Origin: Bacilli bacterium
GTDB lineage: Bacteria > Bacillota_I > Bacilli_A > RF39 > UBA660
NCBI GenBank assembly: GCA_017477845.1
Contig: JAFUTR010000054.1
Span: 1-36,876, forward strand
Length of the DNA stretch: 36,876 nt
Direction: 5' to 3'
In this document: positions 1 to 36,876 of the stretch, piece by piece
How positions within the stretch are numbered: the first letter of the stretch is position 1
Layout: each line of letters opens with the position of its first letter
The notes under the pieces: generated by a model
Databases searched by the model: none
The model's input: only the letters and a program-made list of their open reading frames with translations
What the model was told of the DNA's origin: nothing
Program-made: the position numbers and the translations under genes

Positions 1-54
1 ATCTTTAACAATCTTTTCTTTTTCTTCTGGTGTTCTCATATTATTCTTTCTCAT
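1..54 (-). CDS. N-terminus of a probable HTH/IS3-type transposase subunit (partial)
   Basis: Eighteen codons run off the left edge, starting with ATG at 54. A perfect AGGAGG lies at 67-62, seven bases before the start, so this is a genuine gene start. The peptide begins MRKNNMRTPEEKEKIVKD. The RTPEEKEKIV pattern resembles the first helix of small helix-turn-helix proteins such as IS3-family OrfA. The rest of the gene is outside the window, so the assignment rests on 18 residues only. The gene is separated from the exported-protein gene by a terminator. Confidence 0.4.
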   Translation of the reverse strand, partial: MRKNNMRTPEEKEKIVKD

Positions 55-83
55 TATTATTCCTCCTAAAAATATTATTACAT

Positions 84-123
84 AAAAAAATGTAGAACAC
101 TTCTTTTTTTAGTGTCTACATTT
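84..123 (-). terminator. Rho-independent terminator after the Cthe_2159-like gene
   Basis: On the minus strand the arms AAATGTAGACACT and AGTGTTCTACATTT pair with one bulged base around an A-rich loop and run into a T tract (complement of 84-90). It lies between the stop at 138 and the next gene start at 54. Confidence 0.75.
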
Positions 124-137
124 ATTGTATCAGTCTA

Positions 138-1862
138 TTAAGCTTCTTTATATGTTGCAACTCCATTAAATACATTGGCTATTCCTTCTATTATAAAATC
201 TTTGTTTGTTGCATTTACATTTTCTTTATTTTCATTATTTGGCATTTGATTATTATCCATGTCTTTTTTTTCAGGTGGAGTCATATCCCCACTCATATTT
301 GGCATTTCATCTGGTTTATCTGGAGGAGCCGTATTTCCTCCATCTGGTCTAATACCATCCCCACCTTGTGGTTTTATTCCAGTTGTTCCTTTAGATGTGT
401 ATGCAATAGTTTCCCCTTTAGTATAACTTTCTATGTTATCGATGTATCCTTCTATTTCTATTCCAACTACTTCTCCATTTTTATAAAGATGATATGTTTT
501 TTCCTCTAATTTACTGCTAGCATACACTAAATTTGTATATTCTCTATCTGTTTTATATGAGAAAACTGGTGTATCAGTTTCATCTGTTAAAACTATAATA
601 GTATCTTTTTCTATTTTACTTCCAAAATTTAGGACTAAAAATCTTTCTTTTGAATTACTATTTATCTCATCATACATATCTCCAGTTGCAATAACTGTTC
701 CACCATTTATATATGTACCATTATTAGAGTCTAGGCCTGCATCTTGTCCTTCTTTTGCTAATGCTACTACAAGACCATTTTCTATTGTTAATGTTCCATT
801 TGAGTCAATGGCATCTCCTTCGTCTGCTTCTGTCGATACGATTGCTATTAGTTTTTCAACGTTTATTGTTAAGTCATTTCTTGCAGATGTGTTTTCCTTA
901 CTATCTGTTGTTGTATTTAAACAGTCATCTTCTGAGTTAATTTTATAGATTCCTTTCCCATCTCCTAAAGATAAATTCCCTTTAGTTTCAATTCCCTCCT
1001 TATTTTTACTTTTTACTTCTAGAGAACCCTCTCCCTTGAAATATAGATCTATATCTGAGCTTATTACTCCACTTGCTTTGTAATAATATACTGGATCAGC
1101 GTCTTGCAAGTCTTCTTCGTCTGCTGTTACTTTTGCAAATAAAATATTTTCTATTTCACTATTTGAATATATTCCATAGTAATTTGTATAATCTTGATAC
1201 CATTTACTTGCGTCGTTTTGATATTTTTCTTGGTAATTATCTAAATCTTCTTTTGGAATTAAACTAATTTTCTTTAGTTTTCCTCCTTCAAGGTAGTTTT
1301 CTGTGTCTTTTTCTAATGATATTGTTACTTTATGAGTAGTATAAGTTATATCTTTGTTGTATACATATATTGCTGGTACTTTTTTTGATCCTGTATCTAA
1401 TTTAACATTATTTAAAACTATTTCTATATCCCCTTCTAGATTGTTTGAGTTAACTGCAATCATAGAATTTTCAACTTCTCCAGTTAATTTATATATTCCT
1501 TCTTTATTGATATTGTAAACATTTATTTTAAATGTTTCCTGTTCTATATCATTTCCACCTTCAACATAATCATCTAAGTCATATGTTTTATATGTTGATA
1601 CTCCATCAAATAAAAACTCAGTTAGATATATATCCGGTAAATTATTTTCTTCATAATCTTTCTTAAATGTTTCAAACTCGTCTATTGTGTATTTTTTTAA
1701 GCTTTCTTCTTTTTCTTCTTTTTCATATTTTAACTCTTGTAAGTTTATATTTAACTCTTGTAGTTTTACTATTTCTTCAGTAGTATTTTTGTTTATGAAG
1801 AATAGTACTCCTCCTATTATTATAAGAATAAGTCCCAATGTTATTATTATTTTATTTTTCAT
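138..1862 (-). CDS. Exported Cthe_2159-type carbohydrate-binding domain protein
   Basis: A 574-residue protein with an uncleaved-looking N-terminal membrane segment (about residues 4-24, IIITLGLILIIIGGVLFF) and a coiled, charged stretch up to about residue 70. The middle contains the repeating beta-helix style of the Cthe_2159 family (PF14262): GDGKGIYKINSEDDCLN, DAIDSNGTLTIENGLVVA and LDSNNGTYINGGTVIATG. Members of that family are extracytoplasmic and the founding protein binds polygalacturonate; binding here is inferred. The C-terminal ~90 residues are rich in Pro, Gly, Met and Asp (for example PPDKPDEMPNMSGDMTPP) and look disordered. Start ATG is preceded by AGGAGG. No CotH or VTC-domain neighbours, which often accompany this family, are present. 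Confidence 0.75.
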   Translation of the reverse strand: MKNKIIITLGLILIIIGGVLFFINKNTTEEIVKLQELNINLQELKYEKEEKEESLKKYTIDEFETFKKDYEENNLPDIYLTEFLFDGVSTYKTYDLDDYVEGGNDIEQETFKINVYNINKEGIYKLTGEVENSMIAVNSNNLEGDIEIVLNNVKLDTGSKKVPAIYVYNKDITYTTHKVTISLEKDTENYLEGGKLKKISLIPKEDLDNYQEKYQNDASKWYQDYTNYYGIYSNSEIENILFAKVTADEEDLQDADPVYYYKASGVISSDIDLYFKGEGSLEVKSKNKEGIETKGNLSLGDGKGIYKINSEDDCLNTTTDSKENTSARNDLTINVEKLIAIVSTEADEGDAIDSNGTLTIENGLVVALAKEGQDAGLDSNNGTYINGGTVIATGDMYDEINSNSKERFLVLNFGSKIEKDTIIVLTDETDTPVFSYKTDREYTNLVYASSKLEEKTYHLYKNGEVVGIEIEGYIDNIESYTKGETIAYTSKGTTGIKPQGGDGIRPDGGNTAPPDKPDEMPNMSGDMTPPEKKDMDNNQMPNNENKENVNATNKDFIIEGIANVFNGVATYKEA

Positions 1863-1953
1863 ATTTCCTCCTTATTTTCTATTGTAAACTTAACATATTT
1901 TTTATAATTTGTAAAATGAAAATTTTTGTAGAAATAAAGAGGTTGTGTAAAAA

Positions 1954-2433
1954 TTAGTTAAGAAGTGCTATTGATATATTTAAGTATCCTGCAAAAGTGG
2001 TCCAGATAAAATAAGGAATTAATAAATAGAATGCTTTTTTATCCAATTTCTTTGAAAGCATTAGAAGTATGAATATTAAAGCCCACATTATTAAAAGCCA
2101 AATAAAGGCAAAGTAATAAGTTTTTAAGTTAAAGAAAATAATACTCCAAAAAAAGTTAAATATTAATTGAATTCCATATATTAATAAGGCATTTTTTCTA
2201 TCAAATCTTAAATTATAGTCATCATTTCTATATATAAAGTAACTTGCAAGCCCCATTAGTATGTAAAGTATTGTCCAAACAATTGGAAATACTATACTAG
2301 GAGGAGAAAGTGTTGGCTTATTTATAGTTTCAAATGCTTTTGTTCCATCTTTTGTTAGAAATGCTGATAGGCCACCTACTGCTAGTGGAATTATAATAGC
2401 AATAATAATTTGTTTTATTTTTTCTTTATTCAT
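1954..2433 (-). CDS. tspO: TspO/MBR family tryptophan-rich sensory protein
   Basis: 159 residues, the usual family length, with five predicted membrane helices. The family signatures are visible: a loop with KPTLSPPSIVFPIVWTILY followed by LMGLASYF, and a last helix with PYFIWTTFAGYLNISI. TspO/MBR proteins bind porphyrins and other hydrophobic ligands in the membrane; the bacterial role is usually in stress or tetrapyrrole handling. The gene appears monocistronic, with GGGTGA upstream of the ATG. No heme or porphyrin genes lie nearby, so the local ligand is unknown. Confidence 0.9.
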   Translation of the reverse strand: MNKEKIKQIIIAIIIPLAVGGLSAFLTKDGTKAFETINKPTLSPPSIVFPIVWTILYILMGLASYFIYRNDDYNLRFDRKNALLIYGIQLIFNFFWSIIFFNLKTYYFAFIWLLIMWALIFILLMLSKKLDKKAFYLLIPYFIWTTFAGYLNISIALLN

Positions 2434-2472
2434 TTATTTCACCCATTATTATTCTATTATATATATCATTTT

Positions 2473-2856
2473 TTATTCTATTTTTATTATGTCATCAAGT
2501 TTTATTTTTCTTTTATCGCTTAAAATAATTACTTTTTCAATATTATCTATTTTTTTTATTATTACTTCTTCTTTTATATATTTACCACCACTTTTATATT
2601 TATCTTTAATAAAATAAGTTATTTTCATTTTTTTATTATTTATATCTTTTAGGTTATTGTTTATTTTTTCTTGTTCATCTTGCTCTAATATTATTTTTTC
2701 ACTGGTAATTCTTCCTGTTTCGTCTATTTCATCATAAAATCCTGTTAAAGCATTAAATGGTGCAAATTGAGCACTTCTTTGATATATGCTCATTCTCTTA
2801 TGTTTTTCATTAGGGTCATGATGAGGATAATAAAGCATATCAGTATAATTATTCAC
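2473..2856 (-). CDS. YolD-like protein, partner of Y-family polymerase
   Basis: 127 residues containing the YolD-like core (PF08863), RMSIYQRSAQFAPFNALTGF followed by YDEIDETGRI. YolD-like proteins are usually encoded with UvrX/ImpB-type Y-family polymerases, as here. The start is GTG at 2856: an AGGAGG inside the last codons of the polymerase gene is 8 bases upstream, and the genes overlap by 8 bases, suggesting translational coupling. It should be SOS-induced together with the polymerase. The C-terminal half is Lys/Ile-rich and holds a small beta domain pattern (KMKITYFIKDKY, IKKIDNIEKVIIL). The molecular role of YolD is not settled. Confidence 0.88.
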   Translation of the reverse strand: MNNYTDMLYYPHHDPNEKHKRMSIYQRSAQFAPFNALTGFYDEIDETGRITSEKIILEQDEQEKINNNLKDINNKKMKITYFIKDKYKSGGKYIKEEVIIKKIDNIEKVIILSDKRKIKLDDIIKIE

Positions 2857-4342
2857 TTCTATGTCCTCCTATTTGTTTATTTCTTTCAATTGTTGTAGCA
2901 TTATGTTCTAAATTCATTCCTTTTAATATTGAGTTTTTGCCATATTTATTCTTGATATTTATGATAACTTTTTGAATTTTATTTTCTGTTATTTCATCTT
3001 CTTTTTCTTTTTTTATTTTTGTATCAACTTTTTCAAAGTCATCAAAAAGACTAAATTGTTTTAATAGTCTTTCTTTTTTTTCTTCTTTTATTTCAAGATT
3101 TGCTACTGCTATATTTATTCTTCTTACTAGAAGTAATGGGTTTGCAATCCTATCAAAAAGTGCTATAAAGTGCTCTGTTATTATTTTAGTTGATGATGTT
3201 TTATGATTTATTCTAATTGTTCCATGAGATTGTTTGGGTACTGTTCTTCCATAGTGATCTTTTGTATACTCACCACTATATAATGTTTTTATATCGCTTC
3301 TTTTTAAGTTTTCTATGTCATATCCAATTGTTAATACAAGTGTATCTGTTATATAGTTTTTTTCTACCATTTCAAGAGTTAAAAGTTCCACCATTTCTCT
3401 TGTTACTAACCTGGCATCTTTATATATGTATGGACATGTTAAAACTTGTCCTTTTGATAGGCTAGTTGTTGTTGGAACATAACTTTTTATATCTTTTATT
3501 GTACATGGCTCATATCCCCAAGCATGGTCTATTAAAAGTTCGGCATTTATACCGAACAGGCTATAAAGTAAGTCTTCATTTTTAATTGAATTAAGCGCAA
3601 CGTCTCCCATTGTGTACATGCCATTTTCTTTTAATCTATTAGAAATACCTACTCCTACTCTCCAAAAATCAGTTATTGGTTCATGATTCCATAGAAGTTT
3701 TCGATATTTCATTTCATCAAGATATGCAATTCTTACTCCATATTTATTAGCATCTTTATGCTTTGCTACAATATCCATAGCAATTTTAGCAAGATATAAG
3801 TTTTCTCCAATTCCAGCAGTTGCAGTTATTCCAGTTGTTTTATAAATATCATTTATTATCATGGTTATTAACTCTTCTGCTGTTTTTTTATAGTATTTTA
3901 AATAATTTGTTAAGTCACAAAATACTTCATCGATTGAGTAAACAAATATATCATCTTTAGATAAATATTTTAGATATATATTATAAATTTTATTGCTGTA
4001 TTCCATATATTTAGCCATTTTTGGTGGCGCTATTATAAAGTCTACTTCTAAATTATTATTTTTATCTATTTCACTTTTTAAATAGGATTTACCACTAAGT
4101 GGTGCTTTATTTTTTTTCTTTCTTAATTCATTAATTTCTTTAATTTTAGTTAATACTTCATATAGTCTTGATCTTCCGTTTAATCCATATCTTTTAAGAG
4201 AAGGTGTTACAGCAAGACAAATTGTCTTTTCTGTTCTTTTTGAATCTGCTACTACTAAGTTCGTATTTAATGGATCTAGTCCACGCTCTACGCACTCACA
4301 TGATGCATAAAAACTTTTTAAATCAACACAAGCATACTTCAT
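2849..4342 (-). CDS. SOS-inducible Y-family DNA polymerase (UvrX/ImpB type)
   Basis: 497 residues from ATG at 4342. I prefer this to an in-frame GTG 12 bases upstream because that GTG lies inside the ribosome binding site AGGTGGGTGAT. Catalytic motifs of translesion polymerases are present: CVDLKSFYASCECVERG at the N-terminus and the YSIDEVFCDLT palm motif. Residues 429-433 are QFSLF, a good match to the beta-clamp-binding consensus. The C-terminus carries the RNKQIGGHRS tail common in the UvrX-like branch. It extends a primer past damaged bases with low fidelity. A LexA box and a promoter lie immediately upstream, and yolD overlaps downstream, giving a compact mutagenesis operon. Confidence 0.93.
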   Translation of the reverse strand: MKYACVDLKSFYASCECVERGLDPLNTNLVVADSKRTEKTICLAVTPSLKRYGLNGRSRLYEVLTKIKEINELRKKKNKAPLSGKSYLKSEIDKNNNLEVDFIIAPPKMAKYMEYSNKIYNIYLKYLSKDDIFVYSIDEVFCDLTNYLKYYKKTAEELITMIINDIYKTTGITATAGIGENLYLAKIAMDIVAKHKDANKYGVRIAYLDEMKYRKLLWNHEPITDFWRVGVGISNRLKENGMYTMGDVALNSIKNEDLLYSLFGINAELLIDHAWGYEPCTIKDIKSYVPTTTSLSKGQVLTCPYIYKDARLVTREMVELLTLEMVEKNYITDTLVLTIGYDIENLKRSDIKTLYSGEYTKDHYGRTVPKQSHGTIRINHKTSSTKIITEHFIALFDRIANPLLLVRRINIAVANLEIKEEKKERLLKQFSLFDDFEKVDTKIKKEKEDEITENKIQKVIINIKNKYGKNSILKGMNLEHNATTIERNKQIGGHRSE

Positions 4343-4358
4343 AACATCACCCACCTAA

Positions 4359-4387
4359 ATAATATCACTTTCAGTTTAAAATTACAA
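4359..4387 (-). promoter_or_regulatory. Promoter of the Y-family polymerase operon
   Basis: On the minus strand TTGTAA (4387-4382), a 17-base spacer and TATTAT (4364-4359), with the extended -10 dinucleotide TG (TGATATTAT). It sits about 17 bases before the start codon of the polymerase. Confidence 0.75.
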
Positions 4388-4400
4388 GAACAAATGTTCG
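4387..4400 (-). promoter_or_regulatory. LexA (SOS) box
   Basis: The core GAACAAATGTTC at 4388-4399 is followed by G at 4400 and matches the Gram-positive LexA consensus CGAACnnnnGTTCG except for the outer base on one side. It directly abuts the -35 hexamer of the polymerase promoter, so bound LexA would block RNA polymerase. Confidence 0.85.
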
Positions 4401-4416
4401 TATTTAGAATAAAATT

Positions 4417-4444
4417 AAAAGTACTTAATTTTTAAGTACTTTTT
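4417..4444 (-). terminator. Terminator after the Lys/Glu-rich membrane protein gene
   Basis: A near-perfect inverted repeat AAAAGTACTTAA / TTAAGTACTTTT with a three-base loop overlaps the stop codon at 4425. T-rich sequence follows on both strands, so it may work in both directions. Confidence 0.65.
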
Positions 4445-5612
4445 TAAGTTTTTTTTCTTCTTCTTTTTTATTTTTTTCAATGTTTATTAATATTTTCTTT
4501 TTTCTTATTTTATATTTTACAGAATCTATATTTTTATTTCCTAGTTCACTAATTAATTTATTTAAAACTTTTATTTCACTATTATAGTCTTTAATACTAT
4601 GATAAAAAATTGCAAGATGTTCATAGTAATTTACAATAATGTTATTTTTACTTTCTTTCTTTTTTATTATTATGTATTTTTTTGGCTCTTTTTCTTTCTT
4701 CAATATAAGCTTTTTCTTTTTTATTAATTTATCAACATTTTGTAAATTAATTGTTATATTATTATCTTTTTTATTATCTTTTAAATTTTTATCTTTTATA
4801 GGTATTTTTCCTTTTTCTTTTTTATTAATTATGTAATGAGTAGTCATTGGTAATACTGGTATTTCTTTCTTAATCTCTTTTTTCTCTATTTTGTTTTTAA
4901 TACTTTTCTTAACTTTACTATTTATAATATCATTCTTAATATGCTTTTTTTCTTCTATTTTGTTTTCTATAATAATATTGCCATTTTTTGTTTCCTCTTT
5001 TTTCTCTTCAATTCTTTTTTGGTTAGTAATCTTTTCTTCTTTTTTAGCTTTTTCTTTATCCTTCTTTTCATTTTTTATTGTTATTATATTTGTTTGATTG
5101 TTTTTAACAAGCATATCTTTACTTGATTTTATAATTTCTTTTTTTCTATCTTTTTCATCTTTAATAATTTGCTTTATTATAGGTTCTTTTTTAGTTTCTT
5201 TTATTTCTTTTACTTCTTTTATTTCTTTTATATTTTCATTTTCTTTTGTTTCAATATTAGATGCTATTTTAATCTCTTTATTTTTATTATCTGTTTCTTT
5301 CTCTTTTCCTTTTAGTAATTCCATCTCTATATTTTCTTTTTTATTTTTATTTTTTAAAATTATTTCTTCTTTCTTTACAAAATTAGATCTAATTTTTTCT
5401 TTTTGATCTTGTTCTTTTTTTATACTAATTTTTATTTCTTCTTTAATTTTTGTTTTATTATATTTAGATATATATGATAATAAAATAATGGCTAATATTA
5501 ATAATATATATTTGGTATATTTTGTTATTAAAGCAATTATAAGTATAAGTACTATTAATAAAGTTATTAAAATATATTTATATTTTTTAGTAAATCTTAT
5601 TAATTCTCTCAT
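4425..5612 (-). CDS. Two-pass membrane protein with long Lys/Glu-rich region and TPR-like C-terminus
   Basis: Not recognised as a known family. From ATG at 5612 it has 395 residues. Two hydrophobic segments lie at about residues 10-32 (YILITLLIVLILIIALI) and 34-52 (ILLILAIILLSYI). A region of about 260 residues follows that is almost entirely Lys, Glu, Asn and Ile, with strings such as EIKEVKEIKETKKE; it is probably disordered or charged coiled coil. The last ~90 residues regain globular character, and HLAIFYHSIKDYNSEIKVLN looks like a tetratricopeptide helix pair. A TTG eight codons upstream is an alternative start, but it lies inside a hairpin with no ribosome binding site, while AGAGGA precedes the chosen ATG at a short spacing. 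Function unknown. Confidence 0.6.
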   Translation of the reverse strand: MRELIRFTKKYKYILITLLIVLILIIALITKYTKYILLILAIILLSYISKYNKTKIKEEIKISIKKEQDQKEKIRSNFVKKEEIILKNKNKKENIEMELLKGKEKETDNKNKEIKIASNIETKENENIKEIKEVKEIKETKKEPIIKQIIKDEKDRKKEIIKSSKDMLVKNNQTNIITIKNEKKDKEKAKKEEKITNQKRIEEKKEETKNGNIIIENKIEEKKHIKNDIINSKVKKSIKNKIEKKEIKKEIPVLPMTTHYIINKKEKGKIPIKDKNLKDNKKDNNITINLQNVDKLIKKKKLILKKEKEPKKYIIIKKKESKNNIIVNYYEHLAIFYHSIKDYNSEIKVLNKLISELGNKNIDSVKYKIRKKKILINIEKNKKEEEKKLKKVLKN

Positions 5613-5626
5613 AAATCCTCTTTTAA

Positions 5627-5650
5627 AAGCACTCAAAAAGAGTGCTTAAT
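5627..5650 (-). terminator. Hairpin at the stop codon of the small anchored protein gene
   Basis: Perfect stem AAGCACTC / GAGTGCTT with a five-base loop, covering the stop codon at 5646. Only a short T run (TTTT) follows on the minus strand, so termination may be partial and the next gene could be reached by read-through. Confidence 0.5.
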
Positions 5651-6077
5651 TTATTATTACTTTTAAGTCATATAGTCCACTTGTTTCATAACGTGTTTTG
5701 TCAAGGAGTAAGATGCTTTCTTCAAAGTGATAGGAAACTATATCACTTTTTGTATTAATTCTTATTATTAAATCACTATCAGTTACGGATAAGTCTGTTT
5801 TTTCTTTTATTTTTATTTCTCCAAGCTTATCATATACTTCTTTTATCTTGTCTGAATTCGTAATTATTAGTGGTTCTTTTTGTACTTGAGAACCTGTAAT
5901 ATATTCGATACTTTCTATATCTTCAACTTTAATATTTTTGTAGCTATCAAGCATTGAAATAGTTTTATTTGATAAATTTTTATTATTCTTACCTTCGAAA
6001 TAAAAGTAGATTATAACAGATGCCAATAACGCGATTAATAAAAATAAAGTTACTATAATTATATCTTTCTTTTTCAT
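5646..6077 (-). CDS. Small membrane-anchored extracellular protein, unknown
   Basis: 143 residues: a lysine start, one hydrophobic segment (about residues 6-27, IIVTLFLLIALLASVIIYFYF) and an outside domain of about 110 residues. There is no lipobox cysteine. The domain shows alternating strands and helices (IKVEDIESIEYITGSQ, DKIKEVYDKLGEIKIKEK, DLIIRINTKSDIVSYHF) with a final tyrosine-rich strand, similar in style to small Firmicutes DUF5301-like domains, but I cannot assign a family. It has a strong promoter of its own and precedes the Lys/Glu-rich membrane protein gene. Function unknown. Confidence 0.7.
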   Translation of the reverse strand: MKKKDIIIVTLFLLIALLASVIIYFYFEGKNNKNLSNKTISMLDSYKNIKVEDIESIEYITGSQVQKEPLIITNSDKIKEVYDKLGEIKIKEKTDLSVTDSDLIIRINTKSDIVSYHFEESILLLDKTRYETSGLYDLKVIIN

Positions 6078-6121
6078 AATATCTCCTTCTTAAAGATAAT
6101 TCAAAGATGAAATATAACTAT

Positions 6122-6149
6122 ATTATAACATAATTTATTGAAATGTAAA
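6122..6149 (-). promoter_or_regulatory. Promoter of the small anchored protein gene
   Basis: TTTACA (6149-6144), 16-base spacer, TATAAT (6127-6122) preceded by TGT, that is an extended -10. It lies about 45 bases before the start codon at 6077. Confidence 0.7.
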
Positions 6150-6151
6150 AA

Positions 6152-6709
6152 TCACATAATATTTAGGTGTTCTAAGAGTATTTTAATACCTAAAAGTATT
6201 AGTATACTTCCACCTAAGAATTCTGCTATTTTATCAAATTTATTTCCAAATACGCTTCCTATTTTTACTCCAGAAAATGATAAAATAAATGAAATTATTC
6301 CTATTAAGAGTGAAGCATTATAAATATTTATATTTAAAAATGAAAAAGTAACTCCTACTGCTAAAGAGTCTATACTTGTAGCAATGGCAAGTGGAAACAT
6401 AGTTTTAAAATCCACTTTGTTATTTTCTTTTTCTTCGTTTCTTATAAGTGTATCTCTTATCATATTTATTCCTATTATAAATAAAACAATAAATATAATC
6501 CAGTGGTCTATATTTATAATATATTTTTCAAATGTAGTTCCAAAAAAGAAACCTAATAGTGCCATAATAGTTTGACTTATTCCAAAATATAATCCAATTA
6601 TTAAACTATTTTTAGTATTACTTTTAATTGATAATCCTTTGCAGATTGATACTGTGAAAGCATCCATTGCAAGACCTATTGCTATTAAAAGTATTTCACT
6701 TTTTTCCAT
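6152..6709 (-). CDS. mntP: Manganese efflux pump MntP
   Basis: 185 residues and six membrane helices, the normal MntP (DUF204) size. Conserved acidic membrane motifs appear twice, GLAMDAFTVS near the N-terminus and IATSIDSLAVG in the fourth helix, reflecting the internal repeat. It exports Mn2+ to prevent manganese toxicity. I place the start at ATG 6709 because GAGGGAT stands six bases upstream; the ATG four codons earlier overlaps that site. Some mntP genes are controlled by a yybP-ykoY manganese riboswitch, but the short upstream region shows no such structure. Confidence 0.92.
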   Translation of the reverse strand: MEKSEILLIAIGLAMDAFTVSICKGLSIKSNTKNSLIIGLYFGISQTIMALLGFFFGTTFEKYIINIDHWIIFIVLFIIGINMIRDTLIRNEEKENNKVDFKTMFPLAIATSIDSLAVGVTFSFLNINIYNASLLIGIISFILSFSGVKIGSVFGNKFDKIAEFLGGSILILLGIKILLEHLNIM

Positions 6710-6761
6710 TTTATCCCTCATTATAAATATATTAAAATATATTTTGTTAATGAGAATTTTT

Positions 6762-7148
6762 CTACATATTATAGTAGTTCATTGTTGCAATTGCTGCTAA
6801 TTCATCTTTTTCATTATATATTTCAGCTTTGCAAACGTTTATTGACTTGCCGTTTTTTATTAGTTTCCCAATACCTTTAATATTTCCTTTACATGGTTTT
6901 AAATAATTGATATTAGCATCAATCGTTACTGATTTATTTCCATTCATATAGCAAAGAAGTCCAAGTATTTCATCAGCAAGGCCAAATATTAATCCCCCAT
7001 GTACTGTTTTCCATGGATTAAGTGATTTATCAGTTACTTCTATATGTGCTTCAATAAGTTCTTTAGAGGCTTTATCTATTATAATTCCATTATTGTATTC
7101 AAATCCTTTTATATCTTCATATTGTTTATTTATATCTTTTATATTCAT
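6762..7148 (-). CDS. PaaI-type hotdog-fold thioesterase
   Basis: 128 residues, a single hotdog domain. The catalytic-helix motif WKTVHGGLIFGLADEILG has the HGG and acidic residues typical of the PaaI/YbgC group, followed by strands VTIDANINYLKPCKGNI and AIYN-type pairing to the end. Such enzymes hydrolyse acyl-CoA or aryl-CoA thioesters; no neighbouring pathway reveals the substrate. AAGGAGAG precedes the ATG. The promoter carries an inverted repeat around its -10 element, suggesting regulation. Confidence 0.85.
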   Translation of the reverse strand: MNIKDINKQYEDIKGFEYNNGIIIDKASKELIEAHIEVTDKSLNPWKTVHGGLIFGLADEILGLLCYMNGNKSVTIDANINYLKPCKGNIKGIGKLIKNGKSINVCKAEIYNEKDELAAIATMNYYNM

Positions 7149-7164
7149 TTTACTCTCCTTTTAA

Positions 7165-7196
7165 AATTCCATATAAATAGTATATACAATGGAATT
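7165..7196. repeat. Inverted repeat flanking the thioesterase -10 element (candidate operator)
   Basis: Perfect 8-base arms AATTCCAT (7165-7172) and ATGGAATT (7189-7196) separated by 16 bases. The -10 hexamer is inside the spacer. This geometry fits a dimeric repressor site; a weak hairpin is the alternative. Confidence 0.45.
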
Positions 7197-7207
7197 CTAT
7201 ATATCAA
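7179..7207 (-). promoter_or_regulatory. Promoter of the thioesterase gene
   Basis: TTGATA (7207-7202), a 17-base spacer and TATACT (7184-7179), about 30 bases before the start codon. Confidence 0.65.
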
Positions 7208-7228
7208 GAATTATCACTATTTACTTTA

Positions 7229-7257
7229 ATAAAAAAACTAACTATTACTAGTTAGTT
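7229..7257 (-). terminator. Terminator of the tRNA transcript
   Basis: Perfect nine-base stem AACTAACTA / TAGTTAGTT with a four-base loop and, on the minus strand, a run of seven T. It follows the last tRNA. Confidence 0.85.
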
Positions 7258-7265
7258 ATTTCATG

Positions 7266-7350
7266 TGGTGCGGGTGACAGGAGTTGAACCTGCAAGCCTC
7301 ACGGCGCTAGATCCTAAGTCTAGTGCGTCTGCCAATTCCGCCACACCCGC
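7266..7350 (-). tRNA. tRNA-Leu (anticodon UAG)
   Basis: 85 bases with encoded CCA. The acceptor stem GCGGGTG pairs with CACCCGC, the discriminator is A, the anticodon stem CTAGA/TCTAG holds the loop CTTAGGA, and there is a class II long variable arm plus a T arm GCAGG TTCAACT CCTGT. It is transcribed with the following CAU tRNA from a promoter near 7470. Confidence 0.96.
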
Positions 7351-7362
7351 AAAATAAATCAG

Positions 7363-7439
7363 TGGTGGACCTTATAGGACTCGAACCTATGACCGCCCGG
7401 TTATGAGCCGGATGCTCTAACCAACTGAGCTAAAGGTCC
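7363..7439 (-). tRNA. tRNA with CAU anticodon, probably tRNA-Ile2 (lysidine type)
   Basis: 77 bases including CCA. Acceptor GGACCTT pairs with AAGGTCC; the anticodon stem CCGG/CCGG carries the loop CTCATAA. The acceptor and D-arm sequence GGACCTTTAGCTCAGTTGG is that of the Firmicutes/Mollicutes minor isoleucine tRNA, whose C34 is converted to lysidine by TilS, so I favour Ile2 over elongator methionine. That choice rests on remembered family sequences. Confidence 0.9.
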
Positions 7440-7452
7440 ATCGACAAGAATA

Positions 7453-7481
7453 ATAATAACATATTTTAAGGACCCTTGCAA
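7453..7481 (-). promoter_or_regulatory. Promoter of the tRNA pair
   Basis: TTGCAA (7481-7476), 17-base spacer, TATTAT (7458-7453) with extended TG (TGTTATTAT). Transcription would start just before the tRNA at 7439. Confidence 0.75.
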
Positions 7482-7553
7482 CAAATTTTTTGTTTTTTTT
7501 CCTTTTTTCTTGATTTTCTTCTTTATTTTTATAGATTAATTATGTAAAATACA

Positions 7554-7562
7554 TGATATAAT
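7554..7562 (+). promoter_or_regulatory. Possible extended -10 promoter of rnhC
   Basis: TGATATAAT at 7554-7562 without a good -35. The start point would fall almost on the ribosome binding site, leaving nearly no leader. An alternative is TTGATT (from 7510) with TAGATT further upstream. Confidence 0.35.
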
Positions 7563-7580
7563 TTATTTGAGGTGGTTATT

Positions 7581-8510
7581 ATGGCAAAAAATAATAATAA
7601 TTGTGTGGTATTAAGAGTAAGTGAGAAAACTCGTGAAAAAATGAGCAAGTTTTACGAGGATAAAAAACGTGACAAAGTAATTCCTTATGTTGTTTTCCAA
7701 GCACAAGATGGTGATACTGTAATTACTTTATACGAATCTGGTAAAGTAATGTTTCAAGGAGTTAGTGCTGATATAGATGCTAATATGTGGGCTGATATTG
7801 ATGGTACATCAAGAGTTAACACTGAAATGGTTAAAAAAGAGGATAAAAAATACTTTGAATGCTCATCAATTGGATCTGATGAAGTTGGTACTGGTGATTA
7901 TTTTGGACCTATCGTTGTAACTAGCTGCTATGTTTCAAAAGATGATATTCCTTTCCTACTAGAACTAGGAATTAAAGACTCTAAAAAGCTTGATGATGAA
8001 AAAATTCTTAAAATCGCTCCAGAACTTATTAAAAAAATAAAATATAAGAGTTTAATAATGAATAATTCTGAATATAATGAAAAATATAGTGATAGTTATA
8101 ATATAAATAAGATAAAAGCTATTATGCATAATAAAGTTTTATGGAGAATGGTTCATGAAGAAGATTTACAATATGATTATATTATTGTAGATGAATTTGC
8201 ACGCGAAGCAAGATATTATGAATATTTATCTGGTAACCCTGAGATACAACGTGGTATTACTTTCATGACAAAAGCAGAAGATAAAAACTTAGCAGTTGCA
8301 TGTGCATCAGTCATCAGTAGATATATTTTTATAAAAGAATTTGATAAACTTTCTGATTCTCTTCATATACCTCTTGTTAAAGGTGCTGGTAGTGAAGTTG
8401 ATTCTATTGGAAAAGAAGTTGTTGACAAATATGGCAAAGAAAAGTTAAAAGAAATTGCTAAATATAATTTTAAAAATACAGAAAGAATATTAGGAATAAT
8501 GATATATTAA
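7581..8510 (+). CDS. rnhC: Ribonuclease HIII
   Basis: 309 residues from ATG 7581; GAGGTGG at 7569-7575 sets this start, and an upstream in-frame GTG is part of that site. The N-terminal ~85 residues form the TBP-like substrate-binding domain typical of HIII. The catalytic core follows with GSDEVGTGDYFGP, then IVDEFA and conserved serine/alanine turns (AVACASVISRYIF). It cleaves RNA in RNA-DNA hybrids, including R-loops. A second RNase H, rnhB, is encoded at 23486-24130. This is one of only two plus-strand genes here and stands alone between terminators. Confidence 0.97.
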   Translation: MAKNNNNCVVLRVSEKTREKMSKFYEDKKRDKVIPYVVFQAQDGDTVITLYESGKVMFQGVSADIDANMWADIDGTSRVNTEMVKKEDKKYFECSSIGSDEVGTGDYFGPIVVTSCYVSKDDIPFLLELGIKDSKKLDDEKILKIAPELIKKIKYKSLIMNNSEYNEKYSDSYNINKIKAIMHNKVLWRMVHEEDLQYDYIIVDEFAREARYYEYLSGNPEIQRGITFMTKAEDKNLAVACASVISRYIFIKEFDKLSDSLHIPLVKGAGSEVDSIGKEVVDKYGKEKLKEIAKYNFKNTERILGIMIY

Positions 8511-8539
8511 AAAGGTTGAATTATACTTCAACCTTTTTT
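8509..8539. terminator. Bidirectional terminator between rnhC and the SPFH gene
   Basis: Stem AAAAAGGTTGAA / TTCAACCTTTTT with six-base loop, T run on both strands. It overlaps the rnhC stop codon and serves the convergent gene ending at 8561. Confidence 0.9.
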
Positions 8540-8560
8540 ATTTATATCATCTTGATTAAT

Positions 8561-9775
8561 TTATTTAACTTCTGTTCCGCATTCAGTACAGAATTTACCA
8601 GTTACCTCTGTTCCACATTTTGGACATTTTTTAACTTTTTTGTTTTCTTTTTCTTCTGGTCTAGGGCTTCCACATTCAGTGCAAAATTTTCCAGTTATAA
8701 GCGTTCCACATTTTGGACAAGGTATTCCATCATTTGCTTGTGTTACTGCAACAGATGCAAATGGATCAATTTGAGTATCAGCTTTTACTCCTTCTCTTTG
8801 GAATGCTCCTTGAGTTGCTCCACCCATCATTCCTCCACTTGCCATATTCATCATTCCGACACCATAGAATCCACTTGCTGCCCCGTTAGCATTGTTTGCA
8901 GCATCTTGTACAGCATTTGAATATGAACCAACAAGAGTTCCTTGTTGCATAAACGAATTTGATGATAGTTCATAGTTATCAATTTTCTTTAATGAATCAT
9001 CATCAAGTGTAACTGATTCAATAGCAAATCCTACAAGCTGTAATCCACGCTCACGAATTGGAGCATCGAATACTTTTTCATCCATTGTAGCCTTGATTTC
9101 ATCTGTATTACTTGGAAGTTCTAGAACTGGTACTTTATGAGCACTTGTTCCTAATTCATTTAATACATTTTGGAAGGATGCCACTACTTCTGTTCTCATT
9201 TGTTCAATTAAATCATCTTTTTTAACTACATCTGCAGTTCCTGCATGATTTCTCATGAATATTGCTGGATCACTTATTTTGAATGTATACTTTCCATAAC
9301 ATCTAACTTGTACTCTTAATGGAGTCATTGTTCCAGTCATTTGGTTTGGAATTGGATGAGACCAATCTTGAAATGGGACTGGTGAACCTGTTCCAAATTT
9401 GTTATCTTTTATTTCTTTAATGTTAAAGAAAAATACTGCTTGTTCTTTATTTGGCTTTCCACCATAAGTGAAACGTGTCCACATTTCTTTAAATACATCT
9501 TTGAATTGTCCAGCAAAAAATGATGGAGATGTTGATTGATCAAAATTATATGCTCCTTCTTCTGCAGTTGCATCAAGTACATTTCCTGAATCATATATAA
9601 CTGCTACTTGTCCTGGTGCTACTATAATTCTACTATCTTTTGTAATTTGACCACTTTTGGTAGTCTTTTTAACCATAAGGATATCATTTCCCATATCCTC
9701 ACAGCTTATGAGATCCTTCCATTGATCTCCTAATGTTCCTCCTACTGCGCCTAATGCAGCTCTAATTAATCCCAT
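8561..9775 (-). CDS. SPFH-domain protein with two C-terminal zinc ribbons (YdjI-like)
   Basis: 404 residues. Residues 1-290 match the YdjI / 'virion core protein' branch of the SPFH superfamily: start MGLIRAALGAVGGTLGDQW, then IIVAPGQVAVIYDSGNV, the GKYTFKISDPAIFMRNHAG strand region and IRERGLQLVGFAIESVTLD. A Gly/Ala/Met-rich linker (about 291-335) follows, then two nearly identical zinc ribbons from residue 353, CPKCGTLITGKFCTECG and CPKCGTEVTGKFCTECG. SPFH proteins assemble into membrane-associated rings or microdomains; YdjI-type members lack a classic transmembrane anchor. The zinc ribbons may recruit partners. AGGAGG precedes the ATG. It appears to be a single-gene transcript. Confidence 0.88.
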   Translation of the reverse strand: MGLIRAALGAVGGTLGDQWKDLISCEDMGNDILMVKKTTKSGQITKDSRIIVAPGQVAVIYDSGNVLDATAEEGAYNFDQSTSPSFFAGQFKDVFKEMWTRFTYGGKPNKEQAVFFFNIKEIKDNKFGTGSPVPFQDWSHPIPNQMTGTMTPLRVQVRCYGKYTFKISDPAIFMRNHAGTADVVKKDDLIEQMRTEVVASFQNVLNELGTSAHKVPVLELPSNTDEIKATMDEKVFDAPIRERGLQLVGFAIESVTLDDDSLKKIDNYELSSNSFMQQGTLVGSYSNAVQDAANNANGAASGFYGVGMMNMASGGMMGGATQGAFQREGVKADTQIDPFASVAVTQANDGIPCPKCGTLITGKFCTECGSPRPEEKENKKVKKCPKCGTEVTGKFCTECGTEVK

Positions 9776-9825
9776 ATTTTTCCTCCTATAATTTTTTATA
9801 ATTATTCATGTTATTGATTAACTAT

Positions 9826-9853
9826 AGTATATCACTTATTTTATATTCTTCAA
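9826..9853 (-). promoter_or_regulatory. Promoter of the SPFH gene
   Basis: TTGAAG (9853-9848), 16-base spacer, TATACT (9831-9826) with upstream TGA (extended -10), about 50 bases before the start. Confidence 0.5.
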
Positions 9854-9861
9854 AGAATTAT

Positions 9862-10431
9862 TTATCCTGTTATATATGGATCTGTTTTGGTTCCATTACC
9901 TGATTTAACTTCAATATTACTTGATATTACTATTTTATTAGCAGATGCAAAATCATTTTCTAGATTAGTAGCCCAACTAACGTTTTTTGGATAATTTTCA
10001 TCATCTATATTGACTATTATAGTATTTTCTTGTTCCATACTTATAATTCTATATGTGATATTGTCTCTTAACAAATAGTTTTGAGGATCATCCCCAATAT
10101 ACTTATATGTTGAGCCTTCTTGTTCTATATCATTACTTGAAATGGATGCTTTAATAATTACTTCAGAAAGAGATGTAAGTCCAAGACAAGCATTATATGT
10201 GCTTTTAGCACCATCACATTTTTTATTTCCTGACTTTGAATAGCAATCCTCAAGTGCTAACTCTTCTGTTATACATTCATCTAATTTTTCTTTAATTATT
10301 TCTCCATAATAATACTCTTCATCACTTGATGATTTTAAAATATTTAAAAGAGCAAATAATATTACAACTATAAGTGCCAAAACGCCATATAGAAGTGTTG
10401 TAAAGGCAAATCCCTTATTATTCAATTTCAT
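9862..10431 (-). CDS. Prepilin-like secreted protein
   Basis: 189 residues. The N-terminus MKLNNKGFAFTTLLYGVLAL has the short basic leader, Gly-Phe cleavage point and hydrophobic helix of type IV prepilins, although the usual Glu5 of the mature protein is not evident. Three or four cysteines lie in the ectodomain (DECITEE, EDCYSKSGNKKCDG, ACLGLT). The second half has strand-rich segments and ends in KSGNGTKTDPYITG. Ribosome binding site AGGTGATAGT. No assembly ATPase, prepilin peptidase or platform protein is visible nearby, so it may be an orphan surface protein. Confidence 0.65.
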   Translation of the reverse strand: MKLNNKGFAFTTLLYGVLALIVVILFALLNILKSSSDEEYYYGEIIKEKLDECITEELALEDCYSKSGNKKCDGAKSTYNACLGLTSLSEVIIKASISSNDIEQEGSTYKYIGDDPQNYLLRDNITYRIISMEQENTIIVNIDDENYPKNVSWATNLENDFASANKIVISSNIEVKSGNGTKTDPYITG

Positions 10432-10472
10432 ACTATCACCTATTATTTATTATACATTAAATATAAAATTTA

Positions 10473-11018
10473 TCAAAGATTATTTTTATATATTATTATG
10501 TATTTATTTCCATATTTCTTTTCTTTTATTTTTTCATAGTAGTCAATATTTAAATATAATGTATCAACTTCACATATAATTAATCCATTTTTATTAATTA
10601 ATTTTTTATTCTTTATTTCTTTAATAATTTCATTTAAAACTTCCATTTTATATGGTGGATCAAGAAATATTAAATCAAATTTTATATTGTTATTTGCAAA
10701 ATACTCTAATGCTTTATTATAATTCATATTTAATACTTTAGTTCTTTCGTTTATATTTAATTCATCAATAGTTTTTTTTATAAAATTAATACATTTTATA
10801 TTTTTATCATTAAAGTAGCAATATTTAGCATGATTACTTAATGCTTCAAAGCCTAAATTTCCAGTTCCAGCGAATAAATCAAGGACTGTTCTATCAGTTA
10901 TATAATTTTGTACTGTTCCAAATAATGATTCTTTTACTCTATCCATTGTTGGCCTTGTTCCTTCTATATTGAATCCTTTAATTATTTTACCTTTGAATTC
11001 TCCACTTATTATTTTCAC
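10473..11018 (-). CDS. rsmD: 16S rRNA (guanine966-N2)-methyltransferase RsmD
   Basis: 181 residues, normal length. Motifs: TRPTMDRVKESLFG near the N-terminus, the SAM-binding VLDLFAGTGNLGFEALS and the catalytic LIFLDPPYK (NPPY-type motif IV). It methylates G966 of 16S rRNA in the assembled small subunit. The start is GTG, overlapping the ylbF stop by four bases (GTGA), indicating coupling. It is the last gene of the cluster; ylbF next to rsmD (ylbH) is the conserved Bacillus order. Confidence 0.95.
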   Translation of the reverse strand: MKIISGEFKGKIIKGFNIEGTRPTMDRVKESLFGTVQNYITDRTVLDLFAGTGNLGFEALSNHAKYCYFNDKNIKCINFIKKTIDELNINERTKVLNMNYNKALEYFANNNIKFDLIFLDPPYKMEVLNEIIKEIKNKKLINKNGLIICEVDTLYLNIDYYEKIKEKKYGNKYIIIYKNNL

Positions 11019-11314
11019 TTACATCCACTCTTTTCTAAAAATGTATTAAGATGAGAATTAATTTCTTTTATGAAAAGATATAAATCATTTTCCAAAGTTT
11101 TATATGATGAATAATCTTCGTTTGATAATATTTCTTTTTTTAGTGATATATATTCTTCATTATACTTGTCCATTTCTTTAAGTATATTAATTTTTCTCAT
11201 TAATTCTTTATTATTTAATAATTTAGTTTTTAGTTTTTTCATTTTGATAATATCTTTATCATTTTCTATTATATTTATTATTTCATCTATTTTATTTATT
11301 ATTTCTATGTTCAT
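11015..11314 (-). CDS. ylbF: YlbF/YmcA family protein (RicF-like)
   Basis: 99 residues, almost entirely helical and rich in Lys, Glu and Ile, with the family pattern of a heptad helix pair (IIKMKKLKTKLLNNKELMRK). In Bacillus YlbF joins YmcA and YaaT in the Ric complex that affects mRNA processing by RNase Y. The assignment rests mostly on position, since ylbF sits directly before rsmD in Bacilli, plus this pattern. It starts inside the end of the upstream U32 gene (23-base overlap). ylbG and coaD, the usual neighbours, are missing. Confidence 0.75.
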   Translation of the reverse strand: MNIEIINKIDEIINIIENDKDIIKMKKLKTKLLNNKELMRKINILKEMDKYNEEYISLKKEILSNEDYSSYKTLENDLYLFIKEINSHLNTFLEKSGCK

Positions 11315-13544
11315 ATGAGTACCTTATTACTTTTATTAAGTTTTCTATTTCATTTTCTTTCTCATCATAAAGATCTAATCTAAAGTTTCTTATACCAAAA
11401 TCTAAGTAATCAGGAAGATTATCTAATAAATCCAAATTTTGACTATCTAATATATGTGTTAGATGTATTTCATTAACAATTGGATAAATATTATCATCTT
11501 TATCTTTCAAAGCATACACATTTTTAGTACATAAATCACATTTTTTATTATCATTTTCTATTATCATATTCATAGGGCAATATTTGGATACCATTAGCTC
11601 AACTCTTCCATATATCATTAAAGATATATTTTTTATATTTCCCAGAAGCTTAATAATATCTATGTTTACTTCAGGTGATAATGTCACATATTTAGCATTT
11701 TTTTCTTTAAAGAATGTAATTGAACTTTTATTTACTACATTTAAAAAGTAATCTGTTATTATATTATTGTTATTACAATACTTTTCAAGTGCTCCTAACT
11801 CTGTTACTAAAAGGTTTTCATTTTCATAATTTGCTTTATTATCTGATACTCTTCTTGTTCTATAATATATATTTTTATTTTTATATTTTTTATAAAGGGA
11901 ATAGTCGCTTGTAAAGATGTAATCAACTTTATTGTTTATGCAAGTTTTTAGTTGTTCTTCATTTCTTACAAATATTGATATTTCTAATGGATTGTTATTA
12001 TCATCTTGTATTTCTTTTTCTTTTATTTCATTTATTATTACTTCATGAGGAACAAAATATTTTCTTTTTTCTTCTAAGTCATGTGATAAAGATCTTCTTA
12101 TTTCATTTAATTCTTTGATAGGTACAAATATATTTTCATCCATTTCTATTGTAGTTTTGGAAGCAATAAAAGGACTAGTTCCTAATTTTTCTATTTGTTC
12201 TTTTATTCTTTCGAAACTGGTTGGAGCATTTATAGCACTTGTTATAATGCTTCCATATTCAGTTATTTCGTTTTTATTATCGATGAATGTTACTTTAAGT
12301 CTTTCTCCTATTTTTGCTTCCAATTTAATTGCTATTTTGACTTTTCTTTCTTTATATTTATTTATTTCTCTAATTAGTTCAATATCTTGTGTTTTTCTAA
12401 CTATTTTTGCGTTTTTTAGACCTATTTTATTATCTATATATGCAATGTTACCTTTTTTAACTGAACTTACCAATAAACCTTTTTCATCATATAGCCTGTT
12501 TACTATTAGCCCTAAATCATTATCAAATCTTATTCCATCTTCTTGATTCAAGTCTTTTTCAAGTTTTATTTTAATTTTATTTTTGCTTATTTCTAATACA
12601 CTACCTAAAATTATACCAATATGGTTGGATGTTTTTATATTCATTAGATTTTTCCCATAGTTGTCAAATATATAACCTTGAGTTAATTCTCTATTATATA
12701 ATTTTTTAATGTTTTCTATTTCTTCATCGCTTACTTTAAATTCTTTTTTTAGGTAATATGAATCGATTTTTTCTCGGTATAGTTTTGTGATGTATCCTAC
12801 ATATTCTTTGGATTTCATTCTTCCTTCTATTTTTAAAGAAGTTACTCCACTTTCAATTATTTTATCGATATCTTTTAGTGTGCATAAACTTTTTGTACTT
12901 AGGAGATATTCACCTTCTGTTTTGACTTCTTTTCCATTTTCGTAAAGTCTATATGGAAGACGACATGATCCTACGCATTCTCCTCTATTGCCACTTCTTC
13001 TTCCATGCATTGCACTAAATAAACAGCAACCTGAATAGGAGATGCATAATGCTCCATGAATAAATACTTCTTTTTCTATATCTGTTTTTAAGTTTTTTAT
13101 TTCAGAAAGTGATAATTCTCTTGCTAAAACTGCTCTTTTTACACCCATTTTTTTAAGTAAGGATAGTCCTTCATCATTATGATTATGGACTTGAGTTGAA
13201 GCATGAATTTCCATATTTGGATATTTTTTTCTTACAAGACTAATTAGTCCAATATCTTGCATTATTAAAGCATCTACATTATTGGTATGTAAAAATTCAA
13301 TATAATTTAATACTTCTTTTATTTCGTTTTCATAAACAATTGTATTTACCGTAACATATATTTTTACTCCATATAAGTGACAGTATTTTATTGCTTCAAT
13401 CATTTCATCATAATCAAAATTAGCAGCAAAGTTTCTTGCCCCAAATTTCTTTCCACCAACGTATACTGCATCAGCTCCATTTTTTACTGCTGCAACTAAG
13501 GCATCCATATTCCCAGCAGGTGCTAAAAGTTCGATTTTTCCCAT
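11292..13544 (-). CDS. U32 family protein, RlhA-like (23S rRNA C2501 hydroxylation)
   Basis: 750 residues. The U32 domain begins with KIELLAPAGNMDALVAAV and ADAVYVGGKKFGARNFA, and carries the cluster-binding cysteine region HGALCISYSGCC ... GNRGECVGSCR (Cys167, 173, 174, 190 and 194). The length and C-terminal extension match the RlhA branch (U32 plus DUF3656) rather than the shorter TrhP. RlhA-type proteins take part in 5-hydroxycytidine formation in 23S rRNA. A second cysteine group lies near the C-terminus (YCPMN, KKCDLC). GGTGAT precedes the ATG, and an extended -10 promoter lies just upstream. Confidence 0.85.
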   Translation of the reverse strand: MGKIELLAPAGNMDALVAAVKNGADAVYVGGKKFGARNFAANFDYDEMIEAIKYCHLYGVKIYVTVNTIVYENEIKEVLNYIEFLHTNNVDALIMQDIGLISLVRKKYPNMEIHASTQVHNHNDEGLSLLKKMGVKRAVLARELSLSEIKNLKTDIEKEVFIHGALCISYSGCCLFSAMHGRRSGNRGECVGSCRLPYRLYENGKEVKTEGEYLLSTKSLCTLKDIDKIIESGVTSLKIEGRMKSKEYVGYITKLYREKIDSYYLKKEFKVSDEEIENIKKLYNRELTQGYIFDNYGKNLMNIKTSNHIGIILGSVLEISKNKIKIKLEKDLNQEDGIRFDNDLGLIVNRLYDEKGLLVSSVKKGNIAYIDNKIGLKNAKIVRKTQDIELIREINKYKERKVKIAIKLEAKIGERLKVTFIDNKNEITEYGSIITSAINAPTSFERIKEQIEKLGTSPFIASKTTIEMDENIFVPIKELNEIRRSLSHDLEEKRKYFVPHEVIINEIKEKEIQDDNNNPLEISIFVRNEEQLKTCINNKVDYIFTSDYSLYKKYKNKNIYYRTRRVSDNKANYENENLLVTELGALEKYCNNNNIITDYFLNVVNKSSITFFKEKNAKYVTLSPEVNIDIIKLLGNIKNISLMIYGRVELMVSKYCPMNMIIENDNKKCDLCTKNVYALKDKDDNIYPIVNEIHLTHILDSQNLDLLDNLPDYLDFGIRNFRLDLYDEKENEIENLIKVIRYSYEHRNNK

Positions 13545-13560
13545 TTAAATCACCAAAGTT

Positions 13561-13569
13561 ATTATATCA
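13561..13569 (-). promoter_or_regulatory. Extended -10 promoter of the U32-ylbF-rsmD operon
   Basis: TGATATAAT on the minus strand, 17 bases upstream of the start codon, without a clear -35 element. Confidence 0.45.
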
Positions 13570-13582
13570 TAAATGTTCAATT

Positions 13583-13804
13583 TTACTTCATTATTTCTAA
13601 AAAAGATGATAGAAGTTCGATTTTTTCACCTAGATTTATTATTCTATCTTCAAAACGTAATTTATATTCTTTTTTCATCTCTTCTTCTAATTCTTTTAAT
13701 CTAAATGGTTCTCTATTTAATATCTTATACCAATGTGAATTATATTTTAAATAATTATATAATAATCTATTTTGTTTTATATTGAATACCATTTCATTAA
13801 TCAT
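13583..13804 (-). CDS. ylbE: YlbE-like protein
   Basis: 73 residues. It has the YlbE-like pattern (PF14003): RLLYNYLKYNSHWYKILNRE, close to the 'HPQWYR.L.R.P' core of Bacillus YlbE, followed by a Glu/Lys helix. The ATG overlaps the ylbD stop by eight bases with GAGGATTTAG before it, so the two are probably coupled. The function of YlbE is unknown; in spore formers the ylbD-ylbE pair is associated with the spore coat, but no other sporulation gene is visible here. Confidence 0.75.
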   Translation of the reverse strand: MINEMVFNIKQNRLLYNYLKYNSHWYKILNREPFRLKELEEEMKKEYKLRFEDRIINLGEKIELLSSFLEIMK

Positions 13805-14123
13805 CTAAATCCTCATATTTTTTTCTTTTTTCATACACTTCATTTTCGCCTTTATTTTTTGAAGTCATTTCTTGAAGTATTGATATAGCTTTTTGAAGTG
13901 AATCTACTCCATTTTTAATACTTTCTAAGTTTAAGTTTCTAATCATATTTATTAGTTCATCTGTTTTTTGATTCTTTTGTGTTACATAATCATTCCATAT
14001 TTTTTCATCTTCTCCATATAATGCGTATATTTCATATAGATTTTGCCAAGATATATTGTTATTATGTACATATTGAATTAATTTTGGATTTGCTTTTATA
14101 AATCTTTTAAAGTTTTCTTTCAT
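13797..14123 (-). CDS. ylbD: YlbD-like protein (putative coat protein family)
   Basis: 108 residues. The N-terminal signature FKRFIKANPKLIQYVHNN, then SWQNLYEIYALYGEDEKIW, corresponds to the YlbD family (PF14071). The C-terminal half is a predicted helix and a charged tail. It is first of the ylbD-ylbE pair, ahead of the U32-ylbF-rsmD operon. The ribosome binding site AAGGTGAT lies in the 3' arm of a long hairpin, which could limit translation. Confidence 0.75.
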   Translation of the reverse strand: MKENFKRFIKANPKLIQYVHNNNISWQNLYEIYALYGEDEKIWNDYVTQKNQKTDELINMIRNLNLESIKNGVDSLQKAISILQEMTSKNKGENEVYEKRKKYEDLDD

Positions 14124-14128
14124 AATAA

Positions 14129-14163
14129 AATCACCTTAATACATAATATGCATTAAAGTGATT
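14129..14163 (-). terminator. 16-bp hairpin: terminator of the upstream gene and/or cover for the ylbD ribosome binding site
   Basis: On the minus-strand RNA AATCACTTTAATGCAT pairs with ATGTATTAAGGTGATT, including two G-U pairs, around a three-base loop. TTATT follows directly. The 3' arm contains AAGGTGAT, the ribosome binding site of ylbD (start 14123). The G-U pairs make the stem better on this strand. Confidence 0.65.
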
Positions 14164-14168
14164 AGTTT

Positions 14169-14690
14169 TTATTTTTTTAGTATTTTTGCTCTTTCTTTTT
14201 GATTATTTTTTATAACTGAAACAATCATATTTTCAAAAGATGCTCTATTAGTTTCTCCTATTGCATTTTCATTTTCCAATTCGTCTAAACAATCTTCAAG
14301 AGTAGATGGTATATTTTTCCCTTTTATGTAACTTCTTACATCCCAACCATCAGTTTCTTTATCAAATGTTGCTTTTATGCAAGTCCTAGTGTTACCCATT
14401 CTTAAAGTATTAAATGCTATTTCACCTTTTTTAACATCCACTTCAATTTCTTGTACATAGTCTCGCATATGTTCTGCGAATTCACTATTTATAATTCTAA
14501 ATTTTAAATTATTTTTATCTTTAGGTATTATTAAAAATATTTCCTTTTCGTAAAAATAATAATCATTTCCATCTATCTCAAATAACTTTTTTAGACCATT
14601 TTTATTTATTTTAGCTAAAAATAATTCATCTAAAATATAATCTTCACAATTTTCCCTTTTTTCTTCTATATTATCTAAAATATAGTTCAT
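14169..14690 (-). CDS. Unknown protein downstream of parC
   Basis: 173 residues, soluble, not recognised. It begins with a short acidic helix (DNIEEKRENCEDYILDEL), has a strand-rich middle (DYYFYEKEIFLIIPKDKNNL, KKGEIAFNTLRMGNTRTCIK, GWDVRSYIKGKNIPS) and ends in a helical Asn/Lys segment. It follows parC by ten bases with ribosome binding site AGAGGT, so it is probably cotranscribed. A hairpin terminator follows. No motif for enzymatic activity is visible. Confidence 0.65.
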   Translation of the reverse strand: MNYILDNIEEKRENCEDYILDELFLAKINKNGLKKLFEIDGNDYYFYEKEIFLIIPKDKNNLKFRIINSEFAEHMRDYVQEIEVDVKKGEIAFNTLRMGNTRTCIKATFDKETDGWDVRSYIKGKNIPSTLEDCLDELENENAIGETNRASFENMIVSVIKNNQKERAKILKK

Positions 14691-14699
14691 ATTTACCTC

Positions 14700-17339
14700 T
14701 TAATCTGAATTTAGGAAGTCCTCAATTGTAAGTAATTTATCATCTATTTCTTTAAGTGAAACTTTTTCTTTTTTTACAATTTTTTCTTTTGGTTTTACTT
14801 CAACTTTTGGAACATCTACTAATTTTTCTATTACTACTTTTTCGTTTGTGTCTTCATTTATATCAATTATTTCAATATCTTCATTAATTTCTTTTGCATC
14901 TTTAGTTTTTATTGTTTCATTTGTAATGTCTTTTTTAGTAATCAATTCTGTTACTACAAAAGCATCGTTTAGTTTAACTTTAGATATTGTTGATCCTGTT
15001 GAATATCTATCTGCTATTGGAAAATCTACCAGTTTTACATAGCTAATATCATTCCCTTTTAATCCAATCATATGCTTAGTAGGTATTACAAATACTTTTA
15101 ATATCTTGTATGGATTAGTTTTTACTTCTCTTAATAACATTAATCCTCTTTTAGCACGTGATGATTTATCAAATTCTGATATTTTAACTCTTTTTGCAGT
15201 TGCTTTTTCTGTTAGTATTGAAACATATTCTACTTCATTAATATCAAAGTTTGATACTGATATTACTTCGTCACCTTTTAAGTTAATTGATTTAACTCCA
15301 GATGCTTTAAGCCCAACACATGGTATTTCAGATGCATCAAACCATAGACCATAAGCATGAAGTGTAGAAATAAATATTTCATTTTTGGATAAAACAAAGG
15401 CATTAATTACTTTATCTTTATCTTTTAATTTCATACAACAAATTGGTTTTGTAAACCTTGTTGTATTAAATTCACTTAATTGAGTCTTTTTAATCATTCC
15501 ATTAATAGATGCAATTACTATTTCATCTTTTGTATTAAAATCTGTTACTGGAATAGCTGATATTATTTCTTCTCCCTGTTCTATTTTTACTAAATTACTA
15601 ACGTGTTTTCCTTGATCCTTCCAAACTGATGCTGGAATTGTATATACTGGGATATATAAGTAATTACCAAATGATGTAAATACAAGTACTGTATCGAGTG
15701 TATTTAATTCATAGATACCTATCATGTAGTCACCATCTTTAAGTTGAGGATTATCTCCATTAGATGAAGTGTAGCTTCTATTTGATACACGTTTTATATA
15801 TCCATCTTTAGTAAGTGTTACTATAACATCTTCTTTTGCTATCATATCTTTAGAATCTATTTTTATATCGGTTATTTCTTCTCTAATTTCTGTTTTTCTT
15901 GGTGTTGCAAATTCTTTTTTAACTTTTCTTAATTCGTCTTTCATAACTCCTTTAAGAACTTCTTCATTTTCAAGAATTTGCTTATAGTTTTCAATTAGTT
16001 TTCTTAACTCTTCCATTTCTTGTTCTAATAAAGTTACGTCAGTATTAGATAATCTATAAAGTTGCAATGTGATAATTGCTTCAGCTTGTTCTTCTGTAAA
16101 ATCAAATTCTTTTACTAAATTTTCTTTAGATTCTTGTCTATTTTTACTTGCTCTTATTACTTTAATTACTTCATCTAATATTGAAAGACATCTAATTAGT
16201 CCTTCAACTATATGAAGCCTTGCTTTTGCATGATCCATATCAAACTTAGTTCTTCTTGTAATTACTTCCTTTTGGAATACAATGTATGCATCAATTATTT
16301 CACGCAATCCAAGTTGTTTTGGAGCACGATTTACTATCGCTATTACGTTGAAGTTATAAGATATTTGAAGTTCAGTATTTTTAAGTAAATAGTTTAGAAT
16401 CATTTCTTTGTTGCAATCTTTTTTTAAGTCGATGGCAATTCTTAATCCATCTCTATCAGATTCGTCTCTTACTTCAACAATTCCATCTATTTTTTTATCT
16501 ATTCTTATTTCATCTATTTTTCTTACTAGTTGAGCTTTATTAACTTCAAAAGGTATCTCAGTTATTATTAAGGCACTTTTACCTTTAGACTCTTCAAACT
16601 CTGTTCTTGCTTTAACAAATATTTTACCTTTTCCTGTTTCATATGCTTTTCTAATCCCGTCTCCTGCTTCTACTATTCCACCTGTTGGAAAGTCTGGGCC
16701 TTTAATGATTGACATAAGCGTTTCTAATTGACAGTTTGGAGAATCTATTCTTTTTATTGTTGCATCAATTACTTCTCCTAGATTATGAGGTGGGATATTT
16801 GTTGCAAAACCTGCTGATATTCCAGTTGCTCCATTTACTAATAAATTAGGAAATCTTGCAGGAAGTACAGTTGGTTCTACTTCAGAGTCATCAAAGTTTG
16901 GAGCCCATACAATTGTGTCTTTATCTATGTCATCTAATAGTTCGTTACTTATTTTTGATAGTCTTGCTTCTGTATAACGCATTGCAGCTGGGCTATCTCC
17001 ATCCATTGATCCATTGTTACCGTGCATATCGATATATGGAGTTGATTGCTTCCACCACTGACTCATTCTAACCATTGCATCATATATTGAAGAGTCTCCG
17101 TGTGGATGAAATTTACCCATAATATCTCCAACACTACGTGCTGATTTTACATATGGTTTATCATATGTATGATGTCCTCTATACATTCCGTATAGAATTC
17201 TTCTTTGAACAGGCTTTAATCCGTCTCTTACATCGGGTATTGCTCTATCTTGAATTATATATTTAGAATAACTTCCAAATCTTTGCCCCATAATGTCTTC
17301 AAGTGCATAATCATATATAACTTCTAAAGCCTCTTTCAT
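14700..17339 (-). CDS. parC: DNA topoisomerase IV subunit A (ParC)
   Basis: 879 residues. The breakage-reunion domain holds RDGLKPVQRRILYGM, the quinolone-determining helix HPHGDSSIYDAMVRMSQ (Ser83 and Asp87, the susceptible residues) and the catalytic Tyr122 in AAMRYTEARL. The wording of this helix and pairing with the ParE gene indicate ParC rather than GyrA. The C-terminal half contains the tower/coiled coil (EEQAEAIITLQLYRLSNTDV) and a beta-pinwheel domain. The last ~70 residues are a Lys/Glu/Val-rich tail. It decatenates chromosomes with ParE. It lies downstream of parE with one small gene between. Confidence 0.96.
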   Translation of the reverse strand: MKEALEVIYDYALEDIMGQRFGSYSKYIIQDRAIPDVRDGLKPVQRRILYGMYRGHHTYDKPYVKSARSVGDIMGKFHPHGDSSIYDAMVRMSQWWKQSTPYIDMHGNNGSMDGDSPAAMRYTEARLSKISNELLDDIDKDTIVWAPNFDDSEVEPTVLPARFPNLLVNGATGISAGFATNIPPHNLGEVIDATIKRIDSPNCQLETLMSIIKGPDFPTGGIVEAGDGIRKAYETGKGKIFVKARTEFEESKGKSALIITEIPFEVNKAQLVRKIDEIRIDKKIDGIVEVRDESDRDGLRIAIDLKKDCNKEMILNYLLKNTELQISYNFNVIAIVNRAPKQLGLREIIDAYIVFQKEVITRRTKFDMDHAKARLHIVEGLIRCLSILDEVIKVIRASKNRQESKENLVKEFDFTEEQAEAIITLQLYRLSNTDVTLLEQEMEELRKLIENYKQILENEEVLKGVMKDELRKVKKEFATPRKTEIREEITDIKIDSKDMIAKEDVIVTLTKDGYIKRVSNRSYTSSNGDNPQLKDGDYMIGIYELNTLDTVLVFTSFGNYLYIPVYTIPASVWKDQGKHVSNLVKIEQGEEIISAIPVTDFNTKDEIVIASINGMIKKTQLSEFNTTRFTKPICCMKLKDKDKVINAFVLSKNEIFISTLHAYGLWFDASEIPCVGLKASGVKSINLKGDEVISVSNFDINEVEYVSILTEKATAKRVKISEFDKSSRAKRGLMLLREVKTNPYKILKVFVIPTKHMIGLKGNDISYVKLVDFPIADRYSTGSTISKVKLNDAFVVTELITKKDITNETIKTKDAKEINEDIEIIDINEDTNEKVVIEKLVDVPKVEVKPKEKIVKKEKVSLKEIDDKLLTIEDFLNSD

Positions 17340-17347
17340 TTTATCAC

Positions 17348-17746
17348 CTACTTGTTTACTATATTTGTTATTAAATAATCGTATGTATTTACATAAGTTT
17401 TATCTATTGTGTCACTACATTCTTTCTTTATTAAATCAATTATTTTTTTTGTGTATATTACATTTAAATGCTTTTTTAATACATTTTCATCTAAATTATC
17501 GGAATTTTCACTATTTTTATATTTTTCGAATGCTTTATTTAAATCACTCGGTTTTGTATGTTTAAGTATTTTGCTATATATAAAACTTGATTTTTCATCA
17601 TCTTTTGAAAAGAATATATTTTCTAAATCTTTCATGCTAGTTCTATTTTCTTCTAAAAGATAATAAAGCGTCATTCCATATTCCTTAAACTCGTTTAATC
17701 TGTTTTCTAACTTTTTACTAGTCTTTTTATCTAACATTAAAGCCAT
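17348..17746 (-). CDS. Small unknown protein between parE and parC
   Basis: 132 residues, helical, highly charged, no membrane segment; not recognised. Segments of note: LDKKTSKKLENRLNEFKEYG, MTLYYLLEENRTSMKDLENI and LKKHLNVIYTKKIIDLIKKE. It starts 13 bases after the parE stop with AAAGG upstream, and ends 8 bases before parC, so the three genes should share a transcript. In most Firmicutes parE and parC are directly adjacent. A topoisomerase-related role is only a guess from position. Confidence 0.65.
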   Translation of the reverse strand: MALMLDKKTSKKLENRLNEFKEYGMTLYYLLEENRTSMKDLENIFFSKDDEKSSFIYSKILKHTKPSDLNKAFEKYKNSENSDNLDENVLKKHLNVIYTKKIIDLIKKECSDTIDKTYVNTYDYLITNIVNK

Positions 17747-17759
17747 ACTGCACGCCTTT

Positions 17760-19661
17760 CTATGTTTCTATTTTATAATCATCTTCAAGTGAGAAAACAA
17801 CATTTTCTTCTATCCAAGCTTTTCTTGGTTCAACATTATCTCCCATTAGAACACTTACTCTTTTTTCTGCAAGTAACGCGTCATCAATTTTTACTCTTAT
17901 AAGTTTTCGTGTTTGAGGATTCATTGTAGTATCTGCAAGTTGGTCTGCATTCATTTCACCAAGACCTTTGTATCTTTGAATATCACATTTTTTACCTTTT
18001 GATTTTTCTTGCATTTCTTCTATTGTGTATGCGTACTCTATATTTTTACCATATTGAATTTTAAATAATGGTGGAAGAGCGATATAAAGTTTGCCTGCTT
18101 CTACAAGTGGTCTCATGTAGCGATAAAAGAATGTCATAAGTAAGCACTGAATGTGCCCTCCATCTTCATCAGCGTCACTCATTATTATTACTTTGTCATA
18201 TTCACAATCTTCAAGTTCAAAGTTAGGGCCATATCCTGCCCCAATTGTATATATCATTGTATTAATTTCTTCATTTTTAAAAATATCATCGATGCTTGCT
18301 TTTTCTGTATTAATTACTTTACCTCTTAGCGGTAAGATTGCTTGGAATTTTCTATCTCGCCCTTGTTTAGCTGATCCACCAGCAGAGTCCCCCTCAACTA
18401 AGAATAATTCATTTTTATTTTTATTCTTACTTTGGGCAGGAGTAAGTTTTCCAGATAAAGCATGTTCTTTTTTATTATTTGCTTTGCCTTTTCTTGCATC
18501 TTCTCTTGCTTTTCTTGCAGCTTCCCTTGCAATTTTACTTTTTAGCGATTTATCAAGTATGTCTGTTGCTACTTTTTTATTTTCTTCAAGAAAATATGCT
18601 AATTTTTCACTTACGATTCCTTCTACTACGTTTCTTGCAATAGGAGTTCCTAGTTTCCCTTTGGTTTGTCCTTCAAATTGTAAAAGTTTTTCAGGAATTT
18701 TAAGACTTATTATTGCAGTAAGTCCTTCCCTAACATCGCTTCCTTCAAGTGAATTATCTTTATTTTTAATGTATCCATTTGCTTTTGCATAATCGTTAAA
18801 TACTCGTGTTAACGCTGTTTTAAATCCTATTTCGTGACTTCCTCCATCTGGTGTTTTAACATTATTTACAAATGAAACTATGTTTTCTTGATATGTATCA
18901 GTATACTGCATTGCAATATCAACTGTTATATCTTCTTTCATTCCTTCAAATGATATAACTTTGTGAAGAGGAGTTTTATCTTCATTTAAATATTCAACAA
19001 ACTCTTGTAATCCATTATCATATTTATATTTATTGCTTCTTCCATTTTCTTCATCTATTACTTCTATTGTAAGTCCTTTAAGTAAAAATGCTGACTCCTG
19101 CATTCTTTCACAAACTGTTGTAAAAGAAAAAGTTGTTAGTGGGAAAATTTTAGAATCTGGCAAAAAGGTAACAGTTGTTCCTGTTTTATTAGTTGTACCT
19201 ATTTCTTTTAGTGGAATATCAACTTTTCCTCCATCTTTAAATCTTATTAAGTATTCTTTTTTATCTCTTTTTATTTTAACTTCCATGTAACTAGATAAAG
19301 CGTTTACAACAGACGCTCCAACTCCATGAAGTCCACCTGATACTTTGTATCCTCCTTCTTCAAATTTACCACCTGCATGAAGTATTGTATAAATAACTTC
19401 TGGTGTACTTTTACCTGATTCGTGAAGTCCTGTTGGAACTCCTCTTCCATGATCTTCTACGCTTACACTTCCATCTTTATGAAGAGTTATTCCTACATAA
19501 TCTCCATATCCATTTATTACTTCATCTATTGCATTGTCGACAATTTCCCAAATTAAATGATGTAGTCCTTTTTTATCTGTTGAACCTATATACATTCCTG
19601 GACGTTTTCTTACTGCTTCCAAGCCTTCTAATATTTTAATTGACTTCTCATCGTATGCCAT
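17760..19661 (-). CDS. parE: DNA topoisomerase IV subunit B (ParE)
   Basis: 633 residues, typical ParE size. The GHKL ATPase motifs are EIVDNAIDE (Asn43), EDHGRGVP and SGGLHGVGASVVNALS; the transducer follows, then the TOPRIM motifs FLVEGDSAGGSAKQGRDR, PLRGKVINTEKA and MSDADEDGGHIQ, and the C-terminal QRYKGLGEMNADQL. It supplies ATP-driven strand capture for topoisomerase IV. Start ATG has GGAGTTGATAGC before it. It is the first gene of the parE-unknown-parC-unknown operon. Confidence 0.96.
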   Translation of the reverse strand: MAYDEKSIKILEGLEAVRKRPGMYIGSTDKKGLHHLIWEIVDNAIDEVINGYGDYVGITLHKDGSVSVEDHGRGVPTGLHESGKSTPEVIYTILHAGGKFEEGGYKVSGGLHGVGASVVNALSSYMEVKIKRDKKEYLIRFKDGGKVDIPLKEIGTTNKTGTTVTFLPDSKIFPLTTFSFTTVCERMQESAFLLKGLTIEVIDEENGRSNKYKYDNGLQEFVEYLNEDKTPLHKVISFEGMKEDITVDIAMQYTDTYQENIVSFVNNVKTPDGGSHEIGFKTALTRVFNDYAKANGYIKNKDNSLEGSDVREGLTAIISLKIPEKLLQFEGQTKGKLGTPIARNVVEGIVSEKLAYFLEENKKVATDILDKSLKSKIAREAARKAREDARKGKANNKKEHALSGKLTPAQSKNKNKNELFLVEGDSAGGSAKQGRDRKFQAILPLRGKVINTEKASIDDIFKNEEINTMIYTIGAGYGPNFELEDCEYDKVIIMSDADEDGGHIQCLLMTFFYRYMRPLVEAGKLYIALPPLFKIQYGKNIEYAYTIEEMQEKSKGKKCDIQRYKGLGEMNADQLADTTMNPQTRKLIRVKIDDALLAEKRVSVLMGDNVEPRKAWIEENVVFSLEDDYKIET

Positions 19662-19842
19662 GCTATCAACTCCATTATAATTATATCCAAAATAAAGAAA
19701 AAATTAAAGTTTCTTTACACTTATTAACATCTTTAAAGGACAAAAAAAACAAGTATCACAGACTTATTTTTATCCCATATCAATATTATCACATATTTTA
19801 AAACAAAGGCAAGGAAAAAGAAAAAATAGTTATTTTTATATT

Positions 19843-19870
19843 AAAAAAAATACATATATTTCTATATGTA
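19843..19870 (-). terminator. Terminator after the unknown paralogue pair
   Basis: Stem TACATATA / TATATGTA with GAAA loop followed on the minus strand by seven T; it abuts the stop codon at 19872. The other ~180 bases up to the parE start hold no gene and no convincing promoter. Confidence 0.75.
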
Positions 19871-19871
19871 C

Positions 19872-20486
19872 TTATCTAAGTTTTCTTAGAATCTCTTTCC
19901 AATCATCTTTTTTATTTTGATTTTCTTTATAGTTTAAGTATAATGCTCTAAATTCTTTATATGAAGAAAATGCCTCGGTTAAATCTCCAATAAATGGGCT
20001 TCTTTTAGAACTAGCTAATGCTCCAACTAATTTTTTATTATAATCATCAAGTTTCAAATCATTCTTTTTTGCTTTAACAATTTTTCTTGCAAGAAGACTA
20101 TTCGGTTTTTTTATTTCATCAAATATTTCTTCAGCAAGTTCTATCATAATATTATTATCATAATTTATTTTGCCATCAGATATTTTTGATATTGCATTAA
20201 GTTTCATATCATCCCATACCGGATTTAATTCTCTTTCTTCTTCATTTTTGTTGTTTCTATAAACAATTATATACTTATACATGTGTTCTTTTCGAGTATC
20301 TTTACTTAAGTATCTTTCTAATTCATCACCATCTGAAAATAAAGTTGTCATAGAGTCAATTGTCGATAACATTACTCCTTCATTTCTTTTATCTTCAAAA
20401 TCCATTGTTTTAAAATTGAAAAATTCTATTTCTTCTTTGTAAATGTTTTCTCTTTTTAAAAAGTATCTTCCTTTATTATTTGCCAT
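19872..20486 (-). CDS. Unknown protein, second of a paralogous pair
   Basis: 204 residues, soluble, family unknown. The C-terminus, PFIGDLTEAFSSYKEFRALY followed by LNYKENQNK, closely parallels the end of the upstream gene's product (FYEDLKKRLKKYREFRTIY then LNYCKYKK). The N-terminus begins with aromatic strands and a short helix with a similar layout in both (EIEFFNFKTMDFEDKR, then a Ser/Met-rich helix). It starts nine bases after its partner with AGGTGATAAT upstream. The pair probably arose by duplication and divergence. No catalytic motif is seen. Confidence 0.65.
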   Translation of the reverse strand: MANNKGRYFLKRENIYKEEIEFFNFKTMDFEDKRNEGVMLSTIDSMTTLFSDGDELERYLSKDTRKEHMYKYIIVYRNNKNEEERELNPVWDDMKLNAISKISDGKINYDNNIMIELAEEIFDEIKKPNSLLARKIVKAKKNDLKLDDYNKKLVGALASSKRSPFIGDLTEAFSSYKEFRALYLNYKENQNKKDDWKEILRKLR

Positions 20487-20494
20487 ATTATCAC

Positions 20495-21217
20495 CTACTC
20501 GAAAAAAGAAATTTGATGTGGTGGTATTAAAACTTTTTTCTTATTGTCTACATCTTTTTTAATTTCTTCATTATTTAATTTTTTATATTTACAATAGTTT
20601 AAATAAATAGTTCTAAATTCTCTATATTTTTTTAATCTTTTTTTTAAATCTTCATAAAAGCCATATCTATCTGCAAGATAAATATCTTTTGCTTTTAAGT
20701 TATAAAATCCGTTTTGTTCTTTTTGTTTTATAGTGCGTTCATGAGTTTTAATTGCTTTAATTGAGAGAATAGTTTTCGGTGATAGATTAATAAGTCGTTT
20801 TCTATTTTCTAGTAATATACTTGAAAAATTACTACTATCATCTATTATTTCTCTATAAATATCTCTATACATTTCAAGATTTTCTTTATCTCTAAAGTCT
20901 ATTTCTTTGCCATTATATGATAGTGCCATATGAGCCCATTTTTCGTTATTAAAGACTGGTGCAAGAAGTTTTTCTCCTTTAAATTGATATGTTATATAGC
21001 ACTTTTTTATATTATCTTTAATTCCATAATGATTAGCAAATTCTATTTTATTTTTAAAATTAGATGTTAAAAAGTCAAGTGCCATAAGAGATGATTTTGA
21101 TGCTTTGTAATTGTCTTCACTTAATATAAATCTTTCAAGATTTATATCGTAAAAATATTTTTTATTATCTGTTTCTATAAATAAGCTATATCTTGGAGCT
21201 CCTTCATATATATCCAT
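20495..21217 (-). CDS. Unknown protein, first of a paralogous pair
   Basis: 240 residues, soluble, family unknown. The N-terminal part reads as strands (APRYSLFIETDNKKYFYDIN) with a following helix (SKSSLMALDFLTSNFKNKIE), the centre has CYITYQFKGEKLLAPVFNN and KWAHMALSYNGKEIDF, and the C-terminus has the shared YREFRTIYLNY element. It is 30 bases downstream of priA with ribosome binding site GAAGGGGAT, so priA and the pair may be one transcript. A role linked to PriA is possible by position only. Confidence 0.65.
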   Translation of the reverse strand: MDIYEGAPRYSLFIETDNKKYFYDINLERFILSEDNYKASKSSLMALDFLTSNFKNKIEFANHYGIKDNIKKCYITYQFKGEKLLAPVFNNEKWAHMALSYNGKEIDFRDKENLEMYRDIYREIIDDSSNFSSILLENRKRLINLSPKTILSIKAIKTHERTIKQKEQNGFYNLKAKDIYLADRYGFYEDLKKRLKKYREFRTIYLNYCKYKKLNNEEIKKDVDNKKKVLIPPHQISFFE

Positions 21218-21247
21218 AATATCCCCTTCTTTTGGCTACATATTATA

Positions 21248-23404
21248 TCACGAAACAGGATTAAAATCAATGTCAATCGTTATTTTATTGTTGGTTTTAT
21301 AGTATTCTAATAAACTATTTAGATATGGATATAAATTATCTTCTTTTTTATATTTTATAGTTATTCCAAATCGATATGTGTTTTTAATTTTAAATGTACT
21401 ACCTATTGATGGGCCTAATATTTCTTTAGACTTTAAGTTTTCTTTTAATCTATCTCTTATTATATTACTTTCATTTCTTACAAGTTCATAATCAGTTCCA
21501 ATTACTTTTACATAAACTAGGTAACAATATGGAGGGTAATTTAGTTTTCTTCTTATATTCATTTCTTGCTTAAAAAACAATTTATAATCTTGAGTTTTAG
21601 ATAGTTTTATAGCATAGTGATCTACATTAAATGACTGAATTATAACAAATCCCTCTTTATCACTTCTTCCACTTCTTCCTGCTACCTGTGAAAGAAGTTC
21701 AAATGTGTATTCACTACTTCTAAAGTTAGGAATCATAAGTGATGTGTCGGCATTTATTACTCCTACTAGTGTAACTAGTGGAAAATCAAGTCCTTTAGCA
21801 ATCATTTGCGTTCCTAGTAAAATATCATATTCATGATTTTTAAAACTTGTTATTATTTTTTCATGAGCACCTTTAGTACTAGTTGTATCAAAGTCCATTC
21901 TTATAATTCTTGCATTAAACATTTTATTTAGTTCTTCTTCAATTTTTTCAGTCCCAACCCCTAAGTTTTTAACTGACTCTTCATGACAGACTGGACAAGT
22001 AATGTGTCTTTTTGTTGCATATCCACATAAGTGGCAACGTTCCATATCACTTGATTTATGATAAGTTAATGTTACATCACAGTTTGGACATTTACTTACA
22101 TAACCACAAGAAGAGCATGTTATAAAGGAAGCATATCCTCTTCTGTTCAAAAGAAGAATTATTTGCTCTTTTTTTTCTAATTTTTCATTTATTTTTTCTA
22201 TTAGTCTTTTTGAAAAGTATGTACCTTTCTTTTCTTTATTCATATCAATTAATTCAATTTCTGGTAATGGCTTTTTATTAGCTCGCTCTTTTAGCTCTAC
22301 TAAAACGTATTTTTTAGCAAGTGTTCTTGAGTAACTTTCAAGAGATGGAGTTGCACTTCCTAAAACAAGTTTCGCATTATTAATTTTAGCTCTTTCTATT
22401 GCTACATCAATAGCACTATATTTAGGATTTGATTCTTGTTTATAAGTTGGGGTATGTTCTTCATCAATTATTATTATTCCAATATTTTTAAGAGGTGCAA
22501 ATACAGCACTTCTTGCTCCAATAACTATTTTTACAAGACCTTTAGAAATTTTTCTATATTCATCATATTTTTCTCCTTCACTTAATCTACTGTGAAGAAT
22601 TGCAATAGTATTGTGAAACCTTGATCTAAATCTTAAGACCATTTGAGGAGTTAGTGATATTTCTGGTACTAAAACAATTGCTGTTTTATCTTCATCTAGC
22701 ATTTTCTCAATTAATTCCATGTATACTTCTGTTTTACCACTTCCAGTTACTCCATGAAGCAAGTACACACTTTCACTTCCATTCAAGATAGTTTCATATG
22801 CTTTCTTTTGCTCATTATTTAGTTCATGTTTTTGCTGTTCTATTATTTCTTTACCATCTAATCTATAATTTTCTATTAGTCTTTCTTTTAATATCTTTTT
22901 ATCAAGTAAAGTTTTTAATGATGATATAGATATCTCTTTTAAAACTTTTATATTATTATTTCCTTGAATTACTTCATTTATTATTTTTTCTTGTTTTTCA
23001 TTTAGTTTAAGATTTTCTATTTCTTCCTTATTTATATTTAATTCAATTAATTTTGTATATGCCTTGCTAATATTAGTTTTATTTTGTGCTTTCAAAGCTT
23101 TTGGAAGCATCGTCTGGTAGGCACTAATTAATGTACAAAGCGTTTTTTCTTTAATAAAATGTCCTAGTTTTAATAATTCATCATTAAGAATTATTTCATC
23201 ATCTACTATCTCATATATATCTTTTAAATCTACATTATTTGAGTTATTTATTTCCATTATAAAACCTTCAAGTTTTTGCCTCCCAAATGGAACTTTTACT
23301 CGAATTCCTATTTTAATTCTATTTTCAAGATTTTCTGGAACATTATAGGTAAAATATTTATCTATATTCCTATTTGATAATTCTACAAGTACATTTACAG
23401 TCAT
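21248..23404 (-). CDS. priA: Primosomal replication-restart helicase PriA
   Basis: 718 residues. The N-terminal DNA-binding domain (VNVLVELSNRNIDKYFTYNV, RIKIGIRVKVPFGRQKLEGF) precedes a superfamily 2 helicase core with Walker A VYLLHGVTGSGKTEVYMELI and DEEH (IIDEEHTPTYKQ). Eight zinc-binding cysteines follow in CSSCGYVSKCPNCDVTL and CHLCG, CPVCH, and motif VI contains QVAGRSGRSD. PriA reloads the replisome at stalled forks. ATG at 23404 follows GTGAGGT. The length is close to the family norm. Confidence 0.96.
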   Translation of the reverse strand: MTVNVLVELSNRNIDKYFTYNVPENLENRIKIGIRVKVPFGRQKLEGFIMEINNSNNVDLKDIYEIVDDEIILNDELLKLGHFIKEKTLCTLISAYQTMLPKALKAQNKTNISKAYTKLIELNINKEEIENLKLNEKQEKIINEVIQGNNNIKVLKEISISSLKTLLDKKILKERLIENYRLDGKEIIEQQKHELNNEQKKAYETILNGSESVYLLHGVTGSGKTEVYMELIEKMLDEDKTAIVLVPEISLTPQMVLRFRSRFHNTIAILHSRLSEGEKYDEYRKISKGLVKIVIGARSAVFAPLKNIGIIIIDEEHTPTYKQESNPKYSAIDVAIERAKINNAKLVLGSATPSLESYSRTLAKKYVLVELKERANKKPLPEIELIDMNKEKKGTYFSKRLIEKINEKLEKKEQIILLLNRRGYASFITCSSCGYVSKCPNCDVTLTYHKSSDMERCHLCGYATKRHITCPVCHEESVKNLGVGTEKIEEELNKMFNARIIRMDFDTTSTKGAHEKIITSFKNHEYDILLGTQMIAKGLDFPLVTLVGVINADTSLMIPNFRSSEYTFELLSQVAGRSGRSDKEGFVIIQSFNVDHYAIKLSKTQDYKLFFKQEMNIRRKLNYPPYCYLVYVKVIGTDYELVRNESNIIRDRLKENLKSKEILGPSIGSTFKIKNTYRFGITIKYKKEDNLYPYLNSLLEYYKTNNKITIDIDFNPVS

Positions 23405-23421
23405 AATAATACCTCACTAAT

Positions 23422-23430
23422 ATAATAACA
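23422..23430 (-). promoter_or_regulatory. Extended -10 promoter of priA
   Basis: TGTTATTAT on the minus strand 18 bases upstream of the priA start, without a clear -35 at standard spacing. Confidence 0.4.
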
Positions 23431-23456
23431 CTTCACAGTCTAAAATTCCTACAAAA

Positions 23457-23487
23457 AGAAAAAGATTTAAAAAATAATAAATCTTTT
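23457..23487 (-). terminator. Terminator of the rbgA-to-rnhB operon
   Basis: Stem AAAGATTTA / TAAATCTTT with an A-rich loop followed by TTTTTCTTTTTG on the minus strand; it overlaps the rnhB stop codon. Confidence 0.75.
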
Positions 23488-24130
23488 AGTTATTTTTTGT
23501 ATTATTAATTTTATCTAAATAAAAGCATACTGGCTTAAATGTTTTTCTGTGCTCTTTAATTATTCCATATTCTTCTATTGCTTCTATATGTTTTTTAGTG
23601 CCATAACCTTTATTATCTTTAAAGCCATACATTGGATAGAATTTGTCAAGTTCTTCCATCATTCTATCTCTTGTAACTTTTGCTATAACACTTGCCGCTG
23701 ATATTGTGATGCTTTTTAAGTCACCTTTTATAATTGAAGTTGTTGGGATATCAATATCAAGCTTCATAGCATCAATTAGAACATGTTCTATTTTTGTTTT
23801 CTTTTGACAATCTCTAATAGATTCAATCATCGCTAGTTTTGTCGCTTCATAAATGTTTTTTTCGTCTATTATATCTTCATCTTTTATTCCGATACCAACT
23901 GCTACTGCATCTTTCATGATAATATCATAAAACTTCTCTCTTTGCTTTTTGGTTAGTTTTTTTGAGTCTGTTAATCCATCAAGAGTATAATTAACTGGTA
24001 AAACAACACATGAAGTTACAACAGGCCCAACTAGTGGGCCACGTCCTACTTCATCAACTCCTGCTACGAAGTTAATTCCGCTATTATTTAATTCTTTTTC
24101 ATATATTCTGTTATCTATTTCTTTATTCAT
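23486..24130 (-). CDS. rnhB: Ribonuclease HII
   Basis: 214 residues, normal length. The catalytic motif FVAGVDEVGRGPLVGPVV is at the N-terminus, VLIDAMKL holds the third acidic residue, and GYGTKKHIEAIEEYG is the conserved C-terminal motif. It removes single ribonucleotides and RNA-DNA junctions. The start lies one base after the preceding stop; the ribosome binding site is weak, so translation is probably coupled. In Bacilli rnhB usually follows rbgA (ylqF); here four genes are inserted between them. Confidence 0.96.
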   Translation of the reverse strand: MNKEIDNRIYEKELNNSGINFVAGVDEVGRGPLVGPVVTSCVVLPVNYTLDGLTDSKKLTKKQREKFYDIIMKDAVAVGIGIKDEDIIDEKNIYEATKLAMIESIRDCQKKTKIEHVLIDAMKLDIDIPTTSIIKGDLKSITISAASVIAKVTRDRMMEELDKFYPMYGFKDNKGYGTKKHIEAIEEYGIIKEHRKTFKPVCFYLDKINNTKNN

Positions 24131-24131
24131 A

Positions 24132-25223
24132 TTAATTATGTCTTACTTCTACTTTATCTTTATTTTCACTATTTACATATACTCTAATTACTGGATATTT
24201 AAACATATTATAGTTATACATTGTTTGATTGCTGAAAGTAGCCATAGCAAGTTTTAAAACATCTGCGGCAGTTTCATTATTTATATCTAAAATACTTGTA
24301 TATGTTAAATTTAATTCATTATTGTCATTATATGTATAAATGTACTTAATTTTTGAAGTTTTATAGTAATCAAATTCAACTCTTATTTGATCATTTAAAT
24401 TATCATCTACTATTAGTTCAATATTATTTAATCGAGTATCAGATTTTACAATAACTTTATCATATTCCGTAATATCAAATACAGATTCTTTAGTATCTAC
24501 CTTAAATCCATTTGGAAGAGTATTTACATATTCATATCCACTTATTTCATAGGCAAAGAATAAAATTCCCATAAATAAAGCTAAAAATGCACCAATGTAG
24601 TACTTTTTTAAAACTATTAATTTACTTCCAAAGAATTTGTTTTGGATATGTTTAAATAATAAAATGCTAATTGCTAGAATTGAACCAAATATTACTAATG
24701 GACTTATTATATATGTTCCATTTATTAACATTACTATAAAGTAAACAAATAAGAACATAGCTAGTCCTGCTAGTGTTACTGTTACAATCATTAAGCAAAT
24801 TGCAGTTATTTTTAAGAATACATCAATTATTTTAAAAACTAATTCTTTGTTCTTTTTCATTGTCTCATCATGACTATATAGTCTTTTATAATACTTGCTT
24901 TCTCTAAATAGTTTAATGTGATCAAATAACAAGAAAATAATTATTAATTCTTTAGTAAAATTCATTGATGAAATAAAGATAACTGATAAAACACTTCTTA
25001 AGGACTTACCAACATAGTAAAGTGTTACTACTCCAGCATCTCTAATATTATCAAATATTTCAACTAATATAAAAATATATATTGCTAAATAAATAAATTT
25101 GAAAAGCCAAAAGTTTAAACTATTTTTTTTGTCATCCTTGTCTTTTTCAATTTTTAATATTTCATTTGTTCTGATTGAAAGTGCCTCAAGTACATCATTT
25201 GATGTTAATTTCTTTTTATCCAT
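24132..25223 (-). CDS. Multi-pass membrane protein with extracytoplasmic C-terminal domain, unknown
   Basis: 363 residues from ATG 25223, which has AGGAG nine bases upstream; an in-frame TTG nine bases earlier lacks spacing. About six hydrophobic segments lie between residues 40 and 225 (for example LAIYIFILVEIFDNI, LAGLAMFLFVYFIVML and YIGAFLALFMGILFFAYEI). The remaining ~135 residues should be outside and look beta-rich (YDKVIVKSDTRLNNIELIVD, QIRVEFDYYKTSKIKYIYTY). No family recognised. It precedes rnhB by one base and follows lysA, within a mixed operon. Confidence 0.7.
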   Translation of the reverse strand: MDKKKLTSNDVLEALSIRTNEILKIEKDKDDKKNSLNFWLFKFIYLAIYIFILVEIFDNIRDAGVVTLYYVGKSLRSVLSVIFISSMNFTKELIIIFLLFDHIKLFRESKYYKRLYSHDETMKKNKELVFKIIDVFLKITAICLMIVTVTLAGLAMFLFVYFIVMLINGTYIISPLVIFGSILAISILLFKHIQNKFFGSKLIVLKKYYIGAFLALFMGILFFAYEISGYEYVNTLPNGFKVDTKESVFDITEYDKVIVKSDTRLNNIELIVDDNLNDQIRVEFDYYKTSKIKYIYTYNDNNELNLTYTSILDINNETAADVLKLAMATFSNQTMYNYNMFKYPVIRVYVNSENKDKVEVRHN

Positions 25224-25291
25224 TATAACCAACTCCTATGATAAAATTATAGCAAATATTTAATACTATTAAAATATTTTTTTAACTTTTT

Positions 25292-26527
25292 TTAGAATAA
25301 TAGATTCTTTTCTAGATATTCTAGAGATTCTCTTACTCTGATTTCTTCTATTTTTCCATTTTTTATCATTATTTCAGCAGGCCTTGGCCTTCCTGTATAA
25401 TTTGATGACATTGAAAAGCCATATGCCCCAGAGTTTTCTACTATAACTATATCATCAATTTCTGGTTTTTGTATGGTTCTATCACGTGCTAGAACATCTC
25501 CACTTTCACAAATATTACCAGTAATATTTGCAATTATCTTTTCTTTACCTTCTTTTTTATTTATTATTGATACTTTATGGTAAGCATCATACATAGATGG
25601 CCTTACTAAAATATTCATTCCTATATCAGTACCTATGTAGTTTTTCCCCATTACACTTTTTATGCTATTCACTTTCCCTACTATTAATCCTGATTCACAA
25701 GGAATAAATCGTCCAGGTTCAAATTTATACTCTTCTACACTTTCATATCCTTTATTGAATTTCATTAATATTTTTTTTAATTTTTCTATTAAAATATTAA
25801 AATCTAATGGTTCTTCATCTTGATAAGGTACTCCAAAACCTCCCCCTAGATCTATGATTTTAATGTTTTCAAAATTATTTTTAACAATTTTTAAGTATTC
25901 TTTTACTCCTTTAATATATTTATCTATTGAATCATTTAAGAATAAACTGCCAAGATGAAGATGTGTTCCAACTATGTTTAATTGATATTTTTCTACTACT
26001 TCTTTCAATTCTTTAATATTTTCTTCACTAATACCAAATTTAGTTTTCTTACCAGATGTTATTACTTTCTTGTTGTGACCTACACCTTTAATTCCTGGAT
26101 TTATTCTAACCATTATATCTGTATTCTTAAATAAACTTCCCCATATTTTAACTTGTGATATTGAGTCAAAACATGGGAGTATATTTTTTTCTCTAATAAG
26201 TTTCATTTCTTCTTTATCAATGTTATTGCATACATATATTATTTCATCGTTTTTAAAACCACATTTTAAATCTATATCTAATTCTAGTGGCGACATGGCA
26301 TCTACTTTTAGCCCACTTTCTTTTACGATTTTAATTATTTGAGGATTATTATTTGCCTTTGTTGAATAATGAATAGATACTTTTTTATCAATCTCTTTTT
26401 CAAGAGTATCTTTAAAAGATTTCATTTTAGCACATCTATCTTTTAACACATCATATAAATAAACATATACAGGAGTTTTATATTTTAGAATTTCATCTAA
26501 ATTATTTTTAATTATGTCAATATTCAT
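25292..26527 (-). CDS. lysA: Diaminopimelate decarboxylase
   Basis: 411 residues, fold-type III PLP enzyme. PLP lysine is Lys57 in IHYSTKANNNP. Further motifs are GTHLHLGS, the phosphate-binding IIDLGGGFGVPY, EPGRFIP, the substrate-binding NICESGDVLARDR and the C-terminal ENSGAYGFSMSSNYTGRPRP. It converts meso-diaminopimelate to lysine, the last step of lysine synthesis. The start overlaps the phosphatase stop by four bases (ATGA). No other lysine genes are in the window. An ornithine or related decarboxylase is less likely given the CESGD motif. Confidence 0.93.
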   Translation of the reverse strand: MNIDIIKNNLDEILKYKTPVYVYLYDVLKDRCAKMKSFKDTLEKEIDKKVSIHYSTKANNNPQIIKIVKESGLKVDAMSPLELDIDLKCGFKNDEIIYVCNNIDKEEMKLIREKNILPCFDSISQVKIWGSLFKNTDIMVRINPGIKGVGHNKKVITSGKKTKFGISEENIKELKEVVEKYQLNIVGTHLHLGSLFLNDSIDKYIKGVKEYLKIVKNNFENIKIIDLGGGFGVPYQDEEPLDFNILIEKLKKILMKFNKGYESVEEYKFEPGRFIPCESGLIVGKVNSIKSVMGKNYIGTDIGMNILVRPSMYDAYHKVSIINKKEGKEKIIANITGNICESGDVLARDRTIQKPEIDDIVIVENSGAYGFSMSSNYTGRPRPAEIMIKNGKIEEIRVRESLEYLEKNLLF

Positions 26528-26988
26528 ACTTCACCTTTTTCTATTAAATAGGTAAGAAAACTATTTAATCCTTCATTTAATTCATTGTATGTTATATCAA
26601 AATTATTTGTATACCAAGGATCATCTATATCCTTTTTTTTGTTTGTAAAATCAAGTAATCTATATACTTTTTCATCTTTATCTTCTTTAATTATTCTTAA
26701 TATATTTATTATGTTTGCTTTTTCCATACCTATTATATAATCAAAATTGTAATAATCATCAATTGTTAGTTTTTTAGCAGTATGTTTACTAATAGGTATA
26801 TTGTTTTCAGAAAGCTTTCTCTTCGCTCTTATATCCATGTCATTTCCTATTTCTTCACTACTTGTAGCACGTGACTCAATTATGAATTTATTATCAATAT
26901 TTCTTTTTTTTACTAAGTCTTTAAACATATATTCTGCCATTGGACTTCTACAAATGTTCCCAAGACAGACAAATAATACTTTTATCAT
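26524..26988 (-). CDS. Low-molecular-weight protein tyrosine phosphatase
   Basis: 154 residues. The P-loop VCLGNICRSPMAE has nucleophile Cys8 and Arg14 (CX5R), and the general acid loop is DIDDPWYTNNFD. Helix SEEIGNDMDIRAKRKLSENN is the usual arginine-rich segment. It dephosphorylates phosphotyrosine (or phosphoarginine in the YwlE branch). The alternative arsenate reductase is less likely because the second and third catalytic cysteines of that family are absent. AGGAGT precedes ATG 26988. Neighbours are a deacetylase upstream and lysA downstream. Confidence 0.93.
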   Translation of the reverse strand: MIKVLFVCLGNICRSPMAEYMFKDLVKKRNIDNKFIIESRATSSEEIGNDMDIRAKRKLSENNIPISKHTAKKLTIDDYYNFDYIIGMEKANIINILRIIKEDKDEKVYRLLDFTNKKKDIDDPWYTNNFDITYNELNEGLNSFLTYLIEKGEV

Positions 26989-26997
26989 TTTTTACTC

Positions 26998-28248
26998 CTA
27001 ATTAACCATTTTCTTAAACTCTTCAATACTAGTCGAATCATATATTATGTATCTAGGTACTTTATATTTATCTACATTTAATGTAACTTTAGTGTTTCCT
27101 CCTGTGAATGCTACTTTGAATCCTAGTTTTTTTACTATATTTATTGTTTTATCATTATATTCATAGTAAGGATAGCAAAATGCTTTATTTGAATTAACTA
27201 CTTTAATTGACTCTTTTAAATCTTTTTCTAGTTCTAGAGAAGAAACACAATTGACTTTTGATCTATAACCACAGTTTGCTTCATAGTGTAAATCATTAGT
27301 GTGCGATTCAATATCAAGATAATTTGATTTATAATCATCAAGATTCCACCATCCAGTTATCAGAAATAATGTTGCATGCATCTTGTATTCTTCAAGTAAT
27401 GGTATTAAATGATTACCATTTGTTTTACTTGTTCCATGTGCTCCATCATCTATAGTAATTAATACTGATTTTTCTGGTATTTCTATTTCATTATAAATCC
27501 ATCTTACAAATTCTTCCATAGTTAATGTGTAAAAATTGTTTTCTTTTAAATAATCTAATTGTTTTTTAAATCTTTTTATATCCAAACATATTGATTCATC
27601 ACAATTCTCACTTTTTTCTTTGTAAAAGAAGTGATAGTTCAATACAGCAACTTTCTTTTCTTTTTTTATTTTATCAGTTACTTTTACTTCTCTTTCTATT
27701 TTAGTTTCATTTCCGCTTTCATCTTTCACAGTATATATTACTTGGTAATCTCCCGTTTCATTTGTATTAACATCTTTATCGTCAATTGTAATTTTGCTTG
27801 TTAAATCTTTATCATAATTATCATATGCAACTGCACCATACTCAATGTATTTGTTACCTTTAATTATAGTTATTCTATTATTACCAAGAAGTTTTATAGT
27901 TGGCTTTTCACTATCGATAACTTCAACTTTTCTGTTTATTTCTTTTTCTATATCTTTATATTTTATTTTATAATTTACTGTATAACTCCCTAATTTGCTA
28001 TCATCAACATTAGACTTTATTTCCATTTTATCTTTTAGTTTTTCATTTTTGTAATAGGCAATTGCTCCTAATTCTTTGTAACTGTCTCCAACTTCTACTA
28101 CTATACTATTTGCCCCATTTAATAATATTTTTAAATTATTCTTATCTCCATATATATTTTCAAATAGATTGTATGTTCCTAGAAATAAAAAAGGCATCAT
28201 TAATAATAGTAGAATGATTAGCTTCTTCTTTATATTTTTTGCTTTCAT
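26998..28248 (-). CDS. Secreted polysaccharide deacetylase with two Ig-like domains
   Basis: 416 residues from ATG 28248 (TGGTGAT upstream; the ATG four codons earlier has no site). One membrane segment at about 8-26 anchors it outside. Two DUF5011-type Ig-like domains follow at roughly 40-110 and 115-190 (GDSYKELGAIAYYKNEKL; NKYIEYGAVAYDNYDKDLTS). The NodB-type deacetylase domain has ITIDDGAHGT (metal-binding Asp pair), ESHTNDLHY (zinc histidines), and FCYPYYEY. It probably removes N-acetyl groups from peptidoglycan or another surface glycan. It follows rbgA and precedes the phosphatase by nine bases. Confidence 0.88.
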   Translation of the reverse strand: MKAKNIKKKLIILLLLMMPFLFLGTYNLFENIYGDKNNLKILLNGANSIVVEVGDSYKELGAIAYYKNEKLKDKMEIKSNVDDSKLGSYTVNYKIKYKDIEKEINRKVEVIDSEKPTIKLLGNNRITIIKGNKYIEYGAVAYDNYDKDLTSKITIDDKDVNTNETGDYQVIYTVKDESGNETKIEREVKVTDKIKKEKKVAVLNYHFFYKEKSENCDESICLDIKRFKKQLDYLKENNFYTLTMEEFVRWIYNEIEIPEKSVLITIDDGAHGTSKTNGNHLIPLLEEYKMHATLFLITGWWNLDDYKSNYLDIESHTNDLHYEANCGYRSKVNCVSSLELEKDLKESIKVVNSNKAFCYPYYEYNDKTINIVKKLGFKVAFTGGNTKVTLNVDKYKVPRYIIYDSTSIEEFKKMVN

Positions 28249-28289
28249 TCTTATCACCATTATTAATATGCCATTTTTTTAAATTTTTA

Positions 28290-29159
28290 TTAGTTTTCTA
28301 ATCTATCAAAAGTAATATTTCCAAATGCTCCATCTTTAAGGTCTTTTATTATTGTGTTGTATACTTTTTCATAGTCAGTTACTCCACCTTTAGCAAGTAA
28401 TCCTCTTTTTTTAGCAATATCATCAAATATTGTTTCTTTATCAATTATATCAAGCTTATATCTTTCTTTAAGTTTTTCTTGATATAATTCTTCAAGTTTA
28501 TTAATTATAAATCTTGATAAGTCTTCTTTATCTAATATTTCTTCTTTGATTGACGAGAACGATGCTAAAATATGAGCATTTTCTTGATTTTCTAATTTAG
28601 GCCACAATATTCCTGGAGAGTCCATAAGCTCGATATCATTATTTATTCTAATCCATCCAAGTGACTTAGTAACACCTGGAGTGTTTCCTGTTTGTACTAC
28701 TTTTTTCCCAACTAGTTTGTTAATTAAAGTACTTTTACCAACATTAGGTGCTCCTATTACAACTACTCTTGCTTTTCTTTTCTTCATTCCTTTTTTTAGT
28801 CTATCATCATTCATTTTGTCTGATATCTTTTTAGTTTCATTAATTAAATTTTGTATGTTGTCATTTAATAAATCACATTTTACAATAGTATAATTGCCGT
28901 ATGACTCTAGTATTCTATTTGTTTCTTTTTTATCACACAAATCATATTTTGATATTACTAGTATCTTAGGTTTATCTTTTATAATGTCATCTATATCATA
29001 TACTTTGGAACTAATTGGCATTCTAGCATCAATTACTTCATATACAATATCAATAAGTGGCATCATTTCTTTTAATTCTCTTTTTGCTTTTGCCATATGA
29101 CCTGGGAACCAATTGATGACAGTTTTGTCTAACCTTGCATTTTCGTTTGTGTTATTCAT
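28290..29159 (-). CDS. rbgA: Ribosome biogenesis GTPase RbgA (YlqF)
   Basis: 289 residues from ATG 29159, set by GGGAGTGAT; an in-frame GTG three codons upstream overlaps that site. It is a circularly permuted GTPase: the G4-like ISKYDL comes before the P-loop GAPNVGKSTLINKLVGKK, then NTPGVTK and DSPGILWP. The N-terminal NWFPGHMAKAKRELKEMM and C-terminal RGLLAKGGVTDYEKV are family marks. It acts late in 50S subunit assembly. First gene of the operon; its promoter is immediately next to the end of the mobile element. Confidence 0.96.
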   Translation of the reverse strand: MNNTNENARLDKTVINWFPGHMAKAKRELKEMMPLIDIVYEVIDARMPISSKVYDIDDIIKDKPKILVISKYDLCDKKETNRILESYGNYTIVKCDLLNDNIQNLINETKKISDKMNDDRLKKGMKKRKARVVVIGAPNVGKSTLINKLVGKKVVQTGNTPGVTKSLGWIRINNDIELMDSPGILWPKLENQENAHILASFSSIKEEILDKEDLSRFIINKLEELYQEKLKERYKLDIIDKETIFDDIAKKRGLLAKGGVTDYEKVYNTIIKDLKDGAFGNITFDRLEN

Positions 29160-29198
29160 AGAAATCACTCCCTTTTTTGTAAGAAACTTTACTAATCA

Positions 29199-29207
29199 AT
29201 TATACCA
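29199..29207 (-). promoter_or_regulatory. Extended -10 promoter of rbgA at the element junction
   Basis: TGGTATAAT on the minus strand, with a poor -35 region. The recombinase stop codon lies only eight bases upstream (29215), so the -35 region of this promoter is within the recombinase gene. Confidence 0.65.
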
Positions 29208-29214
29208 CATTTTT

Positions 29215-30783
29215 TCAAGAATTTAGATACCTCAATGCATCTTCATATAAATTCTTATATTTAAAAATTACTTCTACACCTCTTTCTTCTGAAATATATA
29301 TTACATCAACAAATTCATTTAATATATTTCGATCAACAAAATCTATTTTGCCTATTTCTTTAATCCTATTAATTCTTGCTATATTTTCATTACTTGATGT
29401 ACTATTATTTATCTCATCTTTTTCTAATAAAATTTTATTTAATTCAAACATATATCTATCTTTAAATATATCCAAATCTTTTTTTGAAATATAATCATTT
29501 TTATAATCCTCTTTTATTTCATTCAAGAGTTTTCTATATTTCTGTTCTTCTTTATCTAATTCGATTAATTTAAACTCTTTATTTTCTTTTTCATATTCTA
29601 AATAAGATAATGATATATCCTTGTTTATCTTCTCATCTAAATTAGTTATCAGTTCAATATATTTATTAATTGTTTCAAGTACAATATCATCTAATTCTTT
29701 TTCAGTAATATAATGCTTAGTACAATTCTTTTTTTTATGATATGCCCCACAATAGAAAAATACATCCTTACCACCTTTTTTAGCAAATTTATACATTGAT
29801 GTTTTACAATCAGCACATTTTAAAAATCCAGTATATCTATACATTTTCCCATTTGGACTAACTCTAGCATTTCTATTATAAAGAATATCTTGAACTTGAT
29901 TAAATATTTCTTCTTTAATTATAGCTTTATGATGATTAGGAACTATAATCCATTCATCTTCTGGTACTCTTAAAGTATTATGCTTTTTATGGCTTATTCG
30001 TGCTTTCTTACCTTGTATCAAAGTACCTATATAGTTTCTATTTTTAATAACTTTATCTAATGAATCTAATGTCCATTTACTTCCAACATTAGGATTTTTA
30101 CTATTACAAAAATCTTTTAGGTATTTTGCTGGAGTTGGTGTATGAGTATCATTTAATTTTTTAATTATCTCTTGCCTACTCATTCCACTCATTGCCATTT
30201 TAAATATATTCTTAATTATTTTTTCAGCTTCTTTATCAACTATAAATTTATGGTTATCATCTGGGTCTTTTAAATATCCAAAAGGAGCAACAACTCCAAT
30301 AAAATTCCCATTCTTCTTACTTATAGCAAAAGAAGTTCTAATTTTTTTTGAAATATCTTTTGCAAAACTCTCATTCATTAAATTTTTAAAATAAACTTCT
30401 AACGAATTCATTGATTCAGGTCTTAAATAAGAATCTACATTATCATTAACAGCAATAAATCTAATTTTATATCTAGGAATAGTATCATCAATAAAATGAC
30501 CAACATTTATATAATTTCTACCTAATCTAGATAAATCCTTTACTACTACACAATTTATTTTTCTACTACGAATATCATCCATCATTTCTTGAAATGAAGG
30601 TCTATCAAAATCTGTTCCTGTATATCCATCATCAGCATAACATTTATATACAGTTATATCTTTCATATCAGACAAATGATAATTTATTAAATTTCTTTGA
30701 TTTGTAATACTATTAGATTCTAATTTATCATCATCGTCATCTGATGATAATCTTAAGTAAATACCAGTTCTCCATTTTGACAT
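29215..30783 (-). CDS. Large serine recombinase (second of tandem pair)
   Basis: 522 residues. Resolvase catalytic domain at about 5-155: nucleophile Ser13 in YLRLSSDD, then ADDGYTGTDFDRPSFQEMMD and VVKDLSRLGRN with the catalytic arginines. The recombinase domain (about 175-290; RNYIGTLIQGKK) precedes a zinc ribbon (CADCKTSMYKF ... FYCGAYHKKKNC) and a coiled-coil tail. It catalyses site-specific integration and excision like TnpX-type transposon recombinases. It overlaps its partner by 31 bases, with GGGAG ten bases before ATG. All catalytic residues seem intact. It sits at the very end of the element. Confidence 0.93.
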   Translation of the reverse strand: MSKWRTGIYLRLSSDDDDDKLESNSITNQRNLINYHLSDMKDITVYKCYADDGYTGTDFDRPSFQEMMDDIRSRKINCVVVKDLSRLGRNYINVGHFIDDTIPRYKIRFIAVNDNVDSYLRPESMNSLEVYFKNLMNESFAKDISKKIRTSFAISKKNGNFIGVVAPFGYLKDPDDNHKFIVDKEAEKIIKNIFKMAMSGMSRQEIIKKLNDTHTPTPAKYLKDFCNSKNPNVGSKWTLDSLDKVIKNRNYIGTLIQGKKARISHKKHNTLRVPEDEWIIVPNHHKAIIKEEIFNQVQDILYNRNARVSPNGKMYRYTGFLKCADCKTSMYKFAKKGGKDVFFYCGAYHKKKNCTKHYITEKELDDIVLETINKYIELITNLDEKINKDISLSYLEYEKENKEFKLIELDKEEQKYRKLLNEIKEDYKNDYISKKDLDIFKDRYMFELNKILLEKDEINNSTSSNENIARINRIKEIGKIDFVDRNILNEFVDVIYISEERGVEVIFKYKNLYEDALRYLNS

Positions 30784-32453
30784 GTTTTAACAGCTCCCTC
30801 ATTTTCAAGATAGGTTAATAATTCTTTATACTCATTTTTGTATTTAAAATGAATATCTATATTACCTTCTTCTGTTACATAAATAACTTCTATTAATTCT
30901 TTTAAAACTTCTTTAGTTACCTTCTTAATTTTTTTGTTTCTTCTATAATGATCTATCCAATAATCATTTCTTTTTATCATTTTTATATTTTCTCTATATG
31001 TTTGAGTAATTAATTCTAATTTTTCTTCTATCAATTTAATATCATCTTCAATTATTTTTGATTGTTTTAAAAATTCTTCTTTATCTATATTATTGAATTT
31101 CCAATCTTCATATAATTGAATCTTTTTATTCTTTAAATTATCAATTTTTATTTCTGCAATTCTTGTATTGTTTTTATATTCACTTTCAACTGTATCTCGA
31201 TTATTTCTCAAATATAGTTTTTTTAAACTTCTATCTAATTCAATAACTAACTTAACTTGTAATTTTATAGCTTCTAAAACCATATCATTTAAATCTTCAG
31301 TTTTTATTTTATGAGAAGTACAAGATTTTTTACTTATATATAAATAAGTATTACAGAAATAATTTGATAGCTGGCGATTTCCTCTATTATCTTCTTGCTT
31401 ATACATTGCTTTACCACAATCAGCACATTTTAGTATTCCATTATATATGGAATATGTTTTTTCTTCACTTCTAACTTTAAGTTTTGTGTTAGTTTTTATT
31501 AAGCTCTGAATTTTATCAAATTGTGCTTTTGTAATGATTGGTTCATGTGTATTTTCACATCTTATCCAATCTTCTTTAGCAACACTTAAAACTTTATGAT
31601 TTTTAAAACTTTCTCTCTTTGTTTTTAATTGAGTTAAATTTCCAATATATATTTCACTAGTCAACATTCTTCCTATAGTAGATGTTGACCATTTATATTT
31701 TATTGTTTCTGCTTCTGGATCAAGTGAAAGTTTATATTTCTTTCTTCTTTGTATTTCTTTTCTACATAAAATATTGTTATCATTTAAATACTTTGTAATA
31801 GTAACTCTTCCATCACCTTTAGAAGCCATATCAAATATTAACTTAACATTCTTAACTTCATCTGGTTCAACTACTAGATGATGTTTGTCATTCTCATCAA
31901 AAGTATAACCATAAGGAGAAGTTCCACCAACAAATTTACCACTACTTGCCATAGTAAAATATGCAGATGTTACTTTCTTAGAAATATCTCGAGCATAACT
32001 TTCATTTATTAAATTTTTTATAGGTACAATTAAGTCATTTATTGAATCTGGTCTTTTAAATGAATCTACATTATCATTGATAGCTATTATCCTTATATTA
32101 TATATAGGAAAAATATCTTCAATATATTTTCCTACCTCTAAGCTATTTCTACCTAATCTAGATAAGTCTTTTACAATAATAGTATTAATTCTACCATCAG
32201 TAATATCTCTCATCATTTCTTGAAATCCAGGTCTATCAAAATCTGTTCCTGTATATCCATCATCAATATAATAATCTACAATTGTCATATTGTTTTCTTT
32301 TGATATGAAGTTATTTATCATCTCTTTTTGATTAGTAATTGTGTTTGATTCTTTATCTTCATTATCATCAAATGATCTTCTTGTATAAACACCAACTAAC
32401 CAATTAGCAACAGTAGAATTTTTACTAAGTTTTTTATTACCTCTACCTGCCAT
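30753..32453 (-). CDS. Large serine recombinase (first of tandem pair)
   Basis: 566 residues, with an extra ~15-residue N-terminal lead. Catalytic Ser27 is in VYTRRSFDD; YIDDGYTGTDFDRPGFQEMM and IIVKDLSRLGRNSLE carry the other active-site residues. The recombinase domain contains GGTSPYGYTFDE and SEIYIGNLTQLKTKRE; the zinc ribbon is CADCGKAMYKQ ... YFCNTYLYISKKSC, followed by a charged coiled coil. It is similar to, but clearly diverged from, its downstream partner, so both may be required. AAGGAGAA precedes the ATG. Confidence 0.93.
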   Translation of the reverse strand: MAGRGNKKLSKNSTVANWLVGVYTRRSFDDNEDKESNTITNQKEMINNFISKENNMTIVDYYIDDGYTGTDFDRPGFQEMMRDITDGRINTIIVKDLSRLGRNSLEVGKYIEDIFPIYNIRIIAINDNVDSFKRPDSINDLIVPIKNLINESYARDISKKVTSAYFTMASSGKFVGGTSPYGYTFDENDKHHLVVEPDEVKNVKLIFDMASKGDGRVTITKYLNDNNILCRKEIQRRKKYKLSLDPEAETIKYKWSTSTIGRMLTSEIYIGNLTQLKTKRESFKNHKVLSVAKEDWIRCENTHEPIITKAQFDKIQSLIKTNTKLKVRSEEKTYSIYNGILKCADCGKAMYKQEDNRGNRQLSNYFCNTYLYISKKSCTSHKIKTEDLNDMVLEAIKLQVKLVIELDRSLKKLYLRNNRDTVESEYKNNTRIAEIKIDNLKNKKIQLYEDWKFNNIDKEEFLKQSKIIEDDIKLIEEKLELITQTYRENIKMIKRNDYWIDHYRRNKKIKKVTKEVLKELIEVIYVTEEGNIDIHFKYKNEYKELLTYLENEGAVKTCQNGELVFT

Positions 32454-32517
32454 AGATATTCTCCTTCCACTTTATAAAATAATATTTGAAATTAAGAATT
32501 TATTCTAAGGTGCAAAA

Positions 32518-32784
32518 TTATTTATAAAGATTCCTAAGTACATTAGTTAGACAGTCATCTGCAGTCTTATCAGTATCAGAAAAACCAATTTTAATTAATT
32601 TTCCATTATGCTTAAATACATATGGATTTTTTACTGTATTTAAAAAATCAAGTATTCTATCATTACTTGACTTTCTCTTACTCACTTTAATATCTGTAAT
32701 TTCATCAACTTCATTGATATCTATTTCAGATAGTGGGATATTTTCATATTTATTTAATTTTTCTTTTAGTTTGTCTATTTTCAT
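32518..32784 (-). CDS. Small mobile-element protein, DUF6870-like
   Basis: 88 residues. The second half, LDFLNTVKNPYVFKHNGKLI followed by IGFSDTDKTADDCLTNVL, has the NPY-hydrophobic and F-TDT-LEDCL style of the small DUF6870 proteins often found beside serine recombinases in gut Firmicutes elements. Function unknown. AGGTGGTTCT precedes the ATG. It lies between a 67-aa gene and the recombinases, probably in one operon. Confidence 0.6.
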   Translation of the reverse strand: MKIDKLKEKLNKYENIPLSEIDINEVDEITDIKVSKRKSSNDRILDFLNTVKNPYVFKHNGKLIKIGFSDTDKTADDCLTNVLRNLYK

Positions 32785-32792
32785 AGAACCAC

Positions 32793-32996
32793 CTACTCAA
32801 TAGTTTTATATTCACCATCTATATACATTACTTCTTTAAGATGAATATCAAATCTTCTATAATCTTTTATTTGTTTAGTTTTCATAAAAAAATCAGTTAA
32901 CTCTTTTGTAACTGATTTCTTACTTTCACCACCAACGATCATTGTTGTAATATGTCCATCATTATCTATAATTGCTCTATATGTCTTTTTTTTCAT
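32793..32996 (-). CDS. 67-aa mobile-element protein, unknown
   Basis: 67 residues, beginning MKKKTYRAIIDNDGHITTMI and containing a lysine-rich helix (KKSVTKELTDFFMKTKQIKD). AAAGGAGAGAACAAG precedes the ATG, inside the end of the 47-aa gene, which it overlaps by 20 bases. No family recognised. Confidence 0.65.
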   Translation of the reverse strand: MKKKTYRAIIDNDGHITTMIVGGESKKSVTKELTDFFMKTKQIKDYRRFDIHLKEVMYIDGEYKTIE

Positions 32997-33120
32997 CTTG
33001 TTCTCTCCTTTTTAAATCTTCTTCCATTTCTCGATCAGCCCATGAAGCTACTTTGCAAGAACATATTGTAAACAATCCCATTAATACTAAAAATACTATT
33101 CCTAAAATTTTACCTAACAT
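32977..33120 (-). CDS. 47-aa single-pass membrane protein
   Basis: An open frame of 47 codons starting MLGKILGIVFLVLMGLFTIC, with a hydrophobic segment at residues 4-20, a Cys-Ser-Cys at about 20-22, then VASWADREMEEDLKRREQ, a charged tail. AAAGGAAAATATTT precedes the ATG and the end overlaps the next gene by 20 bases in another frame, so the gene is part of the operon. The cysteine context is not a standard lipobox. Function unknown. Confidence 0.6.
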   Translation of the reverse strand: MLGKILGIVFLVLMGLFTICSCKVASWADREMEEDLKRREQDEKKDI

Positions 33121-33160
33121 AAATATTTTCCTTTCTTACAACAATTAACTTTTTCCAAAT

Positions 33161-33182
33161 AAAAAAATCACCGAAGTGATTT
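33161..33182 (-). terminator. Terminator with UUCG tetraloop
   Basis: Minus strand: AAATCAC TTCG GTGATTT followed by a run of T. A very stable short hairpin that overlaps the stop codon of the gene ending at 33182. Confidence 0.85.
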
Positions 33183-33613
33183 CATTTATAGACTGCTATG
33201 TCAAGAGCAAGTGCAAATTTTATTACTGAGCTTTGTTTAATATGATCAACCATATCAGGTCCACATCTAAAAGTCTTTTCAAATTCTTTTACTTTTACAC
33301 CATGAATAAAATGATCTTTAAAAAATCTTTGTTCATGATAAGAAAAATCTTTGATTATATCGTTTATCTCATCAAGTTTTTCTTTATACTCTCTCAAAAA
33401 CTCATCTCTTTTTTCAACATAAGATTCTATACTAGATCTATTTGTTGGTGAAGATTGTACCTTGATGTCAAATAGTTGACCTGCTAGTGGAGGTGGCAGA
33501 ACATTTCTGTACTTAAATTGAATCATGTTTAAATCCTTGGTGTGTTCTACTACATTCTTTCTAGTCTCAACATAATCGAACATATCTAGTTCTTTTAAAC
33601 TCAATAATTTCAT
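33182..33613 (-). CDS. Mobile-element protein, possible ArpU/sigma-like regulator
   Basis: 143 residues from the ATG at 33613, which has GGGGG six bases upstream; an ATG two codons earlier sits against that site. The C-terminal ~75 residues are a charged helix (RDEFLREYKEKLDEINDII), then YHEQRFFKDHFIHGVKVKEF and a helix-turn-helix-like end. That arrangement resembles phage ArpU or sigma region 4 proteins, but I cannot confirm it. The gene is preceded by a promoter, a leader and a strong hairpin, and followed by a terminator, so it can be expressed separately from the recombinases. Confidence 0.55.
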   Translation of the reverse strand: MKLLSLKELDMFDYVETRKNVVEHTKDLNMIQFKYRNVLPPPLAGQLFDIKVQSSPTNRSSIESYVEKRDEFLREYKEKLDEINDIIKDFSYHEQRFFKDHFIHGVKVKEFEKTFRCGPDMVDHIKQSSVIKFALALDIAVYK

Positions 33614-33630
33614 ATGCATCCCCCATTAAG

Positions 33631-33682
33631 TAAAAAAGAAGAGAAATAATGGCAATTTAATAAAAGCTACTACTTCTCTTCT
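33631..33682 (-). terminator. Terminator or attenuator before the ArpU-like gene
   Basis: Minus-strand RNA: a 17-base stem, 5' arm AGAAGAGAAGTAGTAGC and 3' arm GCCATTATTTCTCTTCT, with two G-U pairs and one mismatch, a 12-base loop, and then TTTTTT. It stands 18 bases before the next start codon and 140 bases after the promoter. Confidence 0.75.
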
Positions 33683-33816
33683 ATTTTTAACTTTAACTTT
33701 GGCTTTGAGGGGTCGAATCCCTTTATCGAACTTTGCTTTGAAGATAAATACTTCAACTTATTAAAAACAATTAGTTCCATAAAGACCACTTCCAATCCCA
33801 TCAAACCACTTAACAT
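33670..33816 (-). CDS. Possible 48-aa leader peptide
   Basis: An open frame of 48 codons beginning MLSGLMGLEVVFMELIVFNK and ending in KGFDPSKPKLKLKIEEK. Its stop codon is inside the 5' arm of the downstream terminator-like hairpin. The predicted transcript start is only about 8 bases before the first ATG, so there is no ribosome binding site for it; an ATG five codons later follows AAGTGG. It could be a real leader peptide or chance within a structured RNA. Confidence 0.3.
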   Translation of the reverse strand: MLSGLMGLEVVFMELIVFNKLKYLSSKQSSIKGFDPSKPKLKLKIEEK

Positions 33817-33830
33817 ATAAATTGTTATTT

Positions 33831-33858
33831 ATTATATAGTTTTCTTGGAAAAAGTCAA
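33831..33858 (-). promoter_or_regulatory. Strong promoter of the leader/ArpU-like transcript
   Basis: TTGACT (33858-33853), 16-base spacer, perfect TATAAT (33836-33831). It is the best sigma-A promoter of the accessory region and directs transcription toward the recombinases. Confidence 0.8.
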
Positions 33859-33865
33859 TAACAAT

Positions 33866-33912
33866 TAAAAAAAATGAAACAATTTGTATCTCTACATAAT
33901 TATTTCATTTTA
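33866..33912 (-). terminator. Terminator after the 107-aa unknown gene
   Basis: Imperfect inverted repeat AAAATGAAATAATTATGTA with TACAAATTGTTTCATTTT around a four-base loop, followed on the minus strand by eight T. It lies 75 bases after the stop at 33986. Confidence 0.7.
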
Positions 33913-33985
33913 CTATATTTTATCATACTCAGATAGGAAAACAAGTGGTGAATTATATAGGTGTTTAGGGGGTGGAATTTTCGCT

Positions 33986-34309
33986 TTAAAGCCCTATTTT
34001 ACAACGATTTATGATAAATTTTTCATCATTATTTTCGATTAAACTTTTTAAATCTTCATAGTAGATTTTAGCATCCATTACATTATTAAACTTTTTATAT
34101 AATAATGGACATGCTATTTTATTTTTTGTTTTAATATTTAAATATACTTCATAAGAATCATCTCTTATGTATTGATTTATGATTATTTCTATCCATCCAT
34201 CTAAAAATTCTATTTGATAATCATCAAACATATCTTTTTTATACTTAATTGTTTCTTTATCATTAAAGCAATATTCCTGAAGTTCATCAATTATATCATT
34301 TGTTTTCAT
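33986..34309 (-). CDS. 107-aa unknown accessory protein
   Basis: 107 residues, soluble, acidic N-terminus (DIIDELQEYCFNDKETIKYK), strand pair (YQIEFLDGWIEIIINQYI; SYEVYLNIKTKNKI) and a C-terminal helix (DAKIYYEDLKSLIENNDEKF). This alpha-beta layout is common among immunity and antitoxin-like proteins but no family is recognised. AGGTGG precedes the ATG, and an extended -10 promoter lies upstream. Confidence 0.6.
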   Translation of the reverse strand: MKTNDIIDELQEYCFNDKETIKYKKDMFDDYQIEFLDGWIEIIINQYIRDDSYEVYLNIKTKNKIACPLLYKKFNNVMDAKIYYEDLKSLIENNDEKFIINRCKIGL

Positions 34310-34338
34310 GCTTCCACCTCATTTGCAATGTATTTAGT

Positions 34339-34347
34339 ATTATAACA
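34339..34347 (-). promoter_or_regulatory. Extended -10 promoter of the 107-aa gene
   Basis: TGTTATAAT on the minus strand, about 30 bases before the start codon. No -35 at standard spacing. Confidence 0.5.
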
Positions 34348-34403
34348 AATAATCTATAATCTGTAATCAAAATTATCTATTTATTAATATTATACTTATT
34401 TTT

Positions 34404-35126
34404 TTAATTTTGTATCGCTAATTTTAAATATTTTAATAATTCTTTTTTCTTTTCATAATGACTTAATAATATATCAAAGTGCATTCTATAATCCTCCATT
34501 AATATTTTATATATTTCTAGCTTGCCTTTATCCTTATAATGTTTTCTAAATTCTTTTTCTCTAGTACCAAACTCATCAAATAAATATACTAGTGAATAAT
34601 CATTTATATTAGTCCATGCTATACCTTTCATTAAATTAATAACAATATCACGATCATCTTTGTCTTCAAAATTCATTTTATGTGGAAATATTTTATATTT
34701 TTGAAATGTTTTATAATCATCAGTAAATATCACATTATTATAAAAATTATTAATTATAGTTTTATCCATTTCTTTTGTAAAATATGGAATATTATCATTA
34801 TCTCCCCAATACTTTTTACATAAAAGAAATTCAGGAACTTGTGATTCAAGAATCATTTGAATCATTAAGTCTTTATGTGATACAGTTGGAAAATTCATAT
34901 CAAAGTAATATAAGAAATTATTTAACATATCTAAAAATTGTTCATTCCCAGTAAGATAGCCTTTCTCTACTAAAGTAGTTTTTATAGCTGGTGTTTTTTC
35001 ATCAGTTATTAAATCAATTATCTTATCTATTTTATTACTATTAATTAATTGATATAATCTTCCACCATTGTCTGATTTTTTTAAAGCTAGTTGTTTTAAA
35101 TCTTCTTTTCTTTTTTTATTTTTCAA
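34404..35126 (-). CDS. 240-aa unknown accessory protein, divergent from the XRE regulator
   Basis: 240 residues from TTG 35126, preceded by AGGTGAT with five bases between; the in-frame GTG nine bases upstream is part of that site. Soluble and mainly helical: KKRKEDLKQLALKKSDNGGR, a central KDLMIQMILESQVPEFLLCK and a lysine-rich C-terminal helix (LLSHYEKKKELLKYLKLAIQ). No catalytic motif or family recognised. It is transcribed divergently from the double-HTH regulator with 103 bases between starts, an arrangement that suggests control by that protein. Confidence 0.6.
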   Translation of the reverse strand: MKNKKRKEDLKQLALKKSDNGGRLYQLINSNKIDKIIDLITDEKTPAIKTTLVEKGYLTGNEQFLDMLNNFLYYFDMNFPTVSHKDLMIQMILESQVPEFLLCKKYWGDNDNIPYFTKEMDKTIINNFYNNVIFTDDYKTFQKYKIFPHKMNFEDKDDRDIVINLMKGIAWTNINDYSLVYLFDEFGTREKEFRKHYKDKGKLEIYKILMEDYRMHFDILLSHYEKKKELLKYLKLAIQN

Positions 35127-35146
35127 TAGTATCACCTGTCTTTCTT

Positions 35147-35155
35147 ATTATATCA
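35147..35155 (-). promoter_or_regulatory. Extended -10 promoter of the 240-aa gene
   Basis: TGATATAAT on the minus strand about 20 bases before the TTG start; no standard -35. Confidence 0.5.
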
Positions 35156-35182
35156 CACAAATATAAAATGACCCAGCAATTT

Positions 35183-35222
35183 ATTAATATTCGGTTATTT
35201 AATGGGAAAATTAATATTAGGT
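35183..35222. repeat. Direct repeat between divergent genes (candidate XRE operator)
   Basis: ATTAATATTCGGT (35183-35195) and ATTAATATTAGGT (35210-35222) differ at one of 13 bases and start 27 bases apart. The second copy runs into the ribosome binding site of the XRE gene. Confidence 0.4.
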
Positions 35223-35229
35223 GATATTT

Positions 35230-35655
35230 ATGTTAAACAACAACTTAAAATATTGTAGAGAGGAATTAGAAATGACTCAAGAAGAACTTGGATTTGTTTT
35301 TGGAGTATCAAGAAAAACCGTTACTGGTTGGGAAACAAATCAAGATCCTATGCCACTTCCTAAAATGGTAAAGTTTTCTAATCTATATAAGTATTCCATA
35401 GATTATATAATGGGATTAAGAAGAAATAATGATAATTACATAGAAATAAATAAACTTAATAAAAAACAAGTCGGTGCCAATCTTAAAAAGATTAGGAACA
35501 AACTTGGTTTAACTCAACAACAAATAGCTGATGAGTGTATGATTACACAACCTACTTATAGTGGTTACGAATCTGGTAAATTTCTAGTAACTTCACTTAC
35601 ATTATACACTATTTGTTATAATCACAAACTATCAATATATGAAATATTAAAATAA
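35230..35655 (+). CDS. Double helix-turn-helix XRE-family regulator
   Basis: 141 residues from ATG 35230; AGGTGAT precedes it, and an upstream in-frame GTG is within that site. Two HTH_3 domains are seen: residues about 5-62 (KYCREELEMTQEELGFVFGV, SRKTVTGWETNQDPMP) and 83-138 (LKKIRNKLGLTQQQIADECM, ITQPTYSGYESGK). Two full domains in one chain would let one molecule bind a direct repeat. It is divergent from the 240-aa gene and convergent with hsdS. It is the only plus-strand gene of the accessory region. Confidence 0.85.
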   Translation: MLNNNLKYCREELEMTQEELGFVFGVSRKTVTGWETNQDPMPLPKMVKFSNLYKYSIDYIMGLRRNNDNYIEINKLNKKQVGANLKKIRNKLGLTQQQIADECMITQPTYSGYESGKFLVTSLTLYTICYNHKLSIYEILK

Positions 35656-35694
35656 AAAGGACTATACAAACATATTTTGCATAAGTCCTTTTTT
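35654..35694. terminator. Bidirectional terminator between XRE gene and hsdS
   Basis: AAAAAGGACT and AGTCCTTTTTT pair around an AT-rich loop; T or A runs on both sides serve both convergent genes, and the stem overlaps the hsdS stop codon. Confidence 0.75.
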
Positions 35695-36846
35695 AAATAA
35701 ATCCAATTTAGATAACTTATTACTCTCTTTATCTATAAGATTATCTATAATGCTTAAAATACTAGAGTCTTTTTCTTGTTTTTCAATTGATGGTATAACT
35801 AGAGGAATATTTAATATATCTTCTTTTTTTAAGTTAGTTTGATTAACTCCATCATCAAATTTTAAATAATAGAGATTTCTATTTAATAAATAAAATAAGT
35901 ATTTAGAATTAATTTTATTGTTATCTTTTATTTGAATTCTACAAATTCTTTGATTTAAACTATATTTTTCATCTTCATCTATATAATAACATTTTGCCAA
36001 TGCCTTACCATTAGGAAGATCACTCATAACCATAGTAATATCATTTTTATACAAAGGTGTTAGTTGTTCAGAACATTTTTTTATTATAGCTCCTTCAGTA
36101 GATATAAATTTTGAATTTATCAATATGTATTTTCCATTCTCATCAACTATATTTTCATGACCTTTACCATTTTCAAACAATGCTATATCCGACAATAAAT
36201 AATCAGTTCCTTCTACTTCTTTAAATAATTCATTATATAATCCTTTTTTAAATAACTTAAGGTCTTCAATTTTCTTAGATTGTAGTTCTATTTTTTTATC
36301 TAGTAATGATAGAAAATTGGATACCTTAACTTGTTCATTTTTATCTGGATAAGATATACTAAATTTTTCCAATCCTTTAATGGTCAACTGTGGTTGAGCA
36401 GATCCAAAGTTTGTTTTTGAAACTTGATTTTCAAACATTTGAGATTTCATATAAGAATACAAATATTTAGGAATAACACTATCATTATTTCTAATTATAA
36501 CCATGCCAGAGTTTATTCTAACATTATCATAAGGTATAACATTATCATATAATACAACATTACCAACAGTACCTCTAGTAGTTAATACTATATCATTTCT
36601 GATCAACTTACCATTTCTTAATAATTCATCTTTTTCTTTAGTAATAAATAATTTATTATTAAAATTAAAACCTTGTTTTGTAACATTACCAGCATTTAAA
36701 AATAAACAGTATTCATTATCAAAAAAATCATTTTCTTTAGGATAATTTTTTCCTCTATCTCCATCTATGATAGATGATAGTTCAGATAATTTTTCATTTT
36801 TCCATTCAGAATTAAATTCTTTAAATCTTAATTTAGGCTTACTCAT
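35662..36846 (-). CDS. hsdS: Type I restriction-modification specificity subunit HsdS
   Basis: 394 residues with the two-repeat architecture of HsdS. The N-terminus KPKLRFKEFNSEWKNEKLSE is typical. Target recognition domain 1 spans about 20-165 and ends with SQPQLTIKGLEKF-like AQPQLTIKGLEKFSISYPD, followed by a conserved helix (QVKVSNFLSLLDKKIELQ). Domain 2 spans about 215-350 and ends VNQTNLKKEDILNIPL, then a second conserved helix (KDSSILSIIDNLIDKES). It determines the DNA sequence bound by the HsdM/HsdR complex. GGTGAGATA precedes the ATG. The preceding gene, seen only as a tail, is probably hsdM. Confidence 0.95.
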   Translation of the reverse strand: MSKPKLRFKEFNSEWKNEKLSELSSIIDGDRGKNYPKENDFFDNEYCLFLNAGNVTKQGFNFNNKLFITKEKDELLRNGKLIRNDIVLTTRGTVGNVVLYDNVIPYDNVRINSGMVIIRNNDSVIPKYLYSYMKSQMFENQVSKTNFGSAQPQLTIKGLEKFSISYPDKNEQVKVSNFLSLLDKKIELQSKKIEDLKLFKKGLYNELFKEVEGTDYLLSDIALFENGKGHENIVDENGKYILINSKFISTEGAIIKKCSEQLTPLYKNDITMVMSDLPNGKALAKCYYIDEDEKYSLNQRICRIQIKDNNKINSKYLFYLLNRNLYYLKFDDGVNQTNLKKEDILNIPLVIPSIEKQEKDSSILSIIDNLIDKESNKLSKLDLFKKGLMQNMFV

Positions 36847-36850
36847 TATC

Positions 36851-36876
36851 TCACCACCAGTCCTTAAGTTTAATAA
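36851..36876 (-). CDS. C-terminal tail of a probable hsdM (partial)
   Basis: The only open frame at the window edge that runs into a stop near the hsdS start ends in IKLKDWW and TGA at 36851-36853, four bases before the hsdS ATG. Close spacing before hsdS fits the methyltransferase subunit hsdM. Only seven residues are visible, so identity is inferred from position. Confidence 0.4.

Follow-up and report, generated by a model that had tools for sequence, protein, structure and literature searches.

The segment described here, on the minus strand of the window (the whole 36,876-nt stretch of DNA that we analyzed), is the control region of a mobile element carried by a family of gut bacteria. 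We read it as a translation-dependent transcription attenuator placed before the element's ArpU-related regulator gene, a reading to which we give a probability of about 0.55 and in which we infer the part played by the ribosome. The regulator would then probably be made only when the predicted terminator T3 is overridden, most likely by a ribosome reading a short open reading frame (ORF) in the leader. The arrangement of the parts (Table 1) has the geometry of an attenuator, in which transcription has to get past a predicted terminator. Attenuators built on a leader ORF are familiar from genes for biosynthesis, resistance and pili; in the present case one would stand directly before the regulator gene of integrative elements themselves, and among the matches listed in a search of the open-access literature, none described this arrangement in its title or in the opening of its abstract.

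Table 1. Features of the leader segment and its surroundings, in the direction of transcription.
Feature	Position	Strand	Basis or remark
P1, upstream promoter-like site, ends TAAAAT, then ATAGTAAAATG	33917-33945	-	alignment of close relatives
T1, hairpin and T-run directly 3′ of P1	33872-33910	-	dG -12.3
P2, promoter TTGACT-16-TATAAT	33858-33831	-	11/12 consensus matches
ACAATTTATATG near predicted RNA 5′ end	33814-33825	-	CAATT survey
Leader stem, 5′ strand, holds Shine-Dalgarno (SD) site and AUG of leader ORF	33773-33809	-	RNAalifold
SD site GGAAGTGG of leader ORF	33786-33793	-	
Leader ORF, 36 codons and stop (MELIVFNKLKYLSSKQSSIKGFDPSKPKLKLKIEEK)	33670-33780	-	second stop 33669-33667
Leader stem, 3′ strand, inside distal leader ORF	33701-33732	-	alignment and covariation
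T3, predicted intrinsic terminator hairpin	33637-33682	-	dG -18.0 kcal/mol
Sigma-region-4-like, ArpU-related regulator gene, 145 aa	33182-33619	-	PHROG 248
T4, small UUCG hairpin and T-run directly 3′ of regulator gene	33160-33182	-	seven-pair stem, dG -4.5
Co-directional genes: 47 aa, 67 aa, DUF6870 (88 aa), two large serine recombinases	29215-33120	-	

The predicted leader transcript runs from P2 for about 190 nt and ends at T3. P2 is the strong promoter that a sequence-only reading of this DNA had picked out, with no strand given; it was found again, and it is kept in relatives, although the number of promoter-like matches as such in this AT-rich region (29, with 35.5 expected) is not above chance. 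The same reading had placed a 17-bp hairpin with a T run before the gene, and such a hairpin is present (33682-33637, with a U-tract of six T at 33636-33631), but its stem is made up of 14 contiguous pairs and two inner runs of 2. Between the U-tract and the regulator start codon lie 11 to 17 nt, depending on which ATG is chosen. Downstream, T4 falls below the strength threshold of our scan for further terminators, which returned none in the window, and stronger hairpins (dG ≤ -7) occupy its position in 12 of the 22 clusters listed. A GTPase gene with a 50S-ribosome-binding GTPase domain adjoins the recombinase set.

Upstream of P2, the P1 pattern occurs before the gene in 25 of 51 clusters, a raw count given without a chance expectation, and hairpins similar to T1 are found at the same place in several relatives. 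Across P1 and T1 (33945-33872, minus strand), several relatives show TGTCAAG, TATAAT, ATAGTAAAATG and, immediately after, a terminator-like hairpin; tiny ATG-codon-stop ORFs at P1 were seen by eye not to be conserved in relatives. Near the predicted RNA 5′ end, 18 of 34 clusters have CAATT after a -10-like box, where mononucleotide shuffles give an expectation of 2.8. The CAATT site of the window (33825-33814, minus strand) forms, by eye, a distant inverted repeat with AATTGTTAT upstream of P2, and such sites are possibly repressor operators.

The arrangement was assessed across the bacterial family using upstream DNA from 71 of the 89 regulator matches listed, plus further loci. Of 71 ArpU-like loci, 53 had a terminator (dG ≤ -11) whose end lay 8-45 nt upstream of the start codon, as against 15 of 339 background genes, the latter drawn from 20 stretches (L117-L136) of 12 genomes of the same family with gene starts called by a simple SD rule. 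Dropped before this count were L029 (E 0.3, not a homologue), three loci with too little upstream DNA (L039, L041, L058), three with an unusable start (L060, L068, L088), the duplicates L038, L042, L044 to L048 and L072, and two copies of the window's own leader (L022, L043); L055, whose start was mis-called and whose leader is the same as that of L056, was also left out of the 70-locus ORF counts that follow. At a threshold of dG -8, 54 of the 70 loci had a terminator and 16 lacked T3.

In 46 of the 54 terminator-bearing loci, an SD-led ORF (ATG start, at least 15 codons, SD of -6 kcal/mol or better) reaches the hairpin, where dinucleotide shuffles give an expectation of 0.96. Some near-identical loci remain in the locus counts (for example L069/L070, L080/L081, L089/L090, L030/L106), which is corrected by counting clusters at 70% protein identity: there are 51 of these, 37 have a terminator, and 29 of the 37 have the ORF (0.58 expected). 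The first tally of leader ORFs was selected for reaching the hairpin, and the shuffle and co-occurrence counts are its controlled versions. By co-occurrence, the ORF was found in 47 of 54 loci with T3 and in 2 of 16 without (Fisher 5.6e-8), or in 30 of 37 and 2 of 14 clusters, respectively (p 2e-5). Such an ORF stood before 30 of 321 ordinary gene starts. Since loci lacking T3, such as L104 and L107, have a P2-like promoter directly before the SD of the gene, the leader ORF and T3 behave as one module.

The position of the promoters bears on whether this module is obligatory. By consensus only, a P2 of at least 10/12 lies in the P2 region of 24 of 34 clusters (3.7 expected), whereas promoters of this quality are found in the last 120 nt before the gene in none of the 34 (0.6 expected), so transcription of the regulator gene most likely has to pass T3, as far as promoter sequence can tell. 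The arrangement recurs across the family with leader peptides in which no common motif was detected: the one pattern that we tested was shared by 8 of 34 peptides (4.7 when shuffled; 59 of 1000 shuffles as high; the leader start of L096 was corrected by hand for this test), and none of eight peptides scanned matched Pfam.

We then considered which frame of the leader is read. The sequence-only reading had favored a frame of 48 codons, starting at 33816, and had mentioned a second one ending KWFDGIGSGLYGTNCF. Leader and terminator of the window can be aligned with those of seven relatives, and in four of these (L033, L034, L036 and L037) codon 2 of the 48-codon frame is a stop (ATG TAA or ATG TAG). 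The second frame lacks an ATG in the window, and in the same four relatives it comes immediately after a stop; the conservation of its DNA is explained by the SD, the AUG and one strand of the leader stem, all of which it contains. The 48-codon frame and the WFDGIGSGLYGTNC frame were rejected on account of stops in relatives. The supported ORF instead has 36 codons, starts at the ATG at 33780 behind GGAAGTGG, and is present in the window and in L033-L037.

For the five pairs of the window with L033-L037, pN/pS in this ORF was 0.31-0.43, compared with 0.23-0.26 in the regulator gene for window pairs, while the other two frames of the leader DNA gave 0.88-4.49 in two window pairs (L034, L035) and 1.02-1.80 in two further, non-window pairs. 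Among the relatives themselves the leader ORF gave 0.25-0.73, the highest value coming from L033-L035; for L033-L034 the ratio is undefined, with four nonsynonymous changes and no synonymous one. These values point to in-frame purifying selection on the leader ORF in the window's clade. The outcome that the sequence-only reading had named as refuting it, a lack of conserved structure or frame, was not seen: both are kept in close relatives, with the reservations that the frame concerned is the 36-codon one and that L023 has lost the ORF while retaining the stem and T3. L040 carries a frameshift that gives a longer ORF with a wholly different C-terminus, and its frame still crosses T3.

The leader ORF ends, as the sequence-only reading had correctly seen, inside the 5′ arm of the hairpin, at a double stop (TAG TAG, 33672-33667). 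This position had been its argument for control by a ribosome, and as a sole argument it fails: among ordinary genes with a strong terminator in related genomes, 23 of 33 likewise stop inside the hairpin. Stops inside versus before the hairpin number 40:1 for leader ORFs and 23:10 for ordinary genes (p 0.0017), a difference in favor of the attenuator reading, in a comparison that omits ten leader ORFs running past the hairpin and in which the leader ORFs were chosen for ending near T3. According to the cited portion of a review (PMC7858274), a short distance from stop to terminator is a proxy for RNA polymerase outrunning ribosomes, or runaway transcription, and the 23 of 33 may be a signature of this state in the present lineage. 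If transcription is uncoupled, a ribosome would often arrive too late at T3, which counts against the ribosome-driven reading.

The same stops fit another explanation, in which P2, the small ORF and T3 make up a complete short mRNA or stable RNA of about 190 nt, and the regulator is served by constitutive leakage through T3, unregulated at that point. Stops inside terminators are normal in these genomes, and purifying selection at the protein level is what a real small protein would show. The peptides, however, have neither a motif beyond chance nor a Pfam match while their position is constant, the ORF and T3 come and go jointly before one gene family, and the end of the L040 peptide can differ wholly with T3 still being crossed; we therefore hold this explanation to be unlikely. 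A free-standing RNA, another option of the sequence-only reading, is possible as the terminated product of the leader.

Under the attenuator reading, most P2 transcripts would by default stop at T3. If a ribosome had loaded onto the leader ORF and arrived at the end of that ORF with RNA polymerase still at T3, it would cover the 5′ arm of the hairpin and keep T3 from forming, and readthrough would allow transcription of the regulator and the downstream integration genes (in some relatives, of conjugation genes as well). Such overriding of T3 by a ribosome is plausible, because the ORF is found in nearly every T3 locus and is apparently under selection in the window's clade, because ORF and T3 behave like a module, and because translation dependence is proven in the pil1 case discussed below; the ability of the frameshifted L040 to cross T3 and the covariation of the SD/AUG stem support it further. 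As a candidate competing antiterminator, a possible hairpin (AATAGAAG...CTTTTATT) was seen by eye only. Against it stand, besides the ordinary genes that stop inside hairpins, the loss of the ORF in L023, the presence of T3 without an ORF in L075 and L078, and the 16 of 70 loci without T3. One leader ORF also leaves T1 and T4 unexplained, the SD/AUG stem is limited to a clade, and some pairs of relatives give a less clear leader pN/pS. In E. coli, moreover, the cited part of one study (PMC4824070) finds efficient termination when the terminator lies in the first 100 bp of a coding region, and T3 starts about 100 nt into the leader ORF; on the other side, and in favor of the reading, the same part of that study reports that a terminator a few bp 3′ of a gene was almost completely repressed. 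The attenuator was among the options first proposed for this leader, and it is supported by the enrichment of terminators before the regulator gene, the ORF running into the terminator, the in-frame selection and the lack of P2-quality promoters in between.

One of the closest known parallels is the pil1 locus of Streptococcus gallolyticus. According to the portion of the report consulted (PMC3894217), expression there is high when a frameshift lengthens the leader peptide so that it stops inside the terminator or close to it, and low with shorter peptides. As described there, pil1 resembles the present leader in having a promoter, an SD-led short leader ORF and an intrinsic terminator in a Gram-positive host. 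Its ORF has 38 aa in the low form and is longer in the high forms (36 codons here), its terminator has a dG of -18.7 (-18.0 here), and in its high-expression forms the leader stop lies within or near the hairpin, as it does here. The two differ in that pil1 switches by repeat-number frameshifts and controls pili, whereas here we saw no such repeats and the target is the regulator of a mobile element; in that here, in the window's clade, the distal half of the ORF also seals the SD and AUG; and in that translation dependence is proven for pil1 and inferred here.

A second parallel comes from Tn916, whose tet(M) attenuator is the orf12 leader. The tet(M) leader precedes a tetracycline resistance gene, whereas the present one lies directly before a sigma-like regulator gene. 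What the two have in common is a leader ORF with attenuation in a Gram-positive integrative conjugative element. For tet(M), the attenuation is stated to be relieved by translation inhibitors (PMC9154091).

The leader RNA itself is strongly structured, folding at -55.1 kcal/mol compared with -35.4 for shuffles (z -5.57; 0 of 200 shuffles as low). In the RNAalifold structure of the window and seven relatives, the SD/AUG region and the distal part of the ORF form the two strands of a long stem, and T3 comes after it. In these eight sequences, 11 of 60 leader pairs were changed on both sides, against 5.3 in shuffles (0 of 500 as high). Controls with a slid partner gave 0-5 such pairs against the real 11; these controls are lenient, since it was this very alignment that yielded the structure. 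For the stem, four of five pair measures beat 500 of 500 shuffles and the fifth beat 499, and all five exceeded the slid controls. A pairing that seals the SD was also strong in L024, L049, L051, L053 and L054 (p 0.003-0.03; window p 0.057), whereas a family-wide stem of this kind was not supported, with 6 of 34 clusters at p<0.05 and a Wilcoxon p of 0.38. The SD/AUG stem is thus a feature of a clade and not of the family. A DNA search of 196 related genomes found one whole-leader match besides the window, G029 at 78%; the remaining matches were many, short and mostly due to chance.

Within that clade, the distal half of the ORF would, once transcribed, seal the SD and AUG, so that loading of a ribosome would need to follow soon on emergence of the SD. 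The level of readthrough would then report how promptly host translation starts, or rise when polymerase slows. We offer a self-timed gate of this kind, in which the SD and AUG are open until the distal half is transcribed, only a prompt ribosome overrides T3, and the element thereby reads the translation-initiation capacity of its host, as a speculative extension that we ourselves doubt. If it were true, the regulator, the integrases and the conjugation genes of relatives would be gated without a dedicated ligand or a conserved peptide.

Strong structure would also be expected if a ligand- or protein-sensing leader (a riboswitch, T-box or RAT-type antiterminator) acted on T3, and in a number of loci a recurrent GCAGTA-like element, noted by eye close to a terminator, could compete with the terminator stem. 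Rfam 15, however, had no match at gathering score in the leader segment (the whole window gave only two tRNAs), a permissive Rfam search of the segment returned sub-threshold matches at chance level and no family, a family-wide SD-sealing stem was not supported, and alignments of relatives showed no aptamer-like core shared by the family. The ligand-sensing option of the sequence-only reading is accordingly very improbable in our judgment.

The serial occurrence of T1, T3 and T4, together with some terminators in operons downstream of the regulator, raised the further alternative that the leader is, or is part of, a processive antitermination element like canT of Tn916 or conAn of pLS20, with polymerase made resistant to T3, T4 and later terminators. 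The cited parts of the reports on canT (PMC11658703) and conAn (PMC8955417) describe such logic in Gram-positive elements, in which, as here, terminators inside element operons need overriding for expression of transfer genes, and a conserved, structured RNA directly follows P2 in the window's clade. In L114, in addition, a pLS20_p028-related membrane protein (E 3.5e-23, below the cut-off of the model) is encoded downstream. This alternative leaves the SD-led ORF running into T3, in 46 of 54 loci, without a reason; a leader ORF crossing the terminator is a feature here that is not described for canT or conAn in the cited sections of PMC11658703 and PMC8955417. The RNAs described there are also longer than the present leader (canT has 452 nt, and a 341-nt version is still active; PMC11658703), and pLS20 additionally uses the ConAn1 protein. 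The stem is clade-specific, and the regulator is unrelated to the product of the first gene after the divergent repressor of pLS20 (hhalign prob 0.1). Terminators at downstream junctions are few: single further ones were found in L111, L112, L114 and L116, and their number does not obviously exceed that at co-directional junctions of the background (22 of 274 at dG ≤ -11). The operons of L114 and L116 contain GGACTGTGT...ACACAGTC followed by a T-run. On balance, we find processive antitermination quite unlikely. In pLS20 itself (L150:2495-2523), we also saw by eye a hairpin with a T-run, which precedes the first gene after the divergent repressor by about 40 nt.

The genes that would be under control of the attenuator differ between elements. 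The regulator gene precedes recombinase genes in the window (by Pfam) and in L110, L111 and L113 (by sequence resemblance), and in L112 and L114 it opens an apparent conjugation operon, which encodes a sortase domain in L112 and, in L114, a thioester/SpaA adhesin and an SSB protein beside the membrane protein mentioned above. L116 resembles L112 and L114 by eye in its genes and their order; the one protein scanned from it gave no match.

The regulator gene had no Pfam match, and matched the PHROG 248 'transcriptional activator' profile at E 3.5e-6. Against TIGR01637 (ArpU) it scored 19.2 bits, with a curated cut-off of 43.1, and we call it ArpU-related without counting it as a member of TIGR01637. 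A profile of 38 regulator sequences matched sigma factors (8x6g_H, E 0.002; 1rp3_A, E 0.004). In the predicted structure (pLDDT 82.4), the C-terminal part resembles sigma region 4; a fold search with this model gave no match at E ≤ 0.001, and the best-ranked were mostly sigma factors (for example 3vfz_A, TM 0.86 by target length, E 2.0). The ArpU group of TIGR01637 and PHROG 248 is one that we take to be linked to the RinA-type late regulators of phages. The present regulator is like ArpU/RinA-type proteins in size, in its C-terminal sigma-region-4-like domain and in its weak profile similarity, and unlike them in lying far below the TIGR01637 cut-off and in having no tblastn match in phage and plasmid collections; viral_contigs likewise held no relative. 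Within the window's bacterial family it was found in 72 of 386 genomes and, in a class-wide sample, in 12 of 395, 11 of these 12 (with the window's own among them) being within that family. The nine named relatives are uncultured genomes titled Bacilli, Bacillales, Bacillota, Erysipelotrichaceae or Clostridia, and the titles of four of the nine name deer gut sites.

Across one bacterial family, then, what looks like an attenuator module is kept in position while its peptide changes. If translation dependence holds, activation of these elements would be tied to the host's translational state. The family would also provide a natural test case for ribosome-dependent antitermination against a background of ordinary genes that look uncoupled.

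Three minor observations concern other parts of these elements. Between the regulator and the next gene, tiny SD-led ORFs ending Lys-Ile/Val-Pro-stop occur in 6 of 32 loci, a count given without a chance expectation, namely L026 (= L112:10628-10925), L027, L031, L050 (L115), L056 (L116) and L059, and are absent in the window; their recurrent end (MYIVYNVLKIP, MYKRQKVP, MHKKQKIP, MFKRQKIP, MYILFRKLKIP, MYKYKRLKIP) suggests a candidate ribosome-arrest leader. Stretches of the tandem large serine recombinases (29215-32453, minus strand) cross-match in relatives at about 71% DNA identity, suggesting that the two are a duplicated pair. Lastly, a 394-aa gene at 35662-36846 resembles by eye a type I restriction specificity subunit, and the matching of 36238-36342 and 36788-36876 to relatives L038 and L034 in rearranged or inverted order suggests that this gene may vary by inversion.
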